From Pelomonas sp. Root1237 (lineage in GTDB: Bacteria; Pseudomonadota; Gammaproteobacteria; Burkholderiales; Burkholderiaceae_C), in the NCBI RefSeq assembly GCF_001425055.1, contig NZ_LMDK01000001.1, positions 261,845 through 325,844 of the forward strand: 64,000 nucleotides of DNA, read 5' to 3'. Position 1 is the stretch's first letter; each line of letters opens with the position of its first letter. The notes beneath the pieces were generated by a model. That model saw only the letters and a program-made list of their open reading frames with translations, ran no database searches and was not told the DNA's origin. Position numbers and translations under genes: made by a program. Shown here in pieces: positions 1 to 64,000 of this stretch.

Positions 1-139
1 GCGCCGCCTGCTGCGCGTGCAGATCGACGACGCCATCGAGGCGGACAAGGTCTTCACGATGCTGATGGGCGACGAGGTGGAGCCGCGGCGCGACTTCATC
101 GAAACCAACGCCTTGCGCGCTGGCAACATCGACGTTTGA
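1..139 (+). CDS. gyrB: DNA gyrase subunit B, C-terminal end (5' part outside window)
   Basis: This is the last 45 codons of GyrB, the ATPase subunit of the type II topoisomerase that supercoils DNA. The frame starts at base 2 and reads [18 protein letters not shown], then [13 protein letters not shown] and ends NIDV-stop, the characteristic GyrB tail. The bases before LRVQ encode the RRL expected after the conserved EMNPxQLWETTMD segment, so this copy looks like the end of an intact gene that begins upstream of the window. A second, damaged copy of the same tail lies at 2744-3055. Identity is certain. That the whole gene is intact is an inference. Confidence 0.95.
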
Positions 140-176
140 CGTTGACGCGGCCCCGCGCAACGGCTTGAATCCGCTC

Positions 177-491
177 ATGCAAGTCCCGGCCCTTGTCACC
201 GAGCGGAGCGAAGCCATTGCAGCGCTTTGCAAGCAAGCTCACGCGCGGCGGCTGGACCTGTTTGGCTCCGCCGTCCGGGAGGACTTTGACGCCAGGTCCA
301 GCGATCTCGACTTCCTCGTCGTGTTCGAAGACCTCCCGCCCGTGCGTTATGCCGAGGCGTTCTTCGAACTGAAGCGCGGCCTGGAACGGCTGTTCGCCCG
401 GCCGGTCGACTTGGTGGTGGAGCGTGCGATCCGCAACCCGTACTTCAAGCAACGGGTGAGCGCAGAGCGGCAGCCGGTATATGGCGCCTGA
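177..491 (+). CDS. MntA-like minimal nucleotidyltransferase antitoxin
   Basis: A 104-residue protein of the minimal nucleotidyltransferase (MNT) family. The signature is visible as LFGS at residues 28-31 followed by DLD at 43-45, the metal-binding GS...DxD motif. In characterised MntA/HepT pairs the MNT protein AMPylates a tyrosine of the HEPN toxin and neutralises it. The gene overlaps the start of the next reading frame, which encodes a HEPN protein, by 11 bases, as expected for such an operon. The ATG at 177 was preferred over a TTG at 165 because family members start just before this helix. It begins only 37 bases after the gyrB stop codon. Confidence 0.85.
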   Translation: MQVPALVTERSEAIAALCKQAHARRLDLFGSAVREDFDARSSDLDFLVVFEDLPPVRYAEAFFELKRGLERLFARPVDLVVERAIRNPYFKQRVSAERQPVYGA

Positions 492-809
492 CCTGCGCAA
501 GTACATCTGGAATGCCAAGGAAGCCGCCGCGCGTGCGCTGCGATTCACTGCCGGCAAATCCTGGACGACTACCTGGGTGACGAGCTGCTGCGCTCCGCTG
601 TCGAGCGCCAGTTCCTGATCCTTGGCGAAGCCCTCGGGCGGGTGCGTCAGTTGGATCCCAACCTGGCATCACGCATCGCCGATCTGAACCAAGCCGTGGC
701 CCTTCGCAACCAACTGGCCCATGGCTATGCCGAAATCGACGACGCCATTGTTTGGGGTGTCGTTGCCGGGCCGCTGGAGCAGATGCTCAGCGAACTCGAG
801 TCGCTTTGA
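481..809 (+). pseudogene. HepT-like HEPN RNase toxin, frameshifted
   Basis: The ATG at 481 opens MAPDLRKYIWNAKEAAAR, a typical HepT start, but this frame stops near 617. From about base 551 the homology continues in another frame as LDDYLGDELLRSAVERQF, then the catalytic RNQLAHGY (Rx4HxY, with the tyrosine AMPylated in known pairs) and ends at a TGA at 807-809. Joining the frames needs one extra base around 548-552, so one base appears to have been lost. The toxin is therefore probably inactive while the MNT partner is intact, unless this is a sequencing error. The family call is firm; inactivation is inferred. Confidence 0.8.
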
Positions 810-886
810 TTTGCGGCAGGACTTGCCTCGGGTCCATCAGGGATAAATCGTTGCTCATTGGGCGACGATCGTTGCCACGCCATTAC

Positions 887-915
887 ATGTCGATTTAATG
901 CCATTAAATCGACAT
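887..915. promoter_or_regulatory. Perfect 14-bp palindrome, AT-rich, orphan operator-like site
   Basis: Bases 887-900 (ATGTCGATTTAATG) are followed by a single C and then by their exact reverse complement at 902-915. The arms are AT-rich in a GC-rich setting, and the length and short spacer fit the binding site of a dimeric helix-turn-helix regulator. No regulator or promoter-proximal gene start lies beside it: hepT ends 78 bases upstream and the next gene on the right runs towards it. It may be the remnant operator of a lost toxin-antitoxin or defence gene. No T-run follows, so it is a poor terminator. Confidence 0.6.
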
Positions 916-1018
916 CTAAGGGCTCTCATGTCGACGCAAGCCCGGTGCGCCGACACGAACGTGAGGCGCATCCCCTAAGCGTCAGGCGCTGGGGCGTCGT
1001 CGGCGCTGGCCGGGCCGA

Positions 1019-2611
1019 TCACCCCTCTGTCGCGGCGAAACGATCGCGCAGCGGGTCGAGCAGCGGGCCGTAGCGCTGCCCCGGCGTCGACGCGGCGCGC
1101 ATCGGCTGGCGCACCTGCAGCGCGCTCGGCGTGCGGATCGCGCGCGCCGTCTCGTGAAAGCGCAGGCAGGCCGGCTCGAAGTCGAGGCCGCAGGCGGCCA
1201 GCAGCGCGTGGATGCCGGCGTTCGGGTCGGCGACGAGGTCCTCGTACCGTTGCACGACGAAGCGGCCCGGGTACCGCTCGGCCCAGAAGCGGGCGAGCGC
1301 TTCGTAGGCGCGCCAGTACGCCGCGAGCCCGTCGAAGCTGTACGTGAAGTGCACCATGCCCGGCCCGAAGAGCTGCTTGTAGCAGGACCACGCGGTCTCC
1401 ACCGGGTCGCGGCGGCAGTCGATGATGCGAGCCCCGGGCAGCATGCGCATCACGGCGCCGGCATAGAGCCAGTTCTCGGGCAGCTTGTCGGTGGCGATTG
1501 GCTTGCCGGTGCGCCAGCGCGCGCTCGCCCGCAAGTAGGCGTCGCCGAGCCGCCGCCAGTCAGCGTCGCTGGCATCGGCGGCCCAGGCCGGGAACGGCTT
1601 GCCGCGCCGGCGAGACTCGGCGTCGAGCAGCTGCGGCAGGTACGGCAGCTCGCTCGCGCCTTCGACCTGCGAGTGGCTCGCGAGGATCTGCTCGACAAGC
1701 GTCGTCCCCGACCGCGGCAGTCCGACGAGGAAGATGATCTCGCGCCCCGGCCCGTCCTGCGGCGGCGGCGGCGCGCCGGCGAACGCGGCGCGGATCGCGT
1801 CGACGTGGCGCGCGAACGCCGCGGTGTCCCACGGCCGCGACGCGCGCGCCGCATCGTTCGCCGCGCACAGGACCCGGAACGCGTCGGCGTGCCGGCCCGC
1901 GTTCTCCAGCCCGTGGCCGAGGGCGAAGCGCAGGAACAGCCGTTCCTCCGCCGGCATCGTCGCCGGCGGCGCGGCGGCCTTCGCCTCGAGCTGCGCCAGC
2001 TCGTCGGCGGTCATCGGCACGACCTTCAGGTCGGCCAGCGTGAACCACGCGTGCGCGACCAGCTCGCCGCGCGCGATCAGGTGCCGGCAATCCGCGGCCG
2101 CGACATCGCCATGGCCGAGCGCCGTGGCGCAGCGTGCGCGTTGCAGCCGGGCGAGCGGCGCCGCCGGGTCAAGCGCGACGGCGCGCTGCACGGCGTCGTA
2201 TGCCGCCGCCGGCTCGCCGGCGTTGTCGTGCTCGAACGACAGCCCCAGCCAGTCGGCCGATGTCGTCGCGTGTGCCTCGCCTTCGCGCAGCGTCGCGACC
2301 ACCGCAGCGTGGTCGTGCGCGTGCTCCTGCGCGGCCGCGAGCTGCGAGCGGAGGTCGAAGTCCCCGGGCCGCTGCGCGAGCGCGCGCGCGAGGTCCTGCG
2401 TTGCGCCTTCCCAGTCGTCGTCGCCGGCGCGGCAGACCGCGCGCAGGCGCAAGACCTCCGGGTGATCCGGCGCGCTGCGCGCCAGATCGAGCAGCAGCAC
2501 CCCCGCGTACATGCGGTCGCCCGCCTGCAGCGCCTGCGTGGCGCGGGCCAGCTGCTGCACGTCGGCAGGCTTCAGCCCGTGCAGCGGATCGCTCGACACG
2601 GCGCGCTTCAT
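1019..2611 (-). CDS. TPR-repeat sulfotransferase
   Basis: A 530-residue protein. The N-terminal half is a helical alanine- and arginine-rich TPR-type region (repeated [16 protein letters not shown]-like units). The C-terminal half is a sulfotransferase domain that would move sulfate from PAPS to a hydroxyl or amine acceptor. The 5'-phosphosulfate-binding loop is clear at about residues 297-305 ([14 protein letters not shown]), and a 3'-phosphate-binding-like [14 protein letters not shown] follows about 90 residues later. TPR-sulfotransferase fusions are common in proteobacteria and their acceptors are mostly unknown. The start codon overlaps the stop of an APS-kinase-like stub (ATGA), which fits a PAPS-supply and transfer pairing. 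No signal peptide is visible. Confidence 0.85.
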
Positions 2612-2745
2612 GCCAGCCTCGCGACGAGACGCGCCGCCTGTGCGATCGTGGACTTGCCGGCGCCGGGCAGGCCGGTCAGCCAGAGCACTGCGGCGCGTGG
2701 CAACGGTTTGCCGCCGCCTTCATCGGGAACGGGTCGTGAAATCAT
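2608..2745 (-). pseudogene. Adenylylsulfate (APS) kinase N-terminal stub
   Basis: The frame starts at [11 protein letters not shown] and reads [17 protein letters not shown] before stopping after 45 residues. This is the Walker A segment with which APS kinases (CysC) begin; the rest of a roughly 200-residue kinase domain is missing. The stop overlaps the start of the sulfotransferase gene (ATGA at 2608-2611), so the stub may now act only as a translated leader. It probably arose by deletion of the kinase body. A P-loop alone is not diagnostic, so another P-loop kinase is possible, but [16 protein letters not shown] is typical of APS kinases. Confidence 0.6.
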
Positions 2746-3055
2746 GCGGCGGATTGTGGCGCCGCGCGCGGCGGGCTCGGCGGCTGTCGCCGCGATGCGC
2801 CTCCCGCGAGCCAGCGATGACAAGGACAAGGAAAGCAAGGTCGACGACTTCCGCGCCGCCATGGCCTGGCTCATGCTGCAAGCCGAAAGCGCCGTCGGCC
2901 GCCAGCGCTACAAGGGCCTGGGCGTGCTGCGCGTGCAGATCGACGACGCCATCGAGGCGGACAAGGTCTTCACGATGCTGATGGGCGACGAGGTGGAGCC
3001 GCGGCGCGACTTCATTGAGACGAATGCGTTGAGGGCGGGGAATATCGACGTTTAA
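2744..3055 (+). pseudogene. Partial, internally deleted duplicate of the gyrB 3' end
   Basis: Clear GyrB homology starts near 2816 ([20 protein letters not shown]) and runs through QRYKGLG. There it jumps straight to [16 protein letters not shown], skipping about 18-20 codons (the EMNPxQLWETTMDP segment). Bases 2925-3015 are identical to 9-99 of the true gyrB tail. The last 13 codons encode the same residues ([13 protein letters not shown]) with about ten synonymous differences and lower GC. The frame is open from an ATG at 2744, so a 103-residue peptide could be made, but the ATPase and most of the TOPRIM region are absent. It marks the right boundary of a 2.9-kb insert behind gyrB. Confidence 0.9.
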
Positions 3056-3087
3056 TTCTTGTAGAGCGACCCATAACGTGAGAATTT

Positions 3088-3119
3088 GAGCCCCATAAGC
3101 CGAGAAAGCTATGGGGCTC
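3088..3119 (+). terminator. Hairpin after the gyrB fragment
   Basis: GAGCCCCATA at 3088-3097 pairs perfectly with TATGGGGCTC at 3110-3119 across a 12-base loop. It lies 32 bases after the stop codon of the gyrB fragment, where the native gyrB terminator would be expected. No U-tract follows, so intrinsic termination is likely but not certain. Confidence 0.5.
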
Positions 3120-3178
3120 TCGCACTTAGTTGAACCGAGCTACGGTTCTGCTACGGCTAGAACGAGCGCAAAAATAGG

Positions 3179-3208
3179 TTGCAATAAAAATCAGTAGCGT
3201 GCTACAGT
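3179..3208 (+). promoter_or_regulatory. Probable sigma-70 promoter of the restriction operon
   Basis: TTGCAA at 3179-3184 and TACAGT at 3203-3208 are separated by 18 bases in a locally AT-rich stretch. They lie 14 bases before the ATG at 3222. Each box matches the consensus at about four of six positions. It is the only promoter-like sequence seen upstream of the nearly continuous gene string from 3222 to 13251. Confidence 0.45.
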
Positions 3209-3221
3209 TAATTCCATCGAC

Positions 3222-3539
3222 ATGGAGATGAACGCCGTGGGCTACAGCAACCAGGACTATCAATCACGCAGCCGCCGTTTGGCGCGACTGTCGCGTCACG
3301 CTGACAAGCGTGCACAGCAGCGCTGCATCGACAAGGCATCTCTGCCGCTGGTGTTGGCGTACGGCCAGCGCGAGTTCGATGGCAAGGGAGGCATCCGCTA
3401 CCTGATGACTTCTGACTCCGTCGCGTCGCTGCAGCGAGCCGTCGGTCGCACCCAGCAGGTCGAAGCGCTCGCCGGCGTCTACGCCGTGGTGAGCACCGAG
3501 GACAACACGGTCATCACTGTGGGCCATCGCTGCGCCTGA
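3222..3539 (+). CDS. DUF4258-like small protein
   Basis: A 105-residue protein with RHADKRAQQRCIDKASLPLVL at residues 25-45, a central glycine-rich strand (GQREFDGKGGIRYLM) and a C-terminal TVITVGHR strand. This layout, with the basic RHAxxRxxQR helix and a hydrophobic VITV strand, resembles DUF4258, which is distantly related to RelE/BrnT-type folds. Function is unknown; a nuclease, toxin or regulator are all possible. It is the first gene of the restriction operon, 17 bases before the methylase-specificity fusion, and has its own promoter-like sequence. The family assignment is by pattern only. Confidence 0.55.
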   Translation: MEMNAVGYSNQDYQSRSRRLARLSRHADKRAQQRCIDKASLPLVLAYGQREFDGKGGIRYLMTSDSVASLQRAVGRTQQVEALAGVYAVVSTEDNTVITVGHRCA

Positions 3540-3556
3540 AGACGGGGACGCTGAAC

Positions 3557-5314
3557 ATGATTCGATCCGAATCCCCCGCTGCCCGCGCCTACTTCCAACT
3601 GATGGAGCTTGCCCGCAAAGATGGCTACGGCGATGCCTGGCTCTTTGCATTGGCCTGGCTGGCCGCCGGCCGCATGGTCACTGTTGGCAACGCCAACGTC
3701 GCTGCGAACATCCATCAGCTGGCTGAACTCGACACTTGGAAGGCGCTGCTCGAAGCGGGCTACCCCGCGGAAGGCATGGACCATGCTGTTGCTCAGCGCA
3801 CGTCCATGTCGATTCAAGACCTGGGGCGTCGTGCGGCAGCGACCAGCATCCTGGTCGAGCTCCATCGCGAGCTCGGCGATCTGCCTTGGGATGTTCTCCC
3901 CTGGTTCGTTGACGGTGGAACCCGGCGACTTGAGGCCGAGGGCACCGTTGTCCCCGAGCTGGCTGCCCTGCTGTTCGATTTGCTTGGCGCCCCGAACGAC
4001 TGTGAACTCTGGATTCCCTTCGATCTTCGGGGACAGCTGACGGTTGAAGCGTTGCGACGGGGGTGGCGCGTGCTGGCTGCTTCCCCGCTCCTGGCTTGGA
4101 CGCTTCCCGCGCAACTGCTTCTAACCATCGAAGCTGGCCACCCGGACCATCCAAAGGTCCGCCGCGATGTCGACCGAGACAGTGCAGGCCGCCCAATCAG
4201 TCGTGCCAACTACTCACTGGTCATGCCGCCGTTTGGCGTTCAGGTGAAGGACAGTCGCTTGGCGATGTGGGATGCCAGCGGCGGCAAGGGTCTCGAGCAG
4301 TTCGCCCGCAGCGAATCCTGGGCGATTCACGAGTTCGTGAACCGCACCAACAAGCGGGCAGTCTTCGTGGCAACTCAGGGCGTGTTGTTTGCCAAGGGTC
4401 AGGAGCAGCGCCTTCGCGAATATCTCCTTCATCGCGGCGGTGGGTGCAACGAGGTCGAGGCCGTCATCTCGTTACCGCCAGGCGTGTTTGGTGCGGCAGG
4501 CATCGCAGGCGCGCTGCTCGTCGTCAAGCCGGGTGGTGGCAACGACGACGTCTACATGGCCGACCTCGGCAGCGGCCGGAGGTCGCTGCAAGAGGCGGGC
4601 GACATCGTCGCGGCCGGACACGAAATCGCGCTGGGCAAAGTGACGACTGACAAGGCTCGACCCGTCAGTCGCAACGAAATCGCAGCGAACGAGTACAGCC
4701 TGGCACCGTCGCGCTACCTCCGTCGCGTCGCAGACCTTGGTGCGAGCGCCGTTGCCCTGGGCGACATCTGCACGGCGTTACGCCCGCCAACAACGTCCAA
4801 AGACCCAAGCCCATTTGAGGTGGCAGAAGTCGGCCAGCAGGACCTGAACCACTGGCAGACCATCAGCCACGAACTCGAGAAGACCACTTACCTAAAAGCA
4901 TCTCCGAAACCCGCCGTACTGGTACAGCCTGGCGACATCGTGTTCTCCATCAAAGGGACGGTGGGCAAGGCGGCCTTGATGGGCGGCGCTGCGCAAGACC
5001 GACCGACGGTGGTCTCACAGAGCTGCCTGGCACTGCGGCCATCGAGTGACCGGGTCATCCCGCAATACCTGCTCATGTACCTGCGGTCACCTCACGGGCA
5101 AGCCCAACTGGAAGGGCTTCAAGTCGGCGCAGGTGTTCAGCACATCAGCCCGAGCACCTTGCTCAACATGCAGGTTCCAGTGCCTCCGCTCGAGGCCCAG
5201 CGGGAGGCTTGCGCGGACTACGACCGGCTCTGCGAGCTCGAAGCGCAGGTCGCCCAGCTGCAAGGCGAAATCGGCGACCTGACCAAGCATCGCTGGCCCG
5301 CGGAAGTGCAGTAA
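3557..5314 (+). CDS. Type I methylase-specificity fusion protein, degenerate methylase
   Basis: A 585-residue protein. Residues 1-380 follow the HsdM layout, including a NPPF-like MPPFG near residue 223 and the HsdM-type stretches ATQGVLFAKGQEQRLREYLL and VEAVISLPPGVFG. The SAM-binding motif, expected as DPxCGSGG, is replaced by IPFDLRGQ near 154, and the catalytic Asn of NPPF is Met. Residues 395-585 form a single HsdS target-recognition domain with the usual end (SPSTLLNMQVPVPPLEAQ) and a coiled-coil tail. It probably binds DNA through the recognition domain without methylating. It lies 44 bases upstream of a complete HsdM and could be an accessory or regulatory subunit. Fold is well supported; loss of catalysis is inferred. 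Confidence 0.75.
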   Translation: MIRSESPAARAYFQLMELARKDGYGDAWLFALAWLAAGRMVTVGNANVAANIHQLAELDTWKALLEAGYPAEGMDHAVAQRTSMSIQDLGRRAAATSILVELHRELGDLPWDVLPWFVDGGTRRLEAEGTVVPELAALLFDLLGAPNDCELWIPFDLRGQLTVEALRRGWRVLAASPLLAWTLPAQLLLTIEAGHPDHPKVRRDVDRDSAGRPISRANYSLVMPPFGVQVKDSRLAMWDASGGKGLEQFARSESWAIHEFVNRTNKRAVFVATQGVLFAKGQEQRLREYLLHRGGGCNEVEAVISLPPGVFGAAGIAGALLVVKPGGGNDDVYMADLGSGRRSLQEAGDIVAAGHEIALGKVTTDKARPVSRNEIAANEYSLAPSRYLRRVADLGASAVALGDICTALRPPTTSKDPSPFEVAEVGQQDLNHWQTISHELEKTTYLKASPKPAVLVQPGDIVFSIKGTVGKAALMGGAAQDRPTVVSQSCLALRPSSDRVIPQYLLMYLRSPHGQAQLEGLQVGAGVQHISPSTLLNMQVPVPPLEAQREACADYDRLCELEAQVAQLQGEIGDLTKHRWPAEVQ

Positions 5315-5358
5315 GCACCGGCGCCATCCATCAAACAACAACAGACAACAGAACCCAC

Positions 5359-6990
5359 ATGGCCCAACAACTCACCCTCGACACGCTCGAAAGCTGGCTC
5401 TGGGAGTCCGCCAACATCCTGCGCGGCTCCATCGACTCCTCGGACTTCAAGAACTACATCTTCGGGCTGCTGTTCCTCAAGCGGTTTAACGACGTGTTCG
5501 AGGATCGCGTCCAGCAACTGCAGGACGTTGACGGCCTCAGCAAGCTGGACGCCCTGGCGGAGGTCCAGGACAAGTGGGGCGCCTTCCCGCCTGACGCCCG
5601 CTGGCCCAACCTGATTGCCCGTACCGAGAACATCGGAGAGGCGCTGGACAAGGCCTTCGCCACCATCGAGGCCAACAACACCGAGTTGCAGCATGTGCTG
5701 ACCGCCACGCAGTACGGCGACAAGCGCGTGCTGTCGGACGCCACGCTGCAGCGCCTGCTGCGGCACTTCAACCAGTACCGCCTGGGCAATGCAGACCTCT
5801 ACAAGGCCGACATGCTGGGCGATGCCTACGAGTACCTCATCAAGCAGTTTGCCGACGACGCCGGCAAGAAGGGTGGCGAGTTCTACACGCCCAAGGCCGT
5901 GGTGCAGCTGGTGGTGGAGCTCATCGACCCGCAGCCCGGCCACAGCGTGTACGACCCCACTTGCGGCAGCGGCGGCATGCTTGTGGAAAGCGCCCACCAC
6001 ATAGCCAAACTGCCCGATGGCACGCTGATCGGCGACCGGCCCAACGCCCTGCTCTATGGCCAGGAGAAGAACCTGGGCACCTGGGCTATCGCCAAGCTCA
6101 ACCTTTATCTACACAACATGCGGGCCGAGATTGAGCGAGGCGATACCCTGGTGGAGCCCAAGCACCTGGACAGCGGCTACCTCAAGACCTTCGACCGCGT
6201 CATCGCCAACCCGCCCTTCTCTGCCAAGGCCTGGTGGACGCCGCTGGAGCTCGAAGCCGAAGCCGCCAAAGACAGCGAAGGCGGCGAAGGCAGCAACAAA
6301 AAGCCCAAGCCGCCCAGCTACAAGACAGTCAGCGACCCCTTCGGCCGCTTCACCTACGGCGTGCCGCCGCGCGGCTATGCCGACCTAGCCTTCGCCCAGC
6401 ACATGCTGGCCAGCCTGAAGGCCGACGGCCGCATGGGCATCATCTTGCCGCACGGCGTGCTGTTCCGCAGCGGCGAGGAAGGCAAGATTCGCGAGGGCTT
6501 GCTGTTCGGCACTGATGCCGCCAGCGGCAGCCAGCCGGGCGACCTCATCGAGGCCATCGTAGGGCTACCGGAAGCGCTGTTTTACAACACCACCATCGCA
6601 GCCTGCGTTCTCGTTCTCAACAAGCGGAAGCCAACCGCGCTCAAGGACAAGGTCATCATCATTGATGCCTCCCGAGACTATGAGGAGGGCAAGGCCCAGA
6701 ACAGCCTTCGATCAGAGGACATCAACCGTATCGTTGCGGCGCACCGGGCGGCGTTTTCCCAGCAGAAGGAAGTTGCGCGTTACAGCCGCATCGTGCCGTT
6801 GCAAGAGATTCGCGACAACGGCGGGAACTTGAACATCAGCCGCTACATCGAGACAGGTGAGGCTGAAGTGACCGTAGATGTGCAGGCAACTCTCGCGCTA
6901 CTGTCTGAGCTGGCAGCTGAGGAGGCGAATGTTGATGACCGGCTGAACGGATTCCTGGCCGAGCTGGGCCTGCGGGGAGCACGCCCGTGA
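5359..6990 (+). CDS. hsdM: Type I restriction-modification methyltransferase subunit
   Basis: A 543-residue HsdM, which methylates adenine at N6 within a type I complex (M2S, or R2M2S with the nuclease). The N-terminal domain starts LESWLWESANILRGSIDSS and contains the IFGLLFLKRFND helix. The SAM motif DPTCGSGG is at 199-206 and catalytic NPPF at 284-287, so the enzyme looks intact. Unlike the upstream fusion, it keeps all catalytic residues. The stop overlaps the GTG start of hsdS (GTGA), indicating translational coupling. Confidence 0.95.
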   Translation: MAQQLTLDTLESWLWESANILRGSIDSSDFKNYIFGLLFLKRFNDVFEDRVQQLQDVDGLSKLDALAEVQDKWGAFPPDARWPNLIARTENIGEALDKAFATIEANNTELQHVLTATQYGDKRVLSDATLQRLLRHFNQYRLGNADLYKADMLGDAYEYLIKQFADDAGKKGGEFYTPKAVVQLVVELIDPQPGHSVYDPTCGSGGMLVESAHHIAKLPDGTLIGDRPNALLYGQEKNLGTWAIAKLNLYLHNMRAEIERGDTLVEPKHLDSGYLKTFDRVIANPPFSAKAWWTPLELEAEAAKDSEGGEGSNKKPKPPSYKTVSDPFGRFTYGVPPRGYADLAFAQHMLASLKADGRMGIILPHGVLFRSGEEGKIREGLLFGTDAASGSQPGDLIEAIVGLPEALFYNTTIAACVLVLNKRKPTALKDKVIIIDASRDYEEGKAQNSLRSEDINRIVAAHRAAFSQQKEVARYSRIVPLQEIRDNGGNLNISRYIETGEAEVTVDVQATLALLSELAAEEANVDDRLNGFLAELGLRGARP

Positions 6991-8285
6991 AGCAAGTAGC
7001 GGCAGTCACTCATCCCGTGTTTCGACCTCTTCCGGCAGGTTGGCGAATTGCATCGCTCGCTGAGATCACGGTCGAGAGTGCCGAGCGAAACAACGCCAAG
7101 TTGAACGACGCATTCCTTTTCGGGGTCAGCAAATCAGCTGGACTCATCCCGATGAGAGACCGAGTCAAGGGAGCGAGTACAGACCGGTGCAAGGTAGTTA
7201 AGCCGAATGCATTCGCATATAACCCAATGCGGATCAACATCGGCTCGATTGCACGAAACGAGACAGTCCACACCTTGATGGTTAGCCCTGACTACGTGGT
7301 GTTCGAAGCTCAAACAGAGTGCTTGCTGCCCGAGTACCTAGATCACTTTCGGAGGTCGCACGCCTGGCAGAGCTTTGTGGGTGCAGCCGGGGACGGGAGT
7401 GTGAGAGTCCGCATCTATTACGACCATCTCTCTCAGCTCAGACTGCCGCTTCCACCCCGCGTCGAGCAGCAAAAGATCGCGGCGATCTTGACGGCTGTGG
7501 ACGATAAGCTGGACGTGATTGCGCGCCAGATTGAAGCCACCCAGACCCTCAAGCAGGGCCTGATGCAGACGCTGTTCAGCCGGGGAGCAGGTACCCAAGA
7601 CGGCAGTGGCCGCTGGACTCCCCACGCTGAACAGAAGGCAACCACGATTGGCGCAGTCCCCGCCTCATGGGGCGTTGAGCCGCTCGACCGACATGTTTCG
7701 AAGGTAGGAAGCGGCGTTACTCCTAAAGGTGGAAGCACCTCCTATCAGAGCAGCGGTGTACCTCTCATCCGGAGCCAGAACGTCCTGGTGGGGCGACTGT
7801 CATTGGACGACGTCGCCTACATAGACGAGGTCCAACACGACAAGATGCGGAATTCGGCGTTGGAGCCTGAGGACGTGCTCTTGAACATTACTGGGGCGTC
7901 TATCGGGCGGTGTGCAGTGCTACCCCGCGACTTTTCAGAGGGCAACGTCAACCAGCACGTCTGCATCATCCGAACGCTGCCCAGCCTCAATCCGCACTTC
8001 CTCTGCCAGTACATCAACTCTTCCTCTGGCCAGAAGCAGGTAGCCAAGTTCCAAGCTGGTGGGAACAGGGAAGGGCTGAACTATCAGCAGGTGCGCTCCT
8101 TTGACGTGCCGGTCCCAAGCGGCGCCGAACAAGAGAAGATCGTTGACCTCCTGGAGGCATTTGACGGCAAGGTGCAATGTCTTGAGCGAAGCCAGTCGCA
8201 GCACCAGACTCTCAAACGCGGCCTGATGCAAAAGCTCCTGACCGGCGAATGGCGTGTCAAGGTCGACATCGAGATGGCGGCCTGA
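6987..8285 (+). CDS. hsdS: Type I restriction-modification specificity subunit
   Basis: A 432-residue HsdS with the standard two half-repeats. TRD1 spans about 1-160 and ends in the central coiled coil (VEQQKIAAILTAVDDKLDVI...QTLKQGLMQTLFSRG). TRD2 spans about 225-385 and ends in a similar coil (AEQEKIVDLLEAFDGKV...TLKRGLMQKLLTGEWR). Two TRDs imply a bipartite recognition sequence, which cannot be read from the protein. The GTG start overlaps the hsdM stop by four bases; the next gene starts five bases after the stop. Confidence 0.95.
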   Translation: MKQVAAVTHPVFRPLPAGWRIASLAEITVESAERNNAKLNDAFLFGVSKSAGLIPMRDRVKGASTDRCKVVKPNAFAYNPMRINIGSIARNETVHTLMVSPDYVVFEAQTECLLPEYLDHFRRSHAWQSFVGAAGDGSVRVRIYYDHLSQLRLPLPPRVEQQKIAAILTAVDDKLDVIARQIEATQTLKQGLMQTLFSRGAGTQDGSGRWTPHAEQKATTIGAVPASWGVEPLDRHVSKVGSGVTPKGGSTSYQSSGVPLIRSQNVLVGRLSLDDVAYIDEVQHDKMRNSALEPEDVLLNITGASIGRCAVLPRDFSEGNVNQHVCIIRTLPSLNPHFLCQYINSSSGQKQVAKFQAGGNREGLNYQQVRSFDVPVPSGAEQEKIVDLLEAFDGKVQCLERSQSQHQTLKRGLMQKLLTGEWRVKVDIEMAA

Positions 8286-8290
8286 TTCCC

Positions 8291-9196
8291 ATGGACGCCA
8301 CCGCCTCGCCAGCCGTCGACGGCACCCGCCTGGCCGAGCTGCAGCGCGCCGCGCAGCACAAGCTGGGTGGCTGCCTGCTGCGCCTGCAGCAGTACGAGCG
8401 GCTGCTGAAGGCCATGGTGGCCAACATGGACCTAGCCGGTGAGCCCGACCAGTTGCAGGCCGTGCGAGATGAGCGAGTCGCCGGGGTTCAGAAGACAACC
8501 TTGGGTGGGCTGGTGAGCCTACTGACGGGCAACTACCTTAGTGCGGAGAGCGGCTCGGCACCTGCAGAGTCCGACGCCACAAACCGCAGCAGTAGCACCC
8601 TCTGGTTCAGCTTCCAACAACGCATGGTGATGAGTGCGGACCGCTATGAGGCGATCAAGGCCGAACTGAAGGTGCTGGTGGACCTGCGCAACGAGCTGGT
8701 CCACCACCTGCTGGAGCGCTTCGACCTCGGCCAGCTCGACCGCAGTGAGGCGGCTGTGGCCTACCTCGACCAGAGTCGCGCCATCATCGACAAGCACTAC
8801 CAAACCTTGCGCACTTGGGCCGAGCAGATGGACCACGTCCGAGCGTTCGCTGCGTCCTTCATGGACAGCCCGGCCTTCAAGGAAATGCTCATCGACGGCA
8901 TCGCGCCGGACGGCCAGGTGCACTGGCCCATCAGCGGCATCGTGAGCAGCCTCCGTGAAGCCGAGCAGGGGCTGGCCACGTCAAGCGGCGTTGGGTCCTG
9001 GATCGAACTGAACGCCGCCATTGCCTGGATTGGCAAGCACCATCCGGATCAGACGCCCAAGCGCTACGGCTGCAGCAGTTGGCGTCAGGTGCTGCACGAG
9101 TGCCGGCTTTTCGAGGTCAAGAAACAGGCGCCCACAGAAGGCGTCAACTCAACACATGGCACGGTGGTTTGCTACCGTAGCCGCAGGGAGGAATGA
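8291..9196 (+). CDS. HEPN-like / OST-HTH (LOTUS) domain protein
   Basis: A 301-residue protein. The C-terminal part (about 215-300) matches the OST-HTH/LOTUS pattern: WIELNAAIAWIGKHHPDQTPKRYGCSSW, followed by LHECRLFEV and a final VVCYR strand. LOTUS domains bind RNA, notably structured RNA. The helical N-terminal part contains RNELVHH at 133-139, an Rx4H motif like the active site of HEPN RNases. An RNA-targeting role is therefore plausible and would be unusual within a DNA restriction operon. It lies five bases after hsdS and 34 before hsdR. The LOTUS call is fairly firm; HEPN catalysis is an inference from one motif. Confidence 0.7.
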   Translation: MDATASPAVDGTRLAELQRAAQHKLGGCLLRLQQYERLLKAMVANMDLAGEPDQLQAVRDERVAGVQKTTLGGLVSLLTGNYLSAESGSAPAESDATNRSSSTLWFSFQQRMVMSADRYEAIKAELKVLVDLRNELVHHLLERFDLGQLDRSEAAVAYLDQSRAIIDKHYQTLRTWAEQMDHVRAFAASFMDSPAFKEMLIDGIAPDGQVHWPISGIVSSLREAEQGLATSSGVGSWIELNAAIAWIGKHHPDQTPKRYGCSSWRQVLHECRLFEVKKQAPTEGVNSTHGTVVCYRSRREE

Positions 9197-9230
9197 ACAA
9201 CATGCCACGCGAGCAAGCAAAGAGGCCGTC

Positions 9231-12200
9231 ATGAGCCAGTCGCCCGAGAAGACCGGGGTGGAGACCCTGGCGTTGGATTGGCTCGTCAAGCTGGGCTACA
9301 CCCACCTGCCGGGCAACGCCGTGAAGGTGGAGCACCGCCACCTGGCGCCGGTGCTGGAGGACGTTTTGCGCCTGCGCCTGCTGTACCTGAACCCCTGGTT
9401 GGCTGAGGCGCCTGGTGGGGTGGCGGCAGCGCTGATCGAGCTGCGCAAGCGCGCTAACGACGACTTGCTGCCGGCAAACCAGGCCGTCTGGGAGCAGGTG
9501 CTCCACCGCTCGAATATTCAGGTGAAGGACGTGGCGGGCCAGCCGCGCAGCGTTCGCTTTCTGGATGCGACCGACGCCAGACGCAACGACTTCCATGTGG
9601 TGGACCAGTACGTGGGCCGCAATGCCGATGGCGAGCTGTTCCGCCCCGACCTGCTGCTCTTCGTGAACGGCCTGCCGCTGGTCATCATCGAGTGCAAGGC
9701 CAGCCACCACCGGCTGGACGAAGCACTGGCTCAGTTGGACGGCTACCAGCGCAGCTTTGCCGCGCAGTTCGTGTTCAACCAGGTCTGCGTGGGCTTGAAT
9801 CGTCGTCAAGGTCTGTACGGCGCCCTCCTCACCAAACCGGCCTTCTACGCACGCTTCCGGCTGCAAGCGGCGGAGCTGGCTACCGTGCAGGCCTTGCTGG
9901 GCACCGAGCCCAGCGAGCAGGAGCAGTTGCTTTGGGCACTGTTTGAGCCCGGCCGCTTTCTGGAGCTGGTGGCCCACTTCGTATTGTTCGAGACACGGGA
10001 CGGCAAGACGGTCAAGAAGCTGCCGCGTTACCAGCAGTGGCGGGCGGTTCGCAAGACCGTCGAGCGGCTCACCAGCGCCACGCCCCTGGGCGGGGTCATC
10101 TGGCACACGCAGGGCAGCGGCAAGTCGCTGACCATGGCCTTGCTGGCACGGCTGCTGCGCGCCGATAGCACCGGTCTGGCCAACCCGACGGTGTTGGTGT
10201 TGACCGACCGTCGCGACCTGGACAAGCAAATCTTCGACACCTTCCATGCGGTGGGCATCCGCGCCATCCAGGCGGTGTCGGTCGCCGGCCTGGTGAGGAT
10301 GCTGGGCAACGACTACGGCAGCGTGTTCACGAGCACCGTGCAGAAGTTCCAAGAAGGCGATGAGCCTGGCTCGCCGGCGGACGACGGCGCGGACCATGCT
10401 TCAGACGAGTCAGACGAGTCAGACGAGGTCTTGCGAGCCACGCGGCACCGGCGCGTGCGTGAGGGCAAGGAGTTCTTCATGGTGGAGGAGCGCAACGAGC
10501 ACTTCGGCCAGCATGACGCGGACGGTGTGCTGCTCGACCCCAAGTGGCTGGAACTGAAACGCGAGAAGGTCAACTTCCGCGTGCTGAGCGCCAAGCCCAA
10601 CTTCTATGTGCTGGTGGACGAGGCCCACCGCAGCCAGTACGACTTCCTGGCCGCCTTCATGCGCGCCAGCCTGCCCAACGCCAAGTTCATCGCCTTCACC
10701 GGCACGCCGCTATTGAACGACGACAAGCACACGCTTTCGGAGTTTGGCGGGCAGACCTACATCGACGAATACAGGCTGCATGAGGCGGTGGCCGACGGGG
10801 CGACGCTGCCAATCAAGTACCAGGACGCCTGGGTCAAGCTGGCGGCCGATGTCAAGCTCGATGCAGCCTTCAACGAGCAGTTCGCCAAGGCGTCCGAGGC
10901 CCACCAGCAGGCCCTGAAGAAGGAGTTGCTCGCGCGCTGGCGCAAGGCCGGCGACCGCATGGAGCAGGTGGCTGCGCACCTGGTGGAGCACTTCGTCAGC
11001 CACGTTCAGGCCAAGGGCCTGAAGGCCATGCTGGTTTGCAACGGCCGCGACATGGCCGTGCGCTACAAGGACCTGCTGGACGAGCTGATGAAGCAGCGCA
11101 CCGCCCAGGGCCTGCCCACCTTCCAGAGCAAGGTGGTCATCTCCCTCGCAGGTATCACGGGCACGCGGACTGGTGCCACAGTGGAGGAAGAGGCGGCCGA
11201 ATACAAGCTGCCGGTCACCAAAGTGCAGAGCATCGAAGAGCGCGTGCGGGATGAGCTGAAGGCGGGCAAGGAGCCCGTCGCGATGCCCACCGAGCAGGTT
11301 GGCCACTTCGTGGGCAAGCTGTTTCCGCTGCCCTACGGCGACGAGAGCAAGGGCAAGGATGGCCAGCCTCATGCCAACAACGTGGGCCTCATCATCGTGT
11401 CCGACATGCTGCTGACCGGCTGGGACGCGCCCATCGTCAGCACCATGTACCTGGACAAGCCGCTCAAGGAACACACGCTGCTGCAGGCGATTGCGCGGGT
11501 GAATCGCACGCTGCCGGGCAAGAACGCCGGCTACATCGTCGACTACCACGGCGTGGTGGATCACCTGGACCAGGCGCTCAAGGTCTACGGCGGCGAGGTG
11601 CAGCCGGCACAGGTGTGGCAAGGCGTGGAGACCGAGCTGCCGAAGCTGCAAAGCACGTTGGAGCGCATCCTCAAGCTGCTGCCCAAGAAGCACGACCCGG
11701 TGAGCGAGCGCGAGGCCTACAAGGACGACGCTGAGCGATTCCTGGACCCCGCCACCCGCCTAGATGCGGTGGAAGACTTCCTGGAGCTGGCCAAGCATTT
11801 CAACCGCAGCATCGACATCATCCTGCCGGATGTGCGGGGCGTACCGTTCAAGCCCTACTTCACCCTGTTCGGCGAAATCCGGCTGATGCTGCGCGACAAG
11901 CTGCCGGATGCGAACTACCGCGAGCGCATCACCAAGTTGGAGTCCGCGCTGCTGCAGCGCTTGCTGGACGAGTACATCGCCGCCAGCCCAGCCAAGAGCT
12001 TGCTGGGGCGTGAGGTGTCGATCCTGGACGCCAGCGACATGGCACGGCTGAAGCAGTTGGCCAGCCCCGGCAGCCAGGCGCTGGTGATGAAGAACCAGCT
12101 CAAGCACACCATCGTCACGGGCCGCGACAAGGACCCGGCCTTCTTCGACAAGCTGGCCGAAGAGCTGGAAAAGCTGCTCGAGGAAGAGAAGGCTGGCCGC

Positions 12201-12536
12201 ATCAGTCAGGCGCAGTTCCTGGAGCAGCTGGAGCTGTTCGGCCAACGGGTGGCGGACAAGGACAAGACCGGGTTCCAGAAGCCCGCGCACTCGGCGGTGT
12301 TCCGCTACCTGGCGACGCTCCTTGGTGAGGACACCGCTCGCGCGGCCACGACCAAACTCTTCGAGGACGAAGCGCTGAGCCACACGCTGGCGGCGGGCAA
12401 CTGGAAGCAGATGCTCGATCTTCACCCCGAGATTCGGGACCTGCTGCGCAAGCTGCTCGTGCCGCTGGCTGGCTGGGAGCGTTCGGTGGCTCGTGAGCAT
12501 GCCGGCCGCATCCTGGACATCCTGCTCAAGAACTGA
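9231..12536 (+). CDS. hsdR: Type I restriction endonuclease subunit R
   Basis: A 1101-residue HsdR, the ATP-dependent translocase and nuclease of the type I complex. The PD-(E/D)xK nuclease is visible at D140 and E154-C-K156 (FRPDLLLFVNG ... VIIECKA). The SF2 motor has Walker A GSGKS at 295-299, DEAH at 463-466, motif III FTGTPL shortly after, and the late helicase motif LLQAIARVNRTLPGKNAGY. Length is normal for the family. The ATG at 9231 was chosen because the protein then starts just before the conserved VETLALDWLVKLGY; an upstream in-frame extension would overlap the LOTUS gene. All key residues are present. Confidence 0.96.
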   Translation: MSQSPEKTGVETLALDWLVKLGYTHLPGNAVKVEHRHLAPVLEDVLRLRLLYLNPWLAEAPGGVAAALIELRKRANDDLLPANQAVWEQVLHRSNIQVKDVAGQPRSVRFLDATDARRNDFHVVDQYVGRNADGELFRPDLLLFVNGLPLVIIECKASHHRLDEALAQLDGYQRSFAAQFVFNQVCVGLNRRQGLYGALLTKPAFYARFRLQAAELATVQALLGTEPSEQEQLLWALFEPGRFLELVAHFVLFETRDGKTVKKLPRYQQWRAVRKTVERLTSATPLGGVIWHTQGSGKSLTMALLARLLRADSTGLANPTVLVLTDRRDLDKQIFDTFHAVGIRAIQAVSVAGLVRMLGNDYGSVFTSTVQKFQEGDEPGSPADDGADHASDESDESDEVLRATRHRRVREGKEFFMVEERNEHFGQHDADGVLLDPKWLELKREKVNFRVLSAKPNFYVLVDEAHRSQYDFLAAFMRASLPNAKFIAFTGTPLLNDDKHTLSEFGGQTYIDEYRLHEAVADGATLPIKYQDAWVKLAADVKLDAAFNEQFAKASEAHQQALKKELLARWRKAGDRMEQVAAHLVEHFVSHVQAKGLKAMLVCNGRDMAVRYKDLLDELMKQRTAQGLPTFQSKVVISLAGITGTRTGATVEEEAAEYKLPVTKVQSIEERVRDELKAGKEPVAMPTEQVGHFVGKLFPLPYGDESKGKDGQPHANNVGLIIVSDMLLTGWDAPIVSTMYLDKPLKEHTLLQAIARVNRTLPGKNAGYIVDYHGVVDHLDQALKVYGGEVQPAQVWQGVETELPKLQSTLERILKLLPKKHDPVSEREAYKDDAERFLDPATRLDAVEDFLELAKHFNRSIDIILPDVRGVPFKPYFTLFGEIRLMLRDKLPDANYRERITKLESALLQRLLDEYIAASPAKSLLGREVSILDASDMARLKQLASPGSQALVMKNQLKHTIVTGRDKDPAFFDKLAEELEKLLEEEKAGRISQAQFLEQLELFGQRVADKDKTGFQKPAHSAVFRYLATLLGEDTARAATTKLFEDEALSHTLAAGNWKQMLDLHPEIRDLLRKLLVPLAGWERSVAREHAGRILDILLKN

Positions 12537-12540
12537 CCCC

Positions 12541-13251
12541 ATGCCCCGGCTGCAGTACGGTCAGACGACCATCGAATGGCGCTTCAAGACGGACGCCACG
12601 CTCAAGCGGCACTACGTGACTGTGGAGCGAGGCCGACCCGTGCTGCTGCGCGGCCCAGCGGTCTGCCTGGCGGAGCAAGAATCCCTGGTGAGACAACGCG
12701 CGCGCTGGATTCGCGAGAAGCAGGCCTTGGTGGACCTGCCAGCGTCGGAAGAGCAGATCGTCACCGGCAGCAGGTTGCGCTACTGCGGGCGGACCTACTT
12801 CACCGAGGTGAAGCACTCGCCAAAGCTGGCTTACCCCACACTGCGCTTCACGGCTTCGCGCTTCGTGATCGAGAACCCGGCAGGGCGCAGCATCGGTCCG
12901 GAAGCCTTGGCGCCACTGCTGACTGCTTTCTACCGAGACCGCGCGCACGAGAAGCTGCTGGCGCGAGTCCGCCACTGGGAGCGCCAGTCAGGTCTGCAGA
13001 CGCGGGGCGCCCGCATCAGGCATTTCCAAAGCCGCTGGGCCAGCTGCAATGCGCAGAACGTCCTGGAGTTCCACCCGCGGGTGATGGAGCTGCCAGCCAG
13101 CGTGCAGGACTATGTCGTGGTGCACGAGCTCTGCCATACCGTGGAGAAGAGCCACACGCGAGCTTTTTGGGCGCTCGTGGCTCGGCAGATGCCGGACTGG
13201 CGGCGGCAGCATGAGGTGCTGGAGCGAGCGGCGTTTGGCGACATGGTCTAG
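12541..13251 (+). CDS. YgjP-type (DUF45/WLM-like) metallopeptidase
   Basis: A 236-residue protein with the zinc motif HELCH at residues 195-199, followed by the third-ligand region KSHTRAFWALV typical of the YgjP family (M48-like). The mid region contains RHFQSRWASCNAQNVLEFHPRVM, the family's SRWGSC-type signature. It starts four bases after hsdR. Such peptidases often sit immediately downstream of type I hsdR genes, where their role has not been settled; turnover of the restriction subunit is one possibility. The substrate is unknown. Confidence 0.85.
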   Translation: MPRLQYGQTTIEWRFKTDATLKRHYVTVERGRPVLLRGPAVCLAEQESLVRQRARWIREKQALVDLPASEEQIVTGSRLRYCGRTYFTEVKHSPKLAYPTLRFTASRFVIENPAGRSIGPEALAPLLTAFYRDRAHEKLLARVRHWERQSGLQTRGARIRHFQSRWASCNAQNVLEFHPRVMELPASVQDYVVVHELCHTVEKSHTRAFWALVARQMPDWRRQHEVLERAAFGDMV

Positions 13252-13385
13252 CGCCGCTCGCCCGGCGCCTTCCAGCGAAGCAGCGCTGCGACGGGGTCAA
13301 TACTGTCGACTAGTGTTTGGCGCTCAAACGAAAAATACAACAGGATTCCCAAAAGAGAATATTTATAACTTTGCTTGGAGCTTCT

Positions 13386-14831
13386 ATGTTCGAGTTCTTG
13401 CAAGATCAGAACCTAAAAGAAAATATTCACTCAGCCAAGAGTCGCGATGATTGGGAACAGGTGTTCCGACACCTAGAGATGTTTGGGCCCTTCACGGCAG
13501 CGGCTGCCGAGTGTCCATTTTCTGTGGTTACACCACCTATTCTGGAACCGAAAGAGGAGTGGTGTTTCACTAGGGATCCCGCTATTGACGAAGCGACCTG
13601 GAAACGTCTTACCAATAGCAGCTTCATGCCGCTGGACAGAGCGCTCCTTGAGCGTCGAGCTCTGACGGATCTTGTGAAGATCTCAGAAACGCCTGCCACT
13701 CACCCCCTGATCGACCTGGACTATGGGTTGGTATTGACGCCCGGCGGTCGTATGCGGAACTTCACTCTGGACTACGCACACTTGCTACGGGTGCAGCGCT
13801 TAGACAAGCACTATGTACAGTATCCATCCGCAATTTTCTCTGTGGGCGCGCTGCGTGCACGCGGCGTGCTAAATCTTCCGTCGGAACAGTCCTGGATGGT
13901 TCCGGAGTTTGAGATTCATGATCGCGCTGGGATAGACCAAATTCTCGGCAAGCTGCGCGAACGACTGGGAAAGAACGCGAAAGCCGAGCTGTGGTTTCGA
14001 GGTCAGACTAGCGACATCCTGCTCGATGGCGCATTGGGTTCAGAGCAACTGTGTCCTTGGCGGAATACTCGAGACTCTTCCCTCGTGCCAAGCCTTTACA
14101 GAGGAGCATGGCATGGAGGAGACTTGAAAGCCTATGCTGAGAAGTTGGTCAGGATACAAAAGTACGTGGGGTTCGCTGGTCGGCATTTGCGTATTCAACC
14201 ATTCACCGTTCGTGCACCTAGCGAGTTATCCAAGGAAAAACTTCCCGAAGAATGGAATTCCTACGCAATATCTTTTAGTAGCCATCAAACTGATGCAAGC
14301 GGAAAGCATCTTTCTTCACGAGACTATCACCATGCGTTCGACGGCTTGCAGCGGTCATTTTTCTTGCAGCACTACGGGTTGCCGTCGAACATTCTCGATA
14401 TAACAAAGGATGTCGACACGGCACTATTCTTCGCGCAAAACAGGATTGACGAAAATAAACGCGTGGTAGAGGCTCCTGAAGGAGCAGCTGTCTTGTATGT
14501 CTTTATATTACTACCAGGCATTGATAGATTTCTCGACTCGGAAACGCTATCTGAACGCTTCGGACTGTTGCGACCTGCGCGCCAAAAATGTGGGTTGCTA
14601 TGCGGCGCTTCGTTCATTAATCGAAATCATTATGCGCGCTATATCAGCCTTAAGTTCCGGCTGCGCCGAAAAGTGGAGTATCACTCGAAATTGACAGCAG
14701 AATACATCTACCCTCCCCGAGAAGAGGATAGCTTCCTTGACGCACTTCTGAGATTCGCCGAGAGCGAGGGGCCGGAGTTGGGCAATGTCACGCCATTTGT
14801 TCCAAATCTAGGGCTTAAGGTAATCGGCTAA
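13386..14831 (+). CDS. FRG-domain protein
   Basis: A 481-residue protein with the FRG signature: WFRGQ at 203-207, SLVPSLYRGAW shortly after, and LQHYGLPSNILDITKDVDTALFFAQ starting near 327. FRG domains are named after their FRG motif, have no settled activity and recur in phage-defence loci. The ATG at 13386 is preceded by GGAG at a five-base spacing. An earlier TTG at 13317 is in frame but lacks such a site. Base composition is clearly AT-richer than its neighbours, with codons such as ATA and AGA, which suggests separate acquisition. It lies 134 bases after the restriction operon, on the same strand. Confidence 0.8.
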   Translation: MFEFLQDQNLKENIHSAKSRDDWEQVFRHLEMFGPFTAAAAECPFSVVTPPILEPKEEWCFTRDPAIDEATWKRLTNSSFMPLDRALLERRALTDLVKISETPATHPLIDLDYGLVLTPGGRMRNFTLDYAHLLRVQRLDKHYVQYPSAIFSVGALRARGVLNLPSEQSWMVPEFEIHDRAGIDQILGKLRERLGKNAKAELWFRGQTSDILLDGALGSEQLCPWRNTRDSSLVPSLYRGAWHGGDLKAYAEKLVRIQKYVGFAGRHLRIQPFTVRAPSELSKEKLPEEWNSYAISFSSHQTDASGKHLSSRDYHHAFDGLQRSFFLQHYGLPSNILDITKDVDTALFFAQNRIDENKRVVEAPEGAAVLYVFILLPGIDRFLDSETLSERFGLLRPARQKCGLLCGASFINRNHYARYISLKFRLRRKVEYHSKLTAEYIYPPREEDSFLDALLRFAESEGPELGNVTPFVPNLGLKVIG

Positions 14832-14904
14832 CCGCCTGAGTCGCCGCTGCAATCGGTGACACAGCCCGCGAAATCAATTCGGACCTAAGGTATGCCCTTG
14901 GCGT

Positions 14905-15123
14905 CACCCCCAACAAGTGATCTTGATACCGCCCATCGCGGTACATCTACCCGTTGCGCCCCAGCGCCGTGACGAACACGCGCCCTTCTCGACCCCGTGT
15001 CACCGGCTCACCGGGTTGTCGGCACCCATGCCGTTTGAAACCTGCTGGACCAGATCTTCTTGGGATCGTCGCTGCACTCATCCACGGCCAGCACGGGTTT
15101 GACCTTCATGCCGTGCGGGTCGC
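14905..15123 (-). pseudogene. Degraded C-terminal fragment of a ThuA-like gene
   Basis: The plus strand from about 14905 to 15123 aligns with the 3' part of the intact ThuA-like gene at 17693-18448. Shared blocks include CGCGGTACAT, CCCAGCGCCGTGACGAA, CTCACCGGGT, CAGATCTT and TCCACGGCCAGCAC. Small insertions, deletions and substitutions break the frame throughout, so no protein is expected. It ends exactly at the stop codon of the hydrolase gene at 15125, so both ThuA copies lie beside an alpha/beta hydrolase gene. Confidence 0.7.
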
Positions 15124-15124
15124 C

Positions 15125-16078
15125 TCACCGCCCCGCCGCCCCCAACAACCCCCGCTGCCGCAGCCAATCCTCCACTCGCCTCGGCCAAGCCGATGCCGTC
15201 CCCAGCCCGTCCCGCATGCCAATGCCATGCCCGCCCTGCTCGAACAGGTACAGCTCGGCCGGCACGCCGGCGCGGGTGAGGGCTTGGTAGTACAGGAGGC
15301 TGTTCTGCACCGGCACGGTCTTGTCGCCCTGGGTGTGCAGCAGCACCGTGGGCGGGGTGGCGGCCGTCACCTGCTGCTCCAGAGAGGCCAGCGCCAAAAG
15401 CGCCGGGCTGGGCGCGTCGCCGAGCAGGGCGCGGCGTGAGCCGGCGTGGGCGGCGGGGTCGGTCATGGTGATGACGGGGTAGACGAGCACGGCGAAGTCG
15501 GGCCGGGCGCTGACGCTGTTATCCAGCGCGGCGCCGGTGCGGCCGTCCGCATGGTCGAACAGCGTGCTGGCGCTGGCCGCCAGGTGGCCGCCGGCGGAGC
15601 TGCCCATCACGCCGATGCGCTTGGGGTCGACACCGAACTCGGCCGCGCGCGAGCGCACCAGGCGCAGCGCGCGCAGCACGTCCTGCAGCGGCGCGGGGTG
15701 GCCCCACTCCTGCAGGCGGCTTTTCAGGATGAAGGTGGTGATGCCCAGCGTGCTCAGCCAGGCGCCGTACTGCTCACCCTCGCGCTGCCACGACAGGTAG
15801 CGGTAGCCGCCGCCCGGGCACAGGATGACGGCCGTGCCGTTGGGTCTGTCCACGGCGGGCGGCACGACGGTGAGCGTGGGCACCGACACGTTGGCGATGC
15901 TGCCGTTGGCGTCGACGCGCTCGGGGCCGAGGTCGCCGCGCGTGGCCGGCGCATCGGCCCGCATGGCGGCGGGCACGCCCTCGGGCCAGAGCGGCAGCAC
16001 GTTCGGCGCGGGCGCGGCCTTGCTGAGCGGCGGCAGCAGGGTCAACAAGGGCGACAGGATCAACGGGCGGCGCTGCAT
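15125..16078 (-). CDS. Secreted alpha/beta hydrolase (BD-FAE / acetyl-esterase type)
   Basis: A 317-residue protein with a signal peptide (MQRRPLILSPLLTLLPPLSKA) and an alpha/beta-hydrolase domain of the lipase/esterase type. The oxyanion loop is CPGGGY near residue 90, the nucleophile GSSAGGH near 160, and the catalytic histidine lies in EQGGHGIGM close to the C-terminus. LLHTQGDKTVPV carries the likely acid residue. Relatives remove acetyl or feruloyl groups from plant polysaccharides; the substrate here is unknown. It is transcribed leftwards and appears monocistronic. Confidence 0.85.
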   Translation of the reverse strand: MQRRPLILSPLLTLLPPLSKAAPAPNVLPLWPEGVPAAMRADAPATRGDLGPERVDANGSIANVSVPTLTVVPPAVDRPNGTAVILCPGGGYRYLSWQREGEQYGAWLSTLGITTFILKSRLQEWGHPAPLQDVLRALRLVRSRAAEFGVDPKRIGVMGSSAGGHLAASASTLFDHADGRTGAALDNSVSARPDFAVLVYPVITMTDPAAHAGSRRALLGDAPSPALLALASLEQQVTAATPPTVLLHTQGDKTVPVQNSLLYYQALTRAGVPAELYLFEQGGHGIGMRDGLGTASAWPRRVEDWLRQRGLLGAAGR

Positions 16079-16423
16079 GCGTGGGGCGGGCTCGGTCGCC
16101 CGTGCTCAGGTTCGTTGCGGTGCAGTTTGCCCGCGGGGCGCGCTCATGGCGGTGAGTGATTGGCGGCAGGCGCAGTTGTAGCGATTCGTGAGATCGCCAT
16201 CGCCAGGGCGGTTGTGGGCATGCCAGAGGACACAATTGGCCCCAAATCACTTGGCACGACCCGTGTCGATGACATGCCGAGCGCGATTTCGCCGCCCCTG
16301 GCCGGCCCAACGGCAACCTGGGGTGCGCTTCGCGCCAGCACAACGAACCGCCCCTCTCAGTGATCAGAAAATTGATCGCGAGCTACCGAACTACCTATTG
16401 GCTTCTCCAGCAAGCATCTCTCC
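16079..16423. other. Intergenic region without a recognised gene
   Basis: A 345-base gap between the divergent esterase and dacA genes. Both promoters are presumably here, but no convincing -35/-10 pair, hairpin with a U-tract or repeat was seen. The short open frames in it have no family features and no good ribosome-binding site. Confidence 0.5.
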
Positions 16424-17677
16424 ATGACCCGCACACCGCGCATTTCCCACCTGCTCCCCTGCGTTCTTGCCAGCGCGATCCTGATCGGCTCCGTCGGCCT
16501 CGCCAGCGCCGCATCGCATGCCAAGCCCCACGCTGCGGCCAAGAAGTCGAAGAAGGCTGCCGCATCCACCGCGCCCGAGATGACGACCGACGCGAGCGGG
16601 CAGTCGGTGCCGGTGCTCGAGAACAAGGCGTGGGTGTTGATGGACTTCAACACGGGCCAGCTGCTCGCGTCGTCCAACCCGGACGAGCCGCTGCCGCCGG
16701 CGTCGCTCACCAAGATGATGACCAGCTACCTCGTCGAGCAGGGCCTCAAGAATAGCAAGCTCAAGCCCGACGAGATGGTCACCATGAGCGAGAGCGCCTG
16801 GTGCCGCGGCGGCAAGGACGGCGACAGCTGCATGTTCGTGCCGCTCAACGAGAAGGCCTCCTTGATGGACATGCTGCGCGGCGTGGTCATCGCCAGCGGC
16901 AACGACGCCTCCAAGGCGCTGGCCGAACACGTCGGCGGCTCGGAGGCCGGCTTCGTCACCCTGATGAATGCCGAAGCCGCCAAGCTCGGCATGACGAAGA
17001 CGCACTTTGCGAACGCCGCGGGCCTGCCCGACCCCAACAACAAAGCCTCAGCGAAGGACCTGGCCGTGCTGGCCGCGGCCATCATCCGCAACAGCGCCGA
17101 GTACTACCCGATCTACGCCGAGCGCGAGTTCACGTACAACAAGATCAAGCAGGGCAACCGAAACGCACTGCTCTACACCGATTCGACCGTCGACGGGCTC
17201 AAGACCGGGCACACGGAGGACGCCGGCTATTGCCTGACCGCCTCGTCCAAGCGCAATGGCATGCGCCTGATCTCGGTCATCATGAACGCGAACAGCAAGC
17301 AGGCCCGCGCTGACCAGACCCGGGTGTTGTTCAACTGGGGCTACGCCAATTTCGAGGAAGCGACGCCGGCCCAGGCGGGCGCTGCGCTGGCCAACGCCAA
17401 GGTGGTGTACGGCGTGGCCCCCGAGGTGGCGGCGGGCTTGGCCAAGCCGTGGACGCTGGTGGTGCCCAAGGGCCAGGCCGCCGCGGTCAAGACCGAGCTG
17501 ACGCTGAACCCGGGCCTGGAGGCGCCCATCGCCAAGGGGGCGGTGATCGGCAAGGCGGTCGCGGTGGCCAATGGCAAGACGCTGGGCGAGGCGCCAGTCG
17601 TCGCGCTGGCCGACGTGGAGCGCGCCGGCTTCTTCCTGCGCATCAAGCAGCGCATCTCCGGCTGGTTCTCGAAATAG
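16424..17677 (+). CDS. dacA: D-alanyl-D-alanine carboxypeptidase (PBP5/6 family)
   Basis: A 417-residue penicillin-binding protein that trims the terminal D-Ala from peptidoglycan stem peptides in the periplasm. It has a signal peptide (cleavage probably after LASAA near 30) and a lysine- and alanine-rich linker. The three active-site motifs of the family are SLTK at 94-97, SGN at 158-160 and KTG at 260-262. The C-terminal beta domain ends in an amphipathic segment (FFLRIKQRISGWFSK) that serves as the membrane anchor in PBP5/6. It stands alone, with a convergent gene 15 bases downstream. Confidence 0.95.
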   Translation: MTRTPRISHLLPCVLASAILIGSVGLASAASHAKPHAAAKKSKKAAASTAPEMTTDASGQSVPVLENKAWVLMDFNTGQLLASSNPDEPLPPASLTKMMTSYLVEQGLKNSKLKPDEMVTMSESAWCRGGKDGDSCMFVPLNEKASLMDMLRGVVIASGNDASKALAEHVGGSEAGFVTLMNAEAAKLGMTKTHFANAAGLPDPNNKASAKDLAVLAAAIIRNSAEYYPIYAEREFTYNKIKQGNRNALLYTDSTVDGLKTGHTEDAGYCLTASSKRNGMRLISVIMNANSKQARADQTRVLFNWGYANFEEATPAQAGAALANAKVVYGVAPEVAAGLAKPWTLVVPKGQAAAVKTELTLNPGLEAPIAKGAVIGKAVAVANGKTLGEAPVVALADVERAGFFLRIKQRISGWFSK

Positions 17678-17692
17678 GCCGAACCCGGGTCG

Positions 17693-18448
17693 TCAGCGTC
17701 CGGTGGCGGCCCACCAGATGCCACCCCAGAGATGGTCCAGGTAGCGCTCGTCGCGGTACATGGCCTGGTTGTGGCCCAGCGCCGTGACGAAAACGCGGCC
17801 CTTTTCGTAGGCCTGCCACCAGCTCACCGGGTGGTCGGCGCCCATGCCCTTGGCGACTTGGCCGGGCCAGATCTTGGTGGGGTCGTAGCTGCGCTCGTCC
17901 ACGGCCAGCACAGGGTTCACATTCACGCTGTGCGGGTTGCTGAATTCGTACCACTCGTCGCTCCAGATCCACTTGTCCGGCAGGCCGAAGGTGGCGGGGT
18001 GGTTGGCGTCGGTCTTGGTGACGACGGCCGTCTGCAGCATGGGGTGGATGACGAAGGAGCGGCCGACGAGCTTTTCGTACCAGGGCCACAGGCCGGGCTT
18101 GCTGATGATGGCGCGGTGCACGACGACGGCGTTGCCGCCGGCCTTCATGTAGCGCTCGAAGCCCGCGCGCTGAGCCTCGTTGAACTCCTCGCCCGAGCTG
18201 TTCAGCAGCACGACCGCCGCATACTTGCTCAAGTCGCCCTCGAAGGCGCCGGGCTGGGCCGTCCAGGTCAGCTCGAAGGCGTGCAGCCTGGCCAGCTTCT
18301 CGAAGCTCTCGCGCGCCACCGGGATGTACTCGTAGTGGTACTTGGTGGGCATGGCCAGCACGAGGACGGCGAACTGGGTGTCGGCAGCCAGGGCCGGCGC
18401 GGTGGCCACGGCGGCGGCCACCGCGAGGGCGTTCAGGGTTTTCTTCAT
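17693..18448 (-). CDS. ThuA-like domain protein
   Basis: A 251-residue protein with an N-terminal signal peptide (MKKTLNALAVAAAVATAPALA) and a ThuA-like (trehalose-utilisation type, class I glutamine-amidotransferase-like fold) domain. Typical segments are KYAAVVLLNSSGEEFNEAQ, AGGNAVVVHRAI and the late GRVFVTALGHNQAMYRDERYLDHLWGGIWWA with its conserved GHN. The ATG at 18448 overlaps the stop of the upstream hydrolase gene (ATGA), so the two are coupled. The substrate is unknown; ThuA-like proteins act in sugar metabolism. A degraded paralogue lies at 14905-15123. Confidence 0.85.
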   Translation of the reverse strand: MKKTLNALAVAAAVATAPALAADTQFAVLVLAMPTKYHYEYIPVARESFEKLARLHAFELTWTAQPGAFEGDLSKYAAVVLLNSSGEEFNEAQRAGFERYMKAGGNAVVVHRAIISKPGLWPWYEKLVGRSFVIHPMLQTAVVTKTDANHPATFGLPDKWIWSDEWYEFSNPHSVNVNPVLAVDERSYDPTKIWPGQVAKGMGADHPVSWWQAYEKGRVFVTALGHNQAMYRDERYLDHLWGGIWWAATGR

Positions 18449-19308
18449 CGTGCGGCCGATTCTTCCAGCAACCACCCGCCCAGCTGCCGCATCGCCGCGG
18501 GCGTGCGCGCCAGGCTGCGGTGGTTGGTGCCGGCGAGCTGGTGCACGGTCACGGCCGAGCCGGCGCGCTGCAGGGCGCGCACGAGGGTGTGTGAATGCGC
18601 GTGCGGCACCTGGCGGTCCTGCTCGGCCAGCAGCACCAGCACCTCGCAGTTCAGCGCGCGGGCGGCGGCGACGCTGTCCAGCGGTGAGCGCAGCCAGGGC
18701 GTCAGCGGCGCGAGCAGCAGGTTGCGCCGCAGCACCGCGCGCAGGCTCTTCAGCGGTGTGATCAGCGCGACGCTGGCCACCGGGCGGCCGGCCGCGGCCA
18801 GGCGCGCCGCGAGCTGCATGGCCACGCCGGTGCCCAGGCTGCGCCCGGCCAAGTGCAGCGCGCCCGGCGGCAAGCCGAGCCGCGCCAGCCCCCAGGCTGC
18901 GGCGGCTTCGGCGTCGGCCACGCAGGCGGCCTCGGACGGCCAGCCGCCGCTCTCGCCCAAGCTGCGGTAGTTGAAGGCCAGCAGCGCGCAGTCGTCGGGC
19001 AGCCAGCCGGCAAGGTCGGGCGTCCAGGCAACGTTTTCATTGCGACCGCCAAACCACAGCAGCAAGCGGCGGGGTGGCGTGTCGCCCACCGGCACAGTGA
19101 GCCAGCCCTGCAGCTGCACGCCGCCCGGGCGCGCCAGCCAGACGGCCTCGCTGCGCCGGCGCGCGGCGGCGGGGCCGGGGTCAGTGCGGCGGATGACCCA
19201 GGTGCGGCCGAACAGCAATTTGCCCTGCAGGACGATGAGGGCAGCCGGCAGGGCAAGCAGGAGAAGCAGGGCACAGGCCCAGGGCAGGAGAGCGGTCAGC
19301 GGTGGCAT
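18445..19308 (-). CDS. Membrane-anchored alpha/beta hydrolase
   Basis: A 287-residue protein with an N-terminal membrane segment (LTALLPWACALLLLLALPAALIV) followed by a serine-hydrolase domain. The nucleophile elbow is GRSLGTG near residue 155, and the end contains NHRSLART, likely holding the catalytic histidine. LLWFGGRNENV is the oxyanion region of the BEM46/YfhR-like group. It is the first gene of a two-gene operon with the ThuA-like gene. The substrate is unknown. Confidence 0.8.
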   Translation of the reverse strand: MPPLTALLPWACALLLLLALPAALIVLQGKLLFGRTWVIRRTDPGPAAARRRSEAVWLARPGGVQLQGWLTVPVGDTPPRRLLLWFGGRNENVAWTPDLAGWLPDDCALLAFNYRSLGESGGWPSEAACVADAEAAAAWGLARLGLPPGALHLAGRSLGTGVAMQLAARLAAAGRPVASVALITPLKSLRAVLRRNLLLAPLTPWLRSPLDSVAAARALNCEVLVLLAEQDRQVPHAHSHTLVRALQRAGSAVTVHQLAGTNHRSLARTPAAMRQLGGWLLEESAAR

Positions 19309-19354
19309 GGGCCGAGGCTAGGCCGCCTGCATGACAGCGTGGTGAGCGCGGGCT

Positions 19355-20311
19355 TCAGCGTGTGCAAGGCGCCGCGTTGCCCAGGGCCACGCGCGGCGCC
19401 GGCACTGCGGCGGGCTTGGGCGCCCACACCGTCAGCGCCAGGCCCAGGCCCACCAGCGCCGCGCCGATGATCTCGTTGGCGTGCGGCGCCTCGCCCATCA
19501 CGGCGTGCACGGCGATGACGGACACCGGCACCATGTTCAGGAACAGCGTCCCCAGCGGCGCGCCGAGCTTCTTCACGCCGGCGTTGAAGGCCAGCACGGC
19601 AGCCACGGTGGGCACCAGGGCGATGTAGACCAGCTTCGGGCTCAGGCTCAGAAGCAGCTCGGCCGACGGCGCCTCGGCCCACCCCAGCAGCGTGGCGAGC
19701 AGCGCCACCAACGCCAGCCCGGGCAGCGCGGCGATGGCTGTCAGCGCGGTGTACTCCAGCGGGCTGTGGTCGGGCACCTTGGCCATGGCACGGGTGTAGA
19801 GCACCCAGCCCAGCGTGCCGGCCAGCGTGATGGCGTCGCCCAGCAGCATGCGGGCATTGATCTCACTCGCCTGGCCCAGCAGGTTGGCCACGGTGGCCAC
19901 ACCCGTGAGGGCCAGCGCGGCGCCGAGGATGGCGCGCAGCGGCGGGCGTTGGCCGTCCAGTGCCCAGCGCAGCGCCATCGTCGTGAAGGGCATGGTGGCC
20001 ATGATGACGGAGCCGTGCGAGGGCAGCGACAGGCGCAGGCCATGGAACACCATGATGCTGAACACGCCATAGCCGGCCAGGCCGACGAGGCTGTGGCGCA
20101 GCGCGTGGCGGCGCAGCTTGGCCCAGGGGTGGCTGCCGGCGAAGTGCACCAGCACGGCCAGCACCGCGGTGGCCAGCGTGTAGCGGGAGAAAGTGAACCA
20201 GACGGGGTCGAGCTGGGCGACAACGTTCTTGCCGATCAGGAACAGGCTGCCCCAGGTGGAGGTGGCAAAGAGCAGGGCGGTGATGGCGCCGGGCCGGCTG
20301 TTGGCGGTCAT
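19355..20311 (-). CDS. EamA-family (DMT) exporter
   Basis: A 318-residue inner-membrane protein with about ten hydrophobic helices in two EamA repeats (AITALLFATSTWGSLFLIG at the start of the first, LLGDAITLAGTLGWVLYTR in the second). Drug/metabolite transporters of this type export amino acids, metabolites or drugs. The ATG at 20311 has a purine-rich GGAG upstream and places the first helix directly after the start; longer upstream frames add a non-hydrophobic extension. It is divergent from a LysR gene with 132 bases between them, which suggests regulation by that protein. Confidence 0.88.
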   Translation of the reverse strand: MTANSRPGAITALLFATSTWGSLFLIGKNVVAQLDPVWFTFSRYTLATAVLAVLVHFAGSHPWAKLRRHALRHSLVGLAGYGVFSIMVFHGLRLSLPSHGSVIMATMPFTTMALRWALDGQRPPLRAILGAALALTGVATVANLLGQASEINARMLLGDAITLAGTLGWVLYTRAMAKVPDHSPLEYTALTAIAALPGLALVALLATLLGWAEAPSAELLLSLSPKLVYIALVPTVAAVLAFNAGVKKLGAPLGTLFLNMVPVSVIAVHAVMGEAPHANEIIGAALVGLGLALTVWAPKPAAVPAPRVALGNAAPCTR

Positions 20312-20443
20312 GGAGGGTCTCCAGACGAATGTCGATGCCTTCACTCTCGGCGCCTCGCGCAATTTCATCCATTCGTTTCGGCCGACCGCCCCGTTCAGAA
20401 AATCCACACCCCCGCCCCGCCGGCCCTGCGCAGAATGGCGGCC

Positions 20444-21325
20444 ATGGAGATCTACCAGCTCAAGACCTTTGTCGCCGTGGCCACCGAGGGCAACCTCACG
20501 CGCGCCGCGGAGCGCGTGTTCACCAGCCCGCCGGCGGTCAGCGCCCAGCTCAAGGCGCTGGAGGACGAGTTCGGCGTGAAGCTGTTCGAGCGCAGCGCCC
20601 GCGGCATGGCGCTAACGGCCGCCGGCGAGCGCCTGCTGGAAGAGGCGCGCCGCACGCTGGCCGCGGCCCAGGGCATGCAGGCGGCGGCCGCGCAGATCCG
20701 CGGCGAGGCGCGCGGCCAGGTGCGCATGGGCACGGTCAGCGACGCGGTGGCGCTGCGCCTGGGCGAGGTGTTCGTGCACCTGGCCGAGCACCACCCGGGG
20801 GTGCAGCTGCAGTTGCAGCAGTTGGTGTCACTGCGCGCCATCGCCGCCGTGCGCCGTGGCGAGCTGGACTGCGCCTGCGTGCTGCACGAGCACGCCGAGA
20901 TCGAGGGCCTGGAAGTGCGGCGCCTGCAGGCCGCCGAGATCGTGCCCGTGGTGCCGCAACGCCTGCTGATACACGGCGGCCTGCCGCCTGACCTGACCGG
21001 CCTGGCCGCCCTGCCCTGGGTGACGACACCGCCCGACTGCGGCCTGCGCAGCCACCAGGAAAGGCTGTTCGCCCAAGCCGGCGCCGTGCTGGAGGTGGGC
21101 CTGCAGGCCGACACCGAGGTGGCGGTGCGCAGCATGGTGGCGGCCGGCATGGGCGCCGGCATGGTGCGGCGCGACCAGGCCACGCTGATGGAAGACGCCG
21201 GCCAGGCCCGCATCTGGCCGGGCTGGTCGGCGCCGACCTGGTTCTGCTGGATCAGCAGCCCGGCGGCGCTTGCCGTGCCGGCCGTGGGCGCGGTGCGGGA
21301 CGCGGTGGCGCTGACCTGGGTTTAA
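20444..21325 (+). CDS. LysR-family transcriptional regulator
   Basis: A 293-residue LTTR. The winged helix-turn-helix is at residues 1-60 (MEIYQLKTFVAVATEGNLTRAAERV, then SPPAVSAQLKALEDEFGVKLFERS), followed by the linker helix and an effector-binding domain. An ATG nine bases upstream is also in frame; the second fits the family's usual start. It is divergent from the EamA exporter gene, its probable target. Its stop overlaps the stop of the convergent membrane-protein gene (TTAA at 21322-21325). Confidence 0.92.
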   Translation: MEIYQLKTFVAVATEGNLTRAAERVFTSPPAVSAQLKALEDEFGVKLFERSARGMALTAAGERLLEEARRTLAAAQGMQAAAAQIRGEARGQVRMGTVSDAVALRLGEVFVHLAEHHPGVQLQLQQLVSLRAIAAVRRGELDCACVLHEHAEIEGLEVRRLQAAEIVPVVPQRLLIHGGLPPDLTGLAALPWVTTPPDCGLRSHQERLFAQAGAVLEVGLQADTEVAVRSMVAAGMGAGMVRRDQATLMEDAGQARIWPGWSAPTWFCWISSPAALAVPAVGAVRDAVALTWV

Positions 21326-22356
21326 GGCGTCTTGGCCGCGGGCTCGCGCAGCTGGGCGACGGCGGCCTCGAACTGCTGGGCGGCCTGCTTCAGCGCATCC
21401 AGCTCGGTGCTCGCCCGCCCCAGGGCTTTCTGGGCTGCGTCACGGGCAGCGGCCTCGCCGCCGGCCGGCGCCGCGGCGATGGCGCCCAGGCGGGTCTGGG
21501 CCTCGGTCAGCGCGCGGGCGAGCTGGTCGCGCAGCGCGTCCAGGCGGCTCGACAGGCCCTGCGCCTCGTCCAGCTTCTGGCGCCTTGCCGCGTCGCCGTC
21601 ATCTGGCGCGTTGCGCAAGGCCTCAAGGGTCTCGCGATCGCTCTTGATGTGGGCGTCCAGCGCATCGCGCTCGGTGGCCAGGGCCGCCTGCTGGCGCTGC
21701 GGGGCCGCCGGGTCGGCGGGCGTGCCTTCGTTGCGCGCACGCAGGCCGTCCCCGGCGCTCTTGCTGCCGAAGTAGAAGCCCACCACCGTCGTCAGCAGGG
21801 TGATGATGGCGGTGAGCAGCTGCTTTTGCGCGTCCATCGCGCTGGCCGAGGGGCGCGACTCCAGCGTGTAGAGATTGAGCTTGGCATTGGCGCCGGCATC
21901 GGTGCCCGAGGCGGCGCGGCCGGGTGAGGCGACGACGACCAGCAGCGAAGGCACCTGCTTGTAGCGCGTGATCTCGTCCGCCAGCCGCGCGACCGGCACC
22001 TCGATCTGCTCGAAGGGCTTGTCGCCGGGGCGGGGCATGCGGGCCTCTTCTTGCGCTTCGCTGAAGAACTTGAGGCCGAACACCGCGAACAGCACCATCA
22101 CGCCCACGGCCAGCAGCGTGCGCACCGAGCCCGAGGGCAGGCCGAAAGCCTCGTTGGCGTCGTTGAGGTTGAGGCCGCCGAAGACGATGGCCGTCAGCGT
22201 CAGCGCGGTGGCCATCAACACCAGCAGGCCGACAAACCAGAGGGCGGAATCGCCTCTCGGGTTCGGCGCCAGCAAGGTGAGCGCCAGGACCGCGCAGATC
22301 GCCAGCAGCCCGATGACGCCCCATTTGACCCGCCGGGAAACTTTCTCATCGTCCAT
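21322..22356 (-). CDS. Membrane protein with C-terminal coiled coil, unknown function
   Basis: A 344-residue protein not recognised as a named family. Hydrophobic segments are near residues 12-30, 38-60, 77-97 and 180-200 (LTAIITLLTTVVGFYFGSKSAG). Residues 215-340 are a charged alanine-rich coiled coil (ERDALDAHIKSDRETLEALR and similar). A soluble segment lies between the third and fourth membrane segments. It could be a scaffold or sensor, but nothing in the sequence fixes a role. It is divergent from eutB with a 134-base gap. Confidence 0.7.
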   Translation of the reverse strand: MDDEKVSRRVKWGVIGLLAICAVLALTLLAPNPRGDSALWFVGLLVLMATALTLTAIVFGGLNLNDANEAFGLPSGSVRTLLAVGVMVLFAVFGLKFFSEAQEEARMPRPGDKPFEQIEVPVARLADEITRYKQVPSLLVVVASPGRAASGTDAGANAKLNLYTLESRPSASAMDAQKQLLTAIITLLTTVVGFYFGSKSAGDGLRARNEGTPADPAAPQRQQAALATERDALDAHIKSDRETLEALRNAPDDGDAARRQKLDEAQGLSSRLDALRDQLARALTEAQTRLGAIAAAPAGGEAAARDAAQKALGRASTELDALKQAAQQFEAAVAQLREPAAKTP

Positions 22357-22490
22357 GGCAATCTCCCGCGCTGATATGCAGGATCGCGACGCTAACCGCC
22401 ATGGCCGGGCCGGGCATCCTCAGCTTTGCGGAGCCGGCCGCGTCACACCTTGGTCATGCAAGCGAAGCGGTCGCAGCGCAAACTAGGGCC

Positions 22491-23861
22491 ATGGCCTACA
22501 CGCACACCCTCGGCGGCGAGCGCTACAGCTTCGCGGACCTGCGCACCCTGCTCGCCAAAGCCAGCCCGCGGCGCTCGGGGGACGAGCTGGCCGGCGTGGC
22601 CGCGGCGACGGCGCGCGAGCGGGTGGCTGCGCAGCAGGCGCTGGCCGACCTGCCGCTGACGGCTTTCCTGAACGAAGCCGTCGTGCCCTACGAGAGCGAC
22701 GAGGTCACGCGGCTGATCGTCGACACGCATGACGCGGCCGCCTTCGCGCCGATCTCGCATTTGACGGTGGGCGGTTTGCGCGACGCGCTGCTGGCCGATG
22801 CCGTCGACCCGGCGCAGATCGCCCCGGGCCTGACACCCGAGATGGCCGCTGCCGTCAGCAAGCTCTGCCGCGTGCAGGATCTGATGCTGATTGCGCAGCG
22901 CTGCGAGGTCGTCACGCAGTTCCGCAGCACCATTGGCCTGCGCGGCCGGCTGGCCACGCGGCTGCAGCCCAACCACCCGACCGACGACGAGGCCGGCATC
23001 GCGGCCAGCCTGCTCGACGGCCTGCTGATGGGCGCGGGCGACGCGGTCATCGGCATCAACCCCGCGACGGACAACCTGCCGCAGGTGATGCGCCTGCTGC
23101 AGATGCTGGACGCCGTCATCAGCCACCACGAGATCCCGACGCAGAGCTGCGTGCTGACGCATGTAACGACGACGATCGAGGCCATCGCGCGCGGCGCGCC
23201 GGTGGACCTGGTGTTCCAGTCCATCGCCGGCACCGAGGGCGCCAACCGCGGCTTTGGCATCACGCTGGCGTTGCTCGAAGAAGCACGGCAGGCGGCGCTG
23301 GCGCTCAAGCGCGGCGGCCGTCACGTGATGTACTTCGAGACCGGCCAGGGCAGCGCGCTGTCCAGCGGCGCCCACCATGGTTGCGACCAGCAGACGCTGG
23401 AGTGCCGCGCCTACGCCGTCGCGCGGCGCTTCGAGCCGCTGCTGGTCAACAGCGTGGTCGGCTTCATCGGCCCGGAGTATCTGTTCGACGGCAAGCAGAT
23501 CCTGCGCGCCGGCCTGGAAGACCACTGCTGCGGCAAGCTGCTGGGCCTGCCCATGGGCGTCGACGTCTGCTTCACCAATCATGCCGAGGCCGATGTCGAT
23601 GATGTCGACAGCCTGCTCACGCTGCTGTGCGCTGCTGGCTGCAACTACATCATGGGCGTGCCGGGTTCGGACGACATCATGCTGGGCTACCAGAGCACGA
23701 GTTTTCACGACGCGCTGGCGATGCGGCGCCTGCTGGGCCGGAGGCCGGCGCCGGAGTTCGAGGCCTGGCTGCAGCGCATGGGCATCTTCGAGGCCGGTGA
23801 CGTGCCACAGCTGGCGGCTGGGCTGCCAGCGCGTTTTTCGGCCTTGCTGGAGCAGACGTGA
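22491..23861 (+). CDS. eutB: Ethanolamine ammonia-lyase, large subunit
   Basis: A 456-residue EutB, the catalytic subunit that with EutC and adenosylcobalamin splits ethanolamine to acetaldehyde and ammonia. Recognisable segments include FRSTIGLRGRLATRLQPNHPTDD, VIGINPATDN, the TQSCVLTHVTT stretch, FETGQGSALSSGAHHG, and GVDVCFTNHAEAD followed by the GCNYIMGVPGSDDIMLGYQS end. Length is normal. No microcompartment genes, reactivase EutA or riboswitch were seen nearby, so this is the short proteobacterial eutBC form, probably for nitrogen or carbon scavenging. Its stop TGA lies in GTGAGCG, a heptamer that recurs at the eutC start. Confidence 0.96.
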   Translation: MAYTHTLGGERYSFADLRTLLAKASPRRSGDELAGVAAATARERVAAQQALADLPLTAFLNEAVVPYESDEVTRLIVDTHDAAAFAPISHLTVGGLRDALLADAVDPAQIAPGLTPEMAAAVSKLCRVQDLMLIAQRCEVVTQFRSTIGLRGRLATRLQPNHPTDDEAGIAASLLDGLLMGAGDAVIGINPATDNLPQVMRLLQMLDAVISHHEIPTQSCVLTHVTTTIEAIARGAPVDLVFQSIAGTEGANRGFGITLALLEEARQAALALKRGGRHVMYFETGQGSALSSGAHHGCDQQTLECRAYAVARRFEPLLVNSVVGFIGPEYLFDGKQILRAGLEDHCCGKLLGLPMGVDVCFTNHAEADVDDVDSLLTLLCAAGCNYIMGVPGSDDIMLGYQSTSFHDALAMRRLLGRRPAPEFEAWLQRMGIFEAGDVPQLAAGLPARFSALLEQT

Positions 23862-23864
23862 GCG

Positions 23865-24006
23865 CCGCGCCGGGCCGCCCCAAGCAAGCTCGCTCCCGCT
23901 TGGCGGGAGTGAGCCCGGGCATGGGATGCCCAGTGGGCATCCCATGCCTGGCGAACGCCTGGCCGCGCTGTCGGCCAGGCAAGGCCGCAGGCCGAAGGGT
24001 GCACCA
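23865..24006. repeat. GC-rich palindromic insert between eutB and eutC
   Basis: A 142-base sequence flanked by GTGAGCG on both sides (23858-23864 and 24007-24013). It contains three hairpins. CTCCCGC 23893-23899 pairs with 23903-23909. A perfect 14-bp stem 23918-23931 pairs with 23935-23948 around the loop AGT. GCCTGGCC 23957-23964 pairs with 23973-23980. Its outer parts (GGCCGCCCCAAGCAAGCTCG and GAAGGGTGCACCA) look like a dispersed-repeat unit of related genomes, a judgement made from memory. With it removed, eutC would start at the GTG overlapping the eutB stop, the usual coupled arrangement. Confidence 0.65.
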
Positions 24007-24801
24007 GTGAGCGTCATCGAGCAACCCTGGGCCCGCCTGCGCCGCTACACGGCCGCGCGCATCGGCCTGGGCCGCGCCGGCATCAGCGTGCCGACCGCGG
24101 CTCACCTCGCCTTCCAGCAGGCCCATGCCGAGGCGCGCGATGCGGTGCATGCGCCGCTGGATGCCGAGGAGCTGCTGGCCGGGCTGCGCGCCTTGGGCGA
24201 GGCGCCGTTGCGGGCGCAAAGCCGCGCGGCGGACCGGGCGAGCTATCTGCAGCGACCCGACCTCGGCCGGCGGCTCAATGAGGCCGACGCCCAAGCGCTG
24301 CAAGAGTTGGACGTACCGGCAAGCGACCTCGCCTTCGTGTTGGCGGACGGCCTGTCTGCCCTGGCCCTGCAGCGCCAGGCCCTGCCGCTGTTCACGGCGC
24401 TGCGCGAGCGGCTGCTGCACGAAGGCGGCTGGACCTGGGGACCGCCGGTTGTCGCCACGCAGGCCCGCGTGGCTCTTGGAGATGAGATCGGCGCGCTGCT
24501 GCATGCGCGCTGCGTCGTGGTGCTGATCGGCGAGCGGCCGGGGCTGTCGGCGCCGGACAGCCTGGGCGTTTATTTCAGCTGGGCACCGCACCTCGGGCTG
24601 GCGGATGCCGAGCGCAACTGCATCTCCAACGTGCGCCCCGAAGGATTGCCACCGCCAGCGGCCGCGGCCAAACTGCACGCGCTGCTAAGCCTCGCGCGAT
24701 CACGGCAGGTGAGCGGCATTGGGCTCAAGGATGAAGCGGACGAACGCGGCCTGCCGCACGCGGCGACGGCGGCGCCGCTGATGCGCCTGTTGGGCGGTTA
24801 G
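24007..24801 (+). CDS. eutC: Ethanolamine ammonia-lyase, small subunit
   Basis: A 264-residue EutC, partner of EutB in the B12-dependent lyase; it helps form the cobalamin-binding site. Family segments are DLAFVLADGLSALALQRQA, VVLIGERPGLSAPDSLGVYF and ERNCISNVRPEGLPP. The GTG at 24007 is the start that leads directly into MSVIEQPWARLRRYTAARIGLGR, the normal N-terminus. A palindromic insert now separates it from eutB by 145 bases, which may weaken coupling between the subunits. Its stop overlaps the stop of a convergent small gene. Confidence 0.95.
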   Translation: MSVIEQPWARLRRYTAARIGLGRAGISVPTAAHLAFQQAHAEARDAVHAPLDAEELLAGLRALGEAPLRAQSRAADRASYLQRPDLGRRLNEADAQALQELDVPASDLAFVLADGLSALALQRQALPLFTALRERLLHEGGWTWGPPVVATQARVALGDEIGALLHARCVVVLIGERPGLSAPDSLGVYFSWAPHLGLADAERNCISNVRPEGLPPPAAAAKLHALLSLARSRQVSGIGLKDEADERGLPHAATAAPLMRLLGG

Positions 24802-24995
24802 CGGCCCGGCCGGGGCGTCATCGTGTCGATGCCCGCGCCGGGGTCTTCCTCACCGGCCACGGAGTCATCGAAGGCGCCGTTCTTCACGTCGCGCGCGGGC
24901 CGCTGCTTGGCGGTGGGCCGCTCGACATCGCCGGCCTGTGGTGCGGCCGGTGCGGGCTCGGGCGGGATCGGCGGGGTGCGGGTCGGGTCAGGCAT
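24798..24995 (-). CDS. Small proline-rich hypothetical protein
   Basis: A 65-residue protein (MPDPTRTPPIPPEPAPAAP, then a charged part ending TMTPRPGR) with no recognised domain, signal peptide or membrane segment; probably disordered. The ATG at 24995 has a GGAGG four bases upstream, which supports it as a gene and fixes the start. The 3' end overlaps the end of eutC by four bases on the other strand. Confidence 0.55.
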   Translation of the reverse strand: MPDPTRTPPIPPEPAPAAPQAGDVERPTAKQRPARDVKNGAFDDSVAGEEDPGAGIDTMTPRPGR

Positions 24996-25017
24996 GGGGC
25001 CTCCGGGGGTCAATGAA

Positions 25018-25040
25018 AAGGGGCGGCAGCGCCGCCCCTT
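25018..25040 (-). terminator. Intrinsic terminator of the PRC-barrel gene
   Basis: Read on the minus strand, AAGGGGCGGC and GCCGCCCCTT form a perfect 10-bp stem around a three-base loop, followed by TTCATTG. It lies 26 bases after the stop codon of the gene at 25066-25416. Confidence 0.75.
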
Positions 25041-25065
25041 CGATCAGCAAGCGGCGAGGGCCTGC

Positions 25066-25416
25066 TTACATCCACCAGGTCGAGCCGTAGTAGTCATAGA
25101 CCTTGCGGCCGTACTCGTCGTTGTAGGTGGGCGTTTCGTCGCTCGGGTAGCGCGGTGCGCGCTCCAACTGGGCCTTGTCGACGTTGACGACATAGCCATC
25201 CTTGCTGGTGTCGTACTTCAGCTGATCCCATGGCAGCGGGTAGCGGTCGGTGCCCATGCCCAGGAAGCCGCCGAACTCCAGCGCCGCGTAGCGCACCTGG
25301 CCGGACTTCTTGTCGATGACGAGGTCGTCGATGGAGCCGAGCTTGTCGCCGCTGGGGCTGTAGACCTTGGTACCTTCGACCTTGGAGGAAGAAATGGTGG
25401 GAGTGACGCTGGCCAT
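25066..25416 (-). CDS. PRC-barrel domain protein
   Basis: A 116-residue protein with a PRC-barrel: SSKVEGTKVYSPSGDKLGSI, then DDLVIDKKSGQVRYAALEFGG, the usual beta pattern of the photosynthetic-reaction-centre H / RimM barrel. The tail (residues 90-116) is rich in Tyr and Asp. Stand-alone PRC-barrel proteins of this size are common and often stress-associated, without a defined activity. The ATG at 25416 is preceded by AGGAG at a good distance. A clear terminator follows, so it is monocistronic. Confidence 0.88.
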   Translation of the reverse strand: MASVTPTISSSKVEGTKVYSPSGDKLGSIDDLVIDKKSGQVRYAALEFGGFLGMGTDRYPLPWDQLKYDTSKDGYVVNVDKAQLERAPRYPSDETPTYNDEYGRKVYDYYGSTWWM

Positions 25417-25618
25417 GATGGAACTCCTGGAAAGTTGAACACGGGTCACGGGGCAGGCTTTCGCCCGCTCCGCCAGGTGCTGTGCACCATGTGTTGAATA
25501 TGCTTGTTATGGCGGGGCCTGGCAGTCGGGCTAGGCGCCCAGCCCTTGTAGGAACCGGCCGACCGGCTGCCCGTTCTCGTCCACGCAGATCTGCCCCTGG
25601 CGGGACACATGCCTGGCG

Positions 25619-26071
25619 TCAGTCGGCCGCGATGGCCTCGATCTCCAGCAGCCAGTCGCTGTCGTAGATGCCGGCGATCAGCACGGTCAACGCCGGGCTG
25701 CGCGCGCCCAGCACCTCGCGGCGGATGGCGGAGTTCTCCAGGGCGTGTTTGCGGTCTCCGAGATAGGTCGTGACCTTGACGAGGTGGTCCAGCGTCATGC
25801 CGGCCGCGCGCAGCTGGGCGTCGATGTGGCCCCAGACGAGGCGGCATTGCCCGGCGAAATCCTTGGGCACGGCGCCCGCCTTGTCGACCGGGATCTGGCC
25901 GCTGATGAAGAGCAGGCGCGACGGCGCCCGAAGCTCCAGGGCCTGGGCATAGCCACCCGAGGGGGCGGGCGCTTCGGCGGCATTGATGGCGCGGGTCTTG
26001 GCCATGGCGGCTCCTGCGGTGGATGTCGTTGTCGCCAGGCCCAGGGCCAGGGTGCGGCGGGTGAGATTCAT
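25619..26071 (-). CDS. RidA-family protein with signal peptide
   Basis: A 150-residue YjgF/YER057c/UK114 (RidA) protein. The domain is visible as LLFISGQIPVDKAGAVPKDFAGQ, then HIDAQLRAAGMTLDHLVKVTTYLGD, ending LLEIEAIAAD. RidA enzymes deaminate reactive enamines, but this copy has an N-terminal export signal with twin arginines (MNLTRRTLALGLATTTSTAGAAMA), so it likely acts outside the cytoplasm. The usual catalytic Arg region is less clear here (LTVLIAGIYDSDWLLEIE). The start overlaps the stop of the upstream PD40 gene (ATGA). The 202 bases between it and the PRC-barrel gene hold no supported gene. Confidence 0.85.
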   Translation of the reverse strand: MNLTRRTLALGLATTTSTAGAAMAKTRAINAAEAPAPSGGYAQALELRAPSRLLFISGQIPVDKAGAVPKDFAGQCRLVWGHIDAQLRAAGMTLDHLVKVTTYLGDRKHALENSAIRREVLGARSPALTVLIAGIYDSDWLLEIEAIAAD

Positions 26072-26931
26072 GGCTTGCTCCCGGGGCAGGCCGGCGGCCA
26101 GGTGGGGTCGGCGCCGGTTTGGAGGTCGATGACGAAGAGCTCGCCCGAACGCTCGCCGTCGGCCTGGGCAAACAGCAGCCGGTCGGCCTTGGGCGACAGC
26201 AGCGGGCCGACCTGGAAGACGTCATCGCGCGCCGGCACCCGGCCCAGGGCTCGCCAGCCGTCGCCGCTGCGGGCGAAGCGGTAGAGGTGGGAGCGGCCCT
26301 CGCGGTCGGACACGACGACGGCCTGGCTGCCGTCGCGTGACATCTCCACCTCGTAGTCGTTGTGCGCCGTGTTCAGCGGTGCGCCCAGGTTGGCGACGCG
26401 CCATCCGCCGTCGGCTCGGGGCGTGGCCACGTAGACGTCGTTGCCGCCCAGGCCGCCGGGGCGGTCGGAGCCGAAGAAGAGGCGGCCGTCGGGCAGGCGG
26501 CGTGGCAGCAGCTCGGATTGCGCTGAGTTGATGGGTTCGGGCAGGCGCCGTGGGGCACCCCAGCCGCCGCGGCCGTCGCTGTCGGCGACCCAGATGTCCA
26601 GGTCGTCGCCTCGCTTGCCGGGGAAGGGCCGGTTGGACACGAACCAGAGCTGTCGGCCGTCGGCCGTGATGAAAGGGTCAGCCTCGCTGGCCGGCAGCGG
26701 CGCCGCGATGGCCAGGGGCACGGCCTCGCTCCAGCCCCGCGGGCCGCAGCTCGACTGCATGAGGCGGTAGGCCGAGAACTGCGGGTTGGCGCGCATGAAG
26801 ATCATCGTGCGGCCGTCGGGGGCGAAGCTCGGCGAGGACTCGTACTGGTCGGTCGAGACGCGCTCGGGCGTCCATCGCGAGGGGGCGCTTGCCGCGGTGG
26901 CGGCGATGGCGAGGGCCAGCAGGGCCTTCAT
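26068..26931 (-). CDS. Exported TolB-like (PD40) beta-propeller protein
   Basis: A 287-residue protein with a short signal peptide (MKALLALAIAATAASA) and four or five WD40-like/PD40 blades: SPSFAPDGRTMIFM, DPFITADGRQLWFVSNRP, LLPRRLPDGRLFFGSDRPGG, EVEMSRDGSQAVVVSD and GPLLSPKADRLLF. Such propellers occur in TolB and in peptidase-associated sensors. No catalytic domain is present, so a binding role is likely. It is coupled to the RidA gene by an ATGA overlap. Upstream, between it and the next rightward gene, lies an inverted-repeat element. Confidence 0.8.
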   Translation of the reverse strand: MKALLALAIAATAASAPSRWTPERVSTDQYESSPSFAPDGRTMIFMRANPQFSAYRLMQSSCGPRGWSEAVPLAIAAPLPASEADPFITADGRQLWFVSNRPFPGKRGDDLDIWVADSDGRGGWGAPRRLPEPINSAQSELLPRRLPDGRLFFGSDRPGGLGGNDVYVATPRADGGWRVANLGAPLNTAHNDYEVEMSRDGSQAVVVSDREGRSHLYRFARSGDGWRALGRVPARDDVFQVGPLLSPKADRLLFAQADGERSGELFVIDLQTGADPTWPPACPGSKP

Positions 26932-27013
26932 GGCGGTCTTTCGATGTCAGGTCGGCCGCAGTCTTGCGCCCGCAAGCCCGGCCTGACCTTTCGCATCGCG
27001 GATTCCGGGGACG

Positions 27014-27280
27014 AGGGCCTGCTAACACTACGGCAATGGGTCGCGTTGAGGCCAGAAAGGCCGCGAGCAAGGCGCAAAGCGGAGCCGGGTTGGCCACCCG
27101 GCGAGCACTTGCAACGCCGCGCGCGGCCTTTCTGGCCTCAACCCTTCGGGAAGACCCGTCGCCAGGGGCCACTCGGCGTTGCACCGCTTGCCCGCACATC
27201 AGTGCGGGCGGCGTGCTGCGCCTTGATTGGCCCCTGGCAGCGAGCCTTCGCGACCCATTGCCGTAGCGTTAACAGGCCCT
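27014..27280. mobile_element. 267-bp TIR element with two paired arms (copy 1)
   Basis: The ends are 32-bp inverted repeats with two mismatches, starting AGGGCCTG at 27014 and ending CAGGCCCT at 27280. Inside, a left arm has a perfect 21-bp stem (27045-27065 with 27122-27142) whose loop holds AAGGCGCAAA (27069-27078), a GCCGGGT/ACCCGGC hairpin (27084-27102) and TTGCAACG (27109-27116). A right arm (27161-27171 with 27228-27238) carries the same motifs inverted: CGTTGC at 27177 and GCGCCTT at 27218, around a GCCCGCAC/GTGCGGGC hairpin. No transposase is encoded. No target duplication is obvious. A second copy is at 34499-34766. Confidence 0.8.
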
Positions 27281-27376
27281 GGTCGGCGCAGACCTACAAC
27301 CGAACGGTCCGGCCGCCGACGGCGCGGCCGCAGCGGGTCGCCCATAGTGTCGGGGTCACATTGGACCGATCCCGAA

Positions 27377-27556
27377 ATGCCGCCCCGACAGAGATTCCAG
27401 CAATTGACCGCGGCCGTCCTGGTCGCCGTGGCTGGCCTGACCGCCTGTCGCAAGGAGGTGCCGCCACCGCCAAGGCCCGATGAGGTGCCCAGGCCCAAGG
27501 CGGCGGCCTCTTCGGCCTATGCCTTGCCCACCGCATATGCGCGGTTTGGCCGCTGA
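27377..27556 (+). CDS. Small lipoprotein
   Basis: A 59-residue protein with a lipoprotein signal peptide (LTAAVLVAVAGLTAC, lipidation Cys at about 24) and a short proline-rich tail (RKEVPPPPRPDEVPRPK). No known family was recognised; it lacks the GLKGPLY motif of LptM. It starts 97 bases after the inverted-repeat element and ends 21 bases before the Ku gene on the same strand. Confidence 0.65.
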   Translation: MPPRQRFQQLTAAVLVAVAGLTACRKEVPPPPRPDEVPRPKAAASSAYALPTAYARFGR

Positions 27557-27577
27557 GGCAAGCACCGAGGCAAAGAC

Positions 27578-28483
27578 ATGGCAGGCCCCAGCGCCAATCC
27601 CCGCGCCATCTGGAAGGGCGCCATCTCCTTTGGCCTTGTGCACGTGCCCGTGTCCTTGCACAGCGCCACGCAGGAGCAGGAGATCGATTTCGACTGGCTG
27701 GACAAGCGCAGCATGGACCCGGTGGGCTACAAGCGCATCAACAAGCGCACCGGCAAGGAGATCGCCAAGGAGCACATCGTCAAGGGCGTCAAGCTTGAGG
27801 GCGACGAGTACGTGGTGCTGTCCGACGACGAGATCAAGGCCGCCTACCCCAAGCGCACGCAGACCATCCAGATCGAGAACTTCGTCAAGGCGGCGGACGT
27901 GTCCTTCGTCTACATCGAGAAGCCTTACTACCTCGCGCCGGATGGCCGGGCCGACCGCGTCTATGCGCTGATGCGCGAGGCGCTGGAGAAGGCCGGTGTC
28001 ATCGGCATTGCGCGCTTCGTGCTGCACAACAAGGAGCACCTCGCGGCGCTGATCCCGGCCGGCCCGGCGTTGATGCTGGGCGTGCTGCGCTGGGCCGAGG
28101 AGATCCGCTCGCCCGATGCGCTGGACCTGCCTAAGGTGGGAGCCACCGGTGCCGCGGGCGTCAAGCCGGCCGAGTTGAAGATGGCCCAGCAGCTCATCAG
28201 CCAGATGACTGCGGCCTGGAAGCCCGAGAAGTTCAAGGACGACTTCACGAGCGCCATCCATGAGCTGGTCAAGCGCAAGGCCAAGGCCGGCAAGACGGCG
28301 ACCGTGCAGCCCTTCGAAGAGGCGCCGGACACGAGCAGCAGCAATGTCGTCGACCTGACCGAACTGCTGAAGCAGAGCTTGGGCGGCAAGGCGCGCAAGG
28401 CCGAGAAGGCGCCGGCGAAGAAGGCGGCAGCCAAGCCCGCGGCCAAGCGTGGCGTGGCAAACCGCGGCAGGAAGGCCGCGTGA
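27578..28483 (+). CDS. ku: Non-homologous end-joining protein Ku
   Basis: A 301-residue bacterial Ku, which binds DNA double-strand ends as a homodimer and recruits LigD. The N-terminus AIWKGAISFGLVHVPVSLHSA is diagnostic; the beta-barrel core runs to about 230 with YYLAPDGRADRVYALMREAL and ARFVLHNKEHLAAL. After residue 255 comes a lysine- and alanine-rich tail (KARKAEKAPAKKAAAKPAAK) like the DNA-binding extensions of other bacterial Ku proteins. No ligD is present in the window, so the ligase must lie elsewhere if the pathway is complete. Confidence 0.96.
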   Translation: MAGPSANPRAIWKGAISFGLVHVPVSLHSATQEQEIDFDWLDKRSMDPVGYKRINKRTGKEIAKEHIVKGVKLEGDEYVVLSDDEIKAAYPKRTQTIQIENFVKAADVSFVYIEKPYYLAPDGRADRVYALMREALEKAGVIGIARFVLHNKEHLAALIPAGPALMLGVLRWAEEIRSPDALDLPKVGATGAAGVKPAELKMAQQLISQMTAAWKPEKFKDDFTSAIHELVKRKAKAGKTATVQPFEEAPDTSSSNVVDLTELLKQSLGGKARKAEKAPAKKAAAKPAAKRGVANRGRKAA

Positions 28484-28582
28484 ATTCAGGCGCACCGGCG
28501 TCCTGCGGGAACACCTTTCGCCTGTGGTTCGACTGCACCGCCGAAGAGCCGCTGAGTTCTGCTCTGGTCCGCCGAAGGCAAG

Positions 28583-29506
28583 TCAAGAGCTGGCGGAGGC
28601 CTTATCGGTCAGCAGCTCCCATTCGCTGCGAAGGCCCTTGAGAGCGTAGTCGGCAAAGTGGCGTACGCGCGGGGCCAGATGCAATGCATGCGGGTACACG
28701 ACATGCAGCGGTGCGCTGGGGATGCCGTATCGGCCCAGCACGCGCACCAGCGTTCCATCCCTCAGCTCCGAGCCCACATCCCATATTGACTTGAGAAAGA
28801 TCCCGCCGCCGGCGAGCGCGAGTGCTTTGGCCGCGTTGCCGTCATTGCACAGGAAGGTCGCGTTCACCTCGGCCGAGACCGGTTTGCCTTCATGCTGGAA
28901 GAGCCAGTGCCGCGTGCTTCGCGTGCCGTAGAGGATGCAGTTGTGCGCTGAGAGCGCAGCAGGCGTGTCGGGAGAGCCGAAGCGCAGCAAATAGTCCGGC
29001 GCGGCGCACAGGACGAGCTCGCTGTCGGCGATGTGGCGTGCCGTCATCGTCGAGTCGTTGAGCACCCCGAAGCGCAGCGCCAGGTCAATGCCTTGTTCCA
29101 CGAGATCCACGACGTCGTCGCTCAAGACGATCTCGATCCGCAACGCCGGATGCATGGCCTGGAACTGCGCCGCCAGGGGGGCGAGATAGCGCGTGCCCAG
29201 CATGCGCGGTGCCGTCACCCGCAGGTGCCCGTTGATGTCGGTGCGGCTGTGCTGCATCACCACCTCGGCCTGCTGCACCTCCGCAAGGATGCGCACGCAA
29301 TGCAGGTGGAAGCGTTCGCCTTCCTGCGTCATGGACTGCCGCCGCGTGGTCCGGTTGAGCAGGCGAACGCCCATGCGCGCCTCGAGGGCGGCCAGGCGTT
29401 TGCTGACCACTGCCAGCGACAGGCCCAGCGCGTTCGCGGCCCCCGTGAGGCTGCCGGCACTGGCGACCTTGTCGAAGATCGTCAGCTCGGCCAGGTTGTC
29501 GATCAT
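28583..29506 (-). CDS. LysR-family transcriptional regulator
   Basis: A 307-residue LTTR of the CrgA/DsdC-like group: helix-turn-helix at 1-60 (FDKVASAGSLTGAANALGLSLAVVSKRLAALE, RLLNRTTR) and an effector domain with VTAPRMLGTRYLAPLAAQFQ. The ATG at 29506 has GGAA just upstream; another in-frame ATG nine bases earlier lacks such a site. It is divergent from the metallo-beta-lactamase-fold gene with about 97 bases between, so it probably controls that operon and itself. Confidence 0.92.
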   Translation of the reverse strand: MIDNLAELTIFDKVASAGSLTGAANALGLSLAVVSKRLAALEARMGVRLLNRTTRRQSMTQEGERFHLHCVRILAEVQQAEVVMQHSRTDINGHLRVTAPRMLGTRYLAPLAAQFQAMHPALRIEIVLSDDVVDLVEQGIDLALRFGVLNDSTMTARHIADSELVLCAAPDYLLRFGSPDTPAALSAHNCILYGTRSTRHWLFQHEGKPVSAEVNATFLCNDGNAAKALALAGGGIFLKSIWDVGSELRDGTLVRVLGRYGIPSAPLHVVYPHALHLAPRVRHFADYALKGLRSEWELLTDKASASS

Positions 29507-29545
29507 TGTTTCCATATCGTTGATTGTTAAATCTTGATCTCAGTC

Positions 29546-29574
29546 TTTATAAACAGGATGGCGATAAATATAGT
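29546..29574 (+). promoter_or_regulatory. Possible promoter of the hydrolase/peptidase operon
   Basis: TTTATA at 29546-29551 and TATAGT at 29569-29574 are 17 bases apart in the AT-rich gap between the LysR gene and its divergent neighbour. The -10 box is embedded in an imperfect dyad (GCGATAAA ... CATCGC, 29561-29586), a possible LysR contact site. The -35 match is weak. Confidence 0.4.
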
Positions 29575-29603
29575 GCTTTTCATCGCTTAACAGGAGCCTC
29601 ACG

Positions 29604-30584
29604 ATGAAACGCACATTCCTTGCCGCCTTTCTGGCCACCGCTGTCGCCACCAGCCTGGTCACCCCGGTCTCATCCGCGGCCGAGGCGCCTGCGACCAAGG
29701 TGAGCCGCTATCAAGCCGGCTACTACCACTTCAAGCTCGGCGACTTTGAGATCGCGGCGCTCTCCGACGGCACGCTTCCGATCCCCACGCTGAAGCTGCT
29801 GACCAACGTCCAGCCCGGTGAGGTGGCGTCGCGGCTGGCGGACACGTACCAGACGACCGAGGTCGATGCCTCGGTCAACGCTTACCTGATCCGGGCGGGC
29901 GACCGCCTGATCCTGATGGACGCCGGCACCGGCGAGCTCTACGGCCCGACGTTGAACAAGCTCGAGGCCAGCCTCAAGGCGGTGGGCGTCACGCCGGCGC
30001 AGATCACCGACATCCTGATCACGCATATCCACACCGACCACACCGGTGGCTTGATGGATGGCAAGCGCATCGTGTTTCCCAACGCCACGGTCCACATCGA
30101 GCAGGCGGAGGTCGCCTACTGGCTGAACCCCGAAAACCGCGCCCGCGCGCCGGAGGCGGCGAAGAAGTACTTCGACGAGGCTTCGGCCAAGGTGCAGCCC
30201 TATGTCGATGCCGGCAAGGTGAAGACGTTCTCTGGCGCGACCGAGCTGTTCGCCGGCATCCGTTCCGTACCCGCTCCGGGTCACACACCGGGCCACACGT
30301 TCTACGCGCTCGAGAGCAAGGGCGAGAAGCTGGTGTTCTGGGGCGACCTGGTTCACGTGGCGGAAGTCCAGATGCCCAACCCCGGCGTGACCATCGTCTT
30401 CGACGTCGATCCCAAGGCGGCCGCAGCTACGCGCAAGAAGGCGTTCGCCGACGCGGTCAAGGGCCGGTACTGGGTCGCGGCCGACCACATCTCCTTCCCC
30501 GGCGTCGGCCACCTGCGCCCCGATGGCGCGGGCTACCGGTGGATCCCCATGACCTACGTGAACGACCACTACGAGGCGAGGTGA
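29604..30584 (+). CDS. Exported metallo-beta-lactamase-fold hydrolase
   Basis: A 326-residue protein with a signal peptide (to about SSAAEA, residue 27) and the zinc-binding HIHTDH at 141-146, followed by later ligands in the APGHTPGHTFY stretch, DLVHVAEVQ and ADHISFPG. The arrangement resembles AHL-lactonase/MBL hydrolases that open lactones or hydrolyse esters; the substrate cannot be read. It forms an operon with the M28 peptidase gene, whose ATG is three bases beyond its stop. Control by the divergent LysR protein is likely. Confidence 0.88.
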   Translation: MKRTFLAAFLATAVATSLVTPVSSAAEAPATKVSRYQAGYYHFKLGDFEIAALSDGTLPIPTLKLLTNVQPGEVASRLADTYQTTEVDASVNAYLIRAGDRLILMDAGTGELYGPTLNKLEASLKAVGVTPAQITDILITHIHTDHTGGLMDGKRIVFPNATVHIEQAEVAYWLNPENRARAPEAAKKYFDEASAKVQPYVDAGKVKTFSGATELFAGIRSVPAPGHTPGHTFYALESKGEKLVFWGDLVHVAEVQMPNPGVTIVFDVDPKAAAATRKKAFADAVKGRYWVAADHISFPGVGHLRPDGAGYRWIPMTYVNDHYEAR

Positions 30585-30587
30585 ACC

Positions 30588-31973
30588 ATGGCCCAGCGGT
30601 TGCTGAATCACTGCGTGGCATTGCTGCTGGCCGCGTGTCTGGCAAGCCCTTCCGCGGGCGCTGAAACGCTGCCGGCCGCCGCAGCTGACGAAGCGACCGC
30701 CGTGCTCCTCAGGGAACGCGCGCTAGGGGACAGCGGGGCGTACAAGATCGTCGAATCACTGACCACGGAGGTCGGCGCACGCCCCGCCGGGTCGGAAGCC
30801 GACGCCCGCGCAGTGGCGTGGGCCGTGGCGAAGTTCCGCGCGCTGGGCTACGACAAGGTCTACACGGAGCCCGTCAAGTTCACGGCTTGGCGCCGGCTGT
30901 CTGAGAGCGCCGAGGTCATTGCGCCGATCACGCAGCGCCTTGCCGTGACCGCGCTGGGCAACAGCGTGGGAACCGACGGCCCGCTCGATGCCGAGATCGT
31001 GCGACTCCAGGACTTCGAAGCATTGCAGTCGGCGCCGGCCGAATCGGTGCGCGGCAGGATCGTCCTGCTCACCCGGCGCATGGAACGCGACCGCGATGGG
31101 TCGGGATACGCGCGGGTCCTGCAGATGCGCAGCAGTGCCGCCTCGCTGGCCGCCACGAAGGGCGCCGTGGCGCTGCTGATCAGGTCCTTGGGAACCGACG
31201 ACAACCGGCTGCCGCACACCGGCAGCGTGAACTACGTTCCCGGGAAGGCGATTCCGGCCGCTGCCATCTCGGGCCCGGATGCCGATCTCCTTGAAAGGCT
31301 GGGGCAGCGGACGCCCTCGGTACGGCTGCGCCTGAACATCGCGACGCAAACGCAAGCCGACAGCATCTCGTACAACGTGATTGGCGAGATCACCGGGCAA
31401 GACGCCAAGACGCCAAGGGGGGAGATCGTGATGATGTCTGCGCATCTCGACTCCTGGGATCTGGGCACGGGCGCTGTCGACGATGGGTTCGGCGTGGCCC
31501 TGACGATGGCAGCCGGGGCGTTGATCAAGCAGCTGCCCCAGGCACCCCGCCGCACGATCCGCGTGGTCCTGTTCGCCAACGAGGAGAACGGCTTCGATGG
31601 TGCACGCGCCTATGCGGCGCGCGATGCAGGCGATCTGTCGCGGCACTATCTGGCAATCGAGAGCGATTGGGGCGCAGGGCCCATCTACGCGTTGCGTCAT
31701 CCGCCGCAGAACGCTGGGCTCACGGCACGGCTGTCACGCGTGCTGGCTCCGCTGGGCATCACGCTCGACGGTGCCGCTGGCGCACCAGGACCGGACCTGG
31801 GCCTCCTGGCCCAGCGTGGCGTGCCGTGGATCCAGCTCGCACAGGATGCCACGGACCTCTTCGATCATCATCACAGCGCCAATGACACCTTGGACAAGAT
31901 CGACCCCGCGTCCTTGAACCAGAACGTCGCCGCCTACACGGCGTTTGCCTGGCTGGCAGCGAACGTGCCGTAG
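30588..31973 (+). CDS. Exported M28-family zinc aminopeptidase
   Basis: A 461-residue protein with a signal peptide (MAQRLLNHCVALLLAACLASPSAGA; a Cys at 17 could allow lipidation), an inserted PA-type domain (about 120-240) and an M28 catalytic domain. The dizinc residues are in HLDSWDLG (H286, D288), the AVDDGFGV stretch, FANEENG with its catalytic Glu pair, and HHHSANDT near the C-terminus. It would remove N-terminal amino acids or dipeptides in the periplasm. It is the second gene of the operon with the MBL-fold hydrolase. Confidence 0.9.
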   Translation: MAQRLLNHCVALLLAACLASPSAGAETLPAAAADEATAVLLRERALGDSGAYKIVESLTTEVGARPAGSEADARAVAWAVAKFRALGYDKVYTEPVKFTAWRRLSESAEVIAPITQRLAVTALGNSVGTDGPLDAEIVRLQDFEALQSAPAESVRGRIVLLTRRMERDRDGSGYARVLQMRSSAASLAATKGAVALLIRSLGTDDNRLPHTGSVNYVPGKAIPAAAISGPDADLLERLGQRTPSVRLRLNIATQTQADSISYNVIGEITGQDAKTPRGEIVMMSAHLDSWDLGTGAVDDGFGVALTMAAGALIKQLPQAPRRTIRVVLFANEENGFDGARAYAARDAGDLSRHYLAIESDWGAGPIYALRHPPQNAGLTARLSRVLAPLGITLDGAAGAPGPDLGLLAQRGVPWIQLAQDATDLFDHHHSANDTLDKIDPASLNQNVAAYTAFAWLAANVP

Positions 31974-32144
31974 ACCTGCGCAAGTTCGCCATCTCGGCGA
32001 GGAAACGGCGCTCAAGGCTGAACGGGCTACGGCAAAACTTGCCGCAAAGCCTTGCGCTCCCGGACGGGTCGCCCTCGTGGGGCGGCCACGACCGCGGGCA
32101 AGCCATGTGCCCATGCAGCGTTGAACTCGAAGCGGAAGACGACC

Positions 32145-32903
32145 ATGGACGGCCGTTGGATTCCCTATTGCGGCGAGGCGCCCGGCCCGGACGCCTGGCT
32201 GAGCCGATGGAACCTTGACCCGGTGCTCGGCACGGGCCTCGTGCTGCTGGCGCTGGCGCTGTGGCGGCTGTCGGCGGCGCGTGCCGCAACGCCCCGACAG
32301 CTGCGCTGTCTGCGCTGCGCGTGGACGTTGACGGGCCTGCTCTACGTGTCGCCGCTGTGCGCGCTGAGTTCGGCGTTCTTCACCGTCCGCGTGATCCATC
32401 ACATCGCCCTGGTGCTGGCGATCGCACCCTTGGTGGCCATCGGGCTGGAACGCTGGCTGCGCTGCCTGCCGACACCGCTGTGGGCGTGCACCGCCATCGC
32501 TTCCGTCACCTTCTGGACCTGGCATGCGCCGGCACCTTACGCGGCCGCCCTGTCGTCGGTGGCCCTGTACGCGCTCATGCAGCTCACACTGCTGGCCAGC
32601 GCGACCGCGTTCTGGGTCGCGGTGCGGCGCTCTGGCGCGGTCGCCGCAACCGGCGCCATCCTCGCCACGACGGTGCTGATGGGGCTGCTGGGTGCGCTGA
32701 TCACGTTCGCCGCGCGGCCGCTGTATGCGCCGCACTTCGCGTCGACGCTGAGCTGGGGCGTCTCGCCGCTGCAGGACCAGCAGCTCGCCGGCATCGTGAT
32801 GTGGGCGCCAGGCAGCATGGCCTACCTGGCGGCCGCGATGTGGATAGGCTGGCGTTGGATGCGCGCTGAACGTGCGCGCGGCCTGCGCACTGAGCCGGCA
32901 TGA
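32145..32903 (+). CDS. ctaG: Caa3-type cytochrome oxidase assembly protein CtaG
   Basis: A 252-residue membrane protein of the CtaG_caa3 type (not the Cox11 type), with about seven helices and conserved His pairs such as VRVIHHIALVLAIAPLV and TFWTWHAPAPYAAAL, followed by SPLQDQQLAGIVMWAPGSMAYL. The family is needed for active caa3 oxidase, probably for copper delivery to subunit I. The start ATG at 32145 gives an N-terminus seen in the family (MDGRWIPYCGEAP). Its stop overlaps the b561 gene start (ATGA). The caa3 genes coxB/coxA are 1.9 kb downstream. Confidence 0.88.
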   Translation: MDGRWIPYCGEAPGPDAWLSRWNLDPVLGTGLVLLALALWRLSAARAATPRQLRCLRCAWTLTGLLYVSPLCALSSAFFTVRVIHHIALVLAIAPLVAIGLERWLRCLPTPLWACTAIASVTFWTWHAPAPYAAALSSVALYALMQLTLLASATAFWVAVRRSGAVAATGAILATTVLMGLLGALITFAARPLYAPHFASTLSWGVSPLQDQQLAGIVMWAPGSMAYLAAAMWIGWRWMRAERARGLRTEPA

Positions 32904-33562
32904 GTCTCGTTGCCGCCATCGAATGGGCCGAGGGCCACCACCGGCGCGGCCTGTACTCGCCGATCGGCGTGGCGTTTCACTGGGCGATGGCGGCGCTGAT
33001 GATCTTCCAGCTGGGCTATGGCTGGTACCTGGGCTGGCAGCCGGCGGGCGGCGACAAATACCTCGGCTACCAGACCCACACGGAGGTGGGGCTGGCGATC
33101 ATGCTGCTGGGCACGCTGCGCTTCCTGTGGCGCAGCCAGATCGGCACGCCCGATACCGTCGACGAGTCGTCGTTCTCGGGCCGAGCCAGCCATGTGCTGG
33201 AGGTCTGGTTCTATTTCAGCTTCTTCGCGCTGCCGATCAGTGGCTGGGTGATGTGGTCCACGCTGCCCAGCAACCTGCCGCTGTCGATCGCCGGCGTGAT
33301 CCCCTTCCCCAACCTGCCGTTCGACCAGTTGTCCGAGGGCCTGCAGCACCGTCTGATGCAGTGGGCCGCCACGGCGCATGTCTGGGTCGTCTGGATCACG
33401 GCGCTGGCCATTCCCGGCCACGCCGGCGCGGCCGTGCTGCACTACGTGGTCAAGCGTGACCGTGTGCTGCCTTCGATGTTCGACCTCAACGGGCCGCAGG
33501 CGCCGGGTGTAGCGGGATCAGCGCCAGATAAAGGCTCAGCTGATGAACCTCCTCGGGCTTGA
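32900..33562 (+). CDS. Cytochrome b561-family protein
   Basis: A 220-residue membrane protein with four helices and histidines placed as in bacterial b561: SPIGVAFHWAMAALM, YQTHTEVGLAIMLLGTLRFLWR, ISGWVMWST and the later LMQWAATAHVWVVWITALAIPGHAGAAVLHY. It would carry two b haems and pass electrons between quinol and a periplasmic acceptor. It is translationally coupled to ctaG. Its 3' end overlaps by 77 bases the 3' end of a cytochrome c gene on the other strand. Confidence 0.88.
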   Translation: MSLVAAIEWAEGHHRRGLYSPIGVAFHWAMAALMIFQLGYGWYLGWQPAGGDKYLGYQTHTEVGLAIMLLGTLRFLWRSQIGTPDTVDESSFSGRASHVLEVWFYFSFFALPISGWVMWSTLPSNLPLSIAGVIPFPNLPFDQLSEGLQHRLMQWAATAHVWVVWITALAIPGHAGAAVLHYVVKRDRVLPSMFDLNGPQAPGVAGSAPDKGSADEPPRA

Positions 33563-34127
33563 GCCGTTGCGCCACGTTGAGCATTTCGTGGTTGCCGTCG
33601 TTGCGCCGCTTGGACACCTGCCAGTCCTGCAACTGCTGGGCGAGGTAGAAGGCCGGCTGGGCGTTCAGCGGGGGCCCCTTCGCGCTACCGACACCTTCGG
33701 CGCCGTGGCACTGCTGGCAGGCGGCGGTGTACAGCGCCGGAGTGGCCGCAGCAACGGCTTGCCCGGTGGCAGGCGGCAAGGCCCGTGGCGGCAGGCCGGC
33801 GTAGTAGTTGGCCACCCGCACGCGTTCATCGCTGTCCAGAAAGCGGGCCACGTCGCGCATGACCTCGTGCGCGCGCAGGCCCGCCGCGTAGTCTTCCATC
33901 TGCTTTTGCAGGTAGCCCACCGGCAGGCCGGCCAGGCGCGGGGCGTCAAAGCCATTGCCTTCGCCGCGCGCGCCGTGGCAGCTCACGCAGGCGTAGCGGG
34001 CGCCGCCTTCGCCACCGCTCATCGCGATGAGTTCGCCACCGCGGCCCCAGCGGTCGTCGCTGGGCGCCATGCGGTCGGTGCAGGCGGCGGCCAGCAGCAT
34101 GAGGATGAGAAGGTGCAGGTGGCGCAT
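33486..34127 (-). CDS. Dihaem c-type cytochrome lipoprotein
   Basis: A 213-residue protein with a lipoprotein signal (MRHLHLLILMLLAAAC, Cys16) and two haem c sites, CVSCH at 47-51 and CQQCH at 137-141. It is probably an electron donor or carrier on the periplasmic face of the inner membrane, resembling cytochrome c4-like tandem domains. It is the only minus-strand gene in the respiratory block. Its start codon overlaps the start of a divergent cytochrome c gene: CATG at 34125-34128 serves both. Confidence 0.88.
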   Translation of the reverse strand: MRHLHLLILMLLAAACTDRMAPSDDRWGRGGELIAMSGGEGGARYACVSCHGARGEGNGFDAPRLAGLPVGYLQKQMEDYAAGLRAHEVMRDVARFLDSDERVRVANYYAGLPPRALPPATGQAVAAATPALYTAACQQCHGAEGVGSAKGPPLNAQPAFYLAQQLQDWQVSKRRNDGNHEMLNVAQRLKPEEVHQLSLYLALIPLHPAPAAR

Positions 34128-34500
34128 GGCGGGTGAATCATCGTCCCTGGCAAGCATCGTGCTCGTCTGTGCCTGCCTCGCCGCCTGCGATGGCCCGCCC
34201 GACCGCACGCCAACGCTGGGCGACGCGAACGCCGCACGCGGCCGGCAGCTCGTCGCCGACAAGGGCTGCGTGGCCTGCCACACCTTCCCCGGCGTGAAAT
34301 GGCCGCGCGGCGGGCTGGGGCCGTCGCTGGAGAACTTCGGGCGCCAGAGCCTGATCGCAGGGCAATTGCCGAACCAGCCCGGCGTGTTGATGCAGTTCGT
34401 TCGCAATGCACCCGCGATGGTGCCCGGCACGGCCATGCCGGCCATTCCCATGTCCGACCAGGAAGCTCGCGATGTCACCGCCTACCTCCTCACGCTATAG
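34126..34500 (+). CDS. Monohaem c-type cytochrome lipoprotein
   Basis: A 124-residue protein with a lipoprotein signal (IVLVCACLAAC, Cys21) and one haem c site CVACH at 48-52. The distal methionine is probably in the late MPAIPMSDQEARDVTAYL segment. The small domain resembles cytochromes accompanying caa3-type oxidases. The final codon CTA is followed by TAG at 34498-34500, of which AG belongs to the inverted-repeat element that starts at 34499. The native C-terminus may once have been longer or had another stop. Confidence 0.85.
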   Translation: MAGESSSLASIVLVCACLAACDGPPDRTPTLGDANAARGRQLVADKGCVACHTFPGVKWPRGGLGPSLENFGRQSLIAGQLPNQPGVLMQFVRNAPAMVPGTAMPAIPMSDQEARDVTAYLLTL

Positions 34501-34766
34501 GGCCTGTCATCCTATGAATCCCCCCCGCGTGGCACCCCACAGAGCCTGCAATCTAGGCGCAAACCGCAGCCGGGGTGGGGCCCCGGCGAGGATTTGCAAC
34601 GACGAGTGCAGGCTCTGTGGGGCGCCACCCGAAGGGCCGGGGCTGCAAGGGGCGCCCCGCGTCGTTGCGAACCTAGGTCGGGGAAGGGCCCCGACCGTCG
34701 GCTCGCGCCTAGCGCTGCACCCCTTGCAGCCCCGGCGCGGGGGAGATTCATAGGATGACAGGCCCT
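34499..34766. mobile_element. 268-bp TIR element with two paired arms (copy 2)
   Basis: Inverted ends of 31 bp with one mismatch start AGGGCCTGTCATCC at 34499 and finish at 34766. The left arm is a 22-bp stem with one mismatch (34529-34550 with 34607-34628). The right arm is a perfect 16-bp stem (34637-34652 with 34720-34735). Both loops keep the motifs of copy 1: AGGCGCAAA (34555-34563) with TTGCAACG (34594-34601), and inverted CGTTGC (34663) with GCGCCT (34705). The stem sequences differ almost completely from copy 1 although pairing is kept. Flanking TA on both sides (34497 area and 34766-34767) could be a target duplication. Confidence 0.82.
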
Positions 34767-35720
34767 AACCTCGCTGAGGCCCTGAGCGGCTGGCCGCCGC
34801 CGGTGCTCGATCCGCACGGGCCGTTCTCCAACTCGGTCACCACGCTGGCCTGGGTGCTGATCGCGCTCGTCACATTGATCTTTCTGGGCGTCTGCGCGGC
34901 GATGTGGGTGGCGCTGTACGGCAGTGACGAGCTCCGCGCCCGGCTCGGCGGCGAGCGCGTCGTCAAGTGGTTCGGCCTGATCATCCCGGCCGGCGTGCTG
35001 CTGCTGCTGCTGGCCTGGGGCCTCACGCTGGTCGCCGGCATGTCCACCATCAAGGGCGACGAGCTGCGCATGCGCGTGTCCGGCAACATCTACTGGTGGC
35101 GCGTGTCCTACCTCGATGCGGCGGGCCGCGCGATCCTGGCTGACGCCAACGAACTGCACATCCCGGTCGGCCGCCCGGTCGTTGTCGACATGGTCTCGGA
35201 GGACGTCATCCACAGCTTCTGGGTGCCCAAGCTGGGCGGCAAGATGGACATGATCCCGGGCCGCACCAACCGGCTCAAGCTGCAGGCCGACAAGGCGGGC
35301 GTCTACGGCGGGCAATGCGCCGAGTTCTGCGGCGGCGCGCATGCGCTGATGGGCTTCGTCGTCGTCGCGCATGAGGCGGCGGACTGGCAGCGGTGGCTCG
35401 ATGCACGCCTGAAGCCGGCCCCTGAGACCAATGTCAGCGTCGAGGCGCTGCGCGGCAAGCAACTTTTCAACGAGGTTGGCTGCGCGGCCTGCCACCGCGT
35501 CGCCGGCACCTCGGCACAAGGCGTGTCCGGGCCTGACCTGACCTTCGTCGGCGCGCGCCAGTCCCTGGGCGCCGGCATCCTGCCGAACACGCGCGCCACG
35601 CTGATTGGCTGGATCGGCGACAGCCAGTCGATCAAGCCGAACAACCGCATGCCCGCCTACCGCTCGTTGAAGGCGGCCGAGCTGAACGCACTGGCCAGCT
35701 ACATGGAGTCGTTGAAGTGA
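34755..35720 (+). CDS. coxB: Cytochrome c oxidase subunit II with fused cytochrome c (caa3 type)
   Basis: A 321-residue subunit II. Two N-terminal helices (about 25-50 and 75-97) are followed by the cupredoxin domain with CuA ligands H153, C188, E190, C192, H196 and M199 (GQCAEFCGGAHALM). A C-terminal cytochrome c domain carries CAACH at 243-247. This defines a caa3 oxidase that accepts electrons directly from a c-type cytochrome. The only usable start after an in-frame TAG at 34710 is the ATG at 34755, inside the right terminal repeat of the mobile element, which also holds the GGGGGAG upstream. The stop overlaps the coxA GTG start (GTGA). Confidence 0.93.
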   Translation: MTGPNLAEALSGWPPPVLDPHGPFSNSVTTLAWVLIALVTLIFLGVCAAMWVALYGSDELRARLGGERVVKWFGLIIPAGVLLLLLAWGLTLVAGMSTIKGDELRMRVSGNIYWWRVSYLDAAGRAILADANELHIPVGRPVVVDMVSEDVIHSFWVPKLGGKMDMIPGRTNRLKLQADKAGVYGGQCAEFCGGAHALMGFVVVAHEAADWQRWLDARLKPAPETNVSVEALRGKQLFNEVGCAACHRVAGTSAQGVSGPDLTFVGARQSLGAGILPNTRATLIGWIGDSQSIKPNNRMPAYRSLKAAELNALASYMESLK

Positions 35721-38320
35721 CGCAGCCCGCCAGCCCCGGCGTGGAAGGCGCACTCGGCGATGCGGCGACCGAGCCGTCCGAGACGGGTTTCGACACGCGG
35801 CTTTACGCGCGCTTCCCGACGCAGGGCGGTCGGCCCGCGGGCGAGTTCGAGGCGCTGGAGAAGACCTGGGAAACGCCCACCGGCTGGCGCGCGTTCAGCG
35901 CCGTCAACAACAACTTCATCGGCTTCCTGTTCATCGCCACGGCCTTCGGCTTCTTCATCGCCGCGGGCATCCTGTCGCTGGTGATGCGCGTGCAGCTGGC
36001 CGCGCCGCTGGCCAGCGTCGTGCCGCAGGAGACCTACAACCAGCTGTTCACGATGCACGGCTCGGTGATGATGTTCCTGTTCGCCGTGCCCGCCGTCGAA
36101 GCCATTGCGGTGCTGCTGCTGCCGCAGATGCTGGCCGCGCGCGACCTGCCCTTTCCGCGTCTGTCGGCCTATTCGTACTGGGCCTATGCCATTGGCGGCG
36201 TGGTCTTCTTCGGCTCGGTCCTGTTCAGCCTGGCGCCGTCGGGCGGCTGGTTCATGTACCCGCCGCTGAGCTCGGGGGTCTACGCCAAGGGCATCAACGC
36301 CGACTTCTGGCTGCTGGGCATCGGCTTCATCGAGATCAGCGCGATCGCCGGCGCCATCGAACTGATCGTCGGCGTGCTGCGCACGCGTGCCCCGGGCATG
36401 ACGCTCTCGAAAATGCCGGTCTACGCCTGGGCCATCCTGATCTTCGGCGTCATGATCATCCTGGCCTTCCCGGCCATGATCATGGTCACCTTCCTGCTGG
36501 AGCTGGAGCGCGCCTTCAACTGGCCGCTGTTCGATGCCACGCGCGGCGGCGACCCGCTGCTGTACCAGCACCTGTTCTGGTTCTTCGGCCACCCGGACGT
36601 CTACATCATCTTCATCCCCGCCTCGGCGATGGTGTCGACCATGATCGTCACCGTCGCGCAGAAGAAGCTGGTGGGCCACGAACTCGTCGTGCTGGCCATG
36701 ATCGCCACCGGCTTCATCAGCTTCGGCGTGTGGGCCCACCACATGTTCACGGTCGGCATGCCGGAGCTGGCGGCGGGTTATTTTTCTGCGGCGTCGATGG
36801 CGGTGGCCGTGCCCGCGGGCGCCCAGGTGTTCGCATGGATCTGCACGCTCGCCTCCGGGCGTGTGCAGCGCAACGTGCCGTCGCTGTTCCTCGTCGGCGG
36901 CATCCTCATCTTTGTGATGGGGGGCCTCAGCGGCGTCATGGTGGGCATGGTCGCCTTCGACGGCCAGGCGCACGACACCTACTTCGTCGTCGCGCATTTC
37001 CACTACGTGCTGATCGGCGGCATGCTGTTCCCGTTGTTCGCCGGCTTGTATTACTGGACGCCGATGATCAACGGCCGGCAGCTGTCGGAGCGGCTCGGGC
37101 GTTGGGTGTTCTGGCTCAGCTTCGTCGGCGTTCACGTCTGCTTCCTGCCCATGCACCTGACTGGATTGATGGGCATGCCGCGGCGCGTCAACACCTATCT
37201 GCCCGACCGGGCCTGGGATCTGCCCAACCTCATCTCCACCGTGGGCGCCTTCGTCATGGCCGCGGGCGCGCTGCTGTTCCTCATCGATGCGGTCCGTTGC
37301 TACGCCCGTGGCGGCAGCGGCGGCAATGCCCGCAATGCCTTCCATGGGGGCACGCTGGAATGGCTGTCGGCGGGCAACTACGGCGTGCGCTCCATCCCGG
37401 TGGTCAACGACCTGGAGCCGTTATGGACCGACCCCCAACTGGCCAGGGATGTGGAAGCCGGGCGCTACTTCCTGCCCAACACCGCCACCGGCCAGCGCGA
37501 GACCCTCGTCACCAGCCCCGCGCGCGCCGAGCCGCAGTACGTGCAGATCATGCCGGGGCCTTCGTGGTGGCCGCTGCTGTCGGCGCTGTCCACGGCCGGC
37601 TTCTTCCTGCTGCTGACCGTGAAGGCCATGACGCTGAGCGCCGTGTGCGGCGTGCTGACCGTGTTCTGCCTGATGCGCTGGGTGTGGAGCAACGACCGGC
37701 ACCTGCCGCCGCAGCAGAGCCAGGTCGACGCTGGCGCCGGCATTCTGCTGCCGACCTATGTGGCCGGCCCGCAGGCGCACGGCTGGTGGGCCGCGGTGCT
37801 GCTCGACATCGTGCTCGGGATGATCTTCCTGATGGCGATGTTCGGCTACCTCTACCTGTACGCCGCACACCCCGACTGGTGGCTGCACAAGGCACCGCGC
37901 GGCGCGCTGGTTCCCGGCCTGTTGCTGCTGGGTGCGTCGGCGGGCCTGGCCTACGCCGCCCGGCCGCTGATGGCCCTGCTCAAGCGTGGCAGCGGCGCCA
38001 GCGCCGTGCTGATGGGCTTCAGCGCGGCGTGCCTGGCCGCCGCGCTGGCCGTGGACGTGCTCGACTGGTGGCACGCCGGGCTGCGCGGCGATGCCAGCGG
38101 CCAGGGCGCTTCGGTCTACGCGATGCTGGCCTGGCACGGCAGCGTCGTGGCGGCCGTGGTGCTGGCGGCGTTCTTCTACGCACTGCGCTGGATGCGCGGC
38201 CTGGCACCACGCCCAGCCAACAAGACGCTGGAGGCATTGCGCCTGCTGTTCATCTACGCCGCACTGGAGGGTGCCGCCGGCCTGCTGCTGCCGCGCCTGC
38301 TGCCGTGGGGCGGTGCGTGA
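35717..38320 (+). CDS. coxA: Cytochrome c oxidase subunits I and III fused
   Basis: An 867-residue fusion. Residues 1-560 form subunit I with the haem-copper site: HPDVY (H292, D294, Y296), HHM near 341, and AHFHYVLIGG near 427 with the haem ligands. Residues about 610-867 form a subunit III-like part with five or more helices (GWWAAVLLDIVLGMIFLMAMFGYLYLY onwards). The catalytic tyrosine is present, but the D-channel glutamate of the usual HPEVY is Asp. I-III fusions are typical of caa3 and alternative oxidases. The complex reduces oxygen to water and pumps protons at the inner membrane. Confidence 0.93.
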   Translation: MTQPASPGVEGALGDAATEPSETGFDTRLYARFPTQGGRPAGEFEALEKTWETPTGWRAFSAVNNNFIGFLFIATAFGFFIAAGILSLVMRVQLAAPLASVVPQETYNQLFTMHGSVMMFLFAVPAVEAIAVLLLPQMLAARDLPFPRLSAYSYWAYAIGGVVFFGSVLFSLAPSGGWFMYPPLSSGVYAKGINADFWLLGIGFIEISAIAGAIELIVGVLRTRAPGMTLSKMPVYAWAILIFGVMIILAFPAMIMVTFLLELERAFNWPLFDATRGGDPLLYQHLFWFFGHPDVYIIFIPASAMVSTMIVTVAQKKLVGHELVVLAMIATGFISFGVWAHHMFTVGMPELAAGYFSAASMAVAVPAGAQVFAWICTLASGRVQRNVPSLFLVGGILIFVMGGLSGVMVGMVAFDGQAHDTYFVVAHFHYVLIGGMLFPLFAGLYYWTPMINGRQLSERLGRWVFWLSFVGVHVCFLPMHLTGLMGMPRRVNTYLPDRAWDLPNLISTVGAFVMAAGALLFLIDAVRCYARGGSGGNARNAFHGGTLEWLSAGNYGVRSIPVVNDLEPLWTDPQLARDVEAGRYFLPNTATGQRETLVTSPARAEPQYVQIMPGPSWWPLLSALSTAGFFLLLTVKAMTLSAVCGVLTVFCLMRWVWSNDRHLPPQQSQVDAGAGILLPTYVAGPQAHGWWAAVLLDIVLGMIFLMAMFGYLYLYAAHPDWWLHKAPRGALVPGLLLLGASAGLAYAARPLMALLKRGSGASAVLMGFSAACLAAALAVDVLDWWHAGLRGDASGQGASVYAMLAWHGSVVAAVVLAAFFYALRWMRGLAPRPANKTLEALRLLFIYAALEGAAGLLLPRLLPWGGA

Positions 38321-38336
38321 ATCGCGCTCTCAGCTC

Positions 38337-39347
38337 TCAGGCCACCTTCACCACCGTCTTGCCGAAGTTGCCGCCCTGCAGCAGCCGCGCCAGCGCGGCA
38401 GGCGCCTGCTCCAGCCCGTCGACGATGTCCTCGCGCAGCGTGATGCGCCCTGAATCCAGCCAGGCGCTCATCTCGCGGCGGAAGGTGTCGAAGCGTTCGC
38501 CATAGTGGTCCAGGATGATGAAACCCTGCATGCGGATGCGCTTGGCCAGCAGCGTGGCGACGAGGCCAGGCAGGCGGTCGGGGCCGGTGGGCGGCGCGGC
38601 ATCGTTGTAGTGCGAGATGAAGCCGCAGACCGGCACGCGGGCGTGCAGGTTTAGCAGCGGCAGCACGGCGTCAAATACTTCACCGCCGACGTTCTCGAAA
38701 TAGACGTCGATGCCTTGCGGGCAGGCCTCGGCCAGCCGCGCGGCTAGGTCGGGGGCGTGGCGATCCAGGCAGGCGTCAAAGCCCAGCGTTTCCACGGCGT
38801 GGCGGCATTTGTCGGCGCCGCCGGCAATGCCCACCACGCGGGCGCCCTTCAACTTGGCCAACTGGCCGACGACAGCGCCGACCGCACCCGTGGCCGCGGC
38901 GACGACGACGGTCTCGCCCGGCTTGGGCTGGCCGATGTCCAGCAGCCCGACATAGGCCGTGAAGCCCGGCATGCCCAGGCCACCCAGTGCGTGCGACGGT
39001 TGCGTCACGTCGCCCAGAGCCAGCAGGTCGCTGCCATCGCTCACGGCGTATTCCTGCCAGCCCGCATTGGCCAGCACCAGCTCGCCTTCCTTGAAGCCCG
39101 GGTGCCGTGACGCCACGACGCGGCTGACCGTGCCACCCACCATGACGCCGCCCAGCGGCACCGGCGGCGCGTAGCCCGGGCCGACCGGCGCCATCAGGTT
39201 GCGCATGTAGGGGTCGACGGACAGGTAGAGCGTGCGCAGCAGCACCTGGCCGTCGGCGGGTTCGGGCACGGGCTGGGTGTCGAGGCGGAAGTGCTCCGAC
39301 CCGAGCAAGCCTTGCGGGTAGGCGGCGAGAGTGAGGCGGCGGTTCAT
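38337..39347 (-). CDS. NADP-dependent medium-chain oxidoreductase (CurA/leukotriene B4 reductase type)
   Basis: A 336-residue zinc-independent MDR enzyme. The N-terminus has LRTLYLSVDPYMRNLMAP and GGVMVGGTVSRVV; the nucleotide-binding AATGAVGAVVGQLAKLKGARVVGIAG is near 155. The late FISHYNDAAPPTGPDRLP and MQGFIILDHY segments are those of the CurA / prostaglandin reductase group, which reduce activated double bonds. It forms an operon with the MFS transporter gene (ATGA overlap at 39344-39347), behind a divergent AraC gene. Confidence 0.9.
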   Translation of the reverse strand: MNRRLTLAAYPQGLLGSEHFRLDTQPVPEPADGQVLLRTLYLSVDPYMRNLMAPVGPGYAPPVPLGGVMVGGTVSRVVASRHPGFKEGELVLANAGWQEYAVSDGSDLLALGDVTQPSHALGGLGMPGFTAYVGLLDIGQPKPGETVVVAAATGAVGAVVGQLAKLKGARVVGIAGGADKCRHAVETLGFDACLDRHAPDLAARLAEACPQGIDVYFENVGGEVFDAVLPLLNLHARVPVCGFISHYNDAAPPTGPDRLPGLVATLLAKRIRMQGFIILDHYGERFDTFRREMSAWLDSGRITLREDIVDGLEQAPAALARLLQGGNFGKTVVKVA

Positions 39348-40579
39348 TGCGCACCTCGGGCGACGGCGCGCGGACCATGGCGCAGCGTCAGCAGCGTGCC
39401 CAGCGTCAACGCAACGACAGCAAAGGCTGGACCGCCCAGCGCACCGATGCGGTCCACCAGCAGGCCGCCACCGATGGCGCCGCTCGCGATGGCGATCTGG
39501 AAGCCCGCCACCATCAACCCGCCTGCGCCCTCGGCCTGGTCGGGCGCGGCGCGCACGATCCAGGTCTGGAAGCCCACCGGGAAGGCGCCGAACGCAAAAC
39601 CCCACAGCGTGATGGCCACGGCCGTGACGACGGGCGAGCTGCCGGCCACCAGCAGGCTCGCCGCCAGCACCGCGATGAGCACGCCGCCGGCGACGATCGC
39701 GTGGCGCTCGCTGCGCCCGGCCAGCCAGCCACCGGCAAAGTTGCCGAAGAAGCCGCCGATGCCATAGCCCAGCAGCACGCCCGAGATGGCGCCGACCGAC
39801 AGGTGCGTGACCTGCTCCATCAGCGGGCGGATGTAGGTGAAGCCGGCAAAGTGGCCCGAGATGACGAGCAGCACCGCCAGCAGCGCCACGCGCACCGGCG
39901 GGCGGCGCAGCAGCTCGGCCAGCACGCGCAGATCCGGCTTGTCGCGCGGCGGCAGGGCCGGCAGCGTGGCCGCCTGCACGGCCAGCGTGACAAGGCTGAC
40001 CACGCACGCCGCGACGAAGGCGCTACGCCAGCCCCAAACGTCGCCCATCCACGCGCCGATGGGCGCGGCACAGACGGTGGCGACCGACACGCCGGTCAGG
40101 ATGACCGACATGGCGCGGGCGAACAGGTTCTCGGGCACCAGGCGCATGGCCAGCGCCGCCGACATCGACCAGAAACCACCCAGCGCAACACCCAGCATCA
40201 CCCGCGCGACCAGCAGCGCCGCCAGGCTGCCGGCAGTGGCGGCCAGCAGATTGGACAGCACCAGCAGCGCGCTCAGGGCCAGCATGACGACGCGGCGGTC
40301 CAGCCTGCGCGTCAGCAGCGGCAACGCGGGTGCAGCCACCGCGCCGACCAGCGCCGTGGCCGTGACGGCCTGGCCGGCTGCGCCGTCGCTGATGCCGAGA
40401 TCGCTGGCCATGGCCGTCAGCAGGCTGGCCGGCAGGAACTCGGCCATGACGAGGCCGAAGACGCCCATCGTCAGCGAGGCGACGGCCGGCCAGCGGGCGG
40501 TGGTGTGGGCCGGGGCGGGCGCGGCGATGGCGTGGCCACCGGGGTCGGTGGGGCAGGCAGTGCAGGAAGAGGAAGTCAC
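39344..40579 (-). CDS. MFS transporter (AraJ/arabinose-efflux type)
   Basis: A 411-residue membrane protein with about twelve helices. MFS signs are LLTRRLDRRVVMLALSALLV (loop 2-3), the first-half motif LVARVMLGVALGGFWSMSAALAMRLV, and a central basic loop (PPRDKPDLRVLAELL). It belongs to the DHA1/AraJ-like drug and sugar efflux group. The GTG at 40579 was chosen because no ATG lies between it and the upstream gene; the start is uncertain by several codons. It is coupled to the oxidoreductase gene downstream and divergent from an AraC regulator, suggesting an inducible detoxification unit. Confidence 0.87.
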   Translation of the reverse strand: MTSSSCTACPTDPGGHAIAAPAPAHTTARWPAVASLTMGVFGLVMAEFLPASLLTAMASDLGISDGAAGQAVTATALVGAVAAPALPLLTRRLDRRVVMLALSALLVLSNLLAATAGSLAALLVARVMLGVALGGFWSMSAALAMRLVPENLFARAMSVILTGVSVATVCAAPIGAWMGDVWGWRSAFVAACVVSLVTLAVQAATLPALPPRDKPDLRVLAELLRRPPVRVALLAVLLVISGHFAGFTYIRPLMEQVTHLSVGAISGVLLGYGIGGFFGNFAGGWLAGRSERHAIVAGGVLIAVLAASLLVAGSSPVVTAVAITLWGFAFGAFPVGFQTWIVRAAPDQAEGAGGLMVAGFQIAIASGAIGGGLLVDRIGALGGPAFAVVALTLGTLLTLRHGPRAVARGAQ

Positions 40580-40655
40580 GGCGGCAAGACCCTTTGTCAG
40601 CGAGGTCTGAATGCTAGGAATAGGCTGCCGGCGATTGAATGCCAGGAAAGCCGAG

Positions 40656-41624
40656 ATGCTTGACTTTTCGTCCAGACCCGAGGGCCGCGACACCCTGACC
40701 GAGATCCTGCTGGGCCTGCGCCTGGACGGCGTCGAGTACGGCCGCTGCATCCTGCGCGCGCCCTGGGCCGTGGCCTTCCCGGCGCAGCGCTCGGCGCGCT
40801 TTCACTTCGTCGGCCACGGCGGCTGCTGGCTGCGCACCGCGGCCACCGACTGGGTGCGGCTGAACGCCGGCGACGCGGTGCTGCTGCCGCATGGCAGCTT
40901 TCATGTGCTGGCCAGCGCGCCCGACGTGCCGGCGGTGGACATCGACTCGCTGTCGCGCGTCGCCGTGTCGGAGAACATCTACCTGGTCGGCGCCGCGCCC
41001 GGCTCCGCCGCCGCGGTGGTGGACGACGCCACCGACGTGATGTTCTGCGGCGCGCTGCGCTTCAACCTCGACCCGCTGCACCCCCTCATCGCGATGATGC
41101 CGCCCGTCATGCTGGCCGGCGACCTGGCGCAGAAGGACGCGACCGTGCCCGTGCTGCTGGACGCGATGGAGCGCGAGGTGGCGCTGGACCGCATCGGCGC
41201 CTGCGGCATCCTGGCCCGCCTGGCCGACGCGCTGGCCGCCAGCATCATCCGCGCCTGGGTGGAATGCGGCTGCAGCGACGCGACCGGCTGGATCGCCGCG
41301 GTGCGCTGCCCCAAGATCGGCAAGGTCGTCGCCGCCATCCACGCCGAGCCCGAACGCGACTGGAGCCTGCCCGAGCTGGCCGACGTCATGGGCGCCTCAC
41401 GCTCCAGTTTTGCCGACGCCTTCACGCGCACCATGGGCGAGAGCCCGGCCCGCTACGTCGCCAAGATCAAGATGTTCCAGGCCCGCCGCTGGATCGCCCA
41501 GGACGGCATGCGCGTGGCGACGGCGGCGGACCGGCTGGGCTATGAATCGGAGGCGTCGTTCAGCCGGGCGTTCAAGCGGGTGATCGGGCATGCGCCGAGT
41601 GCGGCGCGGGGGCCGTCGCCCTGA
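40656..41624 (+). CDS. AraC-family regulator, cupin type
   Basis: A 322-residue regulator. Residues 1-200 form an AraC_binding_2-like cupin (GHGGCWLRTAATDWVRLNAGDAVLLPHG), and 220-320 a double helix-turn-helix (WSLPELADVMGASRSSFADAF; AADRLGYESEASFSRAFKRVIG). The ATG at 40656 follows AGGAAAG. It is divergent from the MFS/oxidoreductase operon, its likely target. About 308 bp of its 3' end are duplicated at 42343-42650, beyond sodC. Confidence 0.92.
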   Translation: MLDFSSRPEGRDTLTEILLGLRLDGVEYGRCILRAPWAVAFPAQRSARFHFVGHGGCWLRTAATDWVRLNAGDAVLLPHGSFHVLASAPDVPAVDIDSLSRVAVSENIYLVGAAPGSAAAVVDDATDVMFCGALRFNLDPLHPLIAMMPPVMLAGDLAQKDATVPVLLDAMEREVALDRIGACGILARLADALAASIIRAWVECGCSDATGWIAAVRCPKIGKVVAAIHAEPERDWSLPELADVMGASRSSFADAFTRTMGESPARYVAKIKMFQARRWIAQDGMRVATAADRLGYESEASFSRAFKRVIGHAPSAARGPSP

Positions 41625-41645
41625 AGCACCGGCCCGGCGCCGCCC

Positions 41646-42182
41646 TCATTGCTCCCGCGCGCCCGACGGCGTCACGCCGCAGGCCATGCGACCCCCGCCG
41701 CCGCCCAGCGGCATCGGGTGGTCGGCGTGGTTGTCGCCGCCGATGTGGATCATCAGCGAGCGTGCACGCAGGTCGTCGAGCTTGAGCCGTGGCGCCAGCA
41801 CGGCATGGCTGGCGCGCTCGTCGGCTTCCACCACCAGCGCGGGCAGGTCGCCCAGGTGGCCGTCGCCCCAGGGCGTGCCGTGGCGCCCGCTGCCCAGCGG
41901 GTCCAGGTGGGCACCTGCCGCCAGGCCCGCCACCGGCTGGCCGTCGCGCAGGCCCGCTGCGCAACTCGGGTTCTCGTGCACATGAAAGCCATGGCTGCCC
42001 GGCGGCAGGCCGTTCAGCACCGGCGTGAAGACCAGGCCGTAAGCCGATTCGGTCACCACCACTTCGCCGATCGCCTGCACCGCGCCCCGGCTGTCGATCA
42101 GGTGCATGGGCACGGTGATGGCAGCGGCCTGGACCGCGGCGACGGGAAGGGCCAGCAGCGTGGCGATGGAGAAGAAGCGCAT
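41646..42182 (-). CDS. sodC: Periplasmic Cu/Zn superoxide dismutase
   Basis: A 178-residue SodC with a signal peptide ([20 protein letters not shown]). Copper and zinc ligands are in [26 protein letters not shown] and [15 protein letters not shown], with the late [11 protein letters not shown] holding the second disulfide Cys. It turns superoxide into hydrogen peroxide and oxygen in the periplasm. It is placed between the AraC gene and the partial AraC duplicate. Confidence 0.94.
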
Positions 42183-42341
42183 GGTGGGTCTCCCTGACAG
42201 CGGGCCGGACACCTCGTTCAGCCCTGCCCTGACAGACGGGCTGCCGGGCACAAAGCGGACAAGGGATGTGCGGGCAGGCGAGGCCTGGCCGATGCGCCTA
42301 CAGGCGGGGGCGCGAGGTGCCCGTCATCGGGGCGCAAATTG

Positions 42342-42668
42342 CGTTGCCCCAAGATCGGCACGGTCGTCGCTGCCATCCCCGCCGAGCCCGAGCGCGACCG
42401 GAGCCTGCTCGAGCTGGCCGACGTCATGGGCGCCTCGCGCTCCAGCTTTGCCGACGCCTTCACGCGCACCATGGGCGAGAGCCCGGCCCGCTACGTCGCC
42501 AAGATCAAGATGTTTCAGGCTCGCCGCTGGATCGCCCAGGACGGCATGCGCGTGGCCACGGCGGCCGACCGGCTGGCTTACGAGTCCGAGGCGTCATTCA
42601 GCCGGGCGTTCAAGCGGGTGATCGGGCATGCGCCCAGTGCGGGGCGGGCAGGCAAGAAAGCGGCCTGA
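42342..42668 (+). pseudogene. Duplicated DNA-binding end of the neighbouring AraC gene
   Basis: Bases 42343-42650 are a near-identical copy of 41305-41612 in the intact AraC gene (constant offset 1038). It encodes CPKIGTVVAAIPAEPERDRSL and the full double helix-turn-helix, but no cupin domain and no ATG at the junction. The copy ends in a different tail (AGRAGKKAA). Changes are a mix of silent and replacement substitutions, e.g. H to P and W to R early on. It is most likely a dead fragment, although a bare DNA-binding domain could still interfere with the parent regulator if translated. Confidence 0.85.
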
Positions 42669-42692
42669 GGTCAACGCCAGGCGCGTGCGATT

Positions 42693-43463
42693 TCAGCCCG
42701 TGCGACGACGCGCGATGCAGGCGATGCCCGCCAGCCCGGCCAACCACAACAGGGCCGTCTCGGGCTCCGGCACCGCCAATGCCTGTTGGGCGAATTCGAA
42801 GCTGACGGTGCCGAAGCCAGCCCCATGTGCGGCGTCGGGCGAGTACTCGTAGGCCCTGAGGTTGGCGGCGTAGATCAAGGTGCCCGGCAGCACGGCGCCA
42901 TAGTCGATGGCCTCGGTGAGCCGCGTGAACCCGGCGTTGTTGACCGCCGCGGTGGCGCTGTTCAGATTGGCGTAGACGATGGCGTCGAAGCTGTTCTGCG
43001 TGACCACCACGTTGCCCATCGTCACCGAGTAGCCGCTGAGGCCCATCCCAGCCGCGTTGGTGATGCTGAAGTAGGCCAGCGTCGCATCGACGTAGTTGCC
43101 GGTCTTGACCGTCTGCGCGAACGGGTCGAAGCGCGAGGCCTGGCCCACGACGCCGAAGTCCATCGCCAGCGTGAAGCCGATGCTGCCGGGGCTGCTGTCG
43201 GGCGTGAAGACGATCGCCGCAGCGTCGGGCGCCAGCTTCGTGTTGCCGGCAAACGGCCCGTTGTTCCAGACCGGGTGCGAGGGCAGCTGCCGCTGGGTGA
43301 AATCGAAGTTGGAGCCTGCGATGGTGCAGTTGCCCAGCGCCAGGATCTGGTCGAACGTCGCGGTCGGGCAGACCGTGGCAGACGCGGGGGCCGACAGCAC
43401 CAGCGCCAAGGCCGGCGCCAGCAGCGTGGGAAGGCGATTGCGCTGGCTTGTCGCAGAACTCAT
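42693..43463 (-). CDS. PEP-CTERM sorted exported protein
   Basis: A 256-residue protein with a signal peptide (APALALVLSAPASA) and a C-terminal PEP-CTERM sorting tail: VPEPETALLWLAGLAGIACIA followed by RRR. PEP-CTERM tails are processed by an exosortase in exopolysaccharide-producing gram-negatives. The body (about 30-225) is beta-rich with no recognised enzyme motif; two early cysteines may pair. The exosortase is not in this window. A second PEP-CTERM protein is at 54973-55872. Confidence 0.85.
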   Translation of the reverse strand: MSSATSQRNRLPTLLAPALALVLSAPASATVCPTATFDQILALGNCTIAGSNFDFTQRQLPSHPVWNNGPFAGNTKLAPDAAAIVFTPDSSPGSIGFTLAMDFGVVGQASRFDPFAQTVKTGNYVDATLAYFSITNAAGMGLSGYSVTMGNVVVTQNSFDAIVYANLNSATAAVNNAGFTRLTEAIDYGAVLPGTLIYAANLRAYEYSPDAAHGAGFGTVSFEFAQQALAVPEPETALLWLAGLAGIACIARRRTG

Positions 43464-43655
43464 GGGGCTCTCCTGATCGTGGGTTGGAGCCGCCGATGTT
43501 GCGCGCCCGTCCGACGGTGCTCCACCCACGGATGACCCACAGTCGAGCCGGGCAAGGGTCGTCGCGCCCCTGTTGGCGGGCCGAATGAGCGCTGCGGGGT
43601 GGCCACCTAAAATTCGCCGCCCCAGCGTGCCGTTCAGGCGCCGTTCAACGATCCG

Positions 43656-44897
43656 ATGACGACCACCACCCTGCTCCTGCAACTCATCGTCATCCTCGGC
43701 GTGGCCCGCGGCTGCGGCTGGTTGCTGCGTCATCTGGGCCAGCCGCAGGTGGTGGGCGAGATGGCGGCCGGCCTCGTGCTCGGGCCGGCTGTCATGGGCT
43801 TCTACCTGCCCGACCTGCATGCCCAGCTGTTCGCCAAGCCCTTGCTGGGTGGCCTGAACGCGCTGGCCACGCTGGGCCTGGTGCTGTTCATGTTCGTCGT
43901 CGGCCTGGAGATCCGCGCGCCGGGCGGCCTGCGCTCACAGCTGCGGTCAGCCGGTAGCGTCGGCCTGCTCAGCGTGCTGGCGCCGGCCGTCCTGGCCTTG
44001 GCCATCACGCCCGCCCTGCACCCGGGCTTGGCGCCGGCGGGCGTGGGCTTCTGGCCCTTTGCGCTGTTCATGACGGCCGCCGTGTCCATCACCGCCTTCC
44101 CCGTCATGGCCCGCATCCTCAAGGACCGCGGCATGACGCAGACCCGCTTCGGCCAGCTGGCCCTGGCGGGCGCTGCGGTCGTCGACGTGTTCGCCTGGGT
44201 GCTGCTGGCCTTTGTCGTCGCCCTTGCGGGAGTGGGTGAAGGCTATGCCGGCCTGGCCCGGATTGCCGGTGGCACGCTGGCCATCCTCGCCGTCCTCTAT
44301 TTCGTCGTGCGACCGGTCTATGCCCGCCTGCTGGCCGCCCGGGCACCCGACGGGGAGCCGTCGCTGGGTGTGCTGGCGGCGCTGATGCTGGGCCTGCTGG
44401 CCAGCGCCGCGGCGACCGAATGGCTGCACCTGCACGCGGTGTTCGGCGCCTTCCTGTTCGGCGCCACGCTGCCGCGCGACGACCGCCTGCTGCAGTCGCT
44501 GATGCAGCGCATCGAGCCGCTGTCCATCGTGCTGCTGATGCCGCTGTTCTTCGCGCTGGCCGGCCTGTCGACGACGCGCTCGGCCTTTGCCGGCGGCGCC
44601 CTGGGCGCCATGCTGCTGGTGGTGGGCGTGGCGACGGTCGGCAAGCTGGTGGGCGGCTGGCTGGGCGCCCGCGTGGCCGGCCTCAACGGCGCCGAGAGCA
44701 TGGCCACCGGCGCGCTGATGAACGCCCGCGGCCTGATGGAGCTCATCGTCATGAAGGTGGGCCTGGATGTCGGCCTCATCGGCCCCGACATGTTCACCAT
44801 CCTGCTCATCATGGCCCTGGCCACCACGGCGATGACCAGCCCATTGATCACATTGGCGTTGCGATATCGGCGGGTCGATAACGCCAGAGCCGCCTGA
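43656..44897 (+). CDS. CPA2-type cation:proton antiporter
   Basis: A 413-residue membrane protein with about twelve helices. It begins LLLQLIVILGVARGCGWLLRHLGQPQVVGEMAAGLVLGP, the usual Na/H exchanger start, and has LALAGAAVVDVFAWVLLAFV with the transport-site Asp, plus GALMNARGLMELIVMKVGLDVGLI near the end. There is no C-terminal TrkA-N domain, so it is the short form. It exchanges Na+ or K+ for protons; the ion cannot be told. A small membrane protein gene follows after seven bases. Confidence 0.88.
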   Translation: MTTTTLLLQLIVILGVARGCGWLLRHLGQPQVVGEMAAGLVLGPAVMGFYLPDLHAQLFAKPLLGGLNALATLGLVLFMFVVGLEIRAPGGLRSQLRSAGSVGLLSVLAPAVLALAITPALHPGLAPAGVGFWPFALFMTAAVSITAFPVMARILKDRGMTQTRFGQLALAGAAVVDVFAWVLLAFVVALAGVGEGYAGLARIAGGTLAILAVLYFVVRPVYARLLAARAPDGEPSLGVLAALMLGLLASAAATEWLHLHAVFGAFLFGATLPRDDRLLQSLMQRIEPLSIVLLMPLFFALAGLSTTRSAFAGGALGAMLLVVGVATVGKLVGGWLGARVAGLNGAESMATGALMNARGLMELIVMKVGLDVGLIGPDMFTILLIMALATTAMTSPLITLALRYRRVDNARAA

Positions 44898-44904
44898 GCT
44901 CGCC

Positions 44905-45417
44905 ATGCAGATCCAGCTGAGCTCCGACGACTATCTGTCAGCGATTCGCGCCGGCTTCAAGCCTCGCCCTGCATTTGCAGTGCTCGGCATCTTGATCGTC
45001 GTCCTTGCCCTGGCCGCATTGGTCTTCATGCTGGGTTCGTGGTGGCGAGGGGAAGGCTCCTGGTCTGATGTGCTGGGCGTGCTGGCGATCTGCTACTTCC
45101 CCGCCTGGTATTGGTTTTATCTGCCGTGGAAGGTGCGGCGCCTGTATGCGCAGCAGCGATCACTTCACCAGCCGGCATCGGTCGAGATTGGCGAAGCCGG
45201 CCTGCAGTTCCGGACGGTGAATGGCGAAGGCTTGATGCCCTGGGAGAACGTCTACCGATGGCGAGAAACCAAGGTGGTTTTTGTTCTCTACCAGTCTGAT
45301 CTGTTGTTCAGTTTGATCCCCAAGCGGTACTTCGACTCGATGGAAGCTCAAGGTGATTTCAGGGCAATGCTGGTGCGCCAGGTGGGACCTGCGAATACGC
45401 CGCGCAAGCTGTCTTGA
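44905..45417 (+). CDS. YcxB-like membrane protein
   Basis: A 170-residue protein with two N-terminal helices (about 24-46 and 54-76) and a C-terminal YcxB-like domain: ASVEIGEAGLQFRTVNGEG, MPWENVYRWRETKVVFVLYQS and SLIPKRYFDS. The domain has no known activity. It lies seven bases after the antiporter gene and probably belongs to the same transcript. Confidence 0.75.
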   Translation: MQIQLSSDDYLSAIRAGFKPRPAFAVLGILIVVLALAALVFMLGSWWRGEGSWSDVLGVLAICYFPAWYWFYLPWKVRRLYAQQRSLHQPASVEIGEAGLQFRTVNGEGLMPWENVYRWRETKVVFVLYQSDLLFSLIPKRYFDSMEAQGDFRAMLVRQVGPANTPRKLS

Positions 45418-45705
45418 GGCCCGGCAGCGCCGCGCGCCAACCGGGCTGCGGGTGCCGAGGCGGACATGCGCCAGGCAGCGGGCTATCCGGCCCATCGCCG
45501 ACTTGTTCGTTGCCAGGTGCAGTTTGTCGCCTGCCGATGCCGCTCATGGATGCGCTTTGCAAACTGCGCAGGCTGCAACCCTTGCAAGGAACTCCCATGC
45601 GCTCTATTCGATGATGGCCGGCCTGCTGTCGGCGGCCCTGGCCGTGCCCTGCGCCCCGGGCCGCCGCACGCAGGTGCACTGCGCTCTCGCCCGGATTTGG
45701 CTGAC
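45418..45705. other. Intergenic region without a recognised gene
   Basis: A 288-base gap between convergent genes. It contains short palindromes such as CCTTGCAAGG but no hairpin with a U-tract. The short open frames here lack family features. Confidence 0.45.
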
Positions 45706-47556
45706 TTATTGAACGTTGATGGCCGTGATCGTTGCCGTCGAGCCGGACCAGCCGGCTTGCGACACGATGTACAGAATGCCGTTCGGTGACAGCGCGAGAT
45801 TGCCCGATGCTGGATAGCTCCAGATCGTTCGGTGTGCCGAGCGATCGATGACGTAGGTCGAGGTGTTGGTACTGATGATCACGGTGTTCTTCGTGAGCAG
45901 GACCTCACTGACGAATTCCGTATCGCCAGACGCCTGGGGCGTCCAGGACCAGAGCAGCGAGCCGTCGGCTTCCGAGCGGGCCTCGAGTCGCAAGGGGTTG
46001 TTATTGGCCGCGTAGACGACGCCCGCGTCATAGGCCGGCGTCGAGGGGTAGACGCCCCTGATGGACCAGTCGACGGTCCGCGACTGGAGGTTGAAGTGCA
46101 GGAGTGAATTGCCGATCCCTCCGCCATTCAGAAAGCTGTTGGCATAGGCCGCGGCGAACACGGAGTTGGCGCCGCCGAGGACGGGGGAGCCGCCGATTTC
46201 GTAGATGTAGTTCGTGAAGGACGGATCGGCGATGCTCATCTTGAGCGCGCCGGAAACAGGGTCGAACACCTGCAGGGAGTTGCCGGTATAGGCATACACC
46301 GCGTTGGCGTCGACGGCTGGGGTCCACGCAGATTGCTGTGCGGCTCCGGCAAAGTACAACTCGGTGCCCTGCGTGCTGAATGCATACAGCCCGCCGTAGG
46401 TTCCCGCGTTGGTGTACACGCCTGAGGGCCCCACGGTGGGCGCGAGATAGTGCTCCCACTGAGATGACATGCGGGACTTGAACAGCACGGTGCCGTTGCT
46501 GGCGTCCAGGCCGAACATATAGGTCGACGATTGCTGACCGGCCGCGACATAGACGACCCCGTTGCTGACGGCCGGGGGATTTGTGGAAGGGTAGGGCAGC
46601 TCGCCGAAGCTGTAGCTCCAGACGCTGGCACCGTCATGCTCACGCCGAGCCGAAACGGCGTTGTCTCCGGCGATGTAGAAGTTGCCGCCTGCCGTGGTGA
46701 CCGTGCCGAGGTTGAAGCGGCCGTTGAAATAGATGAAGGACGGCACCGTGATTTGCCAGCGGGTGTCGAACTTGTTGGCGTCGAGCGTGACCGGCACGTA
46801 ACCGGTGTGGGCGGCGTTGCCCTGGAACGTGGCCCATTCCGGTGCGCCCGCGACGGGCGAGAGCGCCGTCAGGTGATTGCCCGGCCAGGCGCCACCTGCG
46901 GCAAGGACGTTGACGCTGTAGTTCACGAACAGCGTCGATGTCGCCTGCGGCGCAGCGCAGGCCGCATCCTGGCAGAGGCTCACCACCGCCTGCCCGGCAT
47001 GGACGCCTGCCGTGGCGGAGCCGGCGGTCGAAAACTCCAGGACATAGCTGCCACCGCTGGCGGTGACTGCGACGGTCGAGCCGATCACGCCGTCCTTGTC
47101 GCTCGCCTTGGCGTAGACGGTGCCAGTGAGGCCGAGCGCCGCGCCGTCGAGCGTCACCAGCGGAGCGACCGAGGTGCCCGCCACCGTCATGCGAGTGACC
47201 TTGGCGGCAGGCTGGACAGCCAGGCGGATCTTTGCATTGGCCGAGCCGCCGGGCCCCGTCGCCGTGACGGTGAAGTCGGCGGGAGCGGTGCCGGCGGTAG
47301 GCGTGCCCGAGATGGCGCCCGTGGTGGTGTTCAACGCAAGGCCGGCCGGCAGCGCGGGTGCGACGCTGAACGACGTCACGGTTCCTGATGTGGTCGGCGC
47401 CAGCGTCGATGTCGCCTGGTCCTGCACGTAGGCCTGGGGTGCGGCGTAGGACAGCGTCGGTGCTGGCGGCGTCGGGGTGCTGCTGCCGCCCCCACCGCCA
47501 CAGCCGATGGAAATTGCAGCGCAAACCAAGGCTGCGCAAAGACCCGTGGCCCTCAT
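45706..47556 (-). CDS. Lipoprotein with Ig-like domain and PQQ-like beta-propeller
   Basis: A 616-residue lipoprotein (lipobox region AISIGC, then GGGGGSSTPTPPAP spacer). Residues about 35-115 form a putative Ig domain with the motif LPAGLALNTTTGAISGTPTAG. A second beta-rich region follows to 225. Residues 250-616 show repeated quinoprotein-like blades (VSARREHDGASVWSYSFGEL, SNGVVYVAAGQQSSTYMFGLDASNGTVLF, DAGVVYAANNNPLRLEARSEADGSLLWSW). No catalytic PQQ residues were recognised, so a binding or surface role is more likely than dehydrogenase activity. Confidence 0.8.
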   Translation of the reverse strand: MRATGLCAALVCAAISIGCGGGGGSSTPTPPAPTLSYAAPQAYVQDQATSTLAPTTSGTVTSFSVAPALPAGLALNTTTGAISGTPTAGTAPADFTVTATGPGGSANAKIRLAVQPAAKVTRMTVAGTSVAPLVTLDGAALGLTGTVYAKASDKDGVIGSTVAVTASGGSYVLEFSTAGSATAGVHAGQAVVSLCQDAACAAPQATSTLFVNYSVNVLAAGGAWPGNHLTALSPVAGAPEWATFQGNAAHTGYVPVTLDANKFDTRWQITVPSFIYFNGRFNLGTVTTAGGNFYIAGDNAVSARREHDGASVWSYSFGELPYPSTNPPAVSNGVVYVAAGQQSSTYMFGLDASNGTVLFKSRMSSQWEHYLAPTVGPSGVYTNAGTYGGLYAFSTQGTELYFAGAAQQSAWTPAVDANAVYAYTGNSLQVFDPVSGALKMSIADPSFTNYIYEIGGSPVLGGANSVFAAAYANSFLNGGGIGNSLLHFNLQSRTVDWSIRGVYPSTPAYDAGVVYAANNNPLRLEARSEADGSLLWSWTPQASGDTEFVSEVLLTKNTVIISTNTSTYVIDRSAHRTIWSYPASGNLALSPNGILYIVSQAGWSGSTATITAINVQ

Positions 47557-47890
47557 ATCCGTCCTCCCCGTGCTTTTGATGTCGTCCCGCATGCGGGCGC
47601 GGCGATTCTAGAAGCGCTCTGGCGCAGCATTCGGGGTCGATGCCGAAGGCGCCGATGGCATTCTTCACGGCCCAACCGCTGACTGATCACTGGCGTTGCG
47701 CAAGCGCGTTGACGCCTCGGTGGCGTGTCGAGGGTGCGAGGGCGGTCTGAAGGGCCATCACGCCAAAGCCACCCCAAGCGCGATGCATCATCGCGATGAC
47801 CAGCAGCCTGGCCTCGATATTTGCGACGCAGTGATGGCTCAGCGGGGCGCGGCCCTCCAAGGAGCAGACCAGCAGGCGGCCGCGCGCGGT
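47557..47890. other. Intergenic region without a supported gene
   Basis: A 334-base gap. On the minus strand about 66 codons are open from the stop of the neighbouring region to near 47690, including RLLVIAMMHRAWGGFGVM, but there is no start codon before the MM and no recognised family. It may be a gene remnant. Confidence 0.4.
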
Positions 47891-48520
47891 CTAAGAACCA
47901 TTGAACCACCCATGGGCCACCGCCAGCGCGGATGGATGGGCGGGAATGAAGGCATGGCTGGCGCTGATCGGGGCCGCGAACTGGAATTTTTCCGGCGCGG
48001 CTTCCTCTTTGGTCACCATGCCGTCATGCGGCAACCGGAATCCGGCGAATATTCCCAATGCGCCCAGCCAGGGCCATATGCCGTAGATGCAGGCCGTTGG
48101 AACTGGTGGAAACGGAATCTTTGCCATTTCGTCCGCGCTCGCCACCAGTTGCCCGCATTCGCCGGTCATCGCTTTATAGATTCGCCAATTTTTCAATCTG
48201 CTGGCCAGCCGCATTGACGCGAGCGGCGATGCGAGCAAGACGATCCGTCGGGGCGGTGGCGCCGCAGCGCCAGGCTCCTGCAGGACCAATCGCAAGAGGA
48301 CGCCGCCGAACGAATACCCCATGGCATGGTATTCACCGCAGGCTGCCACTTCCTTGAGCACCGCCGAGAGCTGGGCCTTCATGTCGGGCAACGACTGCGA
48401 CGATGCTGAATAGTCGAAGCAGTGAACTGAATATCCCCGCTGTTCGAAATAGCGAATCAGCTTGCCGCGCATATAGCGCTTGCCGCCCACGCCATCGATA
48501 AAAACCAGTTGCTTCGCCAT
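47891..48520 (-). CDS. Alpha/beta-hydrolase-like protein
   Basis: A 209-residue protein beginning MAKQLVFIDGVGGKRYMRGKLIRYFEQRG, with the nucleophile-like HAMGYSFGGVLLRL (GYSFGG) near residue 65 and the late SASHAFIPAHPSALAVAHGWF, where a catalytic His could lie. The size and layout resemble small lipase/acyltransferase-like hydrolases. The ATG at 48520 starts at the first beta strand; the frame is open upstream but that stretch covers a palindromic repeat and is unlikely to be coding. The substrate is unknown. Confidence 0.7.
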   Translation of the reverse strand: MAKQLVFIDGVGGKRYMRGKLIRYFEQRGYSVHCFDYSASSQSLPDMKAQLSAVLKEVAACGEYHAMGYSFGGVLLRLVLQEPGAAAPPPRRIVLLASPLASMRLASRLKNWRIYKAMTGECGQLVASADEMAKIPFPPVPTACIYGIWPWLGALGIFAGFRLPHDGMVTKEEAAPEKFQFAAPISASHAFIPAHPSALAVAHGWFNGS

Positions 48521-48587
48521 CAATGGGCGTTTCTCCACAAGAAACAGCCCGCAGTGATTGGGCCGCGGGCCTGATGTTGACAGCTCC

Positions 48588-48688
48588 GTTGGGGTGAGCC
48601 ACGCGAACCCCAACATCGACGATGTCGCGCTTCCGAACAGTACCGTGCTGCCGCCATCCGTGTTGGGGTTCACTGCGTTCACTCCAAC
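48588..48688. repeat. REPIN-like inverted pair of palindromic repeats
   Basis: Unit 1 (48588-48615) starts GTTGGGGTGAGC and ends GAACCCCAACA. Unit 2 (48661-48688) is the same 28-base sequence in the opposite orientation with about five changes. Each is itself a hairpin (GTTGGGGT with ACCCCAAC in unit 1). Two inverted REP units about 45 bases apart match the form of REP doublets (REPINs), which are spread by RAYT transposases. No RAYT gene is in the window. Confidence 0.7.
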
Positions 48689-48806
48689 CGGGCTGGCCTG
48701 GGTGCTCAGCTTCGACCATCGGCCGACAGCGCTGGACTGCACCGGGCGGCATGCGCATTGCCGCGACGGCGGACCGTATGGACTAGGAGCTGGAGGGTAG
48801 GCGTCG

Positions 48807-49610
48807 TTAGTCAGAACGATACCTTCTATTTAGCTGCCGAATTCGATAATAGAGAAACAGGACCATGCTTAGCAGACCGAGCTTAAAGCTTACATCTGCT
48901 ATGCGTTCAAAGCGCTGCCGCTGATCTCGCTTACTCTGAAGATATTCGTCAATCTTGACTTGCCTGCCTTTGGCAGATTTCCCGCTTTCCAAATCAGCAG
49001 TCACCAGGGGTTTGCAACTGGCGCTATCCATACCGAAGAATGTGACGTAAGCGTTGTATGACCCTTCCGAAGAGCTGCGAGATAATTTGCGATAGCTGAT
49101 CGTTACTGGATCGGCGAGTTTTCGCAGCATTTCCGGGGATTCTTGACTTGCCAAGGAGTCCGGGTATGTTGCATGGGAATCGTATCCAACACAACCATGA
49201 AATTGAACGCGTATATCCTTTAAGTCCTTTGATCCTATGTTTGTGATTCTCACTTGGAGGCTATCGAAAGGCTTCAAGTCGGCCCATGCAGCCAATGTTG
49301 GCGTATTGATAGCCAGTTCTCGGGTGATAGATCGAACTAGTGATTTTGGGAGGTCGCTTGGGCTCTTTATGCTTTCGTCAAGTCGTTTCAGTGCGGCGTT
49401 TACTTGCCTATTCCACTCCACGATGGGGTTCTTCGTATATTTATATTCAAACAAAAAACTGTCGTCATCGTCGGCAAATGCTTCGTAGATTGCCGGACCG
49501 AATGGTGAAATTGCCGTGGCAACAACAGTAGCCCAGCCGATCAACGTTGCAGCACTCGGTATTTTCACTGAATGACCCTGCGGTGTGAATTTGGTGATCT
49601 GATTGCCCAT
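48807..49610 (-). CDS. AT-rich orphan membrane protein, unknown function
   Basis: A 267-residue protein of no recognised family. It has a hydrophobic segment near 20-45 (SAATLIGWATVVATAISPFGPAIYEAF), a soluble region with LQVRITNIGSKDLKDIRVQFHG (a possible beta-sandwich), and a second membrane segment near the C-terminus (LGLLSMVLFLYYRIRQL). Base composition is clearly AT-richer than the surroundings, which suggests recent transfer. The ATG at 49610 starts MGNQITKFTPQG; the open frame further upstream runs through the terminator and into ssb and is not coding. Confidence 0.65.
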   Translation of the reverse strand: MGNQITKFTPQGHSVKIPSAATLIGWATVVATAISPFGPAIYEAFADDDDSFLFEYKYTKNPIVEWNRQVNAALKRLDESIKSPSDLPKSLVRSITRELAINTPTLAAWADLKPFDSLQVRITNIGSKDLKDIRVQFHGCVGYDSHATYPDSLASQESPEMLRKLADPVTISYRKLSRSSSEGSYNAYVTFFGMDSASCKPLVTADLESGKSAKGRQVKIDEYLQSKRDQRQRFERIADVSFKLGLLSMVLFLYYRIRQLNRRYRSD

Positions 49611-49666
49611 CGTCCACGGTAATTGTTGTAGGACTCCATCTGCTCTGCTAACAAATACAGGCGATA

Positions 49667-49701
49667 AAAAAGGCCCGTAGCAGTGTGCTGTGGGCCTTTT
49701 T
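49667..49701. terminator. Bidirectional intrinsic terminator
   Basis: AAAAAGGCCC at 49667-49676 pairs with GGGCCTTTTT at 49692-49701, extended by TAGCA/TGCT towards the loop. It has a U-run in both orientations. It lies 19 bases beyond the ssb stop on the minus strand, so it most likely terminates ssb. Confidence 0.85.
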
Positions 49702-49719
49702 AATCCAAGCGGGTTTGGT

Positions 49720-50286
49720 TCAGAACGGAATATCGTCATCCATATCGTCAAACCCCGTCGCCGCCTTGGGCGCCGCAGCCGGTGCACGCGGAGCGGGCGG
49801 GCGCTGGGCCGCAGCCGGGCGCGCTGCCGGGCGGGCACCGCCCTCGTCGCCACCGCCACGGCTGTAACCGCCACCACCACCTTCACCGCCACCCGCACCA
49901 CGGCCGTAGCTGGCACCGCCACCGCCGCCTTCATCGCCACCGCCGGCGCCATCACGGCCGCCGAGCAGTTGCATCTCCTGGGCAATGATCTCGGTCGTGT
50001 AGGTGTCGCGGCCTTCCTTGTCCTGCCACTTGCGGGTCTTCAGGCGGCCTTCGACATAGAGGGGGCGGCCCTTCTTGACGTACTCGCCGACGATCTCGGC
50101 CAGGCGGTCGTTGAAGACGACGCGGTGCCATTCGGTCTCTTCCTGGCGCTCGCCGCTCTCGCGGTTCTTCCAGTTGCGGGTGGTCGCCAGGCTGAGGGTG
50201 ACCCAGGCGCCGCCGCTGGGGTTGTAGCGAACCTCGGGGTCTTTGCCGACGTTGCCGATGATGATGACTTTGTTGACGCTGGCCAT
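49720..50286 (-). CDS. ssb: Single-stranded DNA-binding protein
   Basis: A 188-residue SSB. The OB-fold is at 1-110 ([69 protein letters not shown]). A glycine-rich linker (about 112-160) follows, and the acidic tip [10 protein letters not shown] binds partner proteins. The tetramer coats single-stranded DNA in replication, recombination and repair. It is divergent from the histidine-kinase gene with 156 bases between them, and ends at a strong terminator. Confidence 0.97.
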
Positions 50287-50442
50287 GACGCTCGTCCGAA
50301 TTCGATGGGGAAGGGGCGAATTATGCCGAGGGGCTCGCCGAACCCCGTCAGCAACTCCACGTAGACCGCATCCCGCACCCCGGGGCCCGCACTTCGTCTC
50401 TCCACCCGCCGCCCGCCCGATGGGGCTCCCTAAGATGAAGCC

Positions 50443-51546
50443 ATGAACTCCCCCGACCCTCGCTCCAGCAACCGCCGCCCGAATGTGCGGCTGTGGCTGG
50501 CGTACGCCGGGACTTGCGCGCTGGCCTGGTGCCTGTTCGTGCTGGCGGGCAGCGAGTTCGACCGCGGCCTGGACCCGTTCTGGCTGGCCGTCTACCAGGC
50601 CACCACCATGCTGTGGGCACCGATGCTGCTGGGCATCGCCGTCTGGCCGGTGGCCCGCCGCCTGCACGGCACCGATGCCGGCGCGGCCGCGACCGCCCTG
50701 GCGCACGCGATGGCGGCGCTGTCGTTCTCGGCGCTGTGGCAGGCCGGTGAGTTCGCCGTCAATGCCGCCCTGTTCGGCACCGACCACGCCGGCGCCGTGC
50801 TGCTGGCAGGCCTGCTGTGGCGCTCGGTGTGGGGCTTCGTGGTCTACGCAGCAATAGCCACCGCTTTCACTGCCGTGCTGCAGTCGCGCGCGGCGCGCTC
50901 GGCGGCCGTGCACGCCGCCCAGGCCGAGAGCGCCCTGGCCAAGGCCGAGCTGTCGGCCATCAGCGGCAAGCTGAACCCGCATTTCCTGTTCAACACGCTG
51001 AACTCGCTGATCGCCCTGACCCGCAAGGACCCGGCCGCCGCCGAGGCCTCGCTGCTGAAGTTCTCGTCCATGCTGCGCTATGTGCTGGACACCAAGCGCG
51101 GCGCCGAGGACCGCGTGATGCTGTCCGACGAGATCGACTTCCTGCGCGACTACCTGGCCCTGGAAGCCCTGCGCCTGGGCGCGCGGCTGCGCGTGGACTG
51201 GGACCTGGAGGAGCGCGTGATGGCCGACGAGCTGCCGCCGCTCACCCTGCAGCCCCTGGTCGAGAACTCCATCCTACATGCCGTGGCCACCCGCAAGGGC
51301 GGCGGCAAGGTGACCATCACCGCCCGCCGCAATGCCCTCAACCATGGCCTGGACCTGGCCGTGGCCGACGACGGCCCGGGCTGCGAGCCCGAGGCCCTGG
51401 AGCCCAAGCCCGGCCAGCGCCGCGGCGTGGGCCTGGCGGCGCTGAAAAAGCGCTTCGCGCTGGACTACGACGGCCAGGCCCGCTTGCGCATCCACACCGC
51501 TCCCGGCGCAGGATTTCGCGTCGACCTCTTCATTCCACAGACATGA
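50443..51546 (+). CDS. LytS/AlgZ-type sensor histidine kinase
   Basis: A 367-residue membrane kinase. Four hydrophobic segments lie between about 17 and 147, then a His_kinase domain with the phospho-acceptor H180 in [12 protein letters not shown]. The ATPase end has [18 protein letters not shown] and [29 protein letters not shown]. No separate sensor domain is seen, so the signal is probably sensed in the membrane. The stop overlaps the response-regulator start (ATGA). Confidence 0.93.
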
Positions 51547-52286
51547 ACACGACCACCGTCCTGATCGCCGAAGACGAACACCTCGCCGCCGAAGCCCTGG
51601 CCGACTGGGTCAAGGCCACGCCGGGCCTGCAGCTGGTGGCTGTCTGCGAGGATGGCGACGATGCGCTGGCGCAGATCCGCGCGCTCAAGCCCGCGCTGGT
51701 GCTGACGGACATCCAGATGCCGGGCCTGACGGGGTTGCAGGTGGTGCAGGCCCTGCAAGGCGAGGTCCACCAGCCGCGCATCATCTTCACCACCGCCTAT
51801 GACCAGCACGCGCTGACGGCCTTCGAGCTGCATGCGGTGGACTACCTGCTCAAGCCCTTCTCGCGCGAGCGCTTCGACGAGGCCATCAGCCATGTGCTGC
51901 GCGACGCATCGCCCAGCCCTGCCGATGTGGCGCAGGCCTTGGGCGCGCCTGCCGACGCACCGCTGACGCGCCTCTTGGTGCGCGACCAGGGCAAGATCTT
52001 CCCGCTGCAGGTGGACGCCATCGAGTGCCTGCGCTCCGACAACAAGTACACCGCCATCACCAGCAAGGGCCGCAGCTTCCTGGTGCGGCTGCCGATTGCC
52101 GATTTTGAGACGCGGCTGGACCCGATGAAGTTCCTGCGCGTGCAGCGCGGCTGCATCGTCAACCTGGATTTCGTCGAGAGCATGACCCCGGACGAGAACT
52201 CGCAGCTCGTCGTGCAGCTGCGTGACGGCACGCGCATCACGGCCAACCGTGAGGTGTCCAAGATGTTGAGGGAGCAGTCGCTATGA
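51543..52286 (+). CDS. LytTR-family response regulator
   Basis: A 247-residue regulator with a receiver domain (acidic pocket at E10/D11, phospho-acceptor D56 in LTDIQMPG, K104 in YLLKPF) and a C-terminal LytTR DNA-binding domain (about 145-245; IECLRSDNKYTAITSKGRSFLVRLPIADFE, FLRVQRGCIVNLDFVES). It is coupled to the kinase gene upstream and the DUF2807 gene downstream by four-base overlaps, so the three proteins are made together. Confidence 0.94.
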   Translation: MNTTTVLIAEDEHLAAEALADWVKATPGLQLVAVCEDGDDALAQIRALKPALVLTDIQMPGLTGLQVVQALQGEVHQPRIIFTTAYDQHALTAFELHAVDYLLKPFSRERFDEAISHVLRDASPSPADVAQALGAPADAPLTRLLVRDQGKIFPLQVDAIECLRSDNKYTAITSKGRSFLVRLPIADFETRLDPMKFLRVQRGCIVNLDFVESMTPDENSQLVVQLRDGTRITANREVSKMLREQSL

Positions 52287-53053
52287 ACAAAAACCGCCTG
52301 CTGGTTTGCCTGCTGCTGGCCGCCGGCCTGGCCCAGGCCCAGACCGCGCCCACGGCCCCGGCCGCACCCGTGCCCCCATCCGCGCTGCCGGCACCGCCCG
52401 CACTGCCTACCGGGCCGGGCAAGGTCTACGCCCCGGGCGCCTTCGATCGCTTGGAGCTGGCCGGCGCGGCGCGCGTCATCCTTGTGCAGGGCGAGCGCGA
52501 CCAGGCCTTCATCGCCGGCGACGCCGAGGTGCAGAAGAGCGTCGAGGTCGAGCTGGCCGACGGCCAGCTCGTCATCCGCCCGACCGGCGGCTGGAAGTTC
52601 TGGCACAGCAGCAAGCTGTTCGTGCAGGTTGAGATGCGCCAGCTGCGGCAGCTGTCGCTGTCCGGCGCCAGTGACATGCACGTGCCCGGCCCGCTGCGCA
52701 CCGATCAGCTCAAGCTCAGCATCAGCGGCGCAGGCCTGGTGCGGCTGGACCAGCTGCAGGCCAAGCAGCTCACCTTTGTCATCTCGGGTGCCGGTGACGG
52801 GCAGCTCGGCGGGCGCGTTGAGGACCTGGCGCTGCAGATCTCCGGCAAGGGCAAGGTGGTCGCCGACCGCCTTCAGGCCCAGCGCGCCCGTGTCAGCGTC
52901 AGCGGCATCGGCAATGTGCTGCTGTGGGTGACCGACGAGCTGGCGGCCAATATCTCGGGCATCGGCTCGGTGGACTACTTCGGCAACCCGTCGGTGCAGC
53001 GCTCGGTGTCGGGCATGGGCTCGATCAGCGCCAGGGGCGAGAAGCGGAACTAG
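52283..53053 (+). CDS. Exported DUF2807 (GIN-domain) protein
   Basis: A 256-residue protein with a signal peptide (MNKNRLLVCLLLAAGLAQAQ), a proline- and alanine-rich spacer and a DUF2807 adhesin-like beta-helix. Repeats include LRQLSLSGASDMHV, LKLSISGAGLVRLDQL, LTFVISGAGDGQL and ending SVSGMGSISARGEK. Such proteins are thought to act at the cell envelope but have no defined activity. It is the third gene of the LytS/LytR operon, so it may modulate or report to the sensor. A short fragment resembling its tail is at 55987-56058. Confidence 0.82.
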   Translation: MNKNRLLVCLLLAAGLAQAQTAPTAPAAPVPPSALPAPPALPTGPGKVYAPGAFDRLELAGAARVILVQGERDQAFIAGDAEVQKSVEVELADGQLVIRPTGGWKFWHSSKLFVQVEMRQLRQLSLSGASDMHVPGPLRTDQLKLSISGAGLVRLDQLQAKQLTFVISGAGDGQLGGRVEDLALQISGKGKVVADRLQAQRARVSVSGIGNVLLWVTDELAANISGIGSVDYFGNPSVQRSVSGMGSISARGEKRN

Positions 53054-53108
53054 GTATTTCGCCCAGCAGGCGCGGTGCCGCGAACACCATGCCAGCCAGT
53101 GAGTTTTG

Positions 53109-54419
53109 CTACCGGATCGTTGACCGCCGAGACTTGGCCGCGGCCATCGGTTGCGACGTGGCATTCAGTGCATCTGCCCTGTACTCACTGTGAGCCGAGA
53201 AGGCGCCGGCCGTGACTTCGATGTCCGCGCCGGAAATGCCCGCTCCACGGGCGACGTCGCGCCACTGGTCGACCACGGTCGCCACCTCTTCGACGATGGC
53301 GCCTGCCTCGGCGTCTGTGAGTCGATAAAACGCAGCTGTCGACCGCACCGTGCTCATGCTCGGGCGGTTGTCGACATCGTCGATGTTGAGCACATGCTCC
53401 GCTTTGTCGACGTTCGGGTTGACATCGAAGGCAGGAGACAGCCGCCAGCCATCTTTGCCGAGCAGGAACCCGTGATTGCGCAGGTGATCGTCTCGATTGC
53501 CGACGGCGACATTGAAAGCCACTCGACGGAACAGCTGCTTGAGGTCGCTGGCGACGTATGCAGGGTCTCCACCGGCACTCAGGAATTGGGCGAGCTCAAG
53601 GTAGCTCGCGCCCTCACTCTGTTCCCGCCGGAGCAGCGTCATGGCGGACGCATAGAACTGCCGCTTGCCATTCTCGCGATCGAATCGCTGGACGCAGAAG
53701 GTGTGGAACTCGCTGTTCAACCTGACCGCGCGGGCGGCTGGAACACTGACGCCGGCCCTCTTGGCCATGGTGTGGACAGCGGCCTCCCAGGCGCCTATGT
53801 CCCGGTCATCGTCACGCGATGGGAATTTCCCGATCCAGAGCGAGCCGTCCTGCTCGGCGAAGTTCGCTTTCGGCCTGGCCCCGCCCAATGAAGCGCCTGG
53901 CGCCACCAGCACGGCCAGCCACCGACGCAGCGCGTCAAGATCGTCGATGCGCTTGCTCGTTAGCAACGTGGCCACGGCCTCGAGCTCGCGCAGGTTGGTC
54001 ACGGGTGGTGCGGCCATCTTTTCGGCGCCGAGGAATTCCTCGGCGCCCTCCAGGCGGAATCGCAGCCCGCCTTGACGCGTGAAGTCCTGAACGCCGATCA
54101 GGAAATCCCAGGCATAAAGGTTCCGGGGCGTTCGGCCTTCGTCCTTCGCCTGCAGAGCTTCTCGTCGCTTCATGAGCGTTTGGCCCCAGCGGTCCGGGGA
54201 CGAGTCCAGGAAGATGCCGAAGTTGCCCAGCTCTGGCTTCGGAAAGTAGGGCTGGTCGCCGAGGGACAAATCGGGATCGACCGAAAATGCCATCGGGTCC
54301 TTCAGCCAGTCCCGCTCGTAGACGAAACGGACCTGGCCGCGATCGTGAGACAGCGTGCCTACACGCCGCGCGTCTTCAAGATCACAGTCGAGCCAGACCT
54401 CCAGGTTCGAGCCGCTCAT
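53109..54419 (-). CDS. HipA-like serine/threonine kinase toxin
   Basis: A 436-residue HipA-family kinase. The N-terminal subdomain has GNFGIFLDSSPDRWGQTLMKRRE; the Ser/Gly loop SLGGARPKANF at 177-187 holds the autophosphorylated or ATP-gating Ser. The catalytic region is NRDDHLRNHGFLL with the metal-binding SPAFDVNPN following. Characterised HipA proteins phosphorylate glutamyl-tRNA synthetase; whether this does is unknown. The ATG at 54419 overlaps the stop of the helix-turn-helix partner (ATGA). All key residues seem intact. Confidence 0.9.
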   Translation of the reverse strand: MSGSNLEVWLDCDLEDARRVGTLSHDRGQVRFVYERDWLKDPMAFSVDPDLSLGDQPYFPKPELGNFGIFLDSSPDRWGQTLMKRREALQAKDEGRTPRNLYAWDFLIGVQDFTRQGGLRFRLEGAEEFLGAEKMAAPPVTNLRELEAVATLLTSKRIDDLDALRRWLAVLVAPGASLGGARPKANFAEQDGSLWIGKFPSRDDDRDIGAWEAAVHTMAKRAGVSVPAARAVRLNSEFHTFCVQRFDRENGKRQFYASAMTLLRREQSEGASYLELAQFLSAGGDPAYVASDLKQLFRRVAFNVAVGNRDDHLRNHGFLLGKDGWRLSPAFDVNPNVDKAEHVLNIDDVDNRPSMSTVRSTAAFYRLTDAEAGAIVEEVATVVDQWRDVARGAGISGADIEVTAGAFSAHSEYRADALNATSQPMAAAKSRRSTIR

Positions 54420-54760
54420 CAAGATCCTCTCGGCGAGGACGCTGGCATGGCGCCGCGCTTTCGAGCGGGCTTGGGCTCCAACGCCAGGTCCTGAAGCTTG
54501 CGGCCCACCTGGTCGTCGGCCGCGAGCGACTCGATGTCCTTCTCGAGGCCCAGTACGGCGAGCACCCTCAGATAGGTCCCAAGTGTCGCGCCGGGATCGC
54601 CAGCCTCCACGTTGTAAAGGGAGGAGCGCGAGATCCCGGCCCGGAGCGCAACGGTCATGGAGCTGAGCTTGCGGCGCAGCCGCGCCAGGCGCAGCCGCTC
54701 ACCAAGAGCAGCAAGAAGACGCTGCTCCTGGGGGAAAACGACCGGCGGTTTGCTGGGCAT
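54419..54760 (-). CDS. HipB-like XRE-family antitoxin/repressor
   Basis: A 113-residue protein with an XRE helix-turn-helix at about 18-75 (LGERLRLARLRRKLSSMTVALRAGISRSSLYNVEAGDPGATLG, LRVLAVLGLEKDIESLA). The C-terminal tail is basic and probably disordered. As in HipBA systems it would bind HipA and repress the operon; an inverted repeat lies 20 bases upstream of its ATG. It precedes hipA with a four-base overlap. Confidence 0.88.
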   Translation of the reverse strand: MPSKPPVVFPQEQRLLAALGERLRLARLRRKLSSMTVALRAGISRSSLYNVEAGDPGATLGTYLRVLAVLGLEKDIESLAADDQVGRKLQDLALEPKPARKRGAMPASSPRGS

Positions 54761-54779
54761 CGGACAGGTAATCCGGTTC

Positions 54780-54807
54780 GAAAATGTCCACCATTATGAA
54801 CATTTTC
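54780..54807 (-). promoter_or_regulatory. Probable operator of the hipBA-like operon
   Basis: GAAAATGT at 54780-54787 and ACATTTTC at 54800-54807 are perfect inverted repeats with 12 bases between. They lie just upstream of the hipB-like start on the minus strand, in the only AT-rich stretch of the area. A similar half (ATTTTGTCC) follows at 54813, so two sites may be present. Confidence 0.6.
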
Positions 54808-54972
54808 ACCATATTTTGTCCAGCATGGTGGGTTGGTGCCGTTCAAGCGCTCAAGCGTTGCGCACGACCAAGCGCCGCGCGGCAGCGCCTACCGTGTCAA
54901 GCTGCTTGCCAGGATATGCAAGAGCCGGGCATCAAGCACAGCACCAAGCTCCTATCCGGCGGGGAAACGCGC

Positions 54973-55872
54973 CTACCGCGGGTGGGATCGGACGAGCGAG
55001 CGGTATCGCCAGGCGGCCAGCAGCCCGCCCAGGGACATCAGCCACAGCGAGGACGGCTCCGGCACCGGAGCAAAGGACTGGGCCCAGTTCAGCCCCGAGG
55101 GCGACGTGATCGTGAACAGCGACATGTCCGCAGGCACGTACAGGCCGGTGTTGGGGTCGAGCAGCGAGATCGCCGAGATGCCGTTCCAGTACGAAGAGTG
55201 GCCGAAATCGGCAGTGACCGAGGCTGCTTCGCTGGTGCTGCATTGTGGGTCGCTCAAGCAGTCGATCTTGCCCGCAGACACCGTCAGCCGCTCCGTGAAG
55301 GTGAAGGGCGTGCCCAGCGTGATGGTGATTTTGATGTTGTGGATGCCCGAGTAGTACAGCGGGCCGCCAGCCACGGCGCTGACGAAGTCGACTGGGAACC
55401 CGCCCGGGAATGCAGGGTTCGAGTGGGCGCCCCAGCTGCCGAGGAAACCGGCTCCGTTCAAAGAGAAGTTCACCGAGGAATAGCCGCCCCCGGTCGGGTC
55501 GATCATGCCTTGCAGCGTGACACCCATGGTGACGCGCGCCTGCGTACCGTTGAGACCGGCCGAGCTGATTGTGATGTCCTCCCCGTACGCGCCTTCGGCA
55601 AAGGCGGTGCCCAGGTGGTTGCCGGCGCCGGCGAAGCTGGAGGCGTAGAGCTTGATGACACCCAGGGCCACCGACGCATCAGCCGTGCCGCCAGCGCCGT
55701 TGCCGGCGGCTGATGACGAGGCGCTGAACGTGCCGCTGTCGAAATCGTCCACGGGCGGGTCGAATTGCGTGCCAAGCGCGCTGGCCGACGTCCTGGCGAT
55801 GGTCGAGCCTGCGGATGCTGCGAAGGCGCAGCCGAGGGCGGTCAGGCCCACCAGAAGATGCCGGAATTTCAT
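54973..55872 (-). CDS. PEP-CTERM sorted exported protein
   Basis: A 299-residue protein with a signal peptide (MKFRHLLVGLTALGCAFAASA) and a C-terminal sorting tail VPEPSSLWLMSLGGLLAAWRYR followed by basic residues. The body is rich in Gly, Ser, Ala and Thr and probably all-beta. The pair of Cys in DCLSDPQCS may form a disulfide. No known domain was recognised. It would be processed by an exosortase and linked to the envelope or exopolysaccharide. Confidence 0.85.
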   Translation of the reverse strand: MKFRHLLVGLTALGCAFAASAGSTIARTSASALGTQFDPPVDDFDSGTFSASSSAAGNGAGGTADASVALGVIKLYASSFAGAGNHLGTAFAEGAYGEDITISSAGLNGTQARVTMGVTLQGMIDPTGGGYSSVNFSLNGAGFLGSWGAHSNPAFPGGFPVDFVSAVAGGPLYYSGIHNIKITITLGTPFTFTERLTVSAGKIDCLSDPQCSTSEAASVTADFGHSSYWNGISAISLLDPNTGLYVPADMSLFTITSPSGLNWAQSFAPVPEPSSLWLMSLGGLLAAWRYRSLVRSHPR

Positions 55873-55986
55873 GAAGCCACTCCTTGACCGCCCGGCGAAC
55901 TGCGGGCCGAGGCTTTTCTACGCCTGCGCTTGGGGAGGGTCAATCGATGTGGCGCCGATCCCCCTAGGACGGCGAGCTACCTATTG

Positions 55987-56058
55987 ATGACGAACCGCGG
56001 CACCAAGGGTTCGATCAGCGCCCGCGGCGAGAAGAAACCTTCCGTGGACAGCCGCTGA
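55987..56058 (+). pseudogene. Short remnant resembling a DUF2807 protein tail
   Basis: The 23-codon frame starting ATGACGAACCGC contains KGSISARGEKKPS, which closely matches GMGSISARGEKRN at the end of the DUF2807 protein at 52283-53053. Nothing else of that gene is present. It lies 41 bases before the alpha-2-macroglobulin start. It may be a leftover of a second DUF2807 gene; chance similarity over so short a stretch cannot be excluded. Confidence 0.4.
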
Positions 56059-56099
56059 TCGCTACCTAAACTCCTCGCCAAATTGCGGGGAGGAATTCG

Positions 56100-59000
56100 A
56101 TGGTTGCGTGGAAGAAGGCCGTCACGGCCCTGGTGGGTGTGGTGGCGGTGGTGGGCGGCGGCTGGTGGGCGTCGCAAAAGCTCGGGCAACCGGCCCTGCC
56201 CAGCAGCGCCGAGATCGGTGGCGAGCAGGCGGCCTTTGCGCTGCTGGACTGCAAGGCCCGACTCTTCGACGGCTCGCCGGCCATCGCGCTGAGCTTCACG
56301 CAGCCGCTGGACAGCAAGCAGGACTTCGGCGCCCTCGTCAGCGCGCAGGAAGGCGCCGCGCCAACCACCACCGACGGCAAGAAGGAGCCGGCGCCGGACG
56401 CCAGCTTCAAGCCGCTGGCCGCCCGCTGGGTGCTGGGCGACAACCCCCGCGTGCTCTACCTGCCCTTCGTGACACCGGACCGCAGCTTTCGCTTCGCGTT
56501 CAACGCCCAGCTGGGGGCGAAAACCGGCGCCAAGCTCGCGACCGCGCAGAAGTGCGAGGCTGTCAGCGAGACCATGCCCGACAGCTACTACTTCGCCAGC
56601 CGCGGCCTGGTGCTGCCGGCCGGCCAGAACGGCGGCCTGCCGGTCGTGACCATCAACACGCCCGAAGTGGATGTGCAGTTCCTGCGTATCAAGCCGGCCT
56701 CGCTGCCGGCCTTTCTGGAACAGGTCAGCGGCCGGCGCGAGCGCCAGGTGAACTCTGGCGAAGAGGACGGCGAGGGCGGCTACTACTACGACGGGTACAA
56801 CGACAACCAGCGGCGCCTGAAGGGCACCGTGGGCGGCTGGGTGCTGGACGAGCTGCGCGCCATGAGCGACAGCGTCTACCTCGGCCGCTTCACGACCGAC
56901 GCGCGGCCCAACCGCCGCAACGTCAGCTTCCTGCCCGTGGAAGGCATCAAGGAGCTGCAGGAGCCCGGCATCTACGTGGCCATCATGAACCAGCCCGGCC
57001 GCTTCGGCTGGGACTACCAGGTCACGCATTACTACGTCACCGACGTCGGCCTGCACCTGCGCCGGCATGCCGAGCAGATGGATGTGTTCGCCACGTCCCT
57101 GAAGAGCGGCGGAGCGCTGTCAGGGGTGGAGCTCAGCCTGGTCGATGAGAACGGCAAGGCGCTGGCCCAGGCGCAGACCGATGGCGACGGCCACGCCGTG
57201 TTCACCGGCCGCAGTGACAAGGCCCGCGCCGTGCTGGCGCGCAAAGGCAAGGAGATGTCCATCCTGTCGCTGCGCGACGCGGCGCTGGACCTGAGCGAGT
57301 TCGACGCCACCGGCCACCCCTCGCGCAGCAACAAGCTGTTCGTTTACGCCGGCCGCGACCTGTATCGGCCGGGCGAGAACTTCCAGGTCTCGGTGCTGGC
57401 GCGAGACGCCGACGGCAAGCCTTTGCCCAAGCCCTTGCCCATCACGCTGACGGTCAAGAAGCCCGACGGCAGCAAACTCGTCGAGCAGTTGGTGCAGCCG
57501 GGCAAGACGGGCACCGGCTACTACCAGCAAGGCATCACCTTGCCGGCCGACGCACCCACCGGTGGCTGGACCATCCAGGCCCGCGTCGACCCCGGTGCCA
57601 AGCAACCCGATGCGCAATGGGCCTTCAAGGTCGAGGAGTTCCTGCCCGAGCGCATGAAGCTCACGCTGACCGCGCCCGAGGGCACCCTCAACGGTGACGG
57701 CGGCATCACGGTGCAGGCCCAGGGCGACTACCTCTACGGCGCACCCGCCGGCGGCAACCGGCTGCAGGGCAGCGCCTATTCCGAGCGCCTCCTGATGCCG
57801 CTGCCGGCCAAGCTGCCCGGCTTCATCTTTGGCGACCTGGCCGACGACAAGGCCAAGAACCGGCAGGACCTGGAAGAGCAGGAGCTGGACGCCGAAGGCA
57901 AGGCCAGCATGAAGATCGCGACGGCATTCGGTGAGCGCAAGTCGCCGATGCGCGTTCGCGCGGCCTTCAGCCTGCTGGAGTCCGGCGGCCGGCCGGTCGT
58001 GCGCGCCATCGAGCGCACGTGGTGGCCGGCGCCCGTGCTGGTCGGCGCGCGGCCGCTGTTCGACCGCAATGTGTCGGCCGAGAACGGCCTGGCCGAGTTC
58101 GAGCTGGCGCGCGTCGACTCGAGCGGCAACTTCAAGCCGAGCAAGGAAGTGCAGCTCAAGCTCATCTACGAGGAGCGCCAGTGGTATTGGCGTTATGACG
58201 ACGGCCGTGGCTGGAACTCGGGCTTCAACGTCAACGAGGAGCTGGTGGAGGCGCGCAGCCTGGCGCTGACGGCCCGCACCAAGATCGCACTGCCCGTGCG
58301 CTGGGGCCGCTACCGCCTGGAGGTGAAAGACCCCGACACCGGCCTGACGATGCGTTATGGCTTCTACGCCGGCTATGGCGCCCAGGACGCCGACGACATC
58401 GGCAACCGGCCCGACCGCGTGCAACTCAAGCTGCAGGGTGCGCCCTTCAAGCCGGGCGACGTGGCCAAGCTGGCCATCAAGCCACCGCATGACGGCGAGG
58501 CCATCGTCACCGTCGAAGGCGACCGCGTGTTGTGGACCAAGCGCATCGGCGTGAAGGCCAGCGGCACGGACATCGACATCCCCGTCGATGCCAGCTGGGC
58601 CCGCCACGACCTCTACATCACGGTGGCCGCCTTCCGCCCCGGCAGCCAGGGCGACAAGGTGACGCCGGCCCGCGCGCTGGGCCTGGTGCACCTGCCGCTG
58701 AACCGCGAGGACCGCAAGCCCAAGCTGGCACTGACCGTACCGGCCAAGACGCAGCCGTCGGTGTCGCTGCCCGTCAGCGTCAAGGTGCCGGCCCTGGCCG
58801 GCAAACCCGCCATCGTCACCGTCTCGGCGGTGGACGTCGGCATCCTGAACATCACCAACTACAAGACACCCGATCCGCAGGACTTCTTCTTCGGCAAGCA
58901 TCGCTACGGCGCCGACATGCTGGACCTCTATGGCCGCCTCATCGAGAAGATGGAAGGCAATGTGGCCAAGCAGCGTTTCGGCGGCGACGCCGGCAAGCGC

Positions 59001-61172
59001 GATTCGCAGTCCATGCCGCGCAAGGTGCTGCTGGTGGACCTGTTCAGCGGCCCGGTGCAGCTGGATGCCAAGGGCGAGGCGACCATCAACCTGAAGCTGC
59101 CGGACTTCAACGGCACGCTGCGCGTGATGGCGGTGGTGTCGAGTGCGGACAGCTATGCGTCGGCCCAGGCGGAGACGGTTGTTGCCGCGCCATTGGTGGC
59201 CGAGCTGAACATGCCGCGCTTTGTGTCGCCGGGGGACAAGGCGACCATCGCTCTCGATGTGACCAACCTCAGCGGCGCCGCGCAAGACGTGAAGGTGTCG
59301 GTCACGTCCAGCGGGCCGCTGAAGATCACCGGCGGCGCCGAGAGCCTCAAGCTGGCCGACAAGCAGCGCCAGATCCTGCGCTTCCAGGCCGAGGCCCTGG
59401 ATGCCTCGGGCTTGGCGCCCATCGAGGTCAAGGTGACGGCGGGGCCGCTGAGCATCACGCGCGAGGCGGCGCTGCAGGTGCAGCCCATCACGCCACTGGT
59501 GCGCGAGAGCCGGCGCATCCGCTTGGAGCCCGGCGCCACGCAGACGCTGGACAAGGCACTGCTCGACGCCTTCTGGGCCGGCACGGCCAGTGTGGCGCTG
59601 AGTGTGTCCAACACGCCGCCCATCGACATCAAGGACCAGGTCAAGGGCCTCTTGATGTACCCCTATGGCTGCCTGGAGCAGACGACGTCCAGCGCCTACC
59701 CGCTGGTCTTCATCGACGACGAGGCCGCCAAGCGCTGGGGCATGACGCCAGTCCCTCGGGAAGAACGCGCGAAACGGTTGGACAGCGCCTTCGCTCGCCT
59801 GGCCAGCATGCAGCAACCCAAGGGCGGCTATGGCCTGTGGGCGTCCAGCAGCCCGTACGAGGGGTGGCTGAGCGCCTATGTGACCGGCTTCCTGCAGGAC
59901 TCGCGCGACGCCGGCTTTGCCGTGCCCGAGGCCATGCTCAAGCGCTCGCTGGACAACCTGCTGGAGCAGTTCCAGCGCGCCCCGGCCCAGCAGACCACGC
60001 CGGCCAAGGAGCCCAAGCGCGACGACAAGGGCCGCATCGCCGACTGGCGCGACGCCGAGACCCTGCGCATCGCCCACCAGCGCTTTGCCGAGGCCGCGCA
60101 CGCCGGCTACATCCTGGCGCGCGAGCAGAAGGCGCCGCTGGCCACGCTGCGCACCCTGCACGACCAGTACCGCAGCCATGCGCTGTCGCCGCTGCCGCTG
60201 GTTCAGCTGAGCCTGGCGCTGAAGCTGATGGGCGACGAAGGCCGCGCCAAGGCGGCCCTGGACGACGCGATGCAGCGCGGCTACGGCTACCAGCCCGACG
60301 ACCCCAACAACTACTGGTGGAGCCAGTGGCTGGGCGACTACGGCTCACGCGTGCGCGACCGTGCGCTGGCCTACGCGCTGCTGCTGCGCCACAAGGTCGC
60401 GCACGAGAAGCGCGAGAACCTGCTGTTCGACCTGTCCGACGACTTCAGCCGCCGCAACTACTACTCGACGCAGGAGCGCCTGGCCCTCTTCCTGGCCGTG
60501 CAGGCCGCCACCAACGGCGCAGGCAAGGACGACGGTTGGAAGACAGCGTTGAACGTGGGCGCCAAGGCCGACGCCTGGACCGGCAGCGGCGTGGGCCAGC
60601 AGAGCTTCGAGCTCGCCAAGCTCAAGTCGGGCATCGCGCTGAAGAACGAGGGCGCGGCGCCGCTGTACCTCGACGTGACCGCCCAGGGCTACCCGACCAA
60701 GCCACTGGCGCCGACCAGCGACCGCATCTCGGTCGAGCGCGCCATGTTCACGACTGACGGCAAGCCGGTGACGGCACGGCAGTTCACCACCGGCGAGATG
60801 TTCGTCGTGCGCCTGCGCGTGAAGGCGCCGCAGTCCATCAAGGACGGCCTGATCGTGGACCGCATCCCAGCGGGCTTCGAGATCGAGAACCTCAACCTCA
60901 GCCAAGGCCCCAAGGCCGGCGAGTTCACGGTGGAGGGGGTCAACATCGCCCAGGCCAACGCCAACGAACGTATCGTCCACATGGAGTACCGCGACGACCG
61001 CTTCGTCGCCGCCGCGGCGCTGGGGCAGACGCTGGACGTCTTCTACCTCGTGCGCGCCGTGGCGCCGGGCAAGTACGTGGTGCCGGCGACGTTTGCGGAG
61101 GACATGTATCGGCCGGAGGTGAGGGGGATTGGGAAGGCGGAGGGGGAGATTACGGTGGTGGACAAGAAGTGA
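56100..61172 (+). CDS. Bacterial alpha-2-macroglobulin family protein
   Basis: A 1690-residue protein anchored by an N-terminal helix (KAVTALVGVVAVVGGGWWAS), with macroglobulin domains typical of the YfhM-type family (ADGKPLPKPLPITLTVKKPDG, LFVYAGRDLYRPGENFQVSV). The internal thioester motif CLEQ is at 1191-1194 (YPYGCLEQTTSSAYPL), followed by the helical thioester domain. It probably traps foreign proteases in the periplasm. Relatives are usually followed by pbpC (PBP1C); here an unrelated gene follows, coupled by a GTGA overlap. Length matches YfhM-type proteins. Confidence 0.93.
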   Translation: MVAWKKAVTALVGVVAVVGGGWWASQKLGQPALPSSAEIGGEQAAFALLDCKARLFDGSPAIALSFTQPLDSKQDFGALVSAQEGAAPTTTDGKKEPAPDASFKPLAARWVLGDNPRVLYLPFVTPDRSFRFAFNAQLGAKTGAKLATAQKCEAVSETMPDSYYFASRGLVLPAGQNGGLPVVTINTPEVDVQFLRIKPASLPAFLEQVSGRRERQVNSGEEDGEGGYYYDGYNDNQRRLKGTVGGWVLDELRAMSDSVYLGRFTTDARPNRRNVSFLPVEGIKELQEPGIYVAIMNQPGRFGWDYQVTHYYVTDVGLHLRRHAEQMDVFATSLKSGGALSGVELSLVDENGKALAQAQTDGDGHAVFTGRSDKARAVLARKGKEMSILSLRDAALDLSEFDATGHPSRSNKLFVYAGRDLYRPGENFQVSVLARDADGKPLPKPLPITLTVKKPDGSKLVEQLVQPGKTGTGYYQQGITLPADAPTGGWTIQARVDPGAKQPDAQWAFKVEEFLPERMKLTLTAPEGTLNGDGGITVQAQGDYLYGAPAGGNRLQGSAYSERLLMPLPAKLPGFIFGDLADDKAKNRQDLEEQELDAEGKASMKIATAFGERKSPMRVRAAFSLLESGGRPVVRAIERTWWPAPVLVGARPLFDRNVSAENGLAEFELARVDSSGNFKPSKEVQLKLIYEERQWYWRYDDGRGWNSGFNVNEELVEARSLALTARTKIALPVRWGRYRLEVKDPDTGLTMRYGFYAGYGAQDADDIGNRPDRVQLKLQGAPFKPGDVAKLAIKPPHDGEAIVTVEGDRVLWTKRIGVKASGTDIDIPVDASWARHDLYITVAAFRPGSQGDKVTPARALGLVHLPLNREDRKPKLALTVPAKTQPSVSLPVSVKVPALAGKPAIVTVSAVDVGILNITNYKTPDPQDFFFGKHRYGADMLDLYGRLIEKMEGNVAKQRFGGDAGKRDSQSMPRKVLLVDLFSGPVQLDAKGEATINLKLPDFNGTLRVMAVVSSADSYASAQAETVVAAPLVAELNMPRFVSPGDKATIALDVTNLSGAAQDVKVSVTSSGPLKITGGAESLKLADKQRQILRFQAEALDASGLAPIEVKVTAGPLSITREAALQVQPITPLVRESRRIRLEPGATQTLDKALLDAFWAGTASVALSVSNTPPIDIKDQVKGLLMYPYGCLEQTTSSAYPLVFIDDEAAKRWGMTPVPREERAKRLDSAFARLASMQQPKGGYGLWASSSPYEGWLSAYVTGFLQDSRDAGFAVPEAMLKRSLDNLLEQFQRAPAQQTTPAKEPKRDDKGRIADWRDAETLRIAHQRFAEAAHAGYILAREQKAPLATLRTLHDQYRSHALSPLPLVQLSLALKLMGDEGRAKAALDDAMQRGYGYQPDDPNNYWWSQWLGDYGSRVRDRALAYALLLRHKVAHEKRENLLFDLSDDFSRRNYYSTQERLALFLAVQAATNGAGKDDGWKTALNVGAKADAWTGSGVGQQSFELAKLKSGIALKNEGAAPLYLDVTAQGYPTKPLAPTSDRISVERAMFTTDGKPVTARQFTTGEMFVVRLRVKAPQSIKDGLIVDRIPAGFEIENLNLSQGPKAGEFTVEGVNIAQANANERIVHMEYRDDRFVAAAALGQTLDVFYLVRAVAPGKYVVPATFAEDMYRPEVRGIGKAEGEITVVDKK

Positions 61173-61996
61173 GACTCACCGTCGGCATGCGGGGCACAGC
61201 CAAGGGTGGCATCAGCCGTGTGGTCGTCGCAGCAACGTTGACAACGCTCGGAGAGGCTTCCTGGGCCGGTACATCCGATCCAATCGGTGTGGGCGGCTTA
61301 GTCGGCCCGGTGCTGCTGTACCTGATCGCCTTGGTCGTATTGGCTGCAATGGGCTTTCGATCTCGGTGGGCGCTCATTGCAGCCTTCGCTTTGCTGGTGT
61401 TGCCGCCAGCTTGGGTGTGGCGGCGTATCGAGATGCCCGGCGAACAGGAGAGAGCCCAACGAGATGCCCGCAATCGCCGCGTCATCGATGAGCAGGTTGC
61501 TGCGGATCGAGCCTATTCGCAGTTCTGCAAGAGCCGACAACTGCAGGTGCTTTCCACGGTTCCTCCTGGAGAGCTTCCCTCCTCTGGTGCTCGAACCTTG
61601 CTTGTGAGTGCAGATCCCGCGTTTGTCCAGAAACTGTCGCGTTTCAGAGCGGATACCTTGATCCGGTTGCTGCAAAGTGACGTGCAACGGTGCCGACGTT
61701 TGGGATTGGCCTTCATCGAAGGACGCCAGTCGGTACAGCCACCAAGCTTCTTTCGATCGTCTGCTTGCGAGGCCCTGGTCTACACGCAAATTCAGGAGCC
61801 TGCGGCGCGCTACGAACTTGTAGTGGGCGAAACGAGCCCGCCGGCCAAGTCGCCGGGAGTAGCCTTCGATCGCTTTCAAGCGCGTCTGTGCGAATTGCAG
61901 ACCGGAGGTCGGGCCAGATCATGGCATCGGACACTCTCTATTTCTTGGATTTCCAGTCCGGCCGCGCCGATTGCCCGAAGGCGGAAGAACAGGTGA
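61169..61996 (+). CDS. Unknown membrane protein, possible frameshift near the 3' end
   Basis: A 275-residue reading frame of no recognised family, with a hydrophobic pair of segments near 45-85 (GPVLLYLIALVVLAAMGF, WALIAAFALLVLPPAWVW) and a soluble C-terminal part. After CELQTGG (about 61905) the frame becomes Ser/Arg-rich. The -1 frame continues instead as SGQIMASDTLYFLDFQSG, then EEQVIDLIERVF and stops at 62037. The real protein probably ends there, so a one-base indel around 61905-61920 is likely. The GTG start overlaps the preceding stop; an ATG at 61187 is an alternative. Confidence 0.55.
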   Translation: MRLTVGMRGTAKGGISRVVVAATLTTLGEASWAGTSDPIGVGGLVGPVLLYLIALVVLAAMGFRSRWALIAAFALLVLPPAWVWRRIEMPGEQERAQRDARNRRVIDEQVAADRAYSQFCKSRQLQVLSTVPPGELPSSGARTLLVSADPAFVQKLSRFRADTLIRLLQSDVQRCRRLGLAFIEGRQSVQPPSFFRSSACEALVYTQIQEPAARYELVVGETSPPAKSPGVAFDRFQARLCELQTGGRARSWHRTLSISWISSPAAPIARRRKNR

Positions 61997-62053
61997 TCGA
62001 CTTGATCGAGAGGGTGTTTTCGCCGCAGAGCCGATGACGATTGCAATGCTGTT

Positions 62054-63157
62054 TCAATCCCCCATCGCACGCGCTATCAACCGATGAAAGTGGTGCACCC
62101 CCTGCTCCCTCGTCGGCGAGTAGCGCCCGTGTTGATAGAACCGTGACCGCAGCCCCTGCTGCACCGTCATGACGACGGCCTCGTCCTCCATCTCGACCTT
62201 GTCCAGCGCGCCGCCGGCGCCGCTGCCCAGCAGTTCGGGCTTCCACACATAGCTGCGAAAGCGCACCCGCGTTCGAGCCGGGCCGATGGGCGTGACCTGG
62301 TTCAGCGACAGCCCCCACGGGTAGAAGTTCAGCATCAGGTTGGGGAACACCCACCAGTAGTAGGCGGCGATGCGCTGGCCGTACTCCGCCGCCTCCGCTG
62401 GCAGTTCGAAGGCAGTCTCATCGGCCCGCGCCACCGCGAGCTGAAGGTTGCTCCATTCGTGCAGCTCGTAGCGGTACTGGCTCAGGTCCAGCGTCTGCGT
62501 GAGGCCCGGGTGCACGAAGGGGATGTGCAGGCCTTCGAGGTAGTTCTCGACGTAGAGCGCCCAGTGGGCGTCAAACTCGTAGTCGCGGCTGCGGCTGGCG
62601 TCGAGGCGGAAGTCCTGCAGCGGCAGCCAGTGCATGCGCTGCATGGCCGGGCCGAAGAAGGCGTTGAAGCTGTCCAGCGGGTCTTCCAGCGCGACAAAGC
62701 CCTGGCCGCCCCAGTCCTGCAGCGGCAGCTGCGGCAGGTTGTCGCAGGGGCGGGGGAAGTCCAGCGCCTGCTGGAACTCGGGCATGAAGGTCATGCGGCC
62801 GTCCAGCTCGAAGCGACGCGAGTGATAGCCGCAGCGGATCTGCGCCGCGTCCTGGCAAGGCTGCTGCACGAGCAGGTTGCCGCGGTGGGTGCAGACGTTA
62901 CTGAGGCAGCGCAACGCACCTGCCGCGTCGCGCGACAGCAGCAGGGGCTCGTTCAGGCTGCCTGGCAGCAGCGTCTCCGGCTGCAGGCTGCCCGGCGCCC
63001 GCACGCCCTGCAGGTCAGCAAGCCACTGCCAGCTGCGCGCGAGCACACGCTCGTACTGCAGGCGCTGCGCGGCGGGGTCGAGGTAGAAGGCCTTGTCCAG
63101 CGTCTCGGCGCGTGCGACTTCGGGGTGGACCTGCCAGCGTTGCGAGGTGTCGTTCAT
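62054..63157 (-). CDS. Rieske non-haem iron oxygenase, alpha subunit type
   Basis: A 367-residue ring-hydroxylating-type oxygenase. The Rieske cluster ligands are C89-T-H91 and C109-G-Y-H112 (SNVCTHRGN; IRCGYHSRRF). The mononuclear iron site has N205 and H211/H216 in ENYLEGLHIPFVHP, with a distant Asp as third ligand. The group includes choline and glycine-betaine demethylating oxygenases as well as aromatic dioxygenases. No reductase or ferredoxin gene is adjacent, so the electron donor and substrate are unknown. Confidence 0.9.
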   Translation of the reverse strand: MNDTSQRWQVHPEVARAETLDKAFYLDPAAQRLQYERVLARSWQWLADLQGVRAPGSLQPETLLPGSLNEPLLLSRDAAGALRCLSNVCTHRGNLLVQQPCQDAAQIRCGYHSRRFELDGRMTFMPEFQQALDFPRPCDNLPQLPLQDWGGQGFVALEDPLDSFNAFFGPAMQRMHWLPLQDFRLDASRSRDYEFDAHWALYVENYLEGLHIPFVHPGLTQTLDLSQYRYELHEWSNLQLAVARADETAFELPAEAAEYGQRIAAYYWWVFPNLMLNFYPWGLSLNQVTPIGPARTRVRFRSYVWKPELLGSGAGGALDKVEMEDEAVVMTVQQGLRSRFYQHGRYSPTREQGVHHFHRLIARAMGD

Positions 63158-63221
63158 GAGGCAGTTTTACCCTCGCGGCCGCTATGGTCGGACACGTGTT
63201 TGTCCTCGTAGCATCCGGCTC

Positions 63222-63602
63222 ATGCGCACTGCCTTCACCCTTCTGCTTTCGCTGGCCGCCGGCCTGGCCCACGCCGCACCGCTGCCACCCGTCGCTCGCG
63301 CCGAGGTCGACGCGCTGCTGACGCGGCTGCAGGCCTCCGGCTGCGAGTTCAACCGCAACGGCAGCTGGTATGCCGGCGCCGAGGCTAGGGCGCATCTGCT
63401 GAAGAAGCTGGAGGTCCTCGAAGGCAAGGACATGGTGCAGACGGCCGAGCAGTTCATCGAACGCGGCGCGGCCACCAGCAGCATGAGCGGCAAGCCGTAT
63501 CTGGTGCGCTGTGCCGGCAAGGCGCCGGTGGAGAGCGCGCAGTGGCTGAAGGCCGAACTTCAGCAGGTGCGTGCGGCGCGGGCGGCGTCCAGCGCTCGCT
63601 AG
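63222..63602 (+). CDS. Exported DUF5329-family protein (YfeK-like)
   Basis: A 126-residue protein with a signal peptide (MRTAFTLLLSLAAGLAHA). The mature part reads EVDALLTRLQASGCEFNRNGSWY, HLLKKLEVLEGKD, TAEQFIERGAATSSMSGKPY and ends in a helix after the second Cys. This is the DUF5329/YfeK pattern with two conserved cysteines. Function is unknown. The ATG at 63222 begins the signal peptide; an earlier in-frame ATG would place it internally. Confidence 0.85.
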   Translation: MRTAFTLLLSLAAGLAHAAPLPPVARAEVDALLTRLQASGCEFNRNGSWYAGAEARAHLLKKLEVLEGKDMVQTAEQFIERGAATSSMSGKPYLVRCAGKAPVESAQWLKAELQQVRAARAASSAR

Positions 63603-63630
63603 CTCGTCGTCCGGCGAGATTCGACCGCTA

Positions 63631-64000
63631 TCACCAGGGGTTCAGCACCGGGACCTTGGCGTGTTCGAACTCCGAAACGTCCCGCGTCACCACGGTGAGC
63701 CCGTGGTGGGCTGCGGTGGCGGCAATGATCAGGTCGGGTTGGGAGAAGGTGTGCCCGGCCTTGCGCCCGGCGTCCACAAGCAGGCGCCACACCAGCATCA
63801 CGTCTTCCGATACGGGCAGCACGCGGTGCTCGAACATCGGCCTCACCTTGTGCGTGAGCCAGGCGCTCAGTTCGGCACGGCGGCCGGCATCGGGGACTCG
63901 TTCGATGCCGAAGCGGATTTCCGCCAGCGTCACCGTGCTGATGTAGAGGTTCTCCAGCGCCTGCGCGGCCACGAACTCCAGCACGCGAAGCTCGGGCCGG
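63631..64000 (-). CDS. VapC/FitB-like PIN-domain toxin (5' end outside window)
   Basis: The 3' part of a PIN-domain RNase. Visible are YISTVTLAEIRFGIERVPD with an active-site Glu, FSQPDLIIAATAAHHGLTVVTRDVSEFE with the metal-binding Asp residues, and the end AKVPVLNPW. The first strand with the N-terminal DTNVxSE is beyond the right edge; the frame is open to base 64000 (RPELRVLEFVAAQ). The cognate antitoxin is expected just upstream, outside the window. FitB/VapC family membership is clear; RNase activity is inferred. Confidence 0.9.
   Translation of the reverse strand, partial: RPELRVLEFVAAQALENLYISTVTLAEIRFGIERVPDAGRRAELSAWLTHKVRPMFEHRVLPVSEDVMLVWRLLVDAGRKAGHTFSQPDLIIAATAAHHGLTVVTRDVSEFEHAKVPVLNPW

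Follow-up and report, generated by a model that had tools for sequence, protein, structure and literature searches.

The analyzed window, a stretch of DNA of 64 kb, harbors two short elements with paired arms, a Ku gene, a cytochrome c gene and coxB (Table 1). Two paired elements of similar size had been described at these positions in a first-pass annotation; both were present and folded far beyond shuffled sequences (z about -14). DNA folding energies were -118.6 kcal/mol for element 1 and -119.3 kcal/mol for element 2, and none of 200 shuffles per element folded as well (z of -14.2 and -14.6, respectively). Both elements have AGGGCCTG/CAGGCCCT ends, and their left arms contain AGGCGCAAA and TTGCAACG. 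The right arm had been read as the same two motifs inverted; AGGCGC and GCAACG are indeed kept in inverted form, but the inversion is not exact, the AAA/TTT part being a variable helix. The core pattern occurred twice in the window and in none of 100 shuffles. Open reading frames of at least 100 aa crossing the elements were short or overlapped adjacent genes; at 267 and 268 bp, the elements carry no transposase of their own.

Table 1. Elements, core hairpins, terminal repeats and neighboring genes in the 64-kb window.
Feature	Position	Strand	Size	Evidence or remark
Element 1, two-arm, class A	27014..27280	.	267 bp	sequence, fold z -14.2, same-genome class A copies
Element 1 left terminal repeat AGGGCCTGCTAACACTA	27014..27030	+		16/17 identical to L193 IS5-family end
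Element 1 core hairpin 1 (AGGCGC..GCAACG)	27054..27134	+		R1 77.7 bits, E 3.4e-19; outside training set
Element 1 core hairpin 2, inverted	27159..27239	-		R1 57.5 bits, E 1.6e-13
Element 1 right terminal repeat	27264..27280	-		16/17 identical to same L193 end
Ku gene, downstream of element 1	27578-28483			
Cytochrome c gene	34027..34500	+		Pfam Cytochrom_C; present stop TAG 34498-34500 overlaps element 2 left end
Element 2, two-arm	34499..34766	.	268 bp	sequence, fold, empty sites in three congeners
Element 2 core hairpin 1	34539..34619	+		R1 86.8 bits, E 9.9e-22; part of training set
Element 2 core hairpin 2, inverted	34645..34726	-		R1 42.2 bits, E 3.3e-9; outside training set
coxB, cytochrome c oxidase subunit II	34755..35720	+		TIGR02866 CoxB

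Element 2 is located between the cytochrome c gene and coxB, and the first start codon of the coxB open frame, an ATG, now lies within its right end. A comparison of occupied and empty sites, as proposed in the first-pass annotation, identified element 2 as an insertion missing from three congeners: 19 congeners were searched, and all three with an orthologous coxB have an empty site. Their cytochrome c frame is three codons longer, and a duplication was not cleanly legible when the occupied site was compared with the empty ones. The end of element 2 (≤2 mismatches) was found in one of 80 genomes, namely its own and solely as its own two ends; a mover was not found among these genomes.

The own genome contains 28 matches to the core motif, and a reversed control gave none. 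About 11 of these 28 matches, sorted by eye, belong to the class of element 1. The elements exist in two forms, one of about 163 bp with one core and one of about 268 bp with two inverted cores. A covariance model, R1, was run on 299 genomes of the phylum and matched at least 63, including at least 57 beyond the own family; up to 15 candidates were scored per genome, so these counts are lower bounds. Copy numbers reached 147 in genome G025 and were 74 in G135, 63 in G152, 26 in G156 and 16 in G046; low counts per genome include chance matches as judged by eye, e.g., in G031. The further copies sought in related genomes were many, and their stems covary between classes. The first-pass annotation had set the unlike stems against ordinary repeats, which keep their sequence. 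The divergence is compensated between classes, but within a class, likeness being judged by eye, the stems are similar. In G152, 25 of the 31 copies to the right of dnaA are on the minus strand, and to the left 15 are on the plus and 16 on the minus strand (position of the terminus assumed). Matches to plasmids were confined to one record for element 1 (67.6% identity) and one 53-base match for an element of the TGTAGTG class; element 2 had no plasmid match by BLAST, and a TCA-class element matched neither plasmids nor phages. Carriage by plasmids or phages was therefore rejected.

An alignment, A1, was built from 58 of 80 non-redundant pattern matches after 16 unstructured chance matches and six near-duplicates had been dropped by eye. 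For these 58 cores picked by eye the covariation score was 0.585; shuffles gave 0.154, and slid controls did not exceed 0.146. The search pattern fixed GCGCAAA and TTTGCAACG, and these columns cannot vary. Furthermore, the arms of the 28 unselected copies from the own genome paired to 86% in place and to 58% (maximum 67%) when swapped between copies. Both comparisons are strong evidence for the proposed selection on secondary structure. All hairpins have a similar motif at the tip, comprising AGGCGC / GCAACG (in part imposed by the pattern used for searching), a helix that covaries, CRCAG / CGAG loops and an end stem that varies. Rfam gave no match above the gathering score in the window, two miRNA-family matches far below that score at element 2, and no element match in seven further loci.

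The fold differs between the strands. Of 78 one-core copies, 77 had a drawn strand more stable than the complement, the mean difference being 21 kcal/mol, whereas two-core elements were balanced (17/32); the length windows of 155-175 and 262-277 were preset for this comparison and are not proof of constant length. Copy delimiting and both counts relied on a stem filter that counted G.T pairs. As an unfiltered check, we analyzed cores without a second core, and the drawn strand was favored in 113 of 115 (null, 37/60). With a filter restricted to Watson-Crick pairs, G.T exceeded A.C in 36 of 53 clusters and the reverse was observed in four. For both window elements the complement was more stable than the given strand by 14-15 kcal/mol, using RNA parameters. 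Such a strand-specific fold is not predicted by duplex palindromes. The sequence is free to change while the hairpin shape of one strand is kept. This suggests recognition of a folded single strand by the cell or by the transposases of the elements.

Terminal repeats are specific to each class, and some of them link the elements to insertion sequences. An IS5-family insertion sequence of the same genome, L193, has ends 17/17 identical to those of class A copies such as L026, and element 1 is identical to it in 16 of 17 positions at each end. An annotated 'IS5 family transposase' element was 78.6% identical to that of L193 over 825 bp, and one translation of L193 contained stop codons. Of five PF13586 loci fetched, three showed end matches (L193 with class A, and one end each for L194 with L199 and L191 with L068); L192 and L195 had no ends matching elements. 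The ends of three element classes recur in DDE_Tnp_1_2 (IS5-type) insertion sequences, a different one for each class, and one of these insertion sequences lies in the own genome. The mobile, non-autonomous nature suggested for the elements is supported by the empty site and by the L193 ends shared with the class of element 1. The first-pass annotation had proposed to look for a linked transposase with the same ends; L193 is a candidate for this class, and no partner was found for element 2. The ends of the TCA class were absent from all insertion sequences fetched. PF13586 insertion sequences were rejected as a universal partner, since G135 (74 copies) and G156 (26 copies) gave no match in a search confined to PF13586. 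A DDE transposase normally acts on duplex ends and needs no folded single strand; the end match and the strand polarity therefore point to different machineries. As to the suggested movement as a folded single strand, the polarity fits, but the ends point to a DDE transposase.

Elements of the TCA class have a fixed orientation: TCA was found on the left in 41 of 45 copies and on both sides in 28, and TGA on neither side in any of the 45. The class lies antisense to the gene that it abuts: of 34 copies, 26 have an abutting gene on the right only, four on both sides, none on the left only and four on neither side. For 30 of the 34, transcription of the right-hand abutting gene yields the complement of the drawn strand; one of these 30, L087, rather resembles a plus-strand gene start as judged by eye. 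Where both neighbors have the same direction, 13 copies are antisense and one is sense, the other 20 of 34 being mixed or uncalled. Copies other than element 2 are flanked on both sides by TNA or YTAR target-like duplications, as seen by eye. Delimiting failed for 19 of 155 copies, and several of the remaining 136 are probably mis-delimited. Gene calls next to 119 of these 136 were made with a codon model for which the window served as training set; by raw count, the stop codon of a called gene lies at one or both ends of 64 copies. A common mRNA 3'-end function for all classes is disfavored by the orientation of the TCA class.

The elements might instead be structured RNA, the drawn strand being transcribed, the hairpin acting as an mRNA end, a processing site or a small RNA, and insertion sequences accounting for the spread. 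Covariation together with wobble or G.A pairs on one strand, the purine-rich internal loops and the stop codons at element ends are compatible with this, and two-arm copies would suit transcripts arriving from either side. Against it stand the antisense position of the TCA class relative to its right-hand abutting gene, the 13 to 1 excess of antisense among same-direction neighbors, GC-rich arms without promoter-like sequence by eye and the lack of an Rfam match; we regard a structured RNA as possible, although rather unlikely.

Ordinary MITEs, for which only the duplex terminal repeats count and the core is passenger DNA from one ancestor, would account for the ends matching insertion sequences and, as judged by eye, for the target-like duplications and the stem similarity within classes. 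They predict neither the covariation between classes nor the similar tip loops nor the strand polarity, which makes this explanation improbable. Much the same low probability is given to a REPIN-like system in which a tyrosine (Y1/RAYT) transposase moves a single strand. According to PMC3116915, REPINs are hairpins with compensatory changes that occur as singlets and inverted doublets, as do the elements described here; the fixed orientation of the TCA class fits as well, and a Y1_Tnp match was obtained in nine of 12 hosts searched. However, G025, G152 and G046 gave no PF01797 match at E 0.001, the core was absent beside all 15 fetched Y1_Tnp loci (up to 1.5 kb on each side), and the element ends are IS5-type. 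RAYT/IS200 was therefore rejected as a general mover on account of the three many-copy hosts and the 15 loci. GTAG-type tag sequences of REPs are given in PMC2817692; a GTAG-type 5' tag is absent at elements 1 and 2, which start with AGGGCCTG. The TGTAGTG class contains GTAG inside its end.

We favor, with a probability of about 0.5, a reading in which the elements form a superfamily, short, mobile and non-autonomous, with class-specific ends and a common hairpin core, one strand of which acts single-stranded. Classes sharing IS5-type ends would probably be moved in trans by the respective transposases; for three classes such movement is therefore inferred from the ends common with three insertion sequences. 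The drawn strand would work in folded, single-stranded form; DNA is likelier here than RNA, since the elements of one class lie antisense to the gene that ends next to them with its stop codon. The tip motif might, speculatively, serve as a docking site for a putative protein that helps the element to be excised, to insert or to survive. In two-core elements each strand would have one well-folding arm, making them functional in either orientation. A narrower version is doubtful: a mobility system of folded single-strand DNA in which a putative protein reads the AGGCGC/GCAACG internal loop of the common core, with ends derived from different IS5-type insertion sequences and the TCA class set in a single fixed orientation and, in most cases, directly following a stop codon.

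The strand specificity of the fold is a new observation. A published description of the element was not found in the open PMC literature by titles and abstract starts, and five core strings were absent from that literature. The elements make it directly testable, in soil and water bacteria, whether folded single strands play a role for DDE-type mobile elements. Additionally, the covariance model annotates bacterial repeats that a sequence-based search may split or miss. Element 2 is an example: its ends occur in one of 80 genomes and BLAST found no plasmid match, yet its second core, on which the model was not trained, scored 42.2 bits.

Among known systems, REPINs and REP sequences with RAYTs, as described in PMC3116915 and PMC2817692, are likewise hairpin-forming, non-autonomous and extragenic, with single or inverted-doublet forms and compensatory changes. 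Unlike these, the elements described here reach many copies in hosts without a Y1_Tnp match, measure 163-268 bp with IS5-type ends, and share an internal-loop motif in the tip. IS5-family MITEs are similar in being short and non-coding, in their many copies and an empty site, and in that the terminal inverted repeats of class A are IS5-family ends. The present elements differ from them by one structured core across classes with different ends, by covarying stems and by the much better folding of one strand in one-core elements. In integron attC sites the fold is conserved, the sequence is variable and one strand folds preferentially, a possible parallel to the elements described here.

Both window elements are inverted-repeat structures with two arms each, and when folded as single strands both come out some 14 standard deviations below shuffled sequences. 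The core, a hairpin with an AGGCGC..GCAACG tip motif, was searched for with the pattern GGCGCAAA-N-TTGCAACG. The pattern matched twice in the window and in none of 100 shuffles; the 6.4-Mb genome of Pelomonas sp. Root1237 contained 28 matches (reversed control, none). Shortened by one base, it matched in 130 of the 200 genomes searched from this family, with 147 copies in G025 and 74 in G135; low per-genome counts include chance matches, and the reversed control gave at most two matches in any one of these genomes.

Coordinates of the elements and associated features
Feature	Sequence	Position	Strand
Element 1 (two-arm, 267 bp)	window	27014-27280	
Element 2 (two-arm, 268 bp)	window	34499-34766	
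Stretch from the cytochrome c gene's stop, a TAG overlapping element 2, to the first coxB-frame start codon	window	34498-34757	
First bases of the insertion sequence, present twice 162 bp apart, at the contig end with an N	L193	786-964	
Match to Rfam sRNA BjrC1505, distant from the element	L126 (Roseibium)	7911-8000	-

The first-pass annotation had proposed that the stems diverge with compensation. In an alignment of 58 cores picked by eye, 91% of cells were paired and both sides had changed in 386 cells (139.6 in shuffles); the covariation score was 0.585 as compared to 0.154 shuffled and at most 0.146 slid. Because these rows were picked by eye, pairing was retested on the complete set of 28 motif-only hits in the Root1237 genome. 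Arms paired at 86% on average within a copy (minimum 69%) and at 58% when right arms were exchanged among copies (maximum 67%, 1000 rounds), and mean identity between arms of different copies was only 50%. Furthermore, arms of 30 of the 62 copies in genome G152 were 78% paired in place and 52% swapped (maximum 62%). Compensation is therefore borne out. Divergence itself holds from class to class, where ends, arms and end stem differ, but not within a class, where they are similar.

The invariance of GCGCAAA and TTTGCAACG in the alignment was set by the search pattern and is no evidence. Free yet nearly invariant were the AG preceding the pattern letters (58/58) and the C-G pair closing the motif (56/58); the CAG and GAG loops, also free, hardly varied. 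As judged by eye, the AAA/TTT helix carries other, still paired letters in further copies, and some distant matches (L204, L209, L216) retain only AAGGC and AACG. A covariance model scored all four window cores, which lie in each element as an oppositely oriented pair; its training set included one of the four. The search of related genomes suggested earlier was carried out with this model and matched 63 of 299 Pseudomonadota genomes at E ≤1e-4 (own family 6, other families of the order 5, elsewhere in the class 7, elsewhere in the phylum 45).

The 28 own-genome copies were assigned to classes by eye. Class A, two-arm, holds about 11 copies including element 1; a second two-arm class contains L017 and L027, element 2 is the sole copy of its kind, and the remainder fall into several one-arm classes. 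Automatic delimitation yielded ends for 136 of 155 copies. Many one-arm copies measured roughly 160-170 bp and two-arm copies roughly 265-275 bp; some of the other lengths are probably mistakes of the automated procedure. Loci from other orders and classes, e.g. Roseibium (L126), show the same ranges. Additionally, a core subtype with a GACAGTAC..GTACGGC-like end stem was seen close to gene ends (L116, L083, L012 and places in G013), at L116 adjoining an apparent groEL (by eye); in places it seemingly has no long terminal repeats and is possibly a non-mobile relative. At six G135 loci (L261, L265, L271, L300, L301, L307), GACAGGCT-like ends of another element immediately precede TGTAGTG-class elements, which suggests nested insertion. 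A further class with CCTAAATCCGGCAGTTG-like left ends occurs in G152 (L374, L383, L391, L394, L396, L397); its right end does not resemble a terminal inverted repeat.

Close coxB genes (90-97% identity) were found in three of 19 searched congeners, and all three are without element 2; element 2 is therefore an insertion of the own lineage. This is the comparison of occupied and empty sites that had been called for. In the congeners the cytochrome c frame continues via CTCAAGCC to a TGA three codons further on; in the window it ends three residues earlier, at the TAG supplied by element 2, whose right end also provides the coxB frame with its first start codon.

A linked transposase with the same ends had also been sought. 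L193, a DDE_Tnp_1_2 insertion sequence located at a contig end in the same genome, has ends AGGGCCTGTTAACACTA that equal those of class A copies such as L026 over 17 bases and match element 1 at 16 of 17 bases per end. Along its full length, the DNA of L193 is 78.6% identical to an element annotated as IS5 family transposase in Polaromonas sp. JS666; the doubled start of L193 reflects either an incomplete second copy or the assembly. Two G152 insertion sequences, probably IS5-type by their Pfam family, each share one end with another class: L194 has GAACGTGTTTACGATCT, also on L199, and L191 has TAAGAACTTATCCGT, also on L068. Three classes therefore have ends in common with insertion sequences. 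Among the five fetched PF13586 loci, L192 and L195 showed no such element ends, and none of the five contained a credible core (best match E 2.9).

Palindromes acting as duplex should carry strand-symmetric mismatches; those observed are asymmetric. In 53 clusters of arms, filtered on Watson-Crick pairs only and not fully independent by descent, G.T exceeded A.C in 36 and the reverse held in 4; G.A against C.T stood at 40 to 3, or 21 to 4 after removal of one pair that is often G.A. The drawn strand, which carries the core motif as written, folded better than its complement in 77 (RNA parameters) and 78 (DNA parameters) of 78 distinct one-arm elements, with RNA means of -105.8 and -84.8 kcal/mol. 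With no stem filter applied, 127 of the 135 cores taken from six genomes were polarised, as were 113 of the 115 that lack a second core downstream. Mutated perfect palindromes gave 37/60 (mean -2.1 kcal/mol), and the core alone adds almost no polarity (41/68, -0.4 kcal/mol). The outer 22 bases were polarised in one-arm elements (85 G.T vs 13 A.C, 45 clusters) and scarcely in two-arm elements (18 vs 12, 30 clusters). Two-arm elements have one core per strand; their drawn strand was more stable in 17 of 32, and the complement folds better in both window elements (-216.1 vs -201.2 and -227.5 vs -213.5 kcal/mol). Since mismatches and fold energies are strand-polarised, selection in one-core elements appears to act on how one of the two strands folds.

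Beside the established insertion event, conserved fold, one-core polarity and insertion-sequence ends of three classes, a mechanism can be outlined in which the folded strand would be single-stranded while acting and a protein would bind it via the tip motif. We put the probability that this strand is DNA at about 0.5. RNA is a less probable candidate. A called gene's stop codon stood at one or both ends of 64 of 119 delimited copies (right only 43, left only 12, both 9), a count given without a chance rate. In the GAACCTGTGAATG / GAGGCTGAGAG class, the right end held a minus-strand gene's stop codon in 30 of 34 copies, 4 of them with a left stop as well and none left-only; one of the 30, L087, resembles a plus-strand gene start instead (by eye). 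In a separate count of 45 copies, 41 had TCA at the left and 30 at the right, and none had TGA on either side; an ORF of 70 codons or more had its stop codon at the right end in 31 copies and at the left end in none. This class is antisense to its neighbour gene, which disfavours a shared role in the mRNA of that neighbour. In the GGCCTG class, mostly two-arm, neither side was favoured: of 18 copies, 5 had the stop at the left, 4 at the right, 2 at both ends and 7 at neither. Y1 transposases were rejected as general mover, although 9 of 12 searched hosts have one. Copy orientation relative to the replication strand showed no clear pattern.

Rfam holds no family for these elements, and searches of open PMC papers turned up no description of them in titles and abstract beginnings. 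We regard them as MITE-like elements whose fold is conserved and specific to one strand. Their nearest published parallel is the REPINs, which PMC3116915 presents as hairpin doublets with compensatory changes.
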